Assembly (NCBI GenBank): GCA_016867975.1
Contig: VGIC01000009.1
Span: 1-53,503 of the forward strand
Source: Betaproteobacteria bacterium
GTDB taxonomy: Bacteria > Pseudomonadota > Gammaproteobacteria > Burkholderiales > Methylophilaceae
Direction of reading: 5' to 3'
DNA: 53,503 nucleotides
In this document: one piece after another, positions 1 to 53,503 of the stretch
Layout: the number at the start of each line of letters is the position of its first letter
Position numbering within the stretch: the stretch's first letter is position 1
Notes under the pieces: generated by a model
The model's database searches: none
Seen by the model: only the letters and a program-made list of their open reading frames with translations
Told to the model about the DNA's origin: nothing
Translations under genes and position numbers: made by a program

Positions 1-377
1 ATGATGAGCATGGCCGCGACATTGCGGCCTTCGCTCATTAGGATGTTGTATGTTCTGCAAGCGGCTGCGGTGGTCATGCACTCCAGTGTGATGCCTTGTT
101 CTATAAGAGGTTGATAGAGGTTGGGGTGTAAGAATCGATGTCCCTTCCCCGTTCCTAGTAACACCACCTCCGGTTTCAGTTTCATAATGGGCTCGAAGTC
201 ATGCGCTTTGAGGTTTTCAAGCACTAAGTGAGAGTTTGATGCAGGCCAATCTACTATCAATGAATTAGCCGTGACGATGACGTTGCAATGATGGCGTTGC
301 CGGTTAATTTCAATATAATCTTCATCATAGCCTGTAATCAGGTTTTGACCTTCGCTCTGTGTGAGGTGTAATTTCAT
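1..377 (-). CDS. Mth938-like (DUF498) domain protein, 3' end cut by window edge
   Basis: Reading leftward from an ATG at 377 gives about 125 codons beginning MKLHLTQSEGQNLI, with YDEDYIEINRQRH, a central LIVDWPAS and PEVVLLGTGKGHRF, then MTTAAACRTYNIL and MSEGRNVAAMLI before the frame leaves the window. The order of a short beta-rich N-terminus, a VLLGTG loop and a TxAACRTYNIL segment is that of the Mth938/NDUFAF3-like fold. The bacterial members have no settled function; the human relative NDUFAF3 is a complex I assembly factor. It is divergent from alaA with an 86-bp shared control region. The family call rests on remembered motifs, not on a search. Confidence 0.75.
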   Translation of the reverse strand, partial: MKLHLTQSEGQNLITGYDEDYIEINRQRHHCNVIVTANSLIVDWPASNSHLVLENLKAHDFEPIMKLKPEVVLLGTGKGHRFLHPNLYQPLIEQGITLECMTTAAACRTYNILMSEGRNVAAMLI

Positions 378-385
378 GCTTTACG

Positions 386-414
386 TTGATTGATATAGGC
401 TGAAAAGGTAAAAT
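386..414 (+). promoter_or_regulatory. Predicted sigma-70 promoter of alaA-hom
   Basis: TTGATT at 386-391 and TAAAAT at 409-414 are separated by exactly 17 bp, about 50 bp before the alaA ATG. The -10 lies in a short inverted repeat, GTAAA (408-412) and TTTAC (422-426), which could be an operator or chance. Predicted only from hexamers and spacing. Confidence 0.55.
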
Positions 415-463
415 AGCATACTTTACGGTCAAGCTAAACTGCTGGCATTTCAACAAAATTCTT

Positions 464-1696
464 ATGCAAAAAATACATAAATCAAACAAGCTCGCTAACG
501 TTTGCTACGATATTCGTGGCCCTGTGTTGCAGCGCGCCCGTCAAATGGAAGAAGAGGGGCAGCGTATCATCAAGCTGAATATCGGCAACCCCGCCGCATT
601 TGGTTTTGAGGTGCCTGAGGAGATTCAGCAGGATGTGATTCGCAATATGAGCAAAGCTGGTGGCTATACTGATAGCAAAGGTTTATTTGAGCCACGTAAA
701 GCTATTATGCACTACACGCAAAGTAAACATATTGCTGGGGTGACGGTAGATGACATCATCATCGGCAATGGCGTTTCTGAGCTGATTGTGATGGCGATGC
801 AGGGTTTGCTGAATAATGCTGATGAAGTGCTAGTGCCAATGCCAGATTATCCATTATGGACGGCAGCAGTCACTTTGGCAGGCGGTACTGCGCGGCATTA
901 CCTGTGTGATGAGGCAACTGGCTGGATGCCTGACCTGAAAGACATTGAATCTAAAATCACTGCTAATACGCGTGGAATCGTGGTGATCAATCCCAATAAT
1001 CCCACTGGAGCCCTTTATCCGCGTGAAATATTGGACGGCATTATTGGGATTGCGCGTCATCACGGTTTAGTGATTTTTGCTGATGAGATTTACGATAAGG
1101 TGCTGTATGACGGCAATGTGCATACTTCAATAGCTTCACTTGCCGATGATGTCTTGTTTGTGACATTTAACGGTTTATCGAAAAACTACCGCACCTGTGG
1201 CTATCGCGCTGGCTGGATGGTGCTGAGTGGTGAAAAGAAATGTGCCAAGGATTATATTGAAGGTCTCAATATGTTAGCCTCGATGCGCTTATGTGCCAAT
1301 GTGCCTGGGCAGTTGGCGATACAAACAGCCTTGGGCGGCTATCAAAGTATTGATGATTTGGTTGCACCTGAAGGGCGCTTGTGTAAGCAGCGAGATGTGG
1401 CCTATGAACTGCTGAATGCAATTCCAGGTGTTAGCTGTACCAAACCTCAGGCGGCAATGTATCTGTTCCCGAAACTGGATCCTGAAATGTATCCGATTAA
1501 AGATGATCAACAATTTATTTTGGATTTATTGTTGGAAGAGAAAGTGTTATTGGTGCAGGGGACCGGATTCAATTGGAAGACTCCAGATCATTTTCGCGTG
1601 GTGTTCTTACCCAATGTTGATGATCTGACTGAGGCGATTAAACGTATTGCTCGGTTCTTGGAGAATTATAGAAAAAAACATGGAGTAACAGCTTGA
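464..1696 (+). CDS. alaA: Glutamate-pyruvate aminotransferase AlaA
   Basis: A PLP-dependent class I/II aminotransferase of 410 residues that makes alanine from pyruvate and glutamate. The N-terminus LANVCYDIRGPVLQ, the body motifs LNIGNPAAFGF, GNGVSELIV, PMPDYPLWTAAV and INPNNPTGALY, and the PLP-lysine context NGLSKNYRTCGYR (Lys at about residue 240) match E. coli AlaA along the full length (about 405 residues). The last four bases overlap the start of hom (TTGA), so the two are probably translationally coupled. Alanine synthesis next to the threonine/methionine branch fits a common amino-acid operon. Confidence 0.93.
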   Translation: MQKIHKSNKLANVCYDIRGPVLQRARQMEEEGQRIIKLNIGNPAAFGFEVPEEIQQDVIRNMSKAGGYTDSKGLFEPRKAIMHYTQSKHIAGVTVDDIIIGNGVSELIVMAMQGLLNNADEVLVPMPDYPLWTAAVTLAGGTARHYLCDEATGWMPDLKDIESKITANTRGIVVINPNNPTGALYPREILDGIIGIARHHGLVIFADEIYDKVLYDGNVHTSIASLADDVLFVTFNGLSKNYRTCGYRAGWMVLSGEKKCAKDYIEGLNMLASMRLCANVPGQLAIQTALGGYQSIDDLVAPEGRLCKQRDVAYELLNAIPGVSCTKPQAAMYLFPKLDPEMYPIKDDQQFILDLLLEEKVLLVQGTGFNWKTPDHFRVVFLPNVDDLTEAIKRIARFLENYRKKHGVTA

Positions 1697-3021
1697 AACA
1701 GTCAGAAATTAAGGTCTTAAGTGTAGGCATATTGGGCTTAGGGACGGTAGGGGGCGGCACTTATACCGTGTTAAACCGTAATGCGAGTGAAATTACACGT
1801 CGTACGGGCGTGGCAATTAACGTTGTACAAGCCGCAGATAGGCATTTATCACATGCGGAAAGTGTGACGGGCAATGCGGCTATTCTGACTGATGACGCAT
1901 TTGCCGTGGTAAATAATCCCGCAGTGGATGTGGTGGTGGAATTGATTGGAGGCTACACTCTTAGTAAAGAGTTGGTGTTGAAAGCCATTGAGAACAAAAA
2001 ACATGTGGTCACGGCCAATAAAGCGTTAATTGCTTTGCATGGTAACGAGATTTTTGCGGCAGCCAAAGCGAATAATGTCATTGTGGCATTTGAGGCGGCG
2101 GTAGCGGGGGGCATCCCCATCATCAAGGCTTTGCGTGAAGGGTTGGGTGCCAACCGTATTGAGTGGGTGGCTGGTATCATCAATGGTACGACGAACTTTA
2201 TTCTGACAGAGATGCGTGATAAAGGTCTGGGTTATCAGGATGTGATTGGTGAGGCGCAACGTTTGGGGTATGCAGAAGCTGACCCGACCTTTGACGTGGA
2301 AGGCATTGATGCGGCGCATAAATTGACCATTATGTCCGCCATTGCCTTTGGCATGCCGATGAAATTCGAGCAGGCTTATACGGAAGGGATCACTAAACTA
2401 CAGCAGATCGATATCCAATATGCTGAAGAGTTGGGATATCGCGTCAAGTTGTTGGGAATTACTAAGCGGACAACACAAGGAGTTGAGTTGCGTGTTCACC
2501 CTACGCTGGTTCCGGAAAAGCGTTTGGTTGCCAATGTGAACGGTGCAATGAACGCTGTTGTGGTCAAAGGTGATGCGGTGGGTCCAACGCTTTACTACGG
2601 TGCCGGTGCCGGTGCAGAACCAACTGCCAGCGCAGTGGTGGCAGATTTAATGGATGTGGCGCGCTTGATGGATGCAAGCAGTGCGCAGCGTGTGCCTTAC
2701 CTCGCATTTCAGCCGGATCAAGTACAGGATTTACCTATCTTGCCCATGGATGAAGTACAAAGTGCTTACTACTTGCGTCTGCGGGCTAGTGACAAGCCGG
2801 GGGTGCTGGCTGATGTGACGAAGATACTGGGCGATCGCGGCATTTCTATTGATGCCATGATGCAAAAAGAGCCAGACGAGAACGAAACACAAGCCGATAT
2901 CGTGATTCTGACTCATGTCACAGTAGAGAGGAACATGAACGCAGCAATTACAGCAATCGAGGCACTAGAGGCGATTTCAGGCAAGGTCGTGCGTATTCGC
3001 ATGGAAGAGTTGGGGCGGTAA
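1693..3021 (+). CDS. hom: Homoserine dehydrogenase
   Basis: Catalyses NAD(P)H-dependent reduction of aspartate semialdehyde to homoserine, the branch to threonine and methionine. The 442-residue protein has an N-terminal nucleotide-binding loop GILGLGTVGGGTY, the substrate domain with AAVAGGIPIIKALREGL and GIINGTTNFILT, and a C-terminal ACT domain from about residue 350 (ASDKPGVLADVTKIL) typical of the monofunctional, feedback-sensitive form. The start is a TTG at 1693 that overlaps the alaA stop, with GGAG seven bases upstream. thrC follows but is separated by a repeat element; no thrB lies in the gap, so homoserine kinase is encoded elsewhere. Confidence 0.95.
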   Translation: MKQSEIKVLSVGILGLGTVGGGTYTVLNRNASEITRRTGVAINVVQAADRHLSHAESVTGNAAILTDDAFAVVNNPAVDVVVELIGGYTLSKELVLKAIENKKHVVTANKALIALHGNEIFAAAKANNVIVAFEAAVAGGIPIIKALREGLGANRIEWVAGIINGTTNFILTEMRDKGLGYQDVIGEAQRLGYAEADPTFDVEGIDAAHKLTIMSAIAFGMPMKFEQAYTEGITKLQQIDIQYAEELGYRVKLLGITKRTTQGVELRVHPTLVPEKRLVANVNGAMNAVVVKGDAVGPTLYYGAGAGAEPTASAVVADLMDVARLMDASSAQRVPYLAFQPDQVQDLPILPMDEVQSAYYLRLRASDKPGVLADVTKILGDRGISIDAMMQKEPDENETQADIVILTHVTVERNMNAAITAIEALEAISGKVVRIRMEELGR

Positions 3022-3041
3022 AAAATCGTCATTCCAGCGCA

Positions 3042-3079
3042 GTGGTTTAAGCAGGCAATCAGCGAAGCTGATGCTCGCA
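3042..3079 (+). repeat. 38-bp palindromic repeat, copy 1
   Basis: This stretch matches the reverse complement of 18259-18296 at 37 of 38 positions (the one difference is G/A at 3051). It contains the hairpin ATCAGC-GAA-GCTGAT. Here it has replaced the 5' part of the GIY-YIG gene of element A, so it inserted after, or recombined with, that element. Confidence 0.8.
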
Positions 3080-3080
3080 T

Positions 3081-3299
3081 GATTTAATTAAACGGATTTG
3101 GCAACATAAACATGATTGGGTTGAAGAATTTACTAAGCGGTATTTAGTGCATAGTTTGGTCTATTATGAAATCCACGAAACAATGGAGTCTGCGATTGCC
3201 AGAGAGAAAAGTATTAAAGCTTAGAAACGTTCCTGGAAGATTGAATTAATAGAGAAAAGCAATTTAGAGTGGAGTGATTTATATCACGCTTTGTTGTAA
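3081..3299 (+). pseudogene. GIY-YIG endonuclease remnant (copy A)
   Basis: The frame from 3081 reads DLIKRIWQHKHDWVEEF, then EIHETMESAIAREKSIKA, a TAG, and KRSWKIELIEKSN...DLYHALL to a TAA at 3297. It aligns without indels to the GIY-YIG gene at 8735-9066: the catalytic Arg region (LIKRIWQHK), the Glu helix (HETMESAI-REK) and the C-terminal tail are present. The GIY...YIG start of the domain is missing because another repeat adjoins the frame, and the tryptophan codon of the KFWKR segment has become TAG. It is therefore not expected to give an active enzyme. Confidence 0.8.
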
Positions 3300-3344
3300 C
3301 TGGATTCCAGCTTGCGCTGGAATGACGGATGTTTGAGAGATTTT

Positions 3345-4772
3345 ATGAAATACATTTCCACGCGCGGGCAATCTCCCGCATTAAGTTTTAGTCAGATTTT
3401 ACTGGGCGGTCTTGCGCCGGATGGTGGTTTGTATCTGCCAGAAACCTATCCTCAGATTAGCGATGCCGATTTGACTACCATGCGCGGCATGAGCTATGCC
3501 GAGCTTGCCTACGCCATTCTTTCACGCTTTGTGGATGATATTCCTGCGGATGATTTGAGAGCCATCATCAATGAAACTTATTGTGCGGATGTCTATGCGT
3601 ATACGCGTCAAGAGCAAAATGCTGCGGATATCACGCCTATACTGCAACTGGAAGACAATCTGTATTTGTTGAGCTTATCCAATGGGCCTACGCTGGCATT
3701 TAAAGATATGGCCATGCAGTTGTTGGGCAATTTGTTTGAGTACGTACTGACCAAGGAAGGAAAAACGACTAATATCCTTGGTGCAACTTCTGGCGATACT
3801 GGCTCGGCTGCTGAATACGCGATGCGTGGCAAAAAAGGCATCCGCGTATTCATGCTATCCCCACATAAGAAAATGAGCCGTTTTCAGACTGCGCAGATGT
3901 TCAGCTTGCAGGATGAGAACATCTACAACATTGCGGTGAATGGTGTGTTTGATGATTGTCAGGACATGGTGAAAGCCGTGTCTAATGATGCGGCCTTTAA
4001 AGCGCAGTACAAGATTGGCGCAGTGAACTCTATCAACTGGGGACGCATTGTTGCTCAAGTGGTGTATTACTTCAAAGGGTACTTGGCGGTTACACAGAAT
4101 AATGCGCAGAAAGTCAGCTTCTCTGTGCCGTCAGGCAACTTTGGTAATGTCTGCGCAGGCCATATTGCGCGCATGATGGGCTTGCCGATTGACAAGCTGA
4201 TTGTCGCGACGAATGAGAATGATGTGCTGGATGAGTTTTTTAAAACCGGTGTTTACAGTCCGCGTAGTTCAGAGAAAACCTACCACACCTCAAGTCCTTC
4301 CATGGATATCAGCAAAGCTTCCAATTTTGAGCGCTTTGTGTTTGATTTGGTCGGTCGTGACAGCGAAAAAACCCGAACTTTGTGGAGCAAGGTAGATAAC
4401 GGCAACAGCTTTGATTTAAAAGCAGATGGCTATTTTGAAAAAATTGCCGATTATGGATTTGTCTCCGGCAGCAGTAGCCATGCTAGTCGCATGCAGACCA
4501 TACGTGAAGCGCAAGCCAAATATCATGTGGTGATTGATACACACACCGCCGATGGACTGAAAGTCGCTTGGGCTTATTTTGACAAACAAACTCCCATGGT
4601 CGTGCTGGAAACCGCACTGCCAGCCAAGTTTGAAGAGGCTATTATTGAATCGTTGGGTCATGCACCAGAGCGTCCATCTGTATTAAATGGCATCGAGAAC
4701 TTGCCACAGAGATTTACGGTGATGGAAGCTAGTGCCGAGGCGATTAAGGCTTTTATTGTAGAAAACACATAA
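3345..4772 (+). CDS. thrC: Threonine synthase
   Basis: Converts O-phosphohomoserine to threonine with PLP. The ATG at 3345 gives 475 residues beginning MKYISTRGQSPALSF, the normal start for the long threonine synthase class; longer in-frame starts lie inside the adjacent repeat. PLP lysine is in GPTLAFKDMAMQL (about residue 120). GATSGDTGSAAEYAMRG and SVPSGNFGNVCAGH are the phosphate/cofactor loops. Completes the threonine branch begun by hom. The upstream leader is the palindromic end of element A, so the normal hom-thrC junction has been rebuilt by an insertion. Confidence 0.94.
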   Translation: MKYISTRGQSPALSFSQILLGGLAPDGGLYLPETYPQISDADLTTMRGMSYAELAYAILSRFVDDIPADDLRAIINETYCADVYAYTRQEQNAADITPILQLEDNLYLLSLSNGPTLAFKDMAMQLLGNLFEYVLTKEGKTTNILGATSGDTGSAAEYAMRGKKGIRVFMLSPHKKMSRFQTAQMFSLQDENIYNIAVNGVFDDCQDMVKAVSNDAAFKAQYKIGAVNSINWGRIVAQVVYYFKGYLAVTQNNAQKVSFSVPSGNFGNVCAGHIARMMGLPIDKLIVATNENDVLDEFFKTGVYSPRSSEKTYHTSSPSMDISKASNFERFVFDLVGRDSEKTRTLWSKVDNGNSFDLKADGYFEKIADYGFVSGSSSHASRMQTIREAQAKYHVVIDTHTADGLKVAWAYFDKQTPMVVLETALPAKFEEAIIESLGHAPERPSVLNGIENLPQRFTVMEASAEAIKAFIVENT

Positions 4773-4775
4773 TGT

Positions 4776-4925
4776 TGTCATTCTGGCATGCCAGTTCTTG
4801 AGAAAAATCTCTAAAATATTGGCACTGGTTATGGAAAATTCGAATCATTGAACAGTTCAACCCTGATTGGAAAGATTTATACGATGAACTTACTTGACTG
4901 GATTCTGGCCTTCGCCAGAATGACA
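4776..4925 (+). mobile_element. REP-bounded GIY-YIG element, copy B (internal deletion)
   Basis: The ends TGTCATTCTGGC (4776-4787) and GCCAGAATGACA (4914-4925) are perfect 12-bp inverted repeats of the same type as in copies A and C. The right end forms the hairpin ATTCTGGC-CTTC-GCCAGAAT. Only about 150 bp remain, with the last 31 codons of the GIY-YIG gene. The element begins right after the thrC stop and ends eight bases before the thyA ATG, so it makes up the whole thrC-thyA gap. Confidence 0.72.
4802..4897 (+). pseudogene. GIY-YIG endonuclease C-terminal remnant (copy B)
   Basis: The frame reads EKSLKYWHWLWKIRIIEQ then FNPDWKDLYDELT and a TGA at 4895. This is nearly identical to the C-terminus of the copy at 8735-9066 (EKALKFWKRVWKIRLIEQ, FNPNWQDLYTEIL). 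The whole nuclease core is deleted, so this is a fossil. Confidence 0.75.
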
Positions 4926-4933
4926 CCTACACT

Positions 4934-5728
4934 ATGAAACAATACCACGACCTTTTGAACCATGTATCACAGCATGGCCATAAAAAAGAAGACCGTACCG
5001 GTACAGGCACACTTTCCGTATTTGGTTATCAGATGCGCTTTAATCTGGCAGAGGGATTTCCGCTGCTGACAACCAAGAAAGTGCATCTTAAGTCGATTAT
5101 TCATGAGTTGTTGTGGTTCTTGCAAGGCAGTACGAATATTAAATACCTGAAAGACAATGGTGTCAGCATTTGGGATGAATGGGCGGATACGCAGGGGAAT
5201 CTTGGACCTGTTTATGGTTATCAATGGCGCAATTGGCCCAAGCCAGATGGCACGCACATCGACCAGATCACACAGGCGGTCAATGCGATTAAAAAGAACC
5301 CAGACTCGCGCCGATTGATTGTTTCAGCGTGGAATGTGGCAGATGTAGATCAGATGAAACTGCCGCCATGTCATGCATTCTTCCAGTTTTACGTGGCGGA
5401 TGGTCGACTGAGCTGTCAGCTCTATCAGCGCAGTGCCGATATCTTTTTGGGCGTGCCCTTCAATATCGCGTCCTATGCGCTGTTAACCATGATGGTTGCG
5501 CAGGTTTGTCATTTAAAACTGGGTGACTTTGTGCATACATTGGGTGATGCGCATATCTATCTCAATCATCTGGAGCAGGTGAACGAGCAATTGTCACGCA
5601 GTCCGCGTGCATTGCCAACCATGCATATCAATCCGGACGTGAGTGATATCTTCAGTTTTAAATATGAAGACTTTACGCTTGAGAACTACGACCCGCATCC
5701 AGCGATTAAAGCACCTGTGGCAGTTTAA
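4934..5728 (+). CDS. thyA: Thymidylate synthase
   Basis: Makes dTMP from dUMP with methylene-tetrahydrofolate. The 264-residue length equals the E. coli enzyme. Folate/dUMP motifs are visible: [16 protein letters not shown], the catalytic cysteine in [12 protein letters not shown] (Cys146), and [17 protein letters not shown]. The C-terminal APVAV closes the active site as in the family. folA, which regenerates tetrahydrofolate, follows after a 235-bp repeat element. No clear Shine-Dalgarno is present, because the eight bases before the ATG follow directly on the end of element B. Confidence 0.97.
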
Positions 5729-5963
5729 TCCTAAAAACCACAGTTAATCGCTTGATTACTCTATAAGCACTTATGAATATTAATCATTTTTGTTTTAACC
5801 CAACTCACTTAATGGGTGAGAGCGCTTTCACGTCGATTACACGGTTTTTGAGATGTCTGGCGGCGTTACTCTTCGTTGCAGGGGGCAGCCATGCTGCCTC
5901 ATCGTGCCTTGCCGTACACCCCAAAAACCGCATACCCAACGTGTTTAACTACGGTTTCTAGGA
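5729..5963 (+). mobile_element. ~235-bp TIR element, copy 1 (MITE-like)
   Basis: The left end TCCTAAAAACCACAGTTAA (5729-5747) and right end TTAACTACGGTTTCTAGGA (5945-5963) are inverted repeats with 16 of 19 matches. The interior aligns along its length with 30940-31169: shared landmarks are CTATAAGC, ACTCA-TTAATGGGTGA / ATCCAATGGGTGA, GCGCTTTCAC, ATGTCTGGCG, CTTCGTTGCAGGGG and CCGCATACxCAACGTGTTT. No intact reading frame is conserved between the copies. It starts directly after the thyA TAA and ends two bases before the folA ATG. Confidence 0.7.
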
Positions 5964-5965
5964 TA

Positions 5966-6448
5966 ATGCAGAATCTCTCTGTTATAGTCGCGGTCGCAAA
6001 TAATAACGTGATTGGCCTAGATAACACCTTACCTTGGCATTTGCCTGAAGATTTAAAGCGTTTCCGTGCATTAACGACAGGGCACCACATCATTATGGGC
6101 CGTAAGACCTATGAATCTCTCAGGCGCCTGTTGCCCGGGCGCACGACGGTGATTGTGACGCGCAACCCACAATACAAAATCGAAGGTGCTTTGATCGCAC
6201 ATTCATTAGAGGCGGCCATGGCATTGTGCCGCAATGATGATGAAGCCTTTTTAATTGGCGGTGCCGAACTTTATCAGCATGGGCTTGATCTCGCTAATAA
6301 ACTCTATATGACTGAAATTGCGATTGAGGTGAAGGGAGATGCACATTTCCCTGCGCTAGATATGAGTCAATGGCAGGAATCTGCCCGTGAGGCGCATGTG
6401 TCTGAAAAAGGGCTGGAGTTTGGCTATGTGACCTATGTGCGTAAATAG
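5966..6448 (+). CDS. folA: Dihydrofolate reductase
   Basis: Reduces dihydrofolate to tetrahydrofolate, closing the cycle driven by ThyA. Starting at 5966 the protein is 160 residues, the family norm; an upstream start at 5876 would only add residues translated from the repeat. Visible motifs are NNVIGLDNTLPWHLPEDLK (substrate acid in the LPEDLK helix), HIIMGRKTYESL and FLIGGAELYQ (NADPH loop). The only ribosome-binding candidate, AGGA at 5960-5963, is the last bases of the repeat and lies just two bases from the ATG, which is unusually close. Confidence 0.95.
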   Translation: MQNLSVIVAVANNNVIGLDNTLPWHLPEDLKRFRALTTGHHIIMGRKTYESLRRLLPGRTTVIVTRNPQYKIEGALIAHSLEAAMALCRNDDEAFLIGGAELYQHGLDLANKLYMTEIAIEVKGDAHFPALDMSQWQESAREAHVSEKGLEFGYVTYVRK

Positions 6449-6482
6449 TGAGTAAATAGCACATCTGTCACGTAGCCTGTAT

Positions 6483-8726
6483 TTATTCCTGCGCTACACA
6501 GTCCACGTAATACACCGCCTTGCCATCCACCACTTGTTTGACTAAGCCGTGGTTATCTGTTTCAAACCCGGGGAATTTCTCGTTGAATTCACGCGCAAAT
6601 TTCAGATAATTCACAATCACTTTGTTGAACTGCTCACCCGGAATTAACAATGGAATGCCAGGTGGGTAGGGAGTCAGCAGCACTGCCGTGACGCGGCCTT
6701 CTAGATCATCAATAGGCACACGGTCGATCTTGCGGTGCGCCATCTTGGCAAATGCATCGGTTGGCTTCATGGCAGGCACCATGTCTGATAGGTACATCTC
6801 GGTAGTCAGCCTTGCAACATCGTTGGCTTTGTAAACCTGATGAATTTGTGTGCATAGATCTTTTAGACCTACACGCTCATAACGAGGGTGTTTCTGCACA
6901 AATTCCGGCAAAATTTTCCATAGCGGCTGATTTTTATCGTAGTCATCTTTGAATTGCTGTAAAGCGGCCACCATGGTGTTCCAGCGACCTTTGGTGATGC
7001 CGATGGTGAACATGATGAAGAACGAGTATAAGCCAGTCTTTTCAACGATCACACCATGTTCAGCCAAGTATTTAGTGACGATGGCTGCCGGAATACCAAA
7101 CTCATCTGAGAAGTCTCCGTGAATATCCAAACCTGGGGTGATGATGGTCGCCTTAATCGGATCCAGCATATTGAAACCTTCAGCCAGATTGCCGAAACCA
7201 TGCCATTTTTCATTGGCTTTTAGCATCCATGATTCACGTTCTTCAATGCCTTCTTCTGACAGGTCGTTTGGTCCCCAAACCTTGAACCACCAGTCAGCAC
7301 CCCATTCCTCGTCCACCTTGCGCATGGCGCGGCGGAAGTCCAAAGCCTCCATAATGGATTCTTCAACCAGTGCAGTACCACCAGGGGCTTCCATCATTGC
7401 TGCTGCAACGTCACAGCTGGCAATAATCGAATATTGCGGGCTGGTAGAGGTGTGCATCAGGTAGGCTTCATTGAACATATCACGATCAAGGTTGTTTTGC
7501 TCGGCATCCTGCACCAGAATCTGTGAAGCCTGACTTAAGCCGGCAAGCAGTTTGTGGGTGGATTGCGTAGAGAACACCATGCTTTCCTTACAGCGCGGCC
7601 GATCTGCACCAATGGCATGATAATCACCGTAGAAATCATGGAACGTTGCATGCGGTAGCCATGCTTCGTCGAAGTGCAGGGTGTCAATCTTGCCATCGAG
7701 CATCTCTTTGATTTCTTCTACGTTATACAGCACGCCGTCATAAGTGGATTGCGTGATGGTGAGTACGCGTGGTTTGGCATTTTTGTCTGTAGCGAATGGA
7801 TTGCGCTCGATTTTTTTCTGAATGTTCTCCCATGAGAACTCTGACTTGGGAATTGGGCCGATGATGCCGAAGTGGTTACGTGTCGGCATCAAAAATACGG
7901 GGATTGCACCTGTCATGATAATCGAGTGAAGTACTGATTTATGGCAGTTGCGGTCAACGACGACGATATCACCTGGTGCAACAGTAGAGTTCCAGACGAT
8001 CTTGTTTGAGGTCGAAGTGCCGTTGGTTACAAAATACAAATGATCACAGTTATAGATGCGAGCAGCATTGCGTTCAGAAGCTGCGACTGGACCGGTATGG
8101 TCCAGTAATTGTCCGAGCTCATCCACCGCATTGCAGACGTCAGCACGCAACATGTTCTCACCAAAGAACTGATGAAACATTTGTCCGACAGGCGATTTTA
8201 AGAACGCCACGCCGCCCGAGTGTCCTGGGCAATGCCATGAATATGAGCCATCTGCAGCATAATGGGTCAGTGCTTTGAAGAATGGAGGCGGGAGGCTGTC
8301 TAGATAGGTCCGTGCCTCTCGAATAATCAGTCGTGCCACGAATTCCGGTGTATCCTCGTTCATGTGAATGAACCCGTGTAACTCACGCAATACATCGTTA
8401 GGAATGTGGCGTGAGGTGCGAGTTTCGCCATGTAAGAAAATTGGAATTTCCTCATTGCGGTGACGAATTTCAGCCACAAACTTTCTTAATTGCTCAATCG
8501 CTTCAGGGTTTTCTTCAATGAACTCTTCATCGTCTATGGAGAGAATAAACGCGGAAGCGCGGCTTTGCTGTTGTGCAAAGGAGGTTAGGTCGCCGTAGCT
8601 GGTAACTCCCAGTACCTCTATGCCCTCATCTTCAATCGCTTTAGCGAGTACACGTATGCCTAGGCCAGAAGAATTTTCTGAGCGAAAGTCTTCGTCGATG
8701 ATGACGACGGGAAATCTAAATTTCAT
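6483..8726 (-). CDS. Orn/Lys/Arg decarboxylase, AdiA-like (747 aa)
   Basis: A large fold-type I PLP decarboxylase with three parts: a receiver-like wing domain (about 1-135), the PLP domain and a C-terminal domain. Key segments are SWHCPGHSGGVAFLKSP, NGTSTSNKIVW, DRNCHKSVLHS, LHFDEAWLPHATFHDFYGD and the PLP lysine in STQSTHKLLAGLSQ (Lys392). YPPGIPLLIPGE is the late signature. Length and order match biodegradative arginine decarboxylase more than lysine decarboxylase, but the substrate cannot be settled by eye; polyamine or acid-stress roles are both possible. Convergent with folA, 34 bp apart, with no terminator seen. Confidence 0.88.
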   Translation of the reverse strand: MKFRFPVVIIDEDFRSENSSGLGIRVLAKAIEDEGIEVLGVTSYGDLTSFAQQQSRASAFILSIDDEEFIEENPEAIEQLRKFVAEIRHRNEEIPIFLHGETRTSRHIPNDVLRELHGFIHMNEDTPEFVARLIIREARTYLDSLPPPFFKALTHYAADGSYSWHCPGHSGGVAFLKSPVGQMFHQFFGENMLRADVCNAVDELGQLLDHTGPVAASERNAARIYNCDHLYFVTNGTSTSNKIVWNSTVAPGDIVVVDRNCHKSVLHSIIMTGAIPVFLMPTRNHFGIIGPIPKSEFSWENIQKKIERNPFATDKNAKPRVLTITQSTYDGVLYNVEEIKEMLDGKIDTLHFDEAWLPHATFHDFYGDYHAIGADRPRCKESMVFSTQSTHKLLAGLSQASQILVQDAEQNNLDRDMFNEAYLMHTSTSPQYSIIASCDVAAAMMEAPGGTALVEESIMEALDFRRAMRKVDEEWGADWWFKVWGPNDLSEEGIEERESWMLKANEKWHGFGNLAEGFNMLDPIKATIITPGLDIHGDFSDEFGIPAAIVTKYLAEHGVIVEKTGLYSFFIMFTIGITKGRWNTMVAALQQFKDDYDKNQPLWKILPEFVQKHPRYERVGLKDLCTQIHQVYKANDVARLTTEMYLSDMVPAMKPTDAFAKMAHRKIDRVPIDDLEGRVTAVLLTPYPPGIPLLIPGEQFNKVIVNYLKFAREFNEKFPGFETDNHGLVKQVVDGKAVYYVDCVAQE

Positions 8727-8734
8727 AGTAACCT

Positions 8735-9066
8735 TTATGTGTTATTACCTTTGTCGTCATTCTGGCGCAGGCCAGAATCCAGACCAAGTATTTCAGTATA
8801 TAAATCTTGCCAGTTTGGATTAAATTGCTCTATAAGGCGTATTTTCCAAACTCGCTTCCAGAATTTAAGCGCTTTTTCTCTCGTAATTGCAGATTCCATG
8901 GTTTCATGAGGTTCATACCAAACCAAAGTATGTAATTTGTACTTCTTGGTAAGCCCTCTGCTACTTTATTTTTGTGTTGCCATATGCGTTTAATTAGGTC
9001 TGATGTAACGCCTATGTATAACGTTCCATTGCGCTGGTTTGTCATCATGTAAACACATGGTTGCAT
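8735..9066 (-). pseudogene. GIY-YIG endonuclease, single frameshift (copy C)
   Basis: From the ATG at 9066 the frame reads MQPCVYMMTNQRNGTLYIGV (GIY-YIG core), then SDLIKRIWQHKNKVAEG with the catalytic Arg region. Near 8955 one T is missing compared with an expected GGC-TTT-ACC; in the next frame the protein continues TKKYKLHTLVWYEPHETMES, AITREKALKFWKRVWKI, RLIEQFNPNWQDLYTEILG. The two overlapping frames together give one UvrC-N-terminus/YhbQ-type single-domain nuclease of about 95 residues. The last residues, [15 protein letters not shown], are encoded by the terminal repeat itself. A sequencing error or programmed shift is possible, but simple decay is likelier. Confidence 0.82.
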
Positions 9067-9107
9067 ATTTGGTTTGTCTGGATTCTAGCCTACGCCAGAA
9101 TGACGAC
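8753..9107 (-). mobile_element. REP-bounded GIY-YIG element, copy C (most complete)
   Basis: The ends at 8753-8784 and 9076-9107 are 32-bp inverted repeats differing at two positions; both begin GTCGTCATTCTGGCG at the outer edge and contain the hairpin arms ATTCTGGC and GCCAGAAT. The interior is a GIY-YIG endonuclease gene in - orientation, complete apart from one frameshift. At about 355 bp this is the reference copy for the family, also seen at 3027-3327 and 4776-4925. It separates the decarboxylase from dcd. Confidence 0.82.
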
Positions 9108-9125
9108 CTTCCGAGGATTATGCAA

Positions 9126-9701
9126 TTAGATTTTTGGCAATGTTACACCGACTTGGCCTTGATATTTTCCACCACGGTCTTTGTAGCTGGTTTCGCAGAC
9201 GTCATCTTCGTCGGCTTCAAAAAACAGTACTTGTGCACAGCCTTCATTCGCATAAATCTTTGCTGGCAACGGTGTGGTGTTGCTGAACTCCAGTGTAACG
9301 TAGCCTTCCCACTCTGGCTCAAAAGGGGTCACATTTACAATGATACCGCAACGTGCATAGGTCGATTTTCCTAGGCAAACAGTTAAGACGTTGCGTGGAA
9401 TACGGAAATATTCGACCGTACGTGCCAGTGCGAACGAGTTAGGTGGGATGATGCAATAGTCTGCATTCACTTCAACAAATGAGTTGGGGTCAAAGTTCTT
9501 GGGGTCAACAATGGTGCTATTGAGATTGGTGAACAGCTTGAATTCTCTGGAACAGCGGATGTCGTAACCGTAACTTGACGTGCCATATGAAACCAAACGT
9601 TGACCATCCGGAGATGTTTTGACTTGCCCCGGCTCGAATGGCTCAATCATGCCGTGTTGTTCTGCCATTTTACGAATCCATTTGTCTGATTTAATGCTCA
9701 T
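9126..9701 (-). CDS. dcd: dCTP deaminase
   Basis: Deaminates dCTP to dUTP, feeding dUMP to thymidylate synthase. The 191 residues fit the trimeric bacterial enzyme (E. coli 193). Visible are [36 protein letters not shown], the catalytic region [20 protein letters not shown], and [21 protein letters not shown]. Upstream lies a long hairpin (9719-9777) that could end zwf transcripts or overlap the dcd promoter: TTGAAT and TATATA on the minus strand, 16 bp apart, fall within and just after it. Confidence 0.95.
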
Positions 9702-9718
9702 AGGGATGCCTGCTATAT

Positions 9719-9777
9719 AAAAAACGATGCACTTTATTCAATGCGCGAAAATGAATTACGCATTATAAAGTGCATCG
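9719..9777 (-). terminator. Long hairpin plus T-run between zwf and dcd
   Basis: The arms 9725-9745 and 9759-9777 pair along 19 bp with a two-base bulge, the outer pairs being CGATGCAC/GTGCATCG. On the minus strand the structure is followed by six T (9724-9719), the form of an intrinsic terminator for zwf. The same bases contain a possible dcd promoter (TTGAAT ending in the stem, TATATA after the T-run), so it may instead be an operator. Confidence 0.5.
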
Positions 9778-9843
9778 GTTGTTAAAGGGTTAAAACTGTT
9801 AAAAATATGGGGGTCAATGCTTGTAGCTTCGGTCGCTACGCTT

Positions 9844-9875
9844 AACATTGCCATTTTTAATAAAATGGCAATGTT
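9844..9875. repeat. Perfect 14-bp inverted repeat downstream of zwf
   Basis: AACATTGCCATTTT (9844-9857) and AAAATGGCAATGTT (9862-9875) flank a TAAT loop, 20 bp after the zwf stop. No T-run follows on the minus strand, so it is more a 3'-end stabilising stem than an intrinsic terminator; role unknown. Confidence 0.6.
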
Positions 9876-9894
9876 AGCCTGCACTGCAAACACC

Positions 9895-11400
9895 TTAGTG
9901 TTTGTCACCACCCAGCTCAATGCTATACCGCCAGAATTGGTCTTCAGATTCGAAAATTACGCCAGACTCTTTAGGGTCGCGACTGCCAGCTACATACTGA
10001 TGCACGGGTGATGAGTCCTCGGCCCATGCTTTCACAATCGGATCCACTAGTTTCCATTGTGCTTCAACTTCACTGATATGCAGATATTGTGAAGGATCGC
10101 CTTCCATTAGGTTCAGCATCAATGTTTCATAGGAGTCGATGGTCTCATCGCTAGATTTTCGTTGAGGTGCATCAATGCTCATTGTACGTGTCGCGATATC
10201 TAAGCCTGGAATTTTTGATTCGATTTCCAATTTGATACATTCGCGCGGCTGGATATTAATGGTGAGCCAGTTTTGGTGTTGACCTTCAGTCAGTTGCATG
10301 GGGGCTTTTTTGAAGCGGATAGAGATGGCGGTATTGCCTTCATGCATGCGTTTTGCGGTGCGTACATAGAAAGGCACGCCCTGCCAGCGCGGATTGTCGA
10401 CGAACAGTTTCACCGCAGCATAGGTTTCTACTTGGCTGGATTCGATGCCATCTGTGTTGAGTTCATCTAAATAGCCACGCACGTTCTCACCATGACCATC
10501 ACCAACACAGACGCGACCTGCAGCGTACTGTGCACGGAAAGCCTGCTTGTTGATGTTGTTGACGTCAATGGGGCGAATCGACTGTAAAACTTTGATTTTT
10601 TCTGCGCGGATACTTTCAGGTTGCAAATCAGCAGGTTTTTCCATTGCAGTGAGGGCCAAAACCTGTAGCAAATGGCTTTGGAACATATCCCGCAGTGCAC
10701 CAGTGGCATTATAGAAGGTCGTGCGGTCGCCAACACCAAGTGTCTCGTTGTTGGTGATCTGTACATGGTCAATGTGATCTTTGTTCCAGAGTGGCTCAAA
10801 CATGGCGTTGGCAAAACGTGTCAGCATAATGCCTTGCACTGCTGATTTTCCTAGGTAGTGGTCGATGCGGTAAATCTGGCTTTCCTTGAGATGCTTGGTC
10901 AGTCTTGACTGTAAATCTTGTGCACTTGGTAGGTCGGTGCCGAAAGGTTTTTCAATCAATACACGGCGCCAGTATTTGCTTTCATCCAGCAAGCCTACGC
11001 CGGAGAGTTGCTCTACCACGGGGGCGAAATCGGTAGGGCGTACGGACAAGAAGTAGGCGAAGTTCTGTGGAAAGGTCTTTTCATCACTTAAAACGGTGCT
11101 CATTTTTTTGTAGGCGTCAGGATCTGAAGATGAATTCTCAAAGTAGTGATTACGAGCGATGAAGCGTTTAAAAACCTCTTCGTCATAGCCGTCTTTAAAT
11201 TTCTTATCCAGCATGCCCTTGATGTCTGCCAACCAGTTTTCACGTGTGACAGCGTTACGACCTACTGAGAGGATTGCCATATGCTCAGGCAGTCGACCTG
11301 CAGCATCTAATCTAAATAAACCAGGCATCAATTTTATACGTGACAGGTTGCCATTTGCGCCAAAAAGCACAAGCGTGCAGGGGTCGATTCTCTTTGCCAT
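9895..11400 (-). CDS. zwf: Glucose-6-phosphate 1-dehydrogenase
   Basis: Oxidises glucose 6-phosphate to 6-phosphogluconolactone with NAD(P)+. The 501-residue protein has the dinucleotide loop LVLFGANGNLSRIKLMP (the usual GASGDL is here GANGNL), the active-site signature RIDHYLGKSAVQGI, and RWQGVPFYVRTAKRM. In methylotrophs with the ribulose-monophosphate pathway this enzyme starts the cyclic dissimilation of formaldehyde; that role here is inference from the presumed host. pgl, the next enzyme, is divergent across a 68-119 bp gap. Confidence 0.95.
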   Translation of the reverse strand: MAKRIDPCTLVLFGANGNLSRIKLMPGLFRLDAAGRLPEHMAILSVGRNAVTRENWLADIKGMLDKKFKDGYDEEVFKRFIARNHYFENSSSDPDAYKKMSTVLSDEKTFPQNFAYFLSVRPTDFAPVVEQLSGVGLLDESKYWRRVLIEKPFGTDLPSAQDLQSRLTKHLKESQIYRIDHYLGKSAVQGIMLTRFANAMFEPLWNKDHIDHVQITNNETLGVGDRTTFYNATGALRDMFQSHLLQVLALTAMEKPADLQPESIRAEKIKVLQSIRPIDVNNINKQAFRAQYAAGRVCVGDGHGENVRGYLDELNTDGIESSQVETYAAVKLFVDNPRWQGVPFYVRTAKRMHEGNTAISIRFKKAPMQLTEGQHQNWLTINIQPRECIKLEIESKIPGLDIATRTMSIDAPQRKSSDETIDSYETLMLNLMEGDPSQYLHISEVEAQWKLVDPIVKAWAEDSSPVHQYVAGSRDPKESGVIFESEDQFWRYSIELGGDKH

Positions 11401-11519
11401 TATTTAAATCTCTCTTCGTGGGAATTTAGAAAGTTTGACGCTACTTTAAGTTAGAATAGCGCCTCGCTATGTTGCGTCATTTATCACCGACATTATACCG
11501 AAAAAGGCATCATTTTTTT

Positions 11520-12257
11520 ATGCAAAGTTCACAGACTCATCAAACCGAAATGACACCAGTTAAAACACTTACCCTTGCTAACAATCAAACAACCCATTGG
11601 TATCGATTTGTCACGCAGGATGAGATTAATCAGGCCACACTAAAGCGTATTTTGCAGACAGCGAGTGAGTCGATTGCCCAGTATGGTAGTTTCTTGATTG
11701 TATTAGCGGGGGGTAGTACGCCTAAAAGTGTGTATCAACTCCTGGCAAAAGAGCAGGCAGATTGGGCGAATTGGCATGTTTACCACAATGATGATCGCTG
11801 TCTGCCAGTAGAGGATACAGAACGAAACAGTAAAATAGCGCGTGATGCGTGGTTGAATCATGTCGCAATCCCGGCAAATCAGATTCATGATATTCCAGCT
11901 GAGTTGGGTAATGTAGAAGGTGCCAAAGCTTATGCCAACACATTGGCGGGCGTACGCAGATTTGATCTAGTCTTACTGGGGCTGGGTGAGGATGGTCATA
12001 CTGCAAGTTTGTTTCCGAATCATGCTGTGGATAATAGTGCAGATGCTGTGCCTGTGTTCGATTCTCCCAAGCCGCCAGCGCATCGCGTGACGATTAGTCA
12101 AGCACGGTTAAACGATACGCACCATGTGATTTTCTTGGTCACGGGCGCCGGCAAACAGGATGCAGTGAATCGCTGGCTCGGTGGAGAGTCGATTCCTGCC
12201 ACGCTGATCGCACCGAGTGGTGGTGTCGATGTTTACAGCTTTGGCGTCAATTTTTAA
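11520..12257 (+). CDS. pgl: 6-phosphogluconolactonase
   Basis: Hydrolyses the lactone made by Zwf. Motifs: IVLAGGSTPKSVYQLLA, the ExxxWxxxxxxxxDDRCLP-type segment (WHVYHNDDRCLPVEDTERNSK), DLVLLGLGEDGHTASLFP and the late FLVTGAGKQDAVNRWL, which are those of the DevB/SOL family. About 245 residues from 11520. Three in-frame ATGs exist (11469, 11520, 11550); 11469 would lie only a few bases after a possible -10 (TAGAAT, 11452-11457), so 11520 was chosen, with AAGG 12 bases upstream. The start is uncertain. Confidence 0.9.
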   Translation: MQSSQTHQTEMTPVKTLTLANNQTTHWYRFVTQDEINQATLKRILQTASESIAQYGSFLIVLAGGSTPKSVYQLLAKEQADWANWHVYHNDDRCLPVEDTERNSKIARDAWLNHVAIPANQIHDIPAELGNVEGAKAYANTLAGVRRFDLVLLGLGEDGHTASLFPNHAVDNSADAVPVFDSPKPPAHRVTISQARLNDTHHVIFLVTGAGKQDAVNRWLGGESIPATLIAPSGGVDVYSFGVNF

Positions 12258-12281
12258 TTTGTAGTGCTTATTGATCGGTAT

Positions 12282-13370
12282 TTAGGTGTTTTGAATCACA
12301 ATGTTCGGAAATTTAGTACGGTAATCCGCACTTGAATTGGCGATTTTAATCGCCGTCTTACGAGCAATCTCTTTATAAATAGAGGCGATTTTTCCTTCTG
12401 GTTCGGCGATGACGGTGGGTTTGCCACTGTCGGCCTGGGTTCGGATACTGATATCCAATGGAAGCTCACCTAAAAGATCGACTTGGTAATCTTTTGCCAT
12501 CAACTCCCCGCCCCCTGCACCGAAAATGTGTTCTTCATGGCCACATTGGGAACAGATGTGCGTGCTCATGTTCTCAACAATGCCCAAGATGGGGATGTTG
12601 ACCTTTTCGAACATTTTTAATCCCTTGCGAGCATCCAGCAGGGCAACATCCTGTGGTGTGGTGATAATGATAGCGCCCGTCACAGGGATTTTTTGAGCCA
12701 AAGTCAGCTGGATATCGCCTGTGCCTGGTGGTAGGTCAATGACCAAGTAGTCTAAATCATGCCAGTTGGTTTCACGGAGCAATTGCTCCAGGGCTCCTGT
12801 GACCATCGGGCCACGCCATACCATCGGCGTGTCTTCATCAATCAGAAAGCCGATCGACATCGCTTGAATGCCGTGAGCCTGCATAGGCTCCATACTTTTC
12901 CCGTCTAAGCTTTCAGGGCGTCCGCTGATTCCGAGCATCTGTGGCTGGCTGGGGCCATAAATGTCTGCGTCTAATAGACCAACGGTTGCACCTTCCGCTG
13001 CCAGTGCTAATGCCAAGTTCACAGAGGTGGTCGATTTGCCTACACCGCCTTTGCCTGAGGCTACTGCGATGATGTTTTTTACATTGGGCAATAGACTGAC
13101 ACCTTGCTGTGCCTTGTGGGCAATGATTTTGCTGCTGACATTGACCGTTAGCTTTCCAATGCTGCCTAGGCTCAGTAGCGCATTGGCAATCAGTTTTTGG
13201 ATGTCGTCTTTAATGGATTTTGCAGGGTAACCGAGAACAATGTCGAGACTAACCTCATCACCGTTGATTTTGATGTTTCTTGCTGATTTGCTGCTTACAA
13301 AGTCTTTGCCTGTGTTAGGGTCTATGGTGACTTTTAGCGTGCTTTGAATGAGTAGCTCTGAGATTGCCAT
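12282..13370 (-). CDS. apbC: Mrp/ApbC iron-sulfur carrier ATPase
   Basis: A P-loop scaffold or carrier that delivers Fe-S clusters to apoproteins in the cytoplasm. An N-terminal MIP18-like (DUF59) domain (about 1-85) precedes the deviant Walker A IIAVASGKGGVGKSTTSVNLAL. DADIYGPSQPQML, MVWRGPMVTGALEQLL, DLPPGTGDIQLTLAQ and the cluster-binding CSQCGHEEHIFG (CxxC) follow. The ATG at 13370 (MAISELLIQSTLK) gives 362 residues; a GTG at 13403 is possible. Divergent from metG, the same neighbourhood as in E. coli. Confidence 0.93.
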   Translation of the reverse strand: MAISELLIQSTLKVTIDPNTGKDFVSSKSARNIKINGDEVSLDIVLGYPAKSIKDDIQKLIANALLSLGSIGKLTVNVSSKIIAHKAQQGVSLLPNVKNIIAVASGKGGVGKSTTSVNLALALAAEGATVGLLDADIYGPSQPQMLGISGRPESLDGKSMEPMQAHGIQAMSIGFLIDEDTPMVWRGPMVTGALEQLLRETNWHDLDYLVIDLPPGTGDIQLTLAQKIPVTGAIIITTPQDVALLDARKGLKMFEKVNIPILGIVENMSTHICSQCGHEEHIFGAGGGELMAKDYQVDLLGELPLDISIRTQADSGKPTVIAEPEGKIASIYKEIARKTAIKIANSSADYRTKFPNIVIQNT

Positions 13371-13552
13371 TGATATATTTGATCCTTGCAGTGGTACGAT
13401 CACTTGAGTAGAAAGATGGGAGATTTTACCTGATTAACAGTTGTAATTGTGTGCATGATAGAGGTGGTTTGTTTTGCGCTTGCAAAATAGAATGGGTGAA
13501 CGATGCGTGATTTGTTAGAATGTCGTTTTAGCTTAATAGATTCATTTATCTC

Positions 13553-15628
13553 ATGGCAACAGAAAATAGCCCTCGTAAAATCTTAGTGACATCAGCCCTG
13601 CCTTATGCGAATGGTAGTATCCATCTTGGGCATCTGGTGGAGTATATCCAAACCGATATCTGGGTGCGATTCCAGAAGATGCAGGGTCATACCGTCCATT
13701 ACGTCTGTGCAGATGACACGCATGGTACACCGATTATGCTAAGAGCAGAGAAAGAGGGCGTTACACCGGAAACGTTGATTGCCAATGTGCACCAAGAGCA
13801 TTCAGCAGATTTCGCAGACTTTCTGGTGCAGTTTGATCATTACTATTCCACCAATGCGCCTGAAAATAAAGAGCTGTCTCAGGGTATCTATAAAAAACTC
13901 AAGGCGAACGGCAAGATCGCGACCAAGACCATTGAGCAGTTTTTTGATCCAGTTAAAAATATGTTCTTGCCAGATCGTTTCATTAAAGGCGAATGTCCGA
14001 AATGCCATGCAAAAGACCAGTATGGCGATAGTTGCGAAGTCTGTGGCGCAACTTATAACCCGACTGAGCTGATCAATGCTTACTCTGCAGTGTCTGGTGC
14101 AGCCCCTGTGCGTAAAGAGACTGAGCATTATTTCTTCAAGCTTTCTGAATGTGAGCAGTTTCTGAAAGACTGGACGCGTTCTGGCACGCTTCAGGGTGAG
14201 GCCGCTAACAAAATGGGTGAGTGGTTCGAGAATGGTCTTAATGATTGGGATATCTCACGTGATGCGCCTTATTTTGGTTTTGAGATTCCAGATGCGCCAG
14301 GCAAGTATTTTTATGTCTGGCTCGATGCGCCAATCGGATATATGGCGAGTTTCAAGAAGTTGTGTGCTGATCAGGGTTTAGATTTTGATGAATACTGGAA
14401 GAAAGATTCTTCAACAGAGCTTTATCATTTTATCGGTAAAGACATTCTTTATTTTCATGCCTTATTCTGGCCAGCAACCCTAGAGTACAGCGAACACCGT
14501 AAACCCACGCAGATATTTGCTCACGGGTTCTTAACCGTCAATGGTGAGAAGATGAGTAAGTCGCGCGGTACTTTTATTACGGCACGCAGTTATTTGGATC
14601 ACATTAAGAATCCGGAGTATTTGCGCTATTACTATGCGGCCAAGTTGAACAGCACGATGGAAGATATCGACTTGAATCTAGAAGATTTTGTCGCACGTGT
14701 GAATAGTGATTTGGTGGGTAAGTACATCAATATCGCCAGTAGAACGGCAGGCTTTATCAACAAGCGTTTTTCAGGCAAATTAAACCCGTCAGTGAATCAT
14801 GCTGTGGTGGCTGAGATCAAGGGCTCAGCTCAAGTCTTGGTAGATAGTTATACTGAGCGCGAGTACGGCAAAGCATTGCGCGAGATTATGCGGTTGGCAG
14901 ATATTGCCAATGGCTTTGTGGCTGAAAAAGCGCCTTGGGTCATCGCGAAGCAGGAAGGGCAGGACGTACTATTGCAGCAGGTCTGTTCTGATGCGCTGGA
15001 AATGTTCCGCCTGCTGACGCTGTATCTCAAGCCTGTGCTACCAAAACTAGCCACTGAGATTGAGCAGTTCCTGAACATAGCACCATTAACGTGGGCGGCT
15101 GTGGATGCCACTCTAGAAGCTAACCATACCATCAATGCTTATGAACACTTGATTACACGTGTTGATGTTAAACAGATAGAAGCGATGACCGAAGCCAATA
15201 AAGAAAACCTGCAGGCAACAACTGCACCACAATCTCACTCTGAGCAACGCCATGCGGCACATCAGCAGAATGAGGCAAATACAGCCGCTACTGAGGCTGA
15301 ATATATCAGCATTGATGATTTCACCAAGGTGGATTTACGTATCGCTAAAATCGTGGATGCGGAGCATGTCGAAGGGGCCGAAAAGCTACTGAAGCTGACA
15401 CTAGATATTGGTGAAGATAAGCCGCGTCAGGTATTTGCAGGCATCAAGTCAGCCTATGATCCTATGGCTTTGGTTGGACGTCTAACCGTGATGGTGGCGA
15501 ATCTAGCACCGCGTAAAATGAAGTTTGGTATGAGCGAAGGCATGGTGCTGGCCGCCAGTGATGAGCGTGGTGGGCCATTTATTTTGTCACCTGATGTGGG
15601 TGCGCAGCCTGGTATGCGCGTTAAGTAG
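13553..15628 (+). CDS. metG: Methionyl-tRNA synthetase
   Basis: Class I synthetase of 691 residues. HIGH-type signature [15 protein letters not shown], zinc knuckle [18 protein letters not shown] (four Cys), ligand loop [13 protein letters not shown] and [11 protein letters not shown] are in order. A linker rich in Gln, Ala and His (about 545-580) leads to a C-terminal EMAP/Trbp111-like tRNA-binding and dimerisation domain ([23 protein letters not shown] to the end). A perfect 18-bp bidirectional terminator follows the stop by 22 bp. Confidence 0.96.
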
Positions 15629-15650
15629 AATCTAATTGATATTGACTTAG

Positions 15651-15690
15651 CCCATCAAAAAACCCCGCCAACGCGGGGTTTTTTGATGGG
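15651..15690. terminator. Bidirectional intrinsic terminator between metG and comEA-like gene
   Basis: Perfect 18-bp stem with loop CAAC: the core ACCCCGC/GCGGGGT is flanked by A6 and T6 runs, with outer CCCATC/GATGGG. It serves metG on the plus strand and the comEA-like gene on the minus strand, which converge here. Confidence 0.93.
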
Positions 15691-15704
15691 GGTTGCCGGA
15701 GTGG

Positions 15705-16142
15705 CTATTTATTGCTTGTAGCTTTTTTATTGATAACTTTCTTCTCTGTTTTAGTATCATTTTTTGTCGGTTTTTCTTGTTTTACTTCTTTGCTACCAGC
15801 TGTCTTGCCACTGGAGGCTGTCTTCTCATTACCTACAGATTTTGTTTCATTTGCTGGTTTGCTATCGTTAGGTGAGGTCTTGGTTGTTTTGCCACTTAGT
15901 GTTACATTTTTTCTGACTGACTCCAAAGTTTTATTGCCTATACCATTCACCTTTTCCAGTTCATCTACTGACTTAAATCCACCGCTCTTTTTACGGTAAT
16001 CAATAATTGCCTTAGCTTTAACCGGTCCAATGCCATCCAAACTCTCTAACTCGGCTTGAGTTGCTGTATTGAGATTAACAGCGGCTAAGGCACTAAAACT
16101 CAAGCTCATAAAAGCAATCAATGCTAACAATATTTTTTTCAT
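15705..16142 (-). CDS. ComEA-like helix-hairpin-helix secreted protein
   Basis: 145 residues: a signal peptide (MKKILLALIAFMSLSFSALAA), then a tandem helix-hairpin-helix unit (NLNTATQAELESLDGIGP, AKAIIDYRKKSGGFKS, LEKVNGIGNKTLESVRKNV), then a low-complexity Lys/Thr/Ser tail of about 60 residues. The HhH unit is that of ComEA, the periplasmic DNA receptor of natural competence. The short ComEA-like proteins of Gram-negatives bind DNA in the periplasm; the long basic tail is unusual and could add DNA affinity. Whether this host is competent cannot be judged here. Confidence 0.82.
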   Translation of the reverse strand: MKKILLALIAFMSLSFSALAAVNLNTATQAELESLDGIGPVKAKAIIDYRKKSGGFKSVDELEKVNGIGNKTLESVRKNVTLSGKTTKTSPNDSKPANETKSVGNEKTASSGKTAGSKEVKQEKPTKNDTKTEKKVINKKATSNK

Positions 16143-16259
16143 GTAGATTCTCCGAAATTAGGTAAGTAGTTTAACCATTTGTGGCTTTAATTCATACGGC
16201 GAGAATGCATCATAGCCCATGTCATTCTATTCCTACAACTAGGCTGAGTTGTGATGCGC

Positions 16260-16952
16260 TTAACTACACTCGATATGGATAGCTTCTAATGCTTTTAGTG
16301 GATCAGTTGCTTGGGTAATGGGTCTGCCTATCACCAAATAACTAGATCCATTTCTCAATGCATCAGTTGGTGTGACGACGCGTGACTGATCATCTTGGTT
16401 GGCGTTGGCAGGTCGGATTCCCGGAGTAACTAAACAGAAGTTTTTATCAAACTGATTGCGTAGCAAGGGTGCCTCTAGCGCTGAACACACAACCCCATCA
16501 AGCCCCGCTTGATGCGTTAATGTGGCTAAATTGAGTACGTGTTTAGTTAAGTCAGTCTGTATGCCGATTTGGTGCAGTGTTTGCTGATTCATGCTTGTGA
16601 GAACGGTAACTGCAATCAGAAGTGGCTTCTCTTTGCTGCTATCTACTGCCTGTTTGGCCGCCTGCATCATTTCTACCCCTCCGCTGGCGTGAACATTCAG
16701 CATCCAAATCCCTAGATTGCTTGCCGCGGTACAGGCTTTGGCGACGGTATTGGGAATGTCATGAAATTTTAAATCAAGAAAGACTCCGAAGTTAGAGCGT
16801 ACAAGACTTTCGACGAACTGTGGGCCAGCTGAAGTGAAGAGCTCTTTGCCAACTTTTAGTCGACATAGTGTAGGGTCAAGTTTCTCAACTAAGTCGCGTG
16901 CACTATTAGCATCGGCATAATCAAGTGCAACAATGATTTTTGGGTCATTCAT
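16260..16952 (-). CDS. pyrF: Orotidine 5'-phosphate decarboxylase
   Basis: Last step of UMP synthesis. 230 residues, TIM barrel, with the catalytic Lys/Asp array in FLDLKFHDIPNTVAKA, the early IIVALDYADANSA and the phosphate-binding VTPGIRPAN and YLVIGRPITQATDP loops. It follows lapB at 47 bp in the same direction, a pairing common in Gram-negative bacteria (yciM-pyrF in E. coli), so the two are probably cotranscribed. Confidence 0.95.
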   Translation of the reverse strand: MNDPKIIVALDYADANSARDLVEKLDPTLCRLKVGKELFTSAGPQFVESLVRSNFGVFLDLKFHDIPNTVAKACTAASNLGIWMLNVHASGGVEMMQAAKQAVDSSKEKPLLIAVTVLTSMNQQTLHQIGIQTDLTKHVLNLATLTHQAGLDGVVCSALEAPLLRNQFDKNFCLVTPGIRPANANQDDQSRVVTPTDALRNGSSYLVIGRPITQATDPLKALEAIHIECS

Positions 16953-16999
16953 AAGATTTAGATCGCTAGTAGGTTATGGATACGCGTTGCTAGGTAGCA

Positions 17000-18175
17000 T
17001 CAAATGGTCGTAGGCTCTGCGGGCAAGGCTTCCCATGCGTTGCAGGCGGGGCATTGCCAATGGTGGTATTTAGCTTTAAACCCACATTGCACACAGTGGT
17101 AGGCTGTTTTATTGCCAATGGCATGGCGCACTGCTTGTTGCATGAGTTGAATATCTTGTAGATTGGTGTTGTTCTGTGGCTGATTGGTTTCTAAAGTGGC
17201 GCGTGCTTGTAGCAGTTGGTCGAGTGTGTTTAGACTCGGCATTTTGATCAATTCGTTTCGGGCAAGTTTGGCTGCACTTTCGGCACCTTCTTCTGACAAT
17301 GTTGCCTCATATAGGACATTCAGCAGGGAGCTAAGCTGATAGGTGTGTAAGTAGACCTTTAATAAACTCAAACCTTCAGCGATTTGATTTGCTGCGCGAT
17401 AGCATGCCAGTAATTTAGGAGCAATCAGACCAAGATATTCAGGTTTCTGAAATTCAATGTGTTTCCAAGTGGATATTGCGGCTTTATATTCTCCCGCCTC
17501 AAACTCGATGTCGCCGAGCAGGACGTTGGCTCGGACACAGTTCTTATTAGCGTTCAGCGCTTGTTCCAGCTCGAATCTTGCGGTATGGGTATCATCGGTC
17601 AGCTTTGACTTAAGGGCGAGTTCACAGTAATAGTGCGAGATCTCGATGCGGAAAGGGACACCGGAAAGGCGTTCAAGCTCCGTTGCTGCCTTGATTGCGC
17701 GTTCCCATTCCCGTTCACGCACGTAGATCTCAAGTAATGCCCTTAGTGCGGGTTGTCGGTAGCGTTCGTCATCCAAAGATTCAAAAAGTTCTTCAGCGCG
17801 GTCAAGGAGTCCGGCCTTGAGATAGTCTTGAGCCAACTCTGCTGTAACTGCTAGTTTTTGTTGGTGTTCCAGTTCCTTTTTTGACAGCAGATTCAAATGT
17901 AAGTTGATGGCGCGATCCACTTCTCCTCGCCTTCTAAACAAGCTACCCAAAGCAAAGTGGAGTTCCAAAGAATCCGTGTTGGCCTGCACGGCCTCCGTAA
18001 ACGCCTCAATGGCTTTATCCTGTTGGTTGGTAATGAGAAAGTTCAAGCCCTTGAAATAGGCCGCCGGCAATGTGGTTGATTCTGCCAATAGTTGTTTGAG
18101 GTCGACACGCGCTGCCAACCAGCCTAGGCTGAAGAATAGGGGTAACGCTAATAACCACCAAAACTCGAATTCCAT
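17000..18175 (-). CDS. lapB: Lipopolysaccharide assembly protein LapB (YciM)
   Basis: 391 residues: an N-terminal membrane anchor (FWWLLALPLFFSLGWLAARVD), a series of TPR units (for example AIEAFTEAVQANTDSLELHF, LHFALGSLFRRRGEVDRAI, AQDYLKAGLLDRAEELFESL) and a C-terminal rubredoxin-type metal site with two CxxC pairs (YHCVQCGFK, WQCPACNAW). In E. coli LapB works with FtsH to control LpxC turnover and so balances lipid A and phospholipid synthesis. The normally tight junction with ihfB upstream is opened by a ~390-bp gap containing repeats. Confidence 0.94.
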   Translation of the reverse strand: MEFEFWWLLALPLFFSLGWLAARVDLKQLLAESTTLPAAYFKGLNFLITNQQDKAIEAFTEAVQANTDSLELHFALGSLFRRRGEVDRAINLHLNLLSKKELEHQQKLAVTAELAQDYLKAGLLDRAEELFESLDDERYRQPALRALLEIYVREREWERAIKAATELERLSGVPFRIEISHYYCELALKSKLTDDTHTARFELEQALNANKNCVRANVLLGDIEFEAGEYKAAISTWKHIEFQKPEYLGLIAPKLLACYRAANQIAEGLSLLKVYLHTYQLSSLLNVLYEATLSEEGAESAAKLARNELIKMPSLNTLDQLLQARATLETNQPQNNTNLQDIQLMQQAVRHAIGNKTAYHCVQCGFKAKYHHWQCPACNAWEALPAEPTTI

Positions 18176-18231
18176 GCTGATTCACTTTTTATTATTCACG
18201 GCATATTTTACCTGAATTGGTGGACAGGACA

Positions 18232-18510
18232 TAAGGGCACTTCTATAAATACATTTTTTGCGAGCATCAGCTTCGCTGATTGCCTGTTTAAACCACTTGA
18301 GTGCATGACTGCGTTGCGTGATTTTTAGCTCCGGATAACTCTAAAGGTTATCCTACATTGAAACTTAATTTTTCGGTATCTGCGTTCCGTCACAACCGAC
18401 TCGATGCTTCAGCATCTAGCGAGGTTGGGGCGCCCCGCGTTTTATCGTATATTCCACGGGCATGCCCTTTACGGATAATGTTGCATCTAAATTTCTGCGT
18501 TTATAAAATC
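18232..18510 (+). repeat. Third repeat family, copy 1 (partly degraded), between lapB and ihfB
   Basis: TAAGGGCACTTCTATAAAT at 18232-18250 matches the end of the 32697-32906 element with one change. The core at 18382-18439 (GCGTTCCGTCACAACCGAC, then GATGCTTCAGCATC) is the reverse complement of 32785-32841 with few differences, and ATATTCCACGGGCATG (18449-18464) also has its partner at 32745-32760. The right terminus is not recognisable. The rest of the 18176-18567 gap holds the 38-bp repeat and a terminator; I see no gene. Confidence 0.65.
18259..18296 (-). repeat. 38-bp palindromic repeat, copy 2
   Basis: Reverse complement of 3042-3079 with one mismatch. It contains the ATCAGC-TTC-GCTGAT hairpin, and lies inside the left part of the third-family repeat, suggesting nested insertion. 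Confidence 0.8.
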
Positions 18511-18516
18511 GCCCAT

Positions 18517-18550
18517 AAAAAAACGGCAACCGTTTGGTTGCCGTTTTTTT
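18517..18550. terminator. Intrinsic terminator of ihfB
   Basis: AAAACGGCAAC and GTTGCCGTTTT pair around CGTTTG, with T runs on both strands. It lies 17 bp after the ihfB stop on the minus strand. Confidence 0.9.
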
Positions 18551-18567
18551 GTTGCATACAGACGGTC

Positions 18568-18849
18568 TTAGCTTAAATCTACGCGCTCGCGTAGCTCTTT
18601 ACCAGCTTTAAAGTGAGGAACATGTTTCTCAGGAACCTGTACTTTACTGCCGGTTTTAGGATTGCGACCCAAGCGAGGTGGGCGGTAATTCAGACTAAAA
18701 CTTCCAAAGCCACGAATTTCGATGCGTTCACCAGCGGCAAGATTGTCTGACATCGCATCCAATATTGCCTTCACTGATAGCTCTGCATCTTTCATCACCA
18801 GTTGCGGAAATCGATCCGCAAGCAGTGTGATTAGCTCTGATTTTGTCAT
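18568..18849 (-). CDS. ihfB: Integration host factor subunit beta
   Basis: 93-residue DNA-bending protein of the HU/IHF family. [17 protein letters not shown], the [19 protein letters not shown] arm with the intercalating proline and [16 protein letters not shown] mark it as the beta subunit (E. coli 94 residues). Its position just after rpsA (32 bp) is the classical rpsA-ihfB arrangement. Its product would also be the natural bending partner for the sigma-54 promoter of amtB in this window (inference). Confidence 0.95.
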
Positions 18850-18881
18850 GCTGAGTGCCTTCTCTTGATACTTAATTTAGC

Positions 18882-20387
18882 TTACTTTTTGCTATCTAGT
18901 TTTGCTTTCAATAATGCACCAAGATTGGTTGTGCCAGCACTTGCGCTATCGTCTTGTGCTTGAACTGTTTCTTTGGCCTTAGCTTTAGCTTTAGCTTTAG
19001 GTTTTGCTTCAGGTTTTTCTTCTGAAGAGGCACCTGATGGATCAGCGGTTAATTGTTTTACGCCTAATGAAATGCGCTCTTTCTCAACGTCGATTGCCAA
19101 GATTACAGCTTCAAGTTCGTCACCTTTTTTGAAGTTGCGGATAGCATCTTCGCCGGATTGTGTCCATGACAAATCAGATAAGTGAACTAAGCCGTCGATG
19201 CCACCAGGCAAGCCGATGAATATACCGAAGTCAGTGATGGATTTGATTTGACCTGAAACTTTGTCACCTTTAGCATGTGTTGCGGAGAAATCATCCCATG
19301 GGTTAGCTTGGCATTGTTTCATACCTAATGACAAGCGACGACGTGCTTCGTCGATCTCAAGGATCATTACTTCAACTTCATCACCTAATTGAGCGATTTT
19401 TCCTGGGTGAATGTTTTTATTTGTCCAGTCCATTTCTGAAACGTGCACCAAACCTTCTATTCCTGGTTCAATTTCAACGAATGCGCCGTAATCAGTCAAG
19501 TTGGAAACTTTACCGAACAGGCGTGTGCTGACTGGGTAGCGGCGTGCCAAAGCAACCCATGGGTCATCGCCCAATTGCTTGATACCCAATGAAACACGGT
19601 TTTTCTCTTGATCGAATTTCAGGATTTTTGCTTCAACTTCTTCACCAACAGTCAGCACTTCTGATGGGTGTTTTACACGACGCCATGCCAGGTCGGTGAT
19701 GTGCAACAAGCCATCGATACCGCCTAAATCAACGAATGCACCGTAGTCAGTGATGTTTTTCACGATACCTTTAACCACTGCGCCTTCAGTCAATGTGCCG
19801 ATTAGTGCTTCACGGTCCGCGCCAGCGCTAACTTCCATTACTGCGCGACGTGAAACAACGATGTTGTTACGTTTGCGGTCTAATTTGATGACTTTCAAGT
19901 CACACTCTTTGTTTTCGAATGGAGTGGTGTCTTTCACTGGACGTACATCCACTAGTGAGCCTGGCAAGAAAGCCATGATGCCGTTTACAGAAACACGCAA
20001 ACCACCTTTAACTTTACCGCTGACAAAGCCTTTAATGATGCGACCTTCGTTCATTGCATCTTCTAGGTCTAACCATGTTTCCATGCGTTTAGCTTTTTCG
20101 CGTGAAAGTACAGTTGAACCGAAGCCGTCTTCCAACTTCTCGATGGCTACTTTAACAAAGTCGCCCACTTGAACTTCGAGTTCACCTTGAGCATTACGGA
20201 ATTCATCAGCGTTGATTACGCTTTCGGATTTAAGACCAGCGTTTACGATCACGTGATCGTTATCAACTGAAGTTACTTCAGCGGTAATCACTTCGCCAGA
20301 ACGCATTTCCTGACGAGCTAAGCTTTCCTCAAAAAGCGTAGCAAAAGATTCCATAGATGAAGCAGTAGATTTAGAAGTAGAAGCCAT
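18882..20387 (-). CDS. rpsA: 30S ribosomal protein S1
   Basis: Binds mRNA at the small subunit and assists initiation. From the ATG at 20387 ([19 protein letters not shown]) the protein has 501 residues, with six S1 OB-fold repeats; good examples are [40 protein letters not shown] and [20 protein letters not shown]. After the last repeat comes a short Ala/Lys-rich tail ([16 protein letters not shown]), distinct from E. coli. A start 17 codons further up (20438) is open but would use the structured leader. Confidence 0.94.
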
Positions 20388-20410
20388 GTAAATAAAATTA
20401 CCTAAAATAT

Positions 20411-20497
20411 CCCACCTAGCAGTGGGGTAGTTAATCAACTGCGCGTCAGTGAGAAGCGCAGACCAAAGTTACCTTGAACAGTAAAGGGTGAATTATA
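20411..20497 (-). promoter_or_regulatory. rpsA promoter -10 and structured leader
   Basis: On the minus strand TATAAT at 20497-20492 is a good -10. The leader that follows can form two hairpins: CTGCGC/GCGCAG (20461-20439) and CCCAC/GTGGG (20426-20411), the second about 24 bases before the rpsA ATG. E. coli S1 represses its own translation through hairpins in an otherwise SD-poor leader, and this arrangement would suit such control. Confidence 0.5.
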
Positions 20498-20521
20498 ACT
20501 AAAACATTGAAAAATAAAAGA

Positions 20522-21190
20522 CTATTTATCAATTTTTTCTTGATAATTGCTCAAAACGATATTGACCGCCGCGGAAATTCCTAGGTTGTCTGTCTCAAGT
20601 AGGATGGCGTCTTTTGCTATTACCAATGGGGCACTTGTTCTGCTTTTGTCTCTGGCATCGCGTTCTTGCAGGTCTAGCAAGATATTTGAGTAGTCGGCTG
20701 GCTGACCTTTGCCTAGTAATTGTTGATAGCGGCGTTGAGCTCTGGTTTCAGTTGAGGCGGTTAGAAAGACTTTAAGCTGAGCATCCGGGAAAATCACGGT
20801 GCCCATGTCGCGTCCATCGGCTACGAGTCCGGGTGAAACACGAAAGCTGTGTTGTAAATCGACTAGCGCTGCTCTCAGGGGTGCATGTACGGCAACTTGA
20901 GAAGCCCCTTTGCCCATCAGTTCTGTGCGGATATCATTAGAGATATCCTGATTGTCTAACAGTACCTTTTCCTGTTTGAATTGAATGTGTAGAGCCTTGG
21001 CGCATTCAGCGATTGCATTCGCATCATGCCAGGAGATGTTCTTTTGGTGCGTGGCAAATGCTACAACGCGATAGAGTGCGCCGGAGTCAAGATAGGAAAA
21101 GCCCAGCTTGTCTGCGACGATTTGAGCCACAGTTCCTTTGCCGGACGCTGAAGGACCATCAATAGCAATGACTGGAATGTGATTGGTCAT
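20522..21190 (-). CDS. cmk: Cytidylate kinase
   Basis: Phosphorylates CMP and dCMP. 222 residues with the P-loop [32 protein letters not shown], the CMP-binding [16 protein letters not shown] and [17 protein letters not shown] lid motifs. The start overlaps the aroA stop as ATGA, so translation is likely coupled. The aroA-cmk-rpsA order is conserved in proteobacteria; rpsA follows after 134 bp with its own promoter signals. Confidence 0.95.
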
Positions 21191-22482
21191 GATGCAATTT
21201 TCTTAAACGCTTCGAAATAATCAGGAAACGTTTTGTTGACACATTGTGGGTCGTTAATGGTAATCGGCACGCCTCCCAGTGATACCAGCGAGAAGCACAT
21301 TGCCATGCGGTGATCATCGTAAGTGTCAATGACTGCATTGGGCGTGAGTTGTGTAGGTGGTGTTATTTTGATGTAATCCGCACCTTCTTCCACGATCGCG
21401 CCTACTTTGCGCAATTCAGTTGCCATGGCAGCAATACGGTCTGTTTCTTTTACGCGCCAGCTGGCGATGTTGCGTAGGGTGGTAGTGCCTTGGGCAAACA
21501 AAGCCATGATGGCCAAGGTCATGGCGGCATCTGGGATATGGTTGCAATCTAAATCGATTGGAAGAATGTTATCTGCTTTACTGGATGTAACGTGATTGGC
21601 TCCATAGCTGATTTTCCCACCCATCAAACAGAGTGCGTCCACAAAGCGAACATCTCCTTGTATGCTGTCTTTGCTAAGACCTTCTACTGTGACATTGCCA
21701 GCAATTGAGCCCGCAGCCAGAAAATAGGATGCACTGGACGCATCGCCTTCAACAAAAATTTCCTTAGGTGCGTGATAGCGGCTATCTGCTGGTACGGTAA
21801 AACTTTTCCAGCCATCGCGCTGAATCGCTACTTTAAAACGTGCCATTAAATTAAGTGTGATTTCAATATAGGGCTTCGATATCAACTCGCCCACAACTTC
21901 AATGGTGGCCTCCTGTTGCGTTAGCGGTAGCGTCATTAGCAGGGCAGTGAGAAACTGGCTTGAAACATCTCCGCGAATTTTAATCGGCTGATTGCAATCC
22001 GGCTTGGCTGGGGATATTTTTAATGGAGGGAACCCTTCTTTCTCCAGATAGGCGATTTGGGCGCCAGCCTGACGTAAGGCATCGACTAGATCGCCTATCG
22101 GTCGTTCATGCATACGTGGAATGCCATGCAGGTAATAGTGCCCGCCAGAAAATGCCAGCGCTGCTGTAAGTGGTCTGAAAGCAGTGCCAGCATTGCCTAA
22201 AAATAAATTTACAGGCTGATTTGCACTGCCCTTGTTGGGTAGGTTGCCACCGCAGCCCCCTACACGCCAGGCGTTATTAGCAAAGTTCTCCAGCTGGACA
22301 CCCAGTAACTGTAACGCCTCCAGCATGCGAGAAGTGTCGTCTGATGCGAGCAAGTCTCGTATCTCTGTGTTGCCTGTTGCTAAAGCGGCTAGCAACAATG
22401 TACGATTAGAAATGCTTTTAGAGCCAGGTAAGGTGATAGTGCCTTCTGCGTGAGTACAGGCGGAGAGGGTGAGTTGTTCCAT
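21187..22482 (-). CDS. aroA: EPSP synthase (3-phosphoshikimate 1-carboxyvinyltransferase)
   Basis: Sixth step of the shikimate pathway. 431 residues in two inside-out alpha/beta domains: [36 protein letters not shown] (PEP/glyphosate loop with Gly-Asn-Ala-Gly-Thr), the RWKVKETDRI-like [17 protein letters not shown] and [13 protein letters not shown]. The NAGTA and DDHRMA forms indicate a class I enzyme. It sits between tyrA and cmk on the minus strand. Confidence 0.95.
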
Positions 22483-22510
22483 GTTAATTTATACTTTGTA
22501 AAGGTGCTTC

Positions 22511-23368
22511 TTAACGTTTTGCCCAGTTATTGCGCGCGGTGCTGGCACGGTCAAACAGGTCATGCAATCCTTGGCCATCTTCTTGCTCTAGAAGCAGTTT
22601 TAAATGGGCGAGTTCTTTTTGGTATGCGGTGATTTCACTGAGTAATGCGGGCCTGTTAGCAAGGCTGATGTCGCGCCACATCTCGGGGTGGCTACCGGCA
22701 ATGCGGGTGAAGTCTCTGAAGCCACTGGCGGCAAATCCAAATAGCTGTTTAGCATTGGGCCGTGCTGCAATTTCATCCACCAGTGCAAATGCCAGTAGGT
22801 GCGGCAAGTGGCTCACCGCGGCAAAAATGCCATCATGTGTTTCGGCGGACATTTCACTCACGTGGGCACCACAGGTTTGCCATAATTCACGAACGGCTTG
22901 AATGGCATCTGAACTAGTTTCTGCGCTGGGCGTGAGCACCACATTTTTATTGCGGTACAGATCCGCCGTTGCTACTGTGACGCCGCTCTTTTCTGCGCCG
23001 GCAATTGGATGTCCACCAACAAATTGGCTGATTTGCGAACCAAGAATCTCTCTTGCGCAGGTTAAAACATCGCCTTTAGTACTACCAGCATCAGTGATGA
23101 TGGTCTTGGCGGACAAGTGCGGTTTGATCGCGTTAAGAATAGCGGGAGTTTGTGCGACGGGAGCTGCAATGAGAACGAGGTCAGCTTCATCGAGCGCATC
23201 CTCAGCGCGCTGGCAGGCGATGTCAATGACGCCCAAATCAATTGCCGATTGTAGGCTGGATTGAGACCGACCTACTCCTGTGATTTGGGCGTGGAGACCA
23301 CTTTTTTTCAATGCCAAGGCTAGTGAGCCGCCAATCAGCCCAACGCCAAATATGGTGATTTTCTTCAA
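22511..23368 (-). CDS. tyrA: Prephenate/arogenate dehydrogenase
   Basis: Oxidative decarboxylation leading to tyrosine. 285 residues without a fused chorismate mutase. Rossmann loop IFGVGLIGGSLALAL, VGGHPIAGAEKSGV with the catalytic His, and AVSHLPHLLAFALV are family hallmarks. aroA starts 28 bp downstream. In many betaproteobacteria serC, pheA and hisC precede tyrA; here bpt-aat precede it, so that block is broken or located elsewhere. Confidence 0.93.
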   Translation of the reverse strand: MKKITIFGVGLIGGSLALALKKSGLHAQITGVGRSQSSLQSAIDLGVIDIACQRAEDALDEADLVLIAAPVAQTPAILNAIKPHLSAKTIITDAGSTKGDVLTCAREILGSQISQFVGGHPIAGAEKSGVTVATADLYRNKNVVLTPSAETSSDAIQAVRELWQTCGAHVSEMSAETHDGIFAAVSHLPHLLAFALVDEIAARPNAKQLFGFAASGFRDFTRIAGSHPEMWRDISLANRPALLSEITAYQKELAHLKLLLEQEDGQGLHDLFDRASTARNNWAKR

Positions 23369-23425
23369 TTGGTTTTTAGATAGTTAAGGGTGAACAAAGC
23401 AAATTGTAACATTGTTGCGCCTTGG

Positions 23426-24190
23426 CTAGGGATGGCTGTCTGGTTGGGGTGCATGAAAAGGGATCCATGTGTCGCCAATGCGCATCTCTAACGGTTGATA
23501 TTTTTGTTTGTAAGTCATCTTTTTGCTATCTTTGATCCAGTAACCTAAATAGAGATAAGGTAAATTCAGTTGTTTTGCCCATAGCGCTTGCCATACTACA
23601 TTGAATGTACCATAACTGCTGGTGGCGTCCGTTGTGTCATAGAACGTGTACACCGCGGAGACTCCATTCTGAATGAGATCAATGACGCTCACCATTTTGA
23701 GTGCATCATGCTCTCTAAATTCTACCAATACCGTCTCGACATTGGATTTGCATAGAAAATTTTCGTACTGCTCAGCGTCTTCTTCTATACGGTCGTGTTC
23801 GCCATTTGTCGGCGGGTCGTAGTGACGCGCTTGCTGATAGGCCGTATAGAGCTGATAGTGTTCTTCATAAAAGGCGATCGGCAGTATTTTGATAGTGAGG
23901 CCATTATGTTGTTTCCAAGCTCTTTTTTGACTTCGGCTCGGCGTGAAAGCGTTGACCATCAGTCTGACCGGAACGCATGCTTGGCAAAGTTCACAGTGTG
24001 GGCGATAGACATACTCTCCACTGCGACGGAATCCTTGATGTATTAAGTCATCATATTCATCTACCCCGACTCTATTGGGCGGAGATACGATGAGGCTTTT
24101 TGCCAGTTTGCTTGGTAGATAGCCGCAACGATAAGCTGTGCTGACATCAAATCGCAGTCTTTGTGGTTGGCGGTGATTTAGCTGATTCAT
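23426..24190 (-). CDS. bpt: Aspartate/glutamate leucyltransferase Bpt
   Basis: Transfers Leu from Leu-tRNA to N-terminal Asp or Glu, creating N-degrons for ClpAP. 254 residues with an N-terminal CGYLPSKLAKSLIV, the cysteine pair HCELCQACVPVRLMV, and the C-terminal GNAT-like segment LYLGYWIKDSKKMTYKQKYQP. It overlaps aat by four bases (ATGA), forming the complete two-enzyme bacterial N-degron set with that gene. Confidence 0.93.
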   Translation of the reverse strand: MNQLNHRQPQRLRFDVSTAYRCGYLPSKLAKSLIVSPPNRVGVDEYDDLIHQGFRRSGEYVYRPHCELCQACVPVRLMVNAFTPSRSQKRAWKQHNGLTIKILPIAFYEEHYQLYTAYQQARHYDPPTNGEHDRIEEDAEQYENFLCKSNVETVLVEFREHDALKMVSVIDLIQNGVSAVYTFYDTTDATSSYGTFNVVWQALWAKQLNLPYLYLGYWIKDSKKMTYKQKYQPLEMRIGDTWIPFHAPQPDSHP

Positions 24191-24882
24191 GGCGAGGTGC
24201 TGGTGAGTAAGGACATTTGGGCGATGAACTCGTCACGAGTAATCTCGTATGCCCCTAGTGAGGCAAGATGCGCAGTTTTCATTTGACAATCTATCATTTC
24301 AACCCCTAGTTGCGTGAGGTGTTGCACGAGTAATACAAACGCCATTTTAGACGCATCGGTGATATGGTGAAACATACTTTCGCCATAAAACATGCGGCCG
24401 ATTTTTACGCCATAGCAGCCGCCCACCAGCTTGCCATGTAGCCAAGTTTCAGATGAGATGGCGTAGCCCGCTTCGTGCAGTCTGCAATAGGCGTCGATAA
24501 TGTCCTGCGTAATCCATGTGCCTTGCTGTCCTGCTCTTAAGGTGTGGCTACAGGCGGAGATGACTTCACGAAAGGCTGTATTAAAGCGCACTTCAAAGTC
24601 TTTGTTTTTGATGGTTTTCTGTAATGAACGACTTATTTTTAATGCACTAGGAAACAGTACCATACGCGGGTTAGGGCTCCACCAAAGGATAGGCTCACCA
24701 TCGCTGAACCATGGAAATATGCCTTGCCGGTAGGCAGACAGCAAACGCGGCAAAGATAAGTCGCCACCGATGGCAATCAGACCGTTAGGGTCTGTAAGCG
24801 CATCAGACAGCGGAGGAAACGCGCAATTCCCATCAATGCAGGCAACACGGCCGCTGGGGAGTTGATAATAGGCATGGCTCAT
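24187..24882 (-). CDS. aat: Leucyl/phenylalanyl-tRNA-protein transferase
   Basis: Adds Leu or Phe to N-terminal Lys or Arg. 231 residues with FPPLSDALTDPNGLIAIGGD, YRQGIFPWFSDGEPILWWSPNPRM in two steps of the signature, and GGCYGVKIGRMFYGESMFH. The following overlapping bpt extends the pathway to acidic N-termini. Divergent from ygiQ across a 207-bp region holding an FNR-like box. Confidence 0.95.
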   Translation of the reverse strand: MSHAYYQLPSGRVACIDGNCAFPPLSDALTDPNGLIAIGGDLSLPRLLSAYRQGIFPWFSDGEPILWWSPNPRMVLFPSALKISRSLQKTIKNKDFEVRFNTAFREVISACSHTLRAGQQGTWITQDIIDAYCRLHEAGYAISSETWLHGKLVGGCYGVKIGRMFYGESMFHHITDASKMAFVLLVQHLTQLGVEMIDCQMKTAHLASLGAYEITRDEFIAQMSLLTSTSP

Positions 24883-24994
24883 GGAGTAAATTATCCCAGA
24901 TTTTCCATTAGGACTGGAACGCTAACTTGTTCACTTTTCGCTAGATTTATCATCTACATTAAGCATTTTTGCAATGGTCTCATTCCTTATTTGA

Positions 24995-25008
24995 TTCATC
25001 TAGATCAA
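24995..25008 (+). promoter_or_regulatory. FNR/ANR-like box upstream of ygiQ
   Basis: TTCATCTAGATCAA matches the TTGAT-N4-ATCAA consensus with one change and has the favoured CTAG centre. A TTATAT -10 at 25034-25039 puts the box about 44 bp before a start site near 25046, close to the class II activator position (-41.5). Confidence 0.5.
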
Positions 25009-25089
25009 AGGTAAATAGGATGTAATATATCTTTTATATCAAGTGATTAGTGCGTAGAATGCGCGCAATTTAGTTGTTTTATTAAACGC

Positions 25090-27261
25090 TTGGAACATTA
25101 CACAACACTTTTAGCCAAACCGATCAATAGCTATCGACCGTACTGGGCGAAGCGGTTTGGGTCTGCGCCGATTCTGCCGATGTCACGAGCTGAGATGGAC
25201 GCGCTGGGTTGGGATAGCTGCGACATTATTTTGGTTTCCGGGGATGCGTATATAGATCACCCTAGTTTTGGGGCGTCGCTCGTCGGACGACTGTTGGAAT
25301 CGCAAGGTTTTAGGGTGGGTATTATTGCTCAGCCGGATTGGCAGAATGCCAGTGCCTTTAAAGTGTTAGGTAAACCTAATCTCTATTTTGGCGTGACTGC
25401 CGGTAATATGGATAGCATGGTGAATCGTTATACCGCCGATAGGAAGATTCGCAGTGATGACGCTTATACACCGGATGCTGTGCCCAACAAACGTCCTGAT
25501 CGGGCTGTTCTGGTATATAGCCAACGCTGTAGAGAGGCTTATTCGGACGTGCCGCTCGTGGTTGGTAGTATTGAGGCCAGTCTGCGGCGTATCGCCCATT
25601 ATGATTATTGGTCTGACAAAGTGCGCCGCAGTATATTGGTGGACTCCAAAGCTGATATGTTGTTATATGGCAATGCGGAGCGTGCCTTGGTTGAGCTGAC
25701 ACATCGTCTGACCAAAGGCGAGCACATTGCCGATATCCAGGATATTCGTGGTACGGTATTTCTGCGGAAACACATACCGCAAGGCTGGAGCGAGATCGAA
25801 AGTACCCGACTGGACCGTCCTGGTGTTGTGGAAAAGCATGTAGACCCTTATGAAATGGGCGTGTATAAAAATACAGGGGGGAAAGCTGATGCCAGCTGTG
25901 CCACGAATGTTGGCGAAACAAAATCAGATTTGCCTGAGGGTGCTAAAGCGGTTGAGATTGTGCGCAATCCTAAAGCGGATAGAACGACTCAGGTCGTCCG
26001 CCTGCCATCCTACGAAGAGGTATCAAAAGATCCAGTTATGTACGCACACGCTTCCCGTGTGCTACATCTGGAGGCGAATCCTGGAAACGCGCGGGCGCTG
26101 GTGCAGCGTCATGGTGACCGTGAAGTATGGCTGAATCCGCCGCCGATTCCGCTTACCACCAAGGAAATGGATTACGTATACGACATGCCGTATGCCCGCA
26201 GACCGCACCCAGCTTATAAAGATGCCAAGATTCCGGCATGGGAGATGATCCGTTTCAGCGTTAATATCATGCGTGGTTGCTTTGGCGGCTGCACTTTCTG
26301 CAGTATTACCGAACACGAAGGGCGCATCATTCAAAGCCGTAGTGAAGCCTCAATTTTAAAAGAGGTCGAAGAGATTCGCGATAAGGTGGAAGGATTTACT
26401 GGGGTGATTTCAGACCTTGGCGGCCCGACCGCGAATATGTATCGCATCGCCTGTAAAAGTGAATCGATAGAAAAAAATTGCCGCAAGCTGAGCTGTGTTT
26501 ACCCCGGCATTTGCGAGAACTTGAATACCGACCATAGTGCACTGATTCAGCTTTATCGCAAGGCGCGTGCTATTAAAGGCGTGAAAAAAATCCTCATCGG
26601 CAGTGGTGTACGTTACGACTTGGCAGTGAAATCACCGGAATATGTGAGAGAGTTGGTGCAACATCATGTGGGGGGCTACCTGAAGATAGCACCTGAACAT
26701 AGCGAAGAGAACGTACTCAGTAAGATGATGAAACCTGGCATGGAGGCTTATGACGACTTTAAAGCCATGTTTGAGAAGTTCAGTATAGAGGCGGGTAAGC
26801 AACAGTATTTGATTCCGTATTTTATAGCGGCGCACCCTGGAGCTACTGACGAAGATATGCTGAATCTAGCGCTATGGCTCAAGAAATATGGCTTTAAGTT
26901 AGACCAAGTCCAGACATTTACGCCCACGCCGATGGCGATGGCAACCGCGATGTATCATTCTGGCAAAAATCCATTGCGTAAAGTGACTGTTGATTCCGAG
27001 AATGTGCCTATCCCCAAAGCAGGTAATGTACGTAAACTGCACAAGGCTTTTATTCGCTACCATGATCCCAACAACTGGTCGATGCTGCGCGAGGCTTTGG
27101 TGGGGATGGGCAGGGCAGATTTGATCGGAAGTGGCAAACATTGCCTGATTCCGACTTGGCAGCCATCTTCTGGTAAACCAATTACCACCGTGCGTGGCGC
27201 GCAACTTGAGCGATCTGTAAGACCTAAGCGCGCCATGGAGAAGAAGCGCAAATACTCATAA
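25090..27261 (+). CDS. ygiQ: YgiQ family radical SAM protein
   Basis: 723-residue protein of the UPF0313 group, function not established. N-terminal cobalamin-domain-like region ([31 protein letters not shown]), then the radical SAM cluster CFGGCTFC in [18 protein letters not shown] at about residue 397, [11 protein letters not shown] and a C-terminal Lys/Arg tail. The start is TTG at 25090: an in-frame TAG at 25048 and the lack of ATG before MSRAEM leave little choice, and the N-terminus aligns with E. coli YgiQ from there. No good Shine-Dalgarno is visible. Confidence 0.9.
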
Positions 27262-27327
27262 GTAATTGCATGTTGCATCCTGCCAGAACCATTCTTCAGT
27301 ATTAAGCAACAAAGTCTCACACTTTAA

Positions 27328-27346
27328 GAATAGATTTAATCTATTC
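27328..27346. repeat. Perfect 9-1-9 palindrome upstream of TonB receptor
   Basis: GAATAGATT-T-AATCTATTC, 67 bp after ygiQ and 56 bp before the predicted promoter of the receptor. Could be an operator or a weak stem ending ygiQ transcripts; no T-run follows. Confidence 0.5.
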
Positions 27347-27401
27347 CAACATTCAATTGAATCCTTTGCTATGGGTTTTCAGGCGCGCTTTCCTCGTTAA
27401 G

Positions 27402-27430
27402 TTGATTTTTTTACATCGGTATCATAAAAT
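27402..27430 (+). promoter_or_regulatory. Promoter of TonB-dependent receptor
   Basis: TTGATT (27402-27407) and TAAAAT (27425-27430) with a 17-bp spacer; the Fur-like box begins about six bases after the expected start site. Confidence 0.6.
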
Positions 27431-27442
27431 TTTATTGCAAAT

Positions 27443-27461
27443 AATAATAATTCTCATTTAT
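27443..27461 (+). promoter_or_regulatory. Fur box
   Basis: AATAATAATTCTCATTTAT matches 12 of 19 positions of the consensus GATAATGATAATCATTATC, with its AATNATTCTCATT core typical of Fur sites. Placed just downstream of the predicted start of transcription of an outer-membrane iron receptor gene. Confidence 0.7.
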
Positions 27462-27502
27462 AATTCGAGTAAATTAATCGTTAACATCATGAGGTAATTA
27501 GT

Positions 27503-29653
27503 GTGAAGCAAGTAATTGCAACATTTAAGTTAAATCAAATCAGTTTGGCATGTGCTTCTATTTTTATCTTTAACCACACTGCGATAGCTGAAGAGCTTGT
27601 GTTGCCACGTGTAGATGTGATCGGCGATGCGGTTAAATTGTCTCAATTGCCTAGTTCAGCCACAGTGATTAACCAAGAAGAGCTCGCGGCAAGTCATGTG
27701 TTGACCGTGAATGAGGCGTTGCGTAAAGCACCAGGTGTGGTGGTGCGAGATGAAGAGGGCTTGGGGATTCGGCCGAATATCGGTATACGTGGTCTCAATC
27801 CGACGCGTTCAACCAAAGTGTTATTGCTGGAAGATGGCATTCCTCTTACTTTTGCTCCTTATGGTGACAATGCGAGTTATTACTTTCCAAGCATAGACCG
27901 TTTCAGCAGTATTGAAGTGCTCAAAGGGGCTGAACAGATTAAATATGGACCGCAAACAGCAGATGGCGTCATCAACTTTATTACGCCTAATGCGCCAGAA
28001 AAGTTTGGTGGCTATATGAGTGTCACCGCGGGAAATCGTGATTACCTCAACACCAAAATCAATGTGGGCGGCCATGGCATGTTGCTGGACTATACGCATA
28101 AAGAGGGTGATGGGGCACGTGATAACACCCAATCAAACATCGAAGACTTGAATCTTAAACTCACTAAAGCGATTACTGACAGCCAAGCCATTACCGTTCG
28201 TGCTAACTGGTTTAGTGAAGACTCTCAAGTCAGTTATTCAGGGCTCACTCAGGCAGAGTACAACAATTTCGGCGGTGAATATAACCCGTTTAATCATGAC
28301 AGTTTCAAGGCAACACGCTATGGCGTTTCTGCGATACATGATTGGCAAATCAACAATAATGCTTTGTTGACCACTAATCTGTATTTCAGTTACTTTGATC
28401 GGGACTGGTGGCGTCAGCAAAGTAATAGTGCGCAAGCCATTAGTGGGGGAGCAATTAATAACGGAAGTTGCTCAACGTTTGCGACAAATCGATTAGCTGG
28501 CTTGGCTGTGGATGGGGATAGTTGTCTAGGTGTGCAGGGACGTCTGCGCACTTATGATACCTATGGTATAGAGCCACGCTTAACCGTGACGCACGCTTGG
28601 GGGCAGCTAGAGATTGGCGCAAAAGCGCATTTTGAAGAACAAAATCGCAAGCAGATAAATGGGGGAGCTCCTACTGCACGTAGTGGAACTTTAGAAGAGA
28701 ATAGTAAACGCGAAACAGATGCATATTCTGGGTTTATCAGTAACCGTTTTGACATAGGTCAGTTTTCGATCACGCCTGCAGTGCGCTATGAGCATATTGA
28801 AAATAAACGTAAGAATGGTATTACTCGTACTGTCTCAAGTGAAACTAAAGGTGAGTCTGCCTTGCATGAGTGGATCCCTGGTATTGGCTTTGCTTATAAC
28901 CCGAATGATCGTTTGACGGTATTTGTTGGGGTACATCGTGGTTTTGCCCCACCACGTGCTGAAGATTTGATTACAAATGCTGGAGGTTCAGTCGAAGTAG
29001 ATGCAGAAAAATCGACCAATTATGAACTTGGGTTTAGGGCTAAGCCAGTCAAAGGACTCAGTTTAGAGGCGACTGCGTTCTACAATGATTTCAGTAATCT
29101 AATTGCGGTTGGATCAATCGCAAGTAATGTCAATTTGTCTCAAGGCGAAGCAACCTTTTCCGGCTTGGAGCTTACTGGTCAGTATGAGTTTGATAACGGT
29201 GTATACAGTCGCTTAGCTTATACCTGGCTACCTGTGGCAGAGCAAGATACCCCTTTCAGACAAGTGAGCAATGGTGCGGCGGTTATTGCAGGGAGTGCAA
29301 AGGGCAATCGTCAGCCTTATGCGCCTAAAAATACGCTTACCGCGGCACTGGGCTACAAACTTGGCGCATGGAATGCGAGTGTAGAAGCGGTGCATGTAGG
29401 TAAGCAGTATTCAGACTTTGCTGAAACTGGTGATGTTCCGAATACAGCACTAGGGTTAACTGGTCAGTTTGGTGAAATCGCCAGTTACACCATTTACAAC
29501 GCGTCGCTCAATTATCAATATGAGCCTTATAAAACGACTTTCTTTGTAACGGGTAAAAATCTATTTGACAAAGAGTATATTACTGACAGAACACGTGGTA
29601 TTTTGACTGGGATGCCACGTCTAGTTCAGGTAGGTATGCGTTACGACTTTTAA
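27503..29653 (+). CDS. TonB-dependent outer-membrane receptor, FecA-like (iron)
   Basis: 716 residues from a GTG at 27503 with GAGG eight bases upstream. A signal peptide ends near HTAIA; the plug domain shows VNEALRKAPGVVVRDEEG, IGIRGLNPTRSTKVLLLEDG, YYFPSIDRFSSIEVLKGAEQ and GVINFITPNAP; the beta-barrel ends with the terminal aromatic QVGMRYDF. The IGIRG-NPTRS-K and pattern GxPLTFAPYGD suggest the FecA/ferric-chelate branch. No N-terminal signalling extension and no FecIR pair are present, so control is through the Fur box. The chelate it carries is unknown. It shares the TTAA at 29650-29653 with gluQ as opposing stop codons. Confidence 0.9.
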   Translation: MKQVIATFKLNQISLACASIFIFNHTAIAEELVLPRVDVIGDAVKLSQLPSSATVINQEELAASHVLTVNEALRKAPGVVVRDEEGLGIRPNIGIRGLNPTRSTKVLLLEDGIPLTFAPYGDNASYYFPSIDRFSSIEVLKGAEQIKYGPQTADGVINFITPNAPEKFGGYMSVTAGNRDYLNTKINVGGHGMLLDYTHKEGDGARDNTQSNIEDLNLKLTKAITDSQAITVRANWFSEDSQVSYSGLTQAEYNNFGGEYNPFNHDSFKATRYGVSAIHDWQINNNALLTTNLYFSYFDRDWWRQQSNSAQAISGGAINNGSCSTFATNRLAGLAVDGDSCLGVQGRLRTYDTYGIEPRLTVTHAWGQLEIGAKAHFEEQNRKQINGGAPTARSGTLEENSKRETDAYSGFISNRFDIGQFSITPAVRYEHIENKRKNGITRTVSSETKGESALHEWIPGIGFAYNPNDRLTVFVGVHRGFAPPRAEDLITNAGGSVEVDAEKSTNYELGFRAKPVKGLSLEATAFYNDFSNLIAVGSIASNVNLSQGEATFSGLELTGQYEFDNGVYSRLAYTWLPVAEQDTPFRQVSNGAAVIAGSAKGNRQPYAPKNTLTAALGYKLGAWNASVEAVHVGKQYSDFAETGDVPNTALGLTGQFGEIASYTIYNASLNYQYEPYKTTFFVTGKNLFDKEYITDRTRGILTGMPRLVQVGMRYDF

Positions 29654-30543
29654 TCGCTTAAATGTAGGCTGCGTGTCTTAGGTGCCTGAGATAGCTGCCA
29701 ATATGTAAAAGCCCAACGCCACACTTCACTGAGTGTGGCGTTTTTTATTTCAGCCGGTGGATTTTGCCCCAGAAAACTTAAGGCATGAAATAGCTGATAG
29801 TTGGCATTGGCTTCATCCAAGGCAGAGGCTAATGTCTGTTTGCTGAGTTTTTCACCAGCCGCATTGCTGGCAACCGGTACATGGGCATAATGCGGAGTCT
29901 GATAACCTAGACATTGTTGTAGATAGATTTGGCGCGGCGTGGAATCTAGCAAGTCTGCACCCCGTACAATATGCGTGACTTCCTGTTGGGCATCGTCTGC
30001 CACCACTGCAAGCTGGTAGGCAAACAAGCCATCAGCACGCTTTAAAATAAAATCTCCCACCTGCGTAGCAAGATATTGTGTGATTGTGCCCTGAATAGCA
30101 TCAGTAAAAGAGCATTCCCTGTTATCTGTTCTAATTCTCAACGCCATCGCGGCGTTTGATTTTAATGGGTGGTTCAAGCAGGTTCGTGGGTAAATCATGC
30201 CATCTATGCCAATTTGATGACTGCTGTCGGCGATTTCCTTACGGGTGCAGGTGCATGGGTAAATGAGTTGCTGCGCGTTGAGCTGTTTAAGCGCTGTGGC
30301 GTAAATGTCATTGCGCTGACTTTGATATACGACTGCACCATCCCATTCAAATCCAAAATCTTCCAGCTGATGCAGAATGGTATCAGCAGCCCCTTTTACC
30401 TCACGCGGCTTATCAACATCTTCCATGCGTACCAGCCATCGTCCTTGATGCTTCTTGGCCTCAAGGTAGCTGGCAACAGCCGCTACTAAAGAGCCAAAGT
30501 GGAGCGGACCGGTTGGAGAGGGGGCAAAGCGACCGGTGTACAT
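29650..30543 (-). CDS. gluQ: Glutamyl-Q tRNA(Asp) synthetase
   Basis: Attaches Glu to queuosine-34 of tRNA(Asp). 297 residues, equal to the catalytic half of GluRS and without an anticodon domain. GRFAPSPTGPLHFGSLVAA is the HIGH-type start, YPCTCTRKEIA with a later Tyr/Cys (YPRTCLNH) is the zinc site, and GEKLSKQTLASAL the KMSKS-like loop. A DUF3301 gene lies 12 bp upstream in the same direction. Confidence 0.94.
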   Translation of the reverse strand: MYTGRFAPSPTGPLHFGSLVAAVASYLEAKKHQGRWLVRMEDVDKPREVKGAADTILHQLEDFGFEWDGAVVYQSQRNDIYATALKQLNAQQLIYPCTCTRKEIADSSHQIGIDGMIYPRTCLNHPLKSNAAMALRIRTDNRECSFTDAIQGTITQYLATQVGDFILKRADGLFAYQLAVVADDAQQEVTHIVRGADLLDSTPRQIYLQQCLGYQTPHYAHVPVASNAAGEKLSKQTLASALDEANANYQLFHALSFLGQNPPAEIKNATLSEVWRWAFTYWQLSQAPKTRSLHLSD

Positions 30544-30555
30544 GGTGGATAACGC

Positions 30556-30870
30556 TTAGTGCTCTGGTTGAAGATAGGGAGGAATGTGCCAGCTTTCCAG
30601 CTGACCTCCCAATAACATCAGTTGGCAGTGCAGGCGGTCATTGCCGTTGGCGCTGACGTCAAATTCGTAAGTGCGTAAGAGATGCATGTGTCCACGGCGG
30701 TTGCGACCGAGCCATATGCGGTTGCAGGCGACGCTTTCGTCCAGTAATTGCAGATTAAGCCTGGACGCAAGTTCTCGCCCTAGAGTGATGGCACGTTCTC
30801 GTTTATCTAAGCTGTCGATCCAGAACCAGGATAATGCAAGCAGCACGGCTAATAATACGAATTCAGTCAA
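30556..30870 (-). CDS. DUF3301 family membrane-anchored protein
   Basis: 104 residues: one N-terminal membrane helix (FVLLAVLLALSWFWIDSL), then RERAITLGRELASRLNLQLLDESVA, RIWLGRNRRGHMHLLRTYEFDVSANG and QLMLLGGQLESWHIPPYL. This pattern is the DUF3301 family, function unknown. Probably cotranscribed with gluQ, which starts 12 bp downstream. Confidence 0.85.
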   Translation of the reverse strand: MTEFVLLAVLLALSWFWIDSLDKRERAITLGRELASRLNLQLLDESVACNRIWLGRNRRGHMHLLRTYEFDVSANGNDRLHCQLMLLGGQLESWHIPPYLQPEH

Positions 30871-30939
30871 TTCACAATCCGATCTCTTTGTAATAAATTT
30901 GTTTTCAGGTGTTATATTATGGCAAGACTTGATACATAA

Positions 30940-31169
30940 TCCTAGGACGTGCAGTTAAACGCTCAGTTTTTCTATAAGCCCTTATGGATATTCAACGTCT
31001 TTCTGTAACTCAACTCATCCAATGGGTGAATGCGCTTTCACCTCGATTACGTGGTTTTGGATGTCTGGCGCGCTACTTTTCGTTGCAGGGGTGACCATGC
31101 CACTTCATCGTGCCTGACCATACATCCCCAAACCGCATACTCAACGTGTTTTAACTGCGGATTCTAGGT
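30940..31169 (+). mobile_element. ~230-bp TIR element, copy 2, upstream of amtB
   Basis: Left TCCTAGGACGTGCAGTTAA (30940-30958) and right TTAACTGCGGATTCTAGG (31151-31168) are imperfect inverted repeats of the family at 5729-5963, and the interior aligns along its full length. A seemingly coding stretch (MDIQRLSVTQLIQWVNAL) is not kept in frame in copy 1, so I treat it as non-coding. The rest of the 30871-31509 gap holds the NtrC/sigma-54 region; no other gene is supported. Confidence 0.68.
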
Positions 31170-31179
31170 TTAAGCTGTA

Positions 31180-31226
31180 TGCACACCATTAGGGCGTCAC
31201 ACGTTTTTATGCACACATTTGGTGCG
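31180..31226 (+). promoter_or_regulatory. Tandem NtrC enhancer sites for amtB
   Basis: TGCACACATTTGGTGCG (31210-31226) fits the NtrC consensus TGCACC-N5-GGTGCA well. TGCACACCATTAGGGCG (31180-31196) is a weaker match. They are 30 bp apart, about three helical turns, as in paired NtrC enhancers, and lie about 250 bp before the -24/-12 promoter. Confidence 0.6.
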
Positions 31227-31456
31227 CTCTTGACTGGGTAGATTCCTTTTAACCCAGACTTTTCACTAGGACTCGGAGTGACAATGCCGAGCATCTTGAT
31301 GAATTTTTTGAGAAAACTTTTCGTTAATTTAGTGATTCTATTGACGAGAAGTTTGCTCAAAACAAGGCGAAAAATGAACAAGTTGGCGTTCAATGTAGAT
31401 AAAATTGTCTAATGGAAAATCTAGGTTAAAGTAACCGCCAAATAATAATCCAATGA

Positions 31457-31473
31457 TTGGCACATTGTTTGCT
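31457..31473 (+). promoter_or_regulatory. Sigma-54 promoter of amtB
   Basis: TTGGCACATTGTTTGCT: GG at -24 and GC at -12 separated by exactly 10 bp, matching YTGGCACGRNNNTTGCW at all but two positions. Expected start site near 31484, giving a 26-base leader before the ATG with GAGG at 31499. Confidence 0.8.
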
Positions 31474-31509
31474 TTCTCAATTATCGTAAAATTTTATTGA
31501 GGTGGCTAG

Positions 31510-32700
31510 ATGGAGTCTTTAATTACTGCAAATGATGTGTTAATTGTCTTGTTAGGGGCAGTGATGGTGCTTGCGATGCACGCAGGCTTTGCTTTTCTGG
31601 AAGTAGGCACGGTACGTAAAAAGAATCAGGTCAATGCATTAGTCAAAATCATGGTGGATTTTTCAGTCTCCACTATTGCTTATTTCTTTGTTGGTTACGG
31701 TGTCGCTTACGGTGTCCACTTCTTCAGTGGTGCAGAGGTTTTGGCAGCTAAGAATGGCTATGACTTGGTCAAATTTTTCTTCCTATTGACGTTTGCCGCT
31801 GCCATCCCTGCTATTGTCTCAGGCGGTATTGCGGAGCGTGCAAAATTTAACCCCCAGTTAGCTGCAACCTTTGTGCTCGTTGGCTTTGTTTACCCCTTCT
31901 TCGAGGGGATTGCTTGGAATAGCCATTATGGTATTCAGGATTGGCTGAGTGTCACGTTTGGGGCTAAGTTTCATGATTTTGCAGGTTCGGTTGTCGTGCA
32001 TGCTGTCGGAGGATGGATTGCTTTAGTTGCGGTTGTCTTACTAGGGGCTCGTAAAGGCCGTTATGGCAAAGATGGGCGCTTGCATGCATATCCACCATCC
32101 AATATTCCGTTCTTGGCTTTGGGGGCATGGATATTGACGGTGGGCTGGTTCGGTTTTAATGTGATGTCGGCACAAACCATACAAGGCATCTCTGGCTTAG
32201 TGGCAGTGAACTCGCTGATGGCCCTGGTAGGCGGCACGTTGGCAGCATTGTTAATGGGTAAGAACGACCCAGGTTTTGTACATAATGGTCCCTTAGCAGG
32301 TTTGGTGGCAGTATGCGCGGGTTCTGATGTGATGCACCCTCTGGGGGCATTGGCAACAGGTTTGGTTGCGGGAGTCCTGTTCGTATGGGCATTTAATTTG
32401 ACGCAAACTCGCTTAAAAATCGATGATGTGCTGGGTGTGTGGCCGCTTCACGGTTTATGTGGCGCTTGGGGCGGTATTGCCGCAGGCATCTTTGGTTGCA
32501 AAACTTTGGGTGGCCTAGGTGGTGTTAGCTTTGCATCCCAGTTAGTGGGGACGGCGATGGGCGTTGTGATCGCGCTTGCTGGCGGATACATTGTTTACGG
32601 TACGCTCAAAAAGCTCGTGGGAATTCGTCTTGGTGCAGAAGAAGAGTTCGATGGCGCCGATTTGAGTATTCATAAAATTGTTTCGACTACAGAAGATTAA
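31510..32700 (+). CDS. amtB: Ammonium transporter (Amt family)
   Basis: Inner-membrane ammonium channel of 396 residues, about 11 membrane segments, no obvious signal peptide. Family marks: HAGFAFLEVGTVRKKN, the first pore His in DFAGSVVVHAVGGWIALV, ALGAWILTVGWFGFN, and the second pore His in GVWPLHGLCGAWGGIAAG; the C-terminal tail is GIRLGAEEEFDGADLS. amtB is normally beside glnK, but none is here. Nitrogen control is shown by the sigma-54 promoter and NtrC-type sites. Its TAA is inside the first bases of a repeat element. Confidence 0.93.
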   Translation: MESLITANDVLIVLLGAVMVLAMHAGFAFLEVGTVRKKNQVNALVKIMVDFSVSTIAYFFVGYGVAYGVHFFSGAEVLAAKNGYDLVKFFFLLTFAAAIPAIVSGGIAERAKFNPQLAATFVLVGFVYPFFEGIAWNSHYGIQDWLSVTFGAKFHDFAGSVVVHAVGGWIALVAVVLLGARKGRYGKDGRLHAYPPSNIPFLALGAWILTVGWFGFNVMSAQTIQGISGLVAVNSLMALVGGTLAALLMGKNDPGFVHNGPLAGLVAVCAGSDVMHPLGALATGLVAGVLFVWAFNLTQTRLKIDDVLGVWPLHGLCGAWGGIAAGIFGCKTLGGLGGVSFASQLVGTAMGVVIALAGGYIVYGTLKKLVGIRLGAEEEFDGADLSIHKIVSTTED

Positions 32701-32906
32701 GAGTACTTCTAAGATGCAGGATTGGGATGCAGTATTTACCCGCACATGTCCGTGGAATATATGTGCCAAAGGCTCACACCCGCACGGGGCGTCCCCAACA
32801 TCGCTAGATGCTGAAGCATCAAGTCGGTTGTGACGGAACGCGTAAACCGAGAAAACCAACGCAGTGTTTCAGCGTAGGCTGACTCAATTTATAGAAGTTC
32901 CCTTAA
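32697..32906 (-). mobile_element. ~210-bp element with TTAAGrGnACTTCTA ends, copy 2
   Basis: TTAAGAGTACTTCTAAG at 32697 and, at the far end (32889-32906), the reverse complement of TTAAGGGAACTTCTATAA form terminal inverted repeats. Inside are the GATGCTTCAGCATC palindrome and the 57-bp core shared with 18382-18439. Inserted at the last codon of amtB, supplying its stop. No coding capacity; frames such as FRHNRLDASASS recur in both copies merely because the DNA repeats. The remainder of the gap to ispD (32907-33004) holds an inverted repeat near the promoter region. Confidence 0.68.
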
Positions 32907-32945
32907 CTGTTTAGTTCCACAATTAACCAGATATATCCGCAAGTC

Positions 32946-32967
32946 TTAACATGACGCACTATGTTAA
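32946..32967 (+). promoter_or_regulatory. Inverted repeat at possible ispD -10
   Basis: TTAACAT (32946-32952) and ATGTTAA (32961-32967), 8 bp apart, run into TAAAAT (32965-32970), a candidate -10, about 35 bp before ispD. No matching -35 was found; an operator is possible. Confidence 0.35.
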
Positions 32968-33004
32968 AATTTGGACATGATTTCAATATTATCCCAGACC
33001 TAAC

Positions 33005-33694
33005 ATGGCGCGTTTTCATGTCATCATCCCAGCCGCTGGCGTTGGTAGTCGCATGGCGAGTGCTATGCCTAAACAGTACTTGCCCTTATGCGGCAAGCCG
33101 ACCGTTTTGCATAGCATTCAAACTTTTTTTAGCTGTGAGCGTATTGCCAGTATTCATCTCGCGTTAAGTCCAGAAGATTATTTCTGGCGTGATTTACAGT
33201 TGGATGAAAACAGTCGCTTGCAGGTACATGACACTGGTGGTGATACTCGATCTGAAACGGTGCTGAATACTTTAGCAGCCATCCATGCGCAGACGGAGGA
33301 TGATGACTGGGTGCTCGTACATGATGCGGCGAGACCAGGTTTGACCCTTGGATTGTTGAACACTTTATTGGATGCCTTGGCGCAGGATACGGTCGGTGGC
33401 TTGCTGGCGTTGCCGCTGGCAGATACCTTGAAGCAGTCTAATGCCGACTCGCGTGTGCTAAGCACTATTCCCAGAGATGCACTATGGCAAGCGCAAACAC
33501 CGCAGATGTTTCGTTATGCTTTGTTAAAGGATGCATTACAGAGCTTTAGTGGCACCCCCACAGATGAAGCGCAGGCAGTTGAGGCGCTTGGCTTGCAGCC
33601 TAAGCTGGTGGCGGGGTCCTTGCGCAATATGAAAATCACTTACCCGCAGGATATCGCCTTAATGGAGATACTCATGCAAAAGGACATTTTATGA
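33005..33694 (+). CDS. ispD: 2-C-methyl-D-erythritol 4-phosphate cytidylyltransferase
   Basis: Third step of the MEP isoprenoid pathway. 229 residues; CTP-binding [20 protein letters not shown] with the catalytic Arg and Lys, [22 protein letters not shown] and the late [13 protein letters not shown] and [11 protein letters not shown]. The stop overlaps the ispF start (ATGA), so the two pathway enzymes are coupled. Confidence 0.96.
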
Positions 33695-34182
33695 TTAGAG
33701 TTGGACATGGGTTTGATGTGCATGCCTTGGTCACGGGGCGTAAATGTATTATCGGAGGTGTGGAAATAGCGCATGACAAAGGTCTGGATGGGCACTCTGA
33801 TGCGGACGTGCTATTGCATGCCGTTTGCGATGCCTTGTTAGGGGCTGCCGCTTTGGGCGATATCGGCAAACATTTTCCGCCTAGTGATATGCGCTACAAA
33901 GGAATCGACTCACGCCAATTATTGCGTCATGTCGTGGGATTGTTGAAGCAAAAGGGGTATGACGTGGGCAATATTGATGCAACGGTGATTTGTGAGGCCC
34001 CAAAGCTTAGCCCGCTCACTGCTGCCATGTGCGGTAACATTGCCGCTGATTGCCAAATTCACGAGAATCAGGTCAATGTGAAGGCGACCACGACAGAGAA
34101 ACTGGGATTTACAGGTCGCGCAGAAGGAATTGCCGCTGAGGCAGTATGTACGATTGTGCAACATGCTAAATTTGCTATTTAA
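33691..34182 (+). CDS. ispF: 2-C-methyl-D-erythritol 2,4-cyclodiphosphate synthase
   Basis: Fifth step of the MEP pathway, a trimeric zinc enzyme. 163 residues with metal ligands Asp and His in [11 protein letters not shown] and the next His in [20 protein letters not shown] (quoted in part), [32 protein letters not shown]. Directly coupled to ispD. Confidence 0.96.
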
Positions 34183-34236
34183 ATCCAGACTGGACTTTGG
34201 ACTTCCCCGACTTTAGTAGACTGAAGAGGGTGACCA

Positions 34237-34857
34237 TCAGGCTTTGAGTAGCACGATGACCGCGCCACTCCCACCATCTTGTTTGCGAGCCTCAGCGTAG
34301 GCAATCACTTCATCTTTTTGAATAAGCCAGCCACGCAGTTTGTTTTTAAGTACCGGCTCTCGATTGCGAGAGCCCAGCCCCTTGCCATGGACGATACGAA
34401 CGCAGCGAATACCTCTTTTTTTACAGTCGTGAATAAAAGTCGATACATATAGCCTGGCTTCATCGCTAATCAGCCCATGCAGGTCGATGGCGGCCTGTAC
34501 CACCCAATGTCCACGGCGAAGTTTGCTGAGAATGTCCGGTGAGTGGCCATCGCGTAGATAAAGCAGCTCTTCTCCGGTTTCGAGTTCATGTGTGGGAATG
34601 TAATGGTCGGAAAGAGAATCCGCTAACGCTTGTTGCTCATCAAGAATGAATTGTTTAGGGACAGGCTTGGGCTTTTTTTGAGGATGATGCAAGTGCGCAT
34701 GCTTGATTTCATCAGGTAGAGGACGTGCATCTTTAACCGCAACATGAAACAAATTCTCTTCAGTCGGGGACTTAACTTCAACCGGTGCTGGACTGGCTAT
34801 CGGTTTCTGTTTTATCTTTGATTTAACTTGCTTGATCTGTTCGCTGAGTGTTTTCAT
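34237..34857 (-). CDS. Smr-domain protein (SmrA/MutS2 C-terminal type)
   Basis: 206 residues. A basic, proline-rich N-terminus (EQIKQVKSKIKQKPIASPAP), an ILDEQQALADSLSDHYIP segment, and a C-terminal Smr domain with AAIDLHGLISDEAR (DLHG), IRCVRIVHGKGLGSRNREP (HGKG) and GGSGAVIVLLK. Smr domains are DNA or RNA endonucleases or nucleic-acid binders; E. coli SmrA/SmrB are the closest architecture. It is convergent with ispF and followed upstream by a repeat element and trxB. Confidence 0.9.
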   Translation of the reverse strand: MKTLSEQIKQVKSKIKQKPIASPAPVEVKSPTEENLFHVAVKDARPLPDEIKHAHLHHPQKKPKPVPKQFILDEQQALADSLSDHYIPTHELETGEELLYLRDGHSPDILSKLRRGHWVVQAAIDLHGLISDEARLYVSTFIHDCKKRGIRCVRIVHGKGLGSRNREPVLKNKLRGWLIQKDEVIAYAEARKQDGGSGAVIVLLKA

Positions 34858-34868
34858 CGCTAGATGTG

Positions 34869-35065
34869 CCTTTCCAGACCATTCAACCTAAAAACCGCAG
34901 TTGAAATAGCAAATTGGAAGCCAAGGCAAGCTGAGCAAGGCTTTACCCTCTCCCACAGGGAGAGGGAATTTACCCCCTTCTCCCCGCGGGAGAAGGGCTG
35001 GGGATGAGGGTTTGCAGTGATTTGTATTATTCTCAACTGCTTTCTCTAGGTTCAATCTGGAAAGG
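34869..35065. mobile_element. ~197-bp inverted-repeat element between smr and trxB
   Basis: Ends 34869-34904 and 35033-35065 are inverted: both start CCTTTCCAGA, go through TTCAACCTA or TTGAACCTA and end CAGTTGA. The inner part CCTAAAAACCGCAGTTGA resembles the TIR of the 5729-5963 family. The centre has two back-to-back stem-loops (CTCTCCC/GGGAGAG and CTTCTCCC/GGGAGAAG). TTATTCTCAACTG at its right side recurs, inverted and with one change, near 53108. Confidence 0.65.
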
Positions 35066-35076
35066 CCGAGATAGGT

Positions 35077-36039
<963 letters not shown>

Positions 36040-36154
36040 CTAAAATAGTGACACCCTGTGTCTGCCAATTGATGGGTGCAGACTCAACGAAAAGAGTATG
36101 GAAAAATCCTTGAATAATGGCAGTATTCTAATCGCTACGCACTTACTTTGATAC

Positions 36155-36163
36155 TGCTATAAT
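36155..36163 (+). promoter_or_regulatory. Extended -10 promoter of ftsK
   Basis: TGCTATAAT is a perfect extended -10; no clear -35 is seen, as expected for this class. It lies about 40 bp before the TTG start. Confidence 0.55.
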
Positions 36164-36203
36164 TAAAAACCGTTATTAAAAACAGCTAAAGGTTTTAATT
36201 ATC

Positions 36204-38516
36204 TTGTTTTTCAAAAAATCAAAACCAGCGAACGCGCGTAGAGCGGTCGAAACGACAAGGTCCAGTGCGCTCGCCAGAAAGTTAATCAAAGAGGCGTGGT
36301 GGCTAGTTCTGGTGCTCGTGGGTCTTTATGTTACCGTTATCTTGTTTACCTACTATCCTGAAGATTCATCTTGGTCACACATGGCTCCGAATGGTGCCGT
36401 GGTTCATAACAGTGGTGGCAGTGTCGGTGCGTGGGTTTCAGATTTACTGCTATACGTCTTTGGCTTTTCTGCTTGGTGGTGGGCCGTATTGTCGTTTTAT
36501 GCCATGTGGTTCGTTTACCTAAAACTTGAAGTCGAAGACCCGGATGAGCAACCATTTTTGTTGTTCAATTTTATGGGGTTTGCTCTGATGTTGGTGGCCT
36601 CCAGCGCTCTGGAAGCAGGTCATCTGGTGGGTCTGCCTGCAGAGCTTCCACTTGTACCGGGAGGAATGTTGGGTGCGGCGGTGGACACTGGCTTGCGGGG
36701 GCTGTTCGGCTATATTGGTTCTAGCATGTTGTTGTTACTGATATTTTTAGTTGGATTTAGTCTCTTTACCGGCTGGTCTTGGATCATGATCATCGAGAAG
36801 CTCGGGGGGGGGGTGATAGCTGGGTATGCGCTACTTCAATCTCAATGGAGTGACTGGCAGGATAGAAAGGCTGGGAAAGCGGTTGAGTTGGAGCGTACGG
36901 AATATGTAGAAAATGAGCGTAAACGAGCTGTGGATCGCGAACCGCTTCAAATTGAAGTTCCGGTGTTGGAAATTGTCAAGAGTGAGCGTGTGCAGCAAGA
37001 AAAGCAGGCAACTTTGTTTGAGTCTCATCCAGACACACTTTTGCCGCAGATTCATCTTCTGGATAATCCATCAGGCACAGTAGAGTTGCCGTCTGCCGAG
37101 ACGTTGGATTTCACTTCACGCTTAATTGAACGCAAGCTGATGGATTTTGGTATCGAGGTTAAAGTGCTGACCGCATTGCCAGGGCCTGTCATTACACGGT
37201 ATGAGCTGGAACCAGCACCAGGTGTGAAAGGCAGCCAGGTGACGAATCTTGCAAAAGACTTGGCGCGTGGGCTATCGGTGGTCAGCGTACGGGTAGTGGA
37301 AACAATACCGGGTAAAACTTGCATGGGTTTGGAGATTCCTAATCCTAAACGACAAGTCGTCTATTTGTCTGAAATCATGGGTAGCAAGGTTTATGCTGAT
37401 ATACACTCCCCTCTTGCTATTTCATTAGGTAAGGATATTGGTGGCAAACCAGCGGTGGCTGACCTGGCCAAAATGCCGCATGTGCTGGTGGCGGGTACCA
37501 CAGGCTCTGGTAAGTCTGTGGCGATTAATGCCTTGATATTGAGTATTTTGTACAAGGCGGATGCAAGTCAGGTACGCATGATTCTAATTGATCCAAAAAT
37601 GCTGGAACTGTCTGTTTATGAAGGCATTCCACATTTGCTGGCCCCCGTGGTGACCGATATGCGGCAGGCTGCCAATGCATTAAACTGGTGTGTGGCAGAG
37701 ATGGAGCGTCGCTATAAACTCATGTCCATGCTGGGGGTGCGTAATCTGGCAGGCTACAATCAAAAAATTAAAGACGCAGCCAAAGTGGGCGAGAAAATAT
37801 CTCATCCATTCAGTTTAACCCCCGATGATCCTGAGCCATTGGATGAGATGCCATTGATTGTGGTGGTGATTGATGAGTTGGCTGATTTGATGATGGTGGT
37901 AGGTAAGAAGGTTGAAGAGTTGATTGCGCGCTTGGCGCAAAAAGCGCGTGCTTCTGGTATTCATTTGGTGCTGGCGACACAGCGCCCATCGGTGGATGTG
38001 ATTACTGGCCTGATTAAAGCGAATGTGCCGACGCGCATTTCATTTCAAGTTTCCAGCAAGATTGATTCGCGCACGATTTTAGATCAGATGGGTGCAGAGG
38101 CTTTGCTAGGGCAGGGGGATATGTTGTACCTGCCGCCTGGAACTGGCTATCCATTGCGTATTCATGGTGCTTTCGTTTCAGATCAGGAAGTGCATAAGGT
38201 GGTGGATTATCTCAAGGCGCAGGGCGAGCCAAACTACATAGAAGGTATTTTGACCAACGAAGCTGAAGAGGGGGGTGATGATTTTTCAGCGGATTTTGGC
38301 GGTGGGGGAGGTTCTGAAGTCGACCCGCTCTATGATGAAGCCGTTGCTATTGTACTGAAGACGCGCCGAGCCAGCATTTCCTCTGTACAGCGGCAACTGC
38401 GCATCGGCTATAACCGTGCAGCACGATTGATTGAAGATATGGAGCGTGCCGGCTTGGTATCGGCTATGCAGAGCAATGGCAATCGGGAAATACTTGTACC
38501 TCATCAGGAAGCTTAA
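36204..38516 (+). CDS. ftsK: DNA translocase FtsK
   Basis: Septal motor that pumps DNA toward dif and activates XerCD. 770 residues: four membrane helices in about 27-200, a short linker (about 215-290, no long Pro/Gln region), the motor with Walker [12 protein letters not shown] (Lys437) and Walker [13 protein letters not shown] (about 550), then a C-terminal winged-helix gamma domain ([19 protein letters not shown]) that reads KOPS. Start is TTG with AAAGG 11 bases upstream; protein begins [16 protein letters not shown]. Confidence 0.95.
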
Positions 38517-38535
38517 ATTGCAAAGAGTGAATGTG

Positions 38536-39159
38536 ATGCGAAAAATAATCCCCGTCAAATTTTGCCTATTGGGGATGTTGCTGTTTAGCCAATGGGCGTA
38601 TGCGGATGGCATGGAGAGCGTAAAAGCTTTTTATGAGCGCACAAAGTCGATACGTGCAAACTTCCATCAAGTTGTGACAGATAAGCAGGGAAGGAAAGTA
38701 CAGGATGTGGATGGCGTAATGCAGTTGAAGCGTCCTAACAAATTCAGATGGGATTACAACAAACCCTACCAACAGCAGATTATCAGTGACGGAAAGCAAA
38801 TCTGGTTGTATGACACCGATTTGGCTCAGGTGACGGTGAGAGAGGTGAGTAAGGCATTGGGGGGCAGTCCAGCTGCGTTGTTAGCGGGCAATGAGTCTGT
38901 AGATAAAAGCTTTAAGCTGGTAAACGCTTATGCTAAAGGCGGGCTGGATTGGGTGGCTGCCAATCCCAAAGATAAGGAAGGTGGGTATGAGAAGATTCTG
39001 TTGGGTTTTAAGGGTGACCAATTGCAAGAGTTGTCATTGATTGACAGCTTTGGACACTATACCAAAATTGTGTTTACTCAATTTGAAAGCAACCCAGAAC
39101 TGGATGAAAAGTCATTCCTATTTCAGCCACCCAAGGGCGTAGATGTCGTGGGGGAGTAG
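38536..39159 (+). CDS. lolA: Outer-membrane lipoprotein carrier protein LolA
   Basis: Periplasmic chaperone moving lipoproteins to LolB. From the ATG at 38536, 207 residues: signal peptide MRKIIPVKFCLLGMLLFSQ ending ...WAYA, then the open beta-barrel (FYERTKSIRANFHQVVTDKQ, GVMQLKRPNKFRWDYNKPY, ISDGKQIWLYDTDLAQVTV). An upstream ATG at 38431 is within ftsK and would spoil the signal peptide. 19 bp after ftsK. Confidence 0.93.
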   Translation: MRKIIPVKFCLLGMLLFSQWAYADGMESVKAFYERTKSIRANFHQVVTDKQGRKVQDVDGVMQLKRPNKFRWDYNKPYQQQIISDGKQIWLYDTDLAQVTVREVSKALGGSPAALLAGNESVDKSFKLVNAYAKGGLDWVAANPKDKEGGYEKILLGFKGDQLQELSLIDSFGHYTKIVFTQFESNPELDEKSFLFQPPKGVDVVGE

Positions 39160-39274
39160 CGTCAATTGATGTTTATCACCAACAACTATCCTTTAGGGCA
39201 CTTCTCTGTATTGCCATTGAGAATGGAATGTCATTGCGGTCATGTGAATCTGTTTCGTGTCTCCTTAATTAACT

Positions 39275-40582
39275 TTGAATAGTCTCTTTCAGTCTCATCG
39301 CCCTCAAGCTCCGCTCGCTGAAAGGTTGCGCCCACAAACTATTGATGAGGTAGTTGGTCAGTCGCACCTGCTGGGCGAGGGTAAGCCGTTGCGGCTTGCC
39401 TTCAAGTCTGGCAAATTGCCTTCTATGATTTTATGGGGGCCACCAGGTGTAGGTAAAACCACTTTGGCGCGTTTGATTGCCAATACGGCTGATGCGGAAT
39501 TTATCCCTATATCTGCCGTGCTTTCTGGCATTAAAGATATCCGTGAGGCGGTTGAGCGCGCTGAACTCACCTTGCAGCAGCATGGTCGTAAAACGATATT
39601 GTTTGTGGATGAGGTGCATCGCTTTAACAAAGGTCAGCAAGATGCTTTTTTGCCGTTTGTTGAAAGTGGTCTAATCACTTTTATTGGCGCTACGACAGAA
39701 AATCCTTCGTTCGAAGTGAACAGTGCGTTGCTAAGTCGCGCACAAGTGTTTGTGCTGAACGCATTATCTGAGCTTGAGTTGGCCTTGCTGTTAGAGCGGG
39801 CGAGGTTGCTCGTTGCGGAAAAAGTCAGGCTCACTGATGCGGTGCGTGAGCAGGTGTTGGCGTATGCGGATGGCGATGCAAGGCGTCTGCTGAATTTTGC
39901 TGAAGGTTTATTTAATGCAGCTGAAGGCGCTCAGGTCACCGAAATCGACGAAACCTTTTTGCAAACGACGATGGCCAGTAAATTACGCCGTTTTGATAAG
40001 GGTGGCGAAGCATTTTATGACCAAATTTCTGCGTTACATAAATCGGTGCGTGGTTCTAACCCGGATGCAGCTTTATATTGGTTCCTACGCATGATCGATG
40101 GCGGTGCGGATCCTCTTTATTTAGGTCGTCGCATCGTGCGTATGGCCGTGGAGGATATCGGTATCGCTGATCCGCGTGCGCAGACGATGGCGTTAGAGGC
40201 TTGTCAGATTTATGAGCGGCTTGGTTCTCCAGAAGGTGAGCTGGCGCTCTCTAATGCAGTGATTTATCTGGCCGTGGCGGCAAAGAGCAACGCAGCTTAT
40301 ATGGCCTACAATCAGGCCAAAGCTTTTGTTGCACAGGATAGATCCCGTCCAGTGCCTTTGCATTTACGCAATGCGCCGACCAAGTTAATGAAGGCGTTGG
40401 ACTACGGCAAGGAATATCGTTATGCGCACGATGAGCCTGAAGCCTATGCGGCAGGCGAGCATTATTTCCCCAACGACTTATCTCCACAAAGTTTTTATCA
40501 CCCCACGCCACGTGGGCTTGAGGGTAAAATAGCAGAAAAATTAAACCATTTAAAAGAGTTAGATAAAAAAGCGAAAAAATAA
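39275..40582 (+). CDS. rarA: Replication-associated recombination protein RarA (MgsA)
   Basis: AAA+ ATPase related to clamp loaders, acting at stalled forks. 435 residues: Walker A LWGPPGVGKTTLARLI, Walker B TILFVDEVHRFNKGQQDAFLP, sensor GATTENPSFEVNSALLSRA, and the tetramer domain with ISALHKSVRGSNPDAALYW, VAAKSNAAYMAYNQA and LRNAPTKLMK. Start is TTG at 39275 (NSLFQSHRPQAPLAERLRP); no strong Shine-Dalgarno, so the exact start is uncertain. Between lolA and serS as in E. coli. Confidence 0.94.
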   Translation: MNSLFQSHRPQAPLAERLRPQTIDEVVGQSHLLGEGKPLRLAFKSGKLPSMILWGPPGVGKTTLARLIANTADAEFIPISAVLSGIKDIREAVERAELTLQQHGRKTILFVDEVHRFNKGQQDAFLPFVESGLITFIGATTENPSFEVNSALLSRAQVFVLNALSELELALLLERARLLVAEKVRLTDAVREQVLAYADGDARRLLNFAEGLFNAAEGAQVTEIDETFLQTTMASKLRRFDKGGEAFYDQISALHKSVRGSNPDAALYWFLRMIDGGADPLYLGRRIVRMAVEDIGIADPRAQTMALEACQIYERLGSPEGELALSNAVIYLAVAAKSNAAYMAYNQAKAFVAQDRSRPVPLHLRNAPTKLMKALDYGKEYRYAHDEPEAYAAGEHYFPNDLSPQSFYHPTPRGLEGKIAEKLNHLKELDKKAKK

Positions 40583-40588
40583 ATTTAG

Positions 40589-43353
<2,765 letters not shown>

Positions 43354-43358
43354 GGGAT

Positions 43359-43547
43359 TCAGGCGCCCAACTCACTAACGGTACCATTTTCGGCGATCAA
43401 TGCCATATCGGCCAGTTTCCATGAAAAGGGGATGACCTCAATAGGAATCATAAAGTTCTTTCCGATATGACTCACCAGTTTTATGGTGTCTGCAACGGTA
43501 ATGAAATGTGTTGCAGCTTTCAGTGCGACGAGTTGTTTGTCGCTCAT
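43359..43547 (-). CDS. Small conserved-looking hypothetical protein (62 aa)
   Basis: Not recognised. The ATG at 43547 follows GGGGGCGTAT, a G-rich ribosome-binding candidate. Sequence: MSDKQLVALKAATHFITVA, DTIKLVSHIGKNFMIPIEV, IPFSWKLADMALIAENGTVS, ELGA. It is soluble, balanced in charge, without Cys, TM helix or signal. Its stop is five bases before mltF, and the efp terminator lies upstream, so it would begin a short mltF transcript. A TTG at 43559 is also possible. Coding status is supported by position and composition only. Confidence 0.55.
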   Translation of the reverse strand: MSDKQLVALKAATHFITVADTIKLVSHIGKNFMIPIEVIPFSWKLADMALIAENGTVSELGA

Positions 43548-43606
43548 ATACGCCCCCAACTTTTTATGTTTAGCTATATTAACGCGATTTACATTGCTTG
43601 AGGCAT

Positions 43607-43636
43607 AAAAAAAGGGAGCCAGATGCTCCCTTTTTT
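43607..43636. terminator. Intrinsic terminator of efp
   Basis: AAAAGGGAGC and GCTCCCTTTT pair around CAGAT, with T7 on the minus strand and T6 on the plus strand; 14 bp after the efp stop. Confidence 0.92.
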
Positions 43637-43649
43637 AATCGGTGTTGGA

Positions 43650-44210
43650 TTATTTCATTACACGGTTTTTGTATTCGCCAGTGCGGGTGTCAATCTCAAT
43701 TTTGTCGCCTTGATTCACGAAGAGTGGAACAGCAACCTCGAAACCAGTTGAGATCTTAGCTGGTTTAAGTACTTTACCAGAAGTGTCGCCTTTAACAGCA
43801 GGTTCTGTGTAAGTGATTTCACGTACTACAGAGTTAGCAATTTCAACGGAGATCGCTTTTTCATTGTAGAAACGTAAATCAGCAGCCAAGCCATCTTCAA
43901 GATATGGCAGTACGTCGGTCATGTATTCGCTGTCGACATCATATTGATTGTATTCAGCATCCATGAACACGTAAGCAGGATCAGCAAAGTATGAGTAGGT
44001 CACTTCTTTTTTGTCCAGAATCACTACGTCGAATTTGTCACCAGCGTTGTATACGTTCTCACTTGGTGTGTCAGTGAGCAGATTCTTGAATTTCATTTTC
44101 ACTACGGCAGAGTTACGGCCGGATTTGTTGTATTCGGTCTTGACGACAACGAGTGGATCATTTCCTACCATCACCACGTTGCCTACGCGGAGTTCTTGTG
44201 CTGTTTTCAT
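43650..44210 (-). CDS. efp: Elongation factor P, Arg32 type
   Basis: Relieves ribosome stalling at polyproline. 186 residues, three beta-barrel domains. The tip of domain I reads [11 protein letters not shown] with arginine exactly at position 32, where lysine-type EF-Ps (E. coli) have Lys34 and beta-lysyl modification. Arg32 is the residue rhamnosylated by EarP, whose gene is next. Domain III ends [19 protein letters not shown]. It has its own promoter signals within the end of earP and a strong terminator. Confidence 0.97.
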
Positions 44211-44251
44211 GGGGAGCCTTTTGCTTTAAAGTCTAAATTCGAAAAGCGCGA

Positions 44252-44257
44252 ATTATA
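44252..44257 (-). promoter_or_regulatory. efp promoter -10
   Basis: TATAAT on the minus strand, 42 bp before efp and overlapping the earP stop codon; the -35 (TGAAAA, 17 bp away) is weak. Confidence 0.45.
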
Positions 44258-45380
44258 CCTGATTATTTTGGATTTTTTCACTAAAAATCACTAAGTTACT
44301 AGCGAGGTCTGTTTGTCTGGTCAGGCGGTCGCATTGCGCTAGACTATGGTTCTGAAGGGGGTGGCGGTGGCTTATGTAATTTTGCCATACCGATGCGCTG
44401 ATATCGCTTGAGCACCAGGCGCGATGGGCTTCATATGTCGCTACCTTTGCTGATGGCTCGCAGTCAGCATAGTAAGTGTCCAGAAATGCATTCAGTTTGC
44501 TCAGGTGAGCCTGTTCGGTCTGTAAATAGGGTTGCCATATAAACGGTTTGCCTGCCCAGATGGCGCGTACCCAGCTATCTTCGCCGCGCACGAAATTTAT
44601 GTCACATAAGACCAGTAGCTGGTCATATTCTTGCTGACGGAGAAATGGGATCACATGAACATGTAGATTGCCTAGGGTGTATGTGTCACCAATCTCAATC
44701 TGGTCTTGATTAAAGAATTTGCCAATAACAGATAATATCTTGCTGGCGGGTACGTAACAATCAGTTTCCTGATTTGCATCCGCCATTGCAGTCAGCAGCC
44801 CTTGAATCGGCGCATGCGGATAGCAAAACAGGGAGACGTTTAATCGGTCTTGCTTGGGGGTGCCCAATGCTTGTGACCATAATTTATTGAGCGGTGGGTA
44901 GTTCGCATACTGTTGATGGCTTAAAACAATATCGCTCTCTCTGATTAAGCCACCCGTGAGTAGATTGAATCCAGGAAAGAAAAAATAACGGGTGAGGCTG
45001 CCACGTTTAGAGTGACGGGCATGGAAATCTTGTACCCAAGGTTCTGCGGACAAATACTCCAGGTTAATCCAGCGCGTATGGGGGTGCATCTTGGCTTGGT
45101 AGGGTTCAGGTAGATCACAGCCAAAGGCTTCGACCACCACTTCGGAAGCTTCATCAAACTGAGTATCTGGTTGCCATGCAGCAATGATGATGCCTGCGAT
45201 AGTTTGCGTTTGCAGTGATGTGTCCAGTTCTGGAATCAGTTGTTGGGCGACCAGTAGATCATCGACCCATAGCCGCACATTGAGATGGTGTTCATGCTGC
45301 AACTGCCGCGCCAGTCTCCAGCAGACGCCAATGTCGCCGAAGTTATCGACGATCTTACAGAAAATGTCCCAGCGCTTCAT
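44253..45380 (-). CDS. earP: EF-P arginine rhamnosyltransferase EarP
   Basis: Adds rhamnose from dTDP-L-rhamnose to Arg32 of EF-P. 375 residues, GT-B fold. The N-terminus MKRWDIFCKIVDNFGDIGVC contains Asp12 and Asp16, and NFVRGEDSWVRAIWAGKPFI contains Glu267, equivalents of the catalytic or sugar-binding acids reported for EarP. EAFGCDLPEPY and SKRGSLTRYFFFPGFNL are also typical. ATGA overlap with greB upstream. The dTDP-rhamnose genes are not in the window. Confidence 0.95.
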   Translation of the reverse strand: MKRWDIFCKIVDNFGDIGVCWRLARQLQHEHHLNVRLWVDDLLVAQQLIPELDTSLQTQTIAGIIIAAWQPDTQFDEASEVVVEAFGCDLPEPYQAKMHPHTRWINLEYLSAEPWVQDFHARHSKRGSLTRYFFFPGFNLLTGGLIRESDIVLSHQQYANYPPLNKLWSQALGTPKQDRLNVSLFCYPHAPIQGLLTAMADANQETDCYVPASKILSVIGKFFNQDQIEIGDTYTLGNLHVHVIPFLRQQEYDQLLVLCDINFVRGEDSWVRAIWAGKPFIWQPYLQTEQAHLSKLNAFLDTYYADCEPSAKVATYEAHRAWCSSDISASVWQNYISHRHPLQNHSLAQCDRLTRQTDLASNLVIFSEKIQNNQV

Positions 45381-45898
45381 TGTGACGGACTGGATTTCTG
45401 ATAATGAACATCAATGACTTCAAAAGTTTCTTCTCCTTTGGGAGTGCTGGTGCGAATGGTATCGCCGATGGTTTTACCTAACATGACTTTGCCTAGAGGG
45501 GAGACCCAGCTGATATAGCCCTTGGAGGGGTCCAGCTCGTCTTTACCCACGATGCGGTATACGTGTTCGGTGTCATTTTCAAGATGGTATAAGGTCACCC
45601 AAGCACCAAAATAGATTTTTTCCAGATGTTGTTGCAAGTTGGAATCAACGATCTCAGCTAGATCCATGCGCCGCATCAAGTGACGGCAGCGGCTGTCTAT
45701 TTGGCGTAAACGGCGTTTTCCGTAGATATAATCACCATTTTCGCTTCTGTCACCGTTACCGGCAGCCCATGAAACGGTGCGCACCACTTCCGGGCGCTCG
45801 ATCTTATAGAGTTGCTCAAACTCTGCCTTGAGGGCGGCAAAACCCTCGGGGGTGATGTAGTTCTTCTCGTCATTGACAGCCAACTTCTTCACGGCCAT
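45377..45898 (-). CDS. greB: Transcription elongation factor GreB
   Basis: Stimulates transcript cleavage by backtracked RNA polymerase. 173 residues: N-terminal coiled coil with the acidic tip (SWAAGNGDRSENGDYIYGKR, then RLRQIDSRCRHLMRRM) and a C-terminal FKBP-like domain (VSPLGKVMLGKTIGDTIRTS). The basic GKRRLRQID form and length favour GreB over GreA. Overlaps earP downstream by four bases, and the upstream gene by one base (TAATG). Confidence 0.93.
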   Translation of the reverse strand: MAVKKLAVNDEKNYITPEGFAALKAEFEQLYKIERPEVVRTVSWAAGNGDRSENGDYIYGKRRLRQIDSRCRHLMRRMDLAEIVDSNLQQHLEKIYFGAWVTLYHLENDTEHVYRIVGKDELDPSKGYISWVSPLGKVMLGKTIGDTIRTSTPKGEETFEVIDVHYQKSSPSQ

Positions 45899-46278
45899 TA
45901 TTTTTTATCCAATAACTGCACATCATGGACAAAGTAACTGGTTTCGCCAAAGCAGTTGCTTGGAATGCCTTTGTGCTCTTCATAAACCAATCGCACGCGT
46001 TGACCTACTGTGTCGTCAATTTTCTGGGCTACGCTTTTATCACGTACGGTAAAAAAGAATTTTTCTGCCTGCGTGCCAGGCATGGAAACCAGTATCAGTT
46101 CGCCTTCGTAGGTTTTGCAGACCCAGCCTTTATTCGAAAGTTTCTGTACGTAGCCTGCACGCTCGCCGGAAGAATAGACCCAAGTGAGTGATGCCCAAAT
46201 GTAGAGAGCAAAGAGTGCGATGGAAATTGCGAGCAGTAGTAAGCTGTATTTAACCCAATGTTTGGTGGCGAACAACAT
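45898..46278 (-). CDS. Conserved-looking single-pass membrane protein, unknown function
   Basis: From the ATG at 46278, preceded by AGGA six bases away, 126 residues: a membrane helix (VKYSLLLLAISIALFALYIW) and an outside domain with WVYSSGERAGYVQKLSNKGW, VCKTYEGELILVSMPG, KFFFTVRDKSVAQKIDD and EEHKGIPSNCFGETSYFV. The two cysteines (VCK, NCF) could form a disulfide. I do not recognise a named family; similar short proteins occur in other Gram-negatives. Starts at 46332 or 46347 are possible but put soluble residues ahead of the anchor. It leads greB-earP on the same strand. Confidence 0.8.
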   Translation of the reverse strand: MLFATKHWVKYSLLLLAISIALFALYIWASLTWVYSSGERAGYVQKLSNKGWVCKTYEGELILVSMPGTQAEKFFFTVRDKSVAQKIDDTVGQRVRLVYEEHKGIPSNCFGETSYFVHDVQLLDKK

Positions 46279-46371
46279 GGTATTTCCTGAGCGGTTGCGG
46301 TTGATGAAATTGGTTTCAATTAGGTGTGACATTTTATTTGCCTTCATAAAATAAGGCTATAGAATTCTGAT

Positions 46372-49062
46372 ATGACCTTCATCCCCATTATTCTTTGCTC
46401 ATCTGCACGGCTTGCACGCAGTATTCAGGCGGATATTGCTGTTAAGTTTCACCAGGCAGGAGATGTTCAATGGCAAAGCCCTAATGTGCAGACGCTATCG
46501 CAATGGCAGGAAAGTGTGATTGAAGAAAGTCTGCTCATCGGTCAGATTGACGAGGTGATGCCGCCTTATGCGCTGAGTACATTCAATGAGCAGCTATTGT
46601 GGGAAGAAGTGATTACACAAGCGCTGAAAAAAAATGCTTTTGGCGATTTGTTTGATGTATCTGGCTTGGCAAGTGCGGCGATGGAGGCGAATCGTTATGT
46701 AGTTGCTTGGAATATGCACCTGCCCAGAGCATATCTGGCAGAAGAGGCGCGCCAGTTTATTGATTGGCAGCGTATGTTTCAGCAGCGTTGTGGCGAGTTG
46801 AACGTGCTGGAAAATGTACGTTATGTAGATTGGCAACTCTCTCAATTGTCGCACACTCGTTGTGTACTCCCTCCGCAAATAGCTTTTGCGGGTTTTGATC
46901 AAACGGCACCACAGGAGCAGCGTCTGCGCGAGATTCTGATACAGCGTGGTGTTGAGATAATCGACTATCTAACAACTACAGCAGAAACTGCCGTAGCACA
47001 GCATGCAAGCTTGCAGGATCAAGCGGCTGAATGTCGTGCTGCCGTTGCATGGGTCAAGCAATATTTGATTGAAAAGCCAACGGCCAAGTTGGCAATTGTG
47101 GTGCCGCGTTTGAGTGAGGTGAGAAATCAGTTGGCAGATTTGCTGGATGATGTGTTTTATCCTGCAAGCGTGCGACCAGCAATGGCAGACATGGAGCGGC
47201 ATTATAATTTTTCTTTGGGGACACCTCTGGCCGAGCAGCCTGTTATTCAAGCAGCGCTTAATTTGCTGCGCATACTGGTGAGTCCACGTCTGCATCAGGT
47301 GGATATATCAGCGATGCTACTGTCGCCATTTTGGTCTGCCAGCCAGCGTGAAGCAGATGCCCGTGCTTTGCTGGATGCGAGAATGCGCGAGCATTTGCCC
47401 ACACAGTTCAGCTTGTCACGATTTACAGCGTTTGTACAAAAGCAGCAGGATAGCGGTTTGTCGCTGGCTGCTCTGCTGGCTGACCTTGATGCAGCCATTG
47501 CGATTAGCCTAGCAAGAAGAATGGAACCTTCGCAGTGGGCGCTGGTGTTTGATCGCCTGCTGGATGCGCTGAAATGGCCAGGTGAGCGTAGTATCAGTAG
47601 TCTGGAGTATCAGGCAATGACTGCGTGGCAAAAGGCATTGCAGCAATTAGCAAAACTGGATGTGTTGCGTAAGCGCCTAAATGCGGGCGAGGCCGTGCAT
47701 TACATGCAGCAGATTTGCCTCGGCCAAGTGTTTCAGGCGGAAACCGAGCATGCGCCTTCCATACAGATTCTTGGCATCATGGAGGGCCTGAGTTCGCCTG
47801 TGGACGCGATCTGGTGCATGCATATGAATGACCATATCTGGCCATCGCTAGCCAGACCGAATCCATTGTTGCCCGCTTTCGTACAGCGTGCCGCTGCTGT
47901 GCCTAACGCAGATAATAGCGTGCAGGCTGCATTTGCTGCAACGATACATCGTCGGCTATTGCATTCAGCAAAAACGATTATCTTTTCCAGTAGCAGGATG
48001 GAAGGCGAGAGTCAGCTGCGTGTGTCACCACTGATGAAAGATATTCCGGCTATTGGTAGCGCGTTATCTCTGGCGATCCCCTTGGCTGAAACACTGGCAG
48101 AACAATTAAGTCATGTACAAGGTGAGCTGGAGCATGTGGATGATTACATCGCGCCAGCGGTGAGGGAAGGCGAGCATGTTTCTGGCGGTACGGGCTTACT
48201 GAAAGCGCAGGCGATTTGCCCAGCGTGGGCGTTCTACCAGTATCGCTTGGGGGCTAAGGCGCTTAAAGTGGCGGTCTCTGGTTTGGACAACTTGTCGCGT
48301 GGTTCACTGGTGCATAGCGTGCTGGAACATTTCTGGCGTAAGCGCCATTACGCAGACCTGCGTGATATGAGTAGTAATGATTTGGCTAAATCGCTAGTGC
48401 AGGCGGTGCATTATGCGATACAGAGTTTTGTTGCAGAAAACGATGTTGTTTCAGATACAGTGCTTGCGCTAGAGCAGGAGCGTCTGACGATACTGGTTGG
48501 CGATTGGCTACTGTTTGAAAAAAATAACGGCGTGTCATTCAAGATCATTGCCTGTGAAGCAGAGAAAAAAGTTGACATTCGTGGCATAGAAGTGACACTT
48601 AAAATTGACAGGATTCATGCGCTAACAACTGGTGGACTAGTGTTTGTGGATTACAAAACCGGACAAGCACCCAAGACTAGCAGCTGGGGTGAGGACCGTA
48701 TCACCGAACCCCAACTGCCCATTTATGCCACTTTCTATGCGCAGGATGCTACACAGATTTCTGGGGTGTACTTTGGTATGGTCAAAACGGCGGAGCATGC
48801 TTTTTCTGGTGTAACAGAAGACATTTTTTCGGCAGAGTCAACTCAGCGCAAGCCTGTTTTTATTCAGGACTTTAGCAACTGGTCCAGTTTGCTGGCACAC
48901 TGGAAAACCAGTATCGAAGCTATCGCAGAAGAGCTGAAAGGCGGAGTATCTGCCGTAAGGTTCTCGAATGAAAATGAACTCATGTATTGTGAGGTATTGC
49001 CATTGCTACGTTTGCCTGAACGCAAGCTGCAATTCGAGCGTTTTCAGGAGAATGCAGAATGA
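46372..49062 (+). CDS. AddB-like nuclease subunit (PD-(D/E)XK)
   Basis: 896 residues, of the 'probable DNA repair protein' group found beside AddA-like helicases in betaproteobacteria. It has an inactivated helicase-like body (SVRPAMADMERHYNFSLGTP, ILGIMEGLSSPVDAIWCMHM, NDHIWPSLARPNPLLPAFV) and a C-terminal RecB-type nuclease with KIDRIHALTTGGLVFVDYKTG (Asp ... Asp-Tyr-Lys). Unlike Bacillus AddB, I see no Walker A and only scattered cysteines instead of the four that hold a Fe-S cluster. It overlaps the helicase gene by four bases (ATGA). Confidence 0.85.
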   Translation: MTFIPIILCSSARLARSIQADIAVKFHQAGDVQWQSPNVQTLSQWQESVIEESLLIGQIDEVMPPYALSTFNEQLLWEEVITQALKKNAFGDLFDVSGLASAAMEANRYVVAWNMHLPRAYLAEEARQFIDWQRMFQQRCGELNVLENVRYVDWQLSQLSHTRCVLPPQIAFAGFDQTAPQEQRLREILIQRGVEIIDYLTTTAETAVAQHASLQDQAAECRAAVAWVKQYLIEKPTAKLAIVVPRLSEVRNQLADLLDDVFYPASVRPAMADMERHYNFSLGTPLAEQPVIQAALNLLRILVSPRLHQVDISAMLLSPFWSASQREADARALLDARMREHLPTQFSLSRFTAFVQKQQDSGLSLAALLADLDAAIAISLARRMEPSQWALVFDRLLDALKWPGERSISSLEYQAMTAWQKALQQLAKLDVLRKRLNAGEAVHYMQQICLGQVFQAETEHAPSIQILGIMEGLSSPVDAIWCMHMNDHIWPSLARPNPLLPAFVQRAAAVPNADNSVQAAFAATIHRRLLHSAKTIIFSSSRMEGESQLRVSPLMKDIPAIGSALSLAIPLAETLAEQLSHVQGELEHVDDYIAPAVREGEHVSGGTGLLKAQAICPAWAFYQYRLGAKALKVAVSGLDNLSRGSLVHSVLEHFWRKRHYADLRDMSSNDLAKSLVQAVHYAIQSFVAENDVVSDTVLALEQERLTILVGDWLLFEKNNGVSFKIIACEAEKKVDIRGIEVTLKIDRIHALTTGGLVFVDYKTGQAPKTSSWGEDRITEPQLPIYATFYAQDATQISGVYFGMVKTAEHAFSGVTEDIFSAESTQRKPVFIQDFSNWSSLLAHWKTSIEAIAEELKGGVSAVRFSNENELMYCEVLPLLRLPERKLQFERFQENAE

Positions 49063-52000
49063 CCGTGCATCAGTCTTTTGATCTTGCTGCTGATACACAC
49101 AGCCGTTTGCGTGCGCTGGAGCTGACTTCATTTATTGTAGAGGCACCAGCAGGTGCGGGTAAAACCGAGCTGCTGACGCAGCGTTATCTGAAACTGCTGA
49201 CAACGGTGAGTGCGCCTGAAGAAATTATTGCGATTACCTTTACCAATAAAGCCGCTGCGGAGATGCGTTTACGGATTATGGATAGCCTGATAAAAGCGGC
49301 TAATCAGGAGAAGCCTCAGCAAGCGCATAAACAGATCACCTATGATTTAAGCCTGCAAGCCTTGCAACATGCGCAGTTGAAAGACTGGCAGTTGATTGAG
49401 AACCCATCCCGTCTTCGCATTTTTACTATTGATAGCTTATGCGCTCATCTGGTCAGACAAATGCCGTTAATGAGCCGCTTTGGCGCGCAGCCGCGTGTGA
49501 CAGAAGATGCAGATGGTTTGTATGCGCAGGTTGCAGAACAGACGCTGGCACTGCTTGAAGATAAAACGCATGGCGAAATAGTTAAAGCTGCCCTACGTTA
49601 TTTGGATAACGATGCCAGCAAATTAAAAAACCTGTTGGTGGTGATGTTGGAAAAGCGTGATCAGTGGCTACATCACGCGCAGCATGAGGTCGAATCGAAT
49701 GCATTGCAGCAGACACTGCAATATCTGGTAGAGCATGATCTAGCCTTTGTTGAGCAGGCGATCAATGCCAGAGTGCAGCATGAGCTGATGGCGGTAGCGC
49801 GTTTTGCTGCATCTAATCTGCCTTTTGATCATGCGGTAGCTTTATTGGCAGACTGGGAAACGCCGATGACCAGCAGTCAAGCGTGCCTGACGATGTGGCG
49901 TGCCCTGGCGGATTTTGTGCTGACAGATAAAGGCGAGCCGCGCAAATTGGCTGGCCTCAATGTTAAGTTTGGTTTTCCTGCCACTGACGATGGGCGTGCA
50001 CAAAAGCAGGTCTTGGCTGACGTGATTGCGTCAATTGCTGATTTAAGTGTCTTGCACCGTGTGCGTAACCTGCCTGATCTCAGTCATGAAAACACGGACT
50101 GGCAAGTCATCACCATACTTTCCAAGCTACTGAATCTGGCTGTTGCCGAGCTGTGGCTCACTTTTCAGCGAGCTGGAGAGGTGGATTTTTCGGAAATAGC
50201 GCAGCGTGCCACACATGCCATGACCAATCACTTTGGTGAACCCACAGAATTGGCGCTAAAGCTGGATTACCAGATTCAGCATCTGTTAGTAGATGAATTT
50301 CAGGATACCAGCCCTAGTCAGATTACCTTACTAGAACAGCTGACACTGGGATGGCAGCCAGATGATGGGCGTACTTTGTTCACGGTAGGTGACCCGATGC
50401 AGTCTATCTACCGTTTTCGCAAGGCCAATGTCGGCTTGTTTATTGATGCAGCCAAACATGGGATTGGTAATGTCCAACTAGAGCGTTTACAACTGTATCG
50501 CAATAACCGCTCTTGTCCAGCCGTGGTTAACTGGATTAATCATACCTTTGCGTCTATTTTTCCGCCTAATGATGAGGTGACTCAAGGGGCAATTCATTAT
50601 CGTGCGTTTATTGCAACCAAACAGGAGATGTCGCAAGCGGGTGTGGATGTGCATCCTGTCATAAGCTTGTTAGATGAAACCGCCGAGCTTGCCAGTCAGC
50701 GCGAGGCTGACACGGTCATTAGCATTATTCAGGCGGAGCGTCGTGCCGATCCTGAAAGAAAAATAGCCGTGTTGGTGCGGTCTAAAAAACATCTCGCAGC
50801 GCTGGTAAGCAAATTACGCAGAGATTTCAGAGATATGCCTTTTCAGGCGGTGGAAATAGAGGCTTTGCAGGGGCGGCAGGTGGTGCAAGATTTGCTTTCG
50901 CTGACATATGCCTTGCACCACCGCGCGGATCGCGTGCATTGGCTGGCGATTCTACGTGCACCTTGGTGCGGATTGACTTTGAAAGATCTGCATACGCTGG
51001 CAGGTCATGACCATCAAAGCACGATATGGACACTAATGCAAAATGATGTGTTGCTGAGTCAGTTGGATGAAAAGACACGTTTGCTACATATGCGCGATAT
51101 ACTCGCCGAGGCTTTTGCAACTCAGGGACGCATGAATGTCAGTCGCTGGGTGCGTGGTGTATGGTTAATGCTCAATGGCACCGCCTGCTTGTGGGCGCAG
51201 AGCGATGTGGTGGATGTGCAGACATTTTTTAACTGCTTAGACCGTCTTGACCGTAGCAATCAGTTTTCACCTGAGCGCATGGCAAGTGAAATCACCAAGC
51301 TATTTGCCGCACCGGATAGTCACGGTGCCAATTTGCAGATGATGACAATACACAAATCGAAAGGTTTGGAGTTTGATACGGTGATTCTGCCAGGTTTGGG
51401 GGCGGTCGTTGGAGGAAATTATGATGATAAACCGCTCGTGCTCTGGGAAGAAGTGCTAATAGATCACCGGCGTGAGTTGCTGGCAGCGCCATTTGTCCCC
51501 AAGGGCGCACGGGATAAAGACAAGGTCAGCCCATATGATTACCTAGAAGCGCGCGAGCATGAGCGCGATGCCAATGAAGTTGCTCGCGTACTCTATGTGG
51601 CTGCTACGCGTGCAGAACGCAAGCTGCATCTGGTTGGTGTGGCTAAGCAGAATGCCAAAGGTGAGATTAAACCTGCCCAATATACCCATTTGGATTTGTT
51701 ATGGCCGACTGTGGTGCAGAACTATGAATCACAGCCAGTATTCGAGGTGGGGGCAGATGTTCAGAATAGCATGGCGGATTTTGTCCCCAGCCTTATCCGG
51801 CTGGCAACCTTTGCAATACCGGCAGTTTTACAGCCCGCTAAAGCATTGCAGAAGAATAAACCGATTCAGCAAAATACAATGCCTACAAGTATTAACAGCA
51901 TAGAGGCCGATATTGGCACTTTGGCGCATCGTTATATGGAAATAATTGCCAAGCAGGGGCTGGCGTCATGGACAAGCGCGCGCATCACCACGCTTAAGTC

Positions 52001-52421
52001 TGCGATGGCACATTGGCTGGTTCAGCAGGGGCATGGCGCAGATTTGGCGGAGACTGCCGCGCAAAAGACTATTGATTTGTTGGCTCAATCCCTTAACAGT
52101 GCGGATGGTCAGTGGGTGTTGCGTGCCAGAGCGCAGGCAGATGCTGAACTTACATTTACGTCGTGGGTGGATGGTGTGGCCAAAACTTATGTGATTGATC
52201 GCACATTTGTTGAAAATCACATACGTTGGGTGATTGATTACAAAACGACCGACCTCCCCGAAAACATGAGCGATGCAGCGTTGCAACTTGCAGCAGAAGG
52301 TCATCGTAAACAATTAGCAGCTTATGCAGCATTATTTACACACGAAGCACTTGAGGTAAAATGTGCCGTGTTTTTTATGTCACTTGGTAAGCTGGTTCAT
52401 ATGTCATCTGGAAGTCCTTAA
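49059..52421 (+). CDS. AddA-like helicase-nuclease (UvrD/Rep family, 1120 aa)
   Basis: Walker A VEAPAGAGKTELLTQRY near the start, motif Ia ITFTNKAAAEMRLR, FTIDSLCAHLVRQMP, motif II LLVDEFQDTSPSQITLL, motif III GDPMQSIYRFRKANVG, motif V MTIHKSKGLEFDTVILPG, motif VI VLYVAATRAERKLHLVG, and a C-terminal RecB nuclease (IGTLAHRYMEII, IRWVIDYKTTDLPEN). Helicase and nuclease motifs are both intact. With the preceding gene it would make an end-resecting enzyme in place of RecBCD. Annotators may call it RecB or UvrD. yqaA starts at the next base. Confidence 0.9.
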   Translation: MTVHQSFDLAADTHSRLRALELTSFIVEAPAGAGKTELLTQRYLKLLTTVSAPEEIIAITFTNKAAAEMRLRIMDSLIKAANQEKPQQAHKQITYDLSLQALQHAQLKDWQLIENPSRLRIFTIDSLCAHLVRQMPLMSRFGAQPRVTEDADGLYAQVAEQTLALLEDKTHGEIVKAALRYLDNDASKLKNLLVVMLEKRDQWLHHAQHEVESNALQQTLQYLVEHDLAFVEQAINARVQHELMAVARFAASNLPFDHAVALLADWETPMTSSQACLTMWRALADFVLTDKGEPRKLAGLNVKFGFPATDDGRAQKQVLADVIASIADLSVLHRVRNLPDLSHENTDWQVITILSKLLNLAVAELWLTFQRAGEVDFSEIAQRATHAMTNHFGEPTELALKLDYQIQHLLVDEFQDTSPSQITLLEQLTLGWQPDDGRTLFTVGDPMQSIYRFRKANVGLFIDAAKHGIGNVQLERLQLYRNNRSCPAVVNWINHTFASIFPPNDEVTQGAIHYRAFIATKQEMSQAGVDVHPVISLLDETAELASQREADTVISIIQAERRADPERKIAVLVRSKKHLAALVSKLRRDFRDMPFQAVEIEALQGRQVVQDLLSLTYALHHRADRVHWLAILRAPWCGLTLKDLHTLAGHDHQSTIWTLMQNDVLLSQLDEKTRLLHMRDILAEAFATQGRMNVSRWVRGVWLMLNGTACLWAQSDVVDVQTFFNCLDRLDRSNQFSPERMASEITKLFAAPDSHGANLQMMTIHKSKGLEFDTVILPGLGAVVGGNYDDKPLVLWEEVLIDHRRELLAAPFVPKGARDKDKVSPYDYLEAREHERDANEVARVLYVAATRAERKLHLVGVAKQNAKGEIKPAQYTHLDLLWPTVVQNYESQPVFEVGADVQNSMADFVPSLIRLATFAIPAVLQPAKALQKNKPIQQNTMPTSINSIEADIGTLAHRYMEIIAKQGLASWTSARITTLKSAMAHWLVQQGHGADLAETAAQKTIDLLAQSLNSADGQWVLRARAQADAELTFTSWVDGVAKTYVIDRTFVENHIRWVIDYKTTDLPENMSDAALQLAAEGHRKQLAAYAALFTHEALEVKCAVFFMSLGKLVHMSSGSP

Positions 52422-53003
52422 ATGAAAATTTTCTCAGCGCTGTATCAGCGTACCATGCAATGGGCAAGATTGCCCAACGCTCCAAGATACCTAGGGCTGC
52501 TTAGCTTTGCCGAATCGTCATTCTTTCCGATTCCGCCAGATGTGATGCTGGCGCCGATGAGCCTTGCCAGCCCTGATAGAGCCTGGCGATTTGCGTTCAT
52601 CACGACAGTCACGTCTGTATTGGGTGGCTTATTCGGTTATATGATAGGTGCGATAGCTTTTGACATCATCGCGTCACCTCTCAAGGCTAGCAGCTATTGG
52701 GCATACTATCAAATGGCAGTTATATGGTTCGGTGATTGGGGGTTTTGGGCAATATTTGTCGCAGGATTTTCACCCATACCTTATAAAGTGTTCACCATTG
52801 CGGCTGGCACGCTCTCCATGGCTTTGCTACCGTTTACATTGGCTTCTGTGATTGGACGAGGTTCACGTTTCTTTTTGGTAGCTGGCTTGATGAAGTGGGG
52901 GGGTGCACGCATGGAGGCGCGTCTTCACCACTATGTAGACCGTATTGGCTGGGCGACGGTTCTGTTAGTGCTGATTGCAGTATTAGTAAAAACCCATCTA
53001 TAG
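52422..53003 (+). CDS. yqaA: YqaA family (DedA/VTT-type) membrane protein
   Basis: 193 residues with about five hydrophobic stretches. LLSFAESSFFPIPPDVMLAP resembles the DedA/SNARE-associated start (E-S-F-x-P-I-P), followed by FGYMIGAIAFDIIA, WAIFVAGFSPIPYKVFTI (F-S-P-I-P-Y-K), GRGSRFFLVAGLMKWGG. DedA-like proteins are lipid scramblase or flippase candidates. The ATG touches the TAA of the upstream helicase gene (TAAATG), so it is cotranscribed, though no functional link is known. Confidence 0.88.
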   Translation: MKIFSALYQRTMQWARLPNAPRYLGLLSFAESSFFPIPPDVMLAPMSLASPDRAWRFAFITTVTSVLGGLFGYMIGAIAFDIIASPLKASSYWAYYQMAVIWFGDWGFWAIFVAGFSPIPYKVFTIAAGTLSMALLPFTLASVIGRGSRFFLVAGLMKWGGARMEARLHHYVDRIGWATVLLVLIAVLVKTHL

Positions 53004-53008
53004 CACAT

Positions 53009-53300
53009 CTAGAAACCGCAGTTAAACACGTTGAGTATGCGGTTTTTGGGTGGATGGCAAGGCGCATGAAGTAGCATGACTACCTCCCTTGTTCAAGGTG
53101 GTGAGTAGCTGAGAATAGTACAAATCACCGAAATCTTTCATCTCCTGCGCTACTCCCTAAGGGTAGGGTGAGGGCATAGCCTTGCTGGACTTGGTTTTTA
53201 GCTTGAATGAAAGCACTCTTTGTGCCAAAGTAGCCATCGTTTCGTCTTCTTGTGGCACACGGTGGGTGAGTGTCTTTTCTACCGGAACCTAAGGCTGGTG
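53009..53300 (-). repeat. Composite remnant of the TIR repeat families, downstream of yqaA
   Basis: 53009-53085 (TCTAGAAACCGCAGTTAA, then CACGTTGAGTATGCGGTTT, ATGAAGTAGCATG) is the reverse complement of the right third of the 5729/30940 family. It breaks off near 53094 and is followed by CTGAGAATAGTACAAATCAC (53110-53129), which matches the inner right part of 34869-35065. The rest of the 500-bp gap, to about 53340, shows no gene I can support; one minus-strand frame (53125-53352) is low-complexity and within repeat DNA. Confidence 0.6.
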
Positions 53301-53345
53301 GGGCTTTTGCTGTAAATGTGGAGACATTCACAGCGTGCGATAGAG

Positions 53346-53375
53346 TTGACAAAATTTAATTTTTTGTATTAAAAT
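53346..53375 (+). promoter_or_regulatory. Strong promoter for a gene beyond the window
   Basis: Consensus TTGACA (53346-53351) with an AT-rich spacer and TTAAAA/TAAAAT at 17/18 bp. The transcript would have a leader of about 125 bases; the window ends in ATTGGAG, a Shine-Dalgarno-like sequence, so a start codon should lie just outside. Confidence 0.65.
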
Positions 53376-53503
53376 GAAAAATTGGCAATTTTATGCAATC
53401 TAGATTTGGCGATGCGTTTGATAGGTCTATAGTTGGTATAGCAATGATAGGGCTACGTCAGTTTGTATGTAATTGAGATGATGATTTAATCATTTTATTG
53501 GAG

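Follow-up and report, generated by a model that had tools for sequence, protein, structure and literature searches.

Palindromic repeats of the CGTC REP superfamily are defined by a CGTC, TGTC, or CCTC tag, a stem of 8 to 9 bp starting with AT, a loop of 4 to 5 nt, and a CCA tail (PMC3733652). They are repeated within genomes, mostly as dimers with outward tags (HH dimers), and the superfamily includes dRS3 of Neisseria and RPE-6 and RPE-4 of Rickettsia. In the available text of the 2013 survey by Di Nocera et al., these repeats "apparently lack a dedicated transposase" (PMC3733652). The repeats described here have the same CGTC/TGTC tag, 8-bp AT stem, 4-nt loop, CCA tail, and HH dimers, but whereas no dedicated enzyme is named in that text, here genes of a single clade lie between the REPs. 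The closest system with an enzyme is that of the RAYT/REPtrons and REPINs, which, as described in the accessible parts of the reports (PMC2817692 and PMC3116915), is alike in that a pair of tagged palindromes in inverted orientation encloses the gene for the enzyme and that non-autonomous dimers occur within the same genome. That enzyme, however, is an HUH tyrosine transposase and the tag is GTAG; here the enzyme is a GIY-YIG nuclease and the tag is CGTC.

Three decayed copies in a Methylophilaceae genome

The window is a stretch of 53,503 nt (53.5 kb; contig VGIC01000009.1). A repeat search of it confirmed three GIY-YIG/REP copies, A, B, and C. All three derive by decay from a mobile unit some 350 bp long. 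Its layout would be one CGTC REP, then a GIY-YIG gene of the clade that we call type A, then a second CGTC REP in inverted orientation, the tags of both pointing outward. A unit with inverted REP-type palindromic ends and a linked GIY-YIG gene had been recognized in the first-pass annotation, and it is real, with all three copies present.

Copy A (3027 to 3327, + strand) is an inverted repeat between hom, which ends at 3021, and thrC; the inverted-repeat search gave arms at 3020 to 3041 and 3313 to 3334 that are 86% complementary. Its left CGTC REP (3027 to 3042, +), a direct repeat with copy C, retains the tag and the 5' arm, and its right CGTC REP (3301 to 3327, −) is complete, with a stem of 8, a loop of 4, and the tail CCA. 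Between them, the gene remnant (3075 to 3293, +) spans positions 21 to 93 of the type A model; about 20 first codons, including the start, are gone, and there is one TAG. Copy B (4776 to 4925, +), between thrC and thyA, is a unit with an internal deletion that matches the C-terminal half of copy C in inverted orientation (136 nt, 71%). Its C-terminal remnant (4787 to 4894, +) retains model positions 59 to 94 alone, with one TGA. The right REP (4899 to 4925, −) is complete and has a TGTC tag, and the left REP is degenerate, so that the left REPs of both copies A and B are broken. Copy C (8753 to 9107, −; 355 bp) is the best preserved and lies in the gap that separates dcd from a PLP-type decarboxylase gene on the − strand (8726 to 6483). 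It has an inverted repeat of 35 nt, with arms at 8753 to 8787 and 9073 to 9107 that are 91% complementary, and CGTC REPs with outward tags on the 3' side (8755 to 8781, +) and the 5' side (9079 to 9105, −) of the gene. The gene itself (8786 to 9066, −) is split between two frames, an N part (8941 to 9066; model 1 to 42) and a C part (8786 to 8968; model 34 to 94).

The type A profile gave 111 bits for copy A, 38 for copy B, and 94 and 69 for the two pieces of copy C. Against PF01541, copy C passed the cut-off with 34.1 bits; copy A, at 22.0 versus 22.6 bits, fell slightly short of it. The profile search bore out the earlier statement that all three copies are dead. The same annotation had taken a TGGATTC...GAATGAC end to mark the C-terminal side of the gene; this does not hold, because the ends are inverted copies of each other and the motif is found on both sides.

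The REP finder detected four complete CGTC REPs in the window (3301 to 3326, 4899 to 4924, 8756 to 8781, and 9079 to 9104), every one of them inside copies A to C. Inverted flanks of this kind exceed chance, since a score of at least 14 was reached at 1/280 random places. All four have a stem of 8, a loop of 4, and a CCA tail and fit the definition of the superfamily; their outward tags are CGTC or TGTC, not the GTAG type of the RAYT/REPtrons. In the window's own genome, GTCATTCYNG occurs 39 times, versus 9 for the reversed control. Rfam gave no match within positions 2400 to 9800.

The type A clade and its palindromes

Stand-alone GIY-YIG nucleases form clades A, B, and C, each of which falls on one side of a tree branch, and the window gene belongs to type A. 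The type A protein is about 94 amino acids long and consists of the catalytic domain alone. In a Pfam scan it matched PF01541 at 60.1 bits, over the cut-off, and gave no match to PF01797, the Y1 tyrosine transposase. Conservation over 131 rows is 1.00 for Y6, Y17, R27, and H31 and 0.99 for E65; we take the Tyr, Tyr, Arg, and Glu to be the catalytic residues. Across 19 type A pairs the median dN/dS was 0.074, and thus the genes are under purifying selection. They are now annotated as 'GIY-YIG nuclease family protein' or 'excinuclease ABC subunit C'.

A sequence search of solved structures returned no match with E < 0.1. When the predicted structure (pLDDT 95.4) was used in a fold search, the nearest solved fold was 1zg2, a UPF0213 protein, and Slx1 was second best (E 0.026). 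The small UPF0213 proteins, for which YhbQ and COG2827 are presumably labels, are similar in size to type A, but as type B they form a separate clade, in which 0/40 loci have inverted flanks or CGTC REPs. Structure titles for Slx1 mention branched DNA, which offers a model for action on hairpins, although Slx1-Slx4 is a eukaryotic repair complex, unlike the type A mobile element. With the homing endonucleases of the I-TevI type, type A shares the catalytic domain and weak profile and fold similarity; unlike them, it has no separate DNA-binding domain or intron, and its units are intergenic with palindromic ends.

A CGTC REP lies within 300 bp of the gene in 104 of the 131 type A cases. In a genome scan of 78 loci, CGTC REPs were found at 64/78 type A genes versus 30/421 other ORFs of the same loci; none were found at 40 YhbQ-like type B or 37 type C genes. 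Under a strict test, a REP pair with outward tags surrounded 58/131 type A genes versus 2/456 other genes, and at least one side carried a CGTC REP in 93/131. The first-pass annotation had said that ends equally common at unrelated genes would count against it; they are not. On another outcome that it named, genes of this type lacking such ends, 14/131 type A genes show no CGTC REP and no inverted or palindromic flank of any other kind; in 4 of these 14 the contig extends for less than 250 bp to one side. The two REPs of one element have identical stems in 36/58 cases, versus 17% between elements (permutation P = 0.0005). Co-evolution of enzyme and REP by loop class found no support (12 changes on the protein tree versus 13.2 when shuffled).

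Type A genes also occur in records of four hosts named in the available text of PMC3733652, Neisseria, A. lipoferum, N. aromaticivorans, and S. meliloti. Viral contigs hold 19 relatives, with CGTC at 10/19 and inverted flanks at 12/19. The idea that type A is mainly phage-borne found no support; the phage collection gave just 10 records, at 36 to 37% identity.

Type C genes have palindromes of their own. Matched inverted flanks, defined by a score of at least 14 between the 250 bp upstream and the 300 bp downstream, were found at 30/37 type C loci versus 0/40 type B loci and 1/280 random places, with L136-L138 and L299 assigned to type B by hand when their repeat scores were already known, an assignment with which the later tree agrees. 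Under a score-only rule instead, the counts were 30/41 for type C and 0/36 for type B. The test covered L020-L189, L205-L211, and L272-L309; L001-L019, L190-L204, and L212-L271 were left out, as were loci with less than 60 bp of flank, and removal of two near-duplicates reduced the set from 210 to 208.

Mobility, distribution, and other explanations

The unit occurs across many phyla but is confined to one clade of the gene. Congeners differ in whether they carry it at a given site, and its gene-less derivatives, with the same ends, have multiplied within one genome. Among the typed genomes, those bearing the gene numbered 9/28 at site A, 4/28 at site B, and 3/27 at site C; units are thus present and absent at the same sites and not fixed there, as the suggestion of mobility with gain and loss had anticipated. 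At site C, two genomes, G006 and G398, each have two complete REPs, and their gene matches score 172 and 161 bits, respectively. Genome G302 contains 18 distinct REP-to-REP units, one full (308 bp) and 17 gene-less with spacers of 39 to 160 bp; the latter share the REP ends of the full unit, and gene fragments lie between their REPs, and therefore REP and gene moved together. Genome G146 has three copies on three contigs with an identical N-terminal truncation and unrelated flanks; two share 372 identical bases and the third shares 333 to 337, its right end being different. The gene-less units of G302, the G146 triplet, and window copy B are non-autonomous copies of the MITE or REPIN kind, gene-less and multiplied with the same ends. 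One inserted REP is bordered by GAAG on both sides; inspected by eye, the flanks in G146 and G302 showed no consistent target duplication.

The mechanism put forward in the first-pass annotation, 'REP-homing', has the nuclease cutting an existing REP or palindrome and repair copying the gene in, while REPs spread otherwise. Complete REP dimers do lie on each side of the gene at some loci (L085, L112, and L303), at an empty hom-thrC site (L223) there is a symmetric CGTCATTCC...GGAATGACAG hairpin, which L225-L227 show in altered form, and CGTC-1 dimers of H. neapolitanus lie inside longer palindromes in the available text of PMC3733652. However, several empty site B loci, including the one in G060, which is sister to the window's genome, are spacers of 6 to 9 bp without a palindrome, which suggests that insertion does not need a REP to be there beforehand. 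Together with the gene fragments in the gene-less units of G302, this makes the mechanism unlikely. We give even less credence to the idea that RAYT/IS200-type Y1 transposases move CGTC REPs, with the GIY-YIG protein either a passenger or a caretaker by which the host trims REP hairpins. Purifying selection on type A genes would suit a passenger or caretaker, and Y1_Tnp matches are weakly associated with two or more CGTC REPs (odds ratio 2.3, P = 0.006, kinship ignored), but this association had a P of 0.098 among genomes without type A and of 0.14 overall at 10 or more REPs. Moreover, G173 (257 REPs) and G302 (87 REPs; 87% complete, with no PF01797 match) have no Y1_Tnp match, and, according to the accessible text of PMC3733652, Di Nocera et al. 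did not find CGTC REPs flanking any tyrosine transposase gene.

CGTC REP presence tracks type A better than it tracks Y1/RAYT transposases. Of 274 genomes, 37 had both type A and at least two REPs, 34 had such REPs alone, 23 had type A alone, and 180 had neither (odds ratio 8.5, P = 1.4e−11, kinship ignored), where type A means more than about 90 bits, a cut chosen by eye that leaves four fragment matches uncounted. The link persists with and without Y1_Tnp. The 34/71 REP genomes without type A above this cut, one of which has 84 REPs, include some incomplete assemblies and a few (G379 and G346) that hold a type A fragment; the 23/60 type A genomes with fewer than two REPs were scored with a pattern that misses long-loop and variant REPs. 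That ordinary terminator-like palindromes flank small intergenic genes by chance is hardly credible and is already contradicted by the controls. REPs are indeed mainly intergenic and type A genes lie in intergenic gaps, but REP density per noncoding kb is 9.93 near type A genes versus 0.63 far from them, a 15.8-fold enrichment normalized for noncoding sequence. The outward orientation, the clade specificity (CGTC at 0/40 type B and 0/37 type C), the matched left and right stems, and the presence or absence of units at sites argue in the same direction.

The proposed mover

The gene-REP association and the mobility of the unit are observed, and we consider it probable that the GIY-YIG nuclease mobilizes CGTC REPs as RAYTs mobilize GTAG REPs; by this analogy type A would be to the former what RAYT is to the latter. 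The action of the enzyme on REPs, and thus its catalysis, we infer. The single-domain nuclease would recognize the REP hairpin; the next fold past UPF0213 is that of Slx1, a branched-DNA enzyme. It would then nick or cut the hairpin at its tagged foot, and cleavage would release the unit or copy it into new sites. It would also work in trans, both on REP dimers and on units with internal deletions. More broadly, but with somewhat less assurance, we favor the view that stand-alone GIY-YIG nucleases are an unrecognized class of mobile-element enzymes with at least two clades, each with its own palindromes: CGTC REPs for A and CCTGAGC(T/C)TGTCGAAGG / TCATCCTGAGG...CCTCGAAGGATGA for C.

Our literature search of open-licence PMC papers found no published link between GIY-YIG nucleases and REPs. 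The novelty lies in the enzyme class, the chemistry of movement being a proposal. CGTC REPs span several phyla, and in the available text of PMC3733652 their mover has stood open since 2013; with an enzyme of about 94 residues placed next to these repeats, the question can be tested by experiment. If the proposal is true, two unrelated nucleases, HUH and GIY-YIG, have each come to mobilize palindromic repeats, in systems with the same architecture of tagged hairpin, gene, and tagged hairpin, and genes that carry only the annotations quoted above would gain a role.

Decayed units in the window and their counterparts at congeneric sites

The window is contig C9 in an assembly of 44 contigs (1.56 Mb). 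The first-pass annotation had described three units in it that combine a GIY-YIG gene with palindromes, and this observation was confirmed. Gene remnants and inverted palindromic ends are present in copy A (3027-3327, in the hom/thrC spacer), copy B (4776-4925, in the thrC/thyA spacer), and copy C (8753-9107, between a PLP-type decarboxylase gene and dcd); the names of these neighboring genes are our reading of the translations. The GIY-YIG gene is broken in all three. Unit ends consist of a CGTC or TGTC tag, an 8-bp stem, a 4-nt loop, and CCA, which matches the CGTC-1 REP as described in excerpts of Di Nocera et al. 2013 (PMC3733652). By the terminology of these excerpts, the unit would be called a head-to-head dimer whose spacer is the gene. 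The REP finder located four complete CGTC REPs in the window, all inside copies A to C. Between thyA and folA lies an imperfect inverted repeat (5829-5943) of 33 nt with a 49-nt gap, unlike the REPs.

We compared 52 genomes of the genus, taking 30 loci per search. Of the genomes that were typeable, 9 of 28 had the gene at site A, 4 of 28 at site B, and 3 of 27 at site C; in an additional genome, G413, the site C unit is divided between two contigs. Two sister pairs (support 99 each) differ in their units: G006 has units at sites A and C and G411 has none at either, and the window genome has units at sites B and C, where the spacers of its sister G060 (8 bp and 229 bp) contain no unit. Divergence between congeners was too great for exact insertion points. 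The hom-thrC or thrC-thyA spacers of some congeners (L223 and L225 to L227) contain symmetric hairpins with both tags outward, that of L223 being CGTCATTCC...GGAATGACAG; in L225 and L226 the changes match between the two arms. These hairpins may be either targets or scars left when a unit was lost.

Association of type A genes with CGTC REPs

In a survey of 120 family-level genomes, 30 loci were taken for the best PF01541 matches. CGTC REPs lay within 400 bp at ten of these, all ten encoding a type A protein (QPCVYILASKRNGTLYIGVTSDL...); 11 of the 30 loci were type A, and none of the YhbQ-like type B genes among the 30 had a CGTC REP within 400 bp. An alignment of ten type A proteins was the query for a scan of the genomes of 84,980 species, which confirmed at least 574 relatives; the best 80 were kept. 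Because the scan queried the protein alone, REPs were not selected for. The density of CGTC REPs at these 80 loci was 3.47/kb within 250 bp versus 0.072/kb beyond 500 bp, with outward-tag REPs upstream at 41, downstream at 44, and on both sides at 28. Among the 30 best class-level loci, 23 had a REP within 250 bp and 20 had REPs on both sides.

The pooled, dereplicated control set held 131 type A, 40 type B, and 37 type C genes. Inverted flanks (score ≥14) accompanied 89/131 type A, 30/37 type C, and 0/40 type B genes, versus 1/280 random places and 6/456 other genes. A CGTC REP was found within 300 bp of 64/78 type A genes versus 30/421 other ORFs of the same loci, and of none of the 40 type B or 37 type C genes; normalized to noncoding bases, the enrichment near type A was 15.8-fold. 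Overall, 104 of the 131 type A genes had a CGTC REP within 300 bp, 13 had another palindrome or inverted flank, and 14 had neither. In a 208-row tree built on few columns, a branch separated each of types A, B, and C from the others (support 100, 85, and 65, respectively). REP loop class did not track the protein tree. At one locus (L308, Planktothrix agardhii plasmid p1), the type A gene lies between an MmeI-type restriction gene and DISARM drmA, with no CGTC REPs.

Among 274 class-level genomes, 37 had type A together with at least two REPs, 34 had REPs only, 23 had type A only, and 180 had neither (odds ratio, 8.5; P = 1.4e-11; the statistics ignore phylogeny). The reversed REP pattern gave no match among the matches listed. 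Y1_Tnp, the domain family of the RAYT transposases, was also linked to REPs (odds ratio, 2.3; P = 0.006), but with type A genomes removed the link fell to P = 0.098, phylogeny again being ignored; the type A link persisted inside both Y1-positive and Y1-negative genomes. No type A match over the cut was found in 34 of the 71 REP-bearing genomes, which is compatible with repeats outliving the enzyme but also counts against a simple rule.

Type A relatives were found in 33 records of a plasmid collection. Their hosts include Neisseria gonorrhoeae, S. meliloti, A. lipoferum, and N. aromaticivorans, all four CGTC REP hosts, at genus or species level, in excerpts of PMC3733652. Among nine of these 33 records examined with the finder, four had CGTC REPs within 350 bp, three more had inverted flanks of variant sequence, and two had neither. 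On viral contigs, CGTC REPs accompanied 10 of 19 relatives.

Type C genes and other palindromes

Type C proteins (...YYTGHTDNL...) are accompanied by palindromes other than CGTC REPs. The GAGCYTGTCGAA motif occurred within 1.5 kb on each side at 8/10 true type C loci versus 0/24 lower-scoring loci. Inverted flanks at the 27 top-scoring type C loci retrieved at the phylum level scored 10 to 53 (≥14 in 25), with forms that include TCATCCTGAGG...CCTCGAAGGATGA; two type B loci scored 7 and 8. Outside the window (C27:4658-4882), the window genome carries a fourth GIY-YIG copy, also dead, which is type C and has CCGTTCG...TGAGCTTGTCGAA palindromes at both sides. It is a second gene-palindrome system within this genome.

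Gene-less derivatives and proposed mechanism

Genome G302 has one full unit, with a gene spacer of 308 bp, and 17 gene-less units that share its REP ends (three 65-bp units nested in 150- to 151-bp units were counted once). The gene-less spacers, of 39, 65, 91, 117 to 118, and 150 to 160 bp, are composed of gene pieces. One derivative had 184 matches within G302, many covering REP ends only; the genome has 87 pattern REPs and, in an assembly 87% complete, no Y1_Tnp match. Genome G146 has a copy on each of three contigs; all three have the same N-terminal truncation, and their flanks are unrelated. Two are identical over 372 bases, and the third matches over 333 to 337, its right end being different. 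Copy B of the window is the same kind of derivative. The multiplication of gene-less units implies help in trans. In the G146 units (L201 to L203), another palindrome, of the GGCG..GTTAATTAACG..GCC type, lies beyond the REPs. In several copies at G302 loci L310 to L339, a gene-fragment derivative is interrupted by a single REP that is bordered on each side by GAAG, possibly a target duplication; no firm target duplication was found.

In the type A enzyme, Y6, Y17, G19, R27, H31, E65, K69, and N84 are 99 to 100% conserved (131 rows); 77 of the best 80 genome-scan matches have no stop, and the median dN/dS of 19 pairs was 0.074, dS being saturated in some. The predicted structure is a single GIY-YIG domain (pLDDT, 95.4). 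Its best fold match was UPF0213 BH0048 (E = 4e-4), followed by Slx1 (0.026), the UvrC N-terminal domain (0.053), and I-TevI (0.36). Because Slx1 works on branched DNA, a hairpin substrate is plausible for the type A enzyme.

Most likely, the type A nuclease recognizes the tagged hairpin and then, by analogy with RAYT and GTAG REPs, initiates transfer of the unit, acting in trans upon dimers and deletion derivatives. A live rival is homing, by which the nuclease gene would enter existing palindromes. REP dimers do flank the gene on both sides at some loci, and one empty site holds a symmetric hairpin (altered versions occur elsewhere) that could be either target or scar; however, several empty site B spacers are 6 to 9 bp and lack a palindrome, so a prior REP there was seemingly unnecessary. 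The initial proposal that a GIY-YIG nuclease spreads palindromic units was right in direction, but its homing step is unproven. If transfer is indeed initiated by the nuclease, the GIY-YIG/CGTC REP system would work in a manner like that of RAYT/REP; it is not a member of that system, as neither an HUH enzyme nor a GTAG tag was found when both were tested. The link between GIY-YIG genes and palindromes is far more general than the window alone could reveal.
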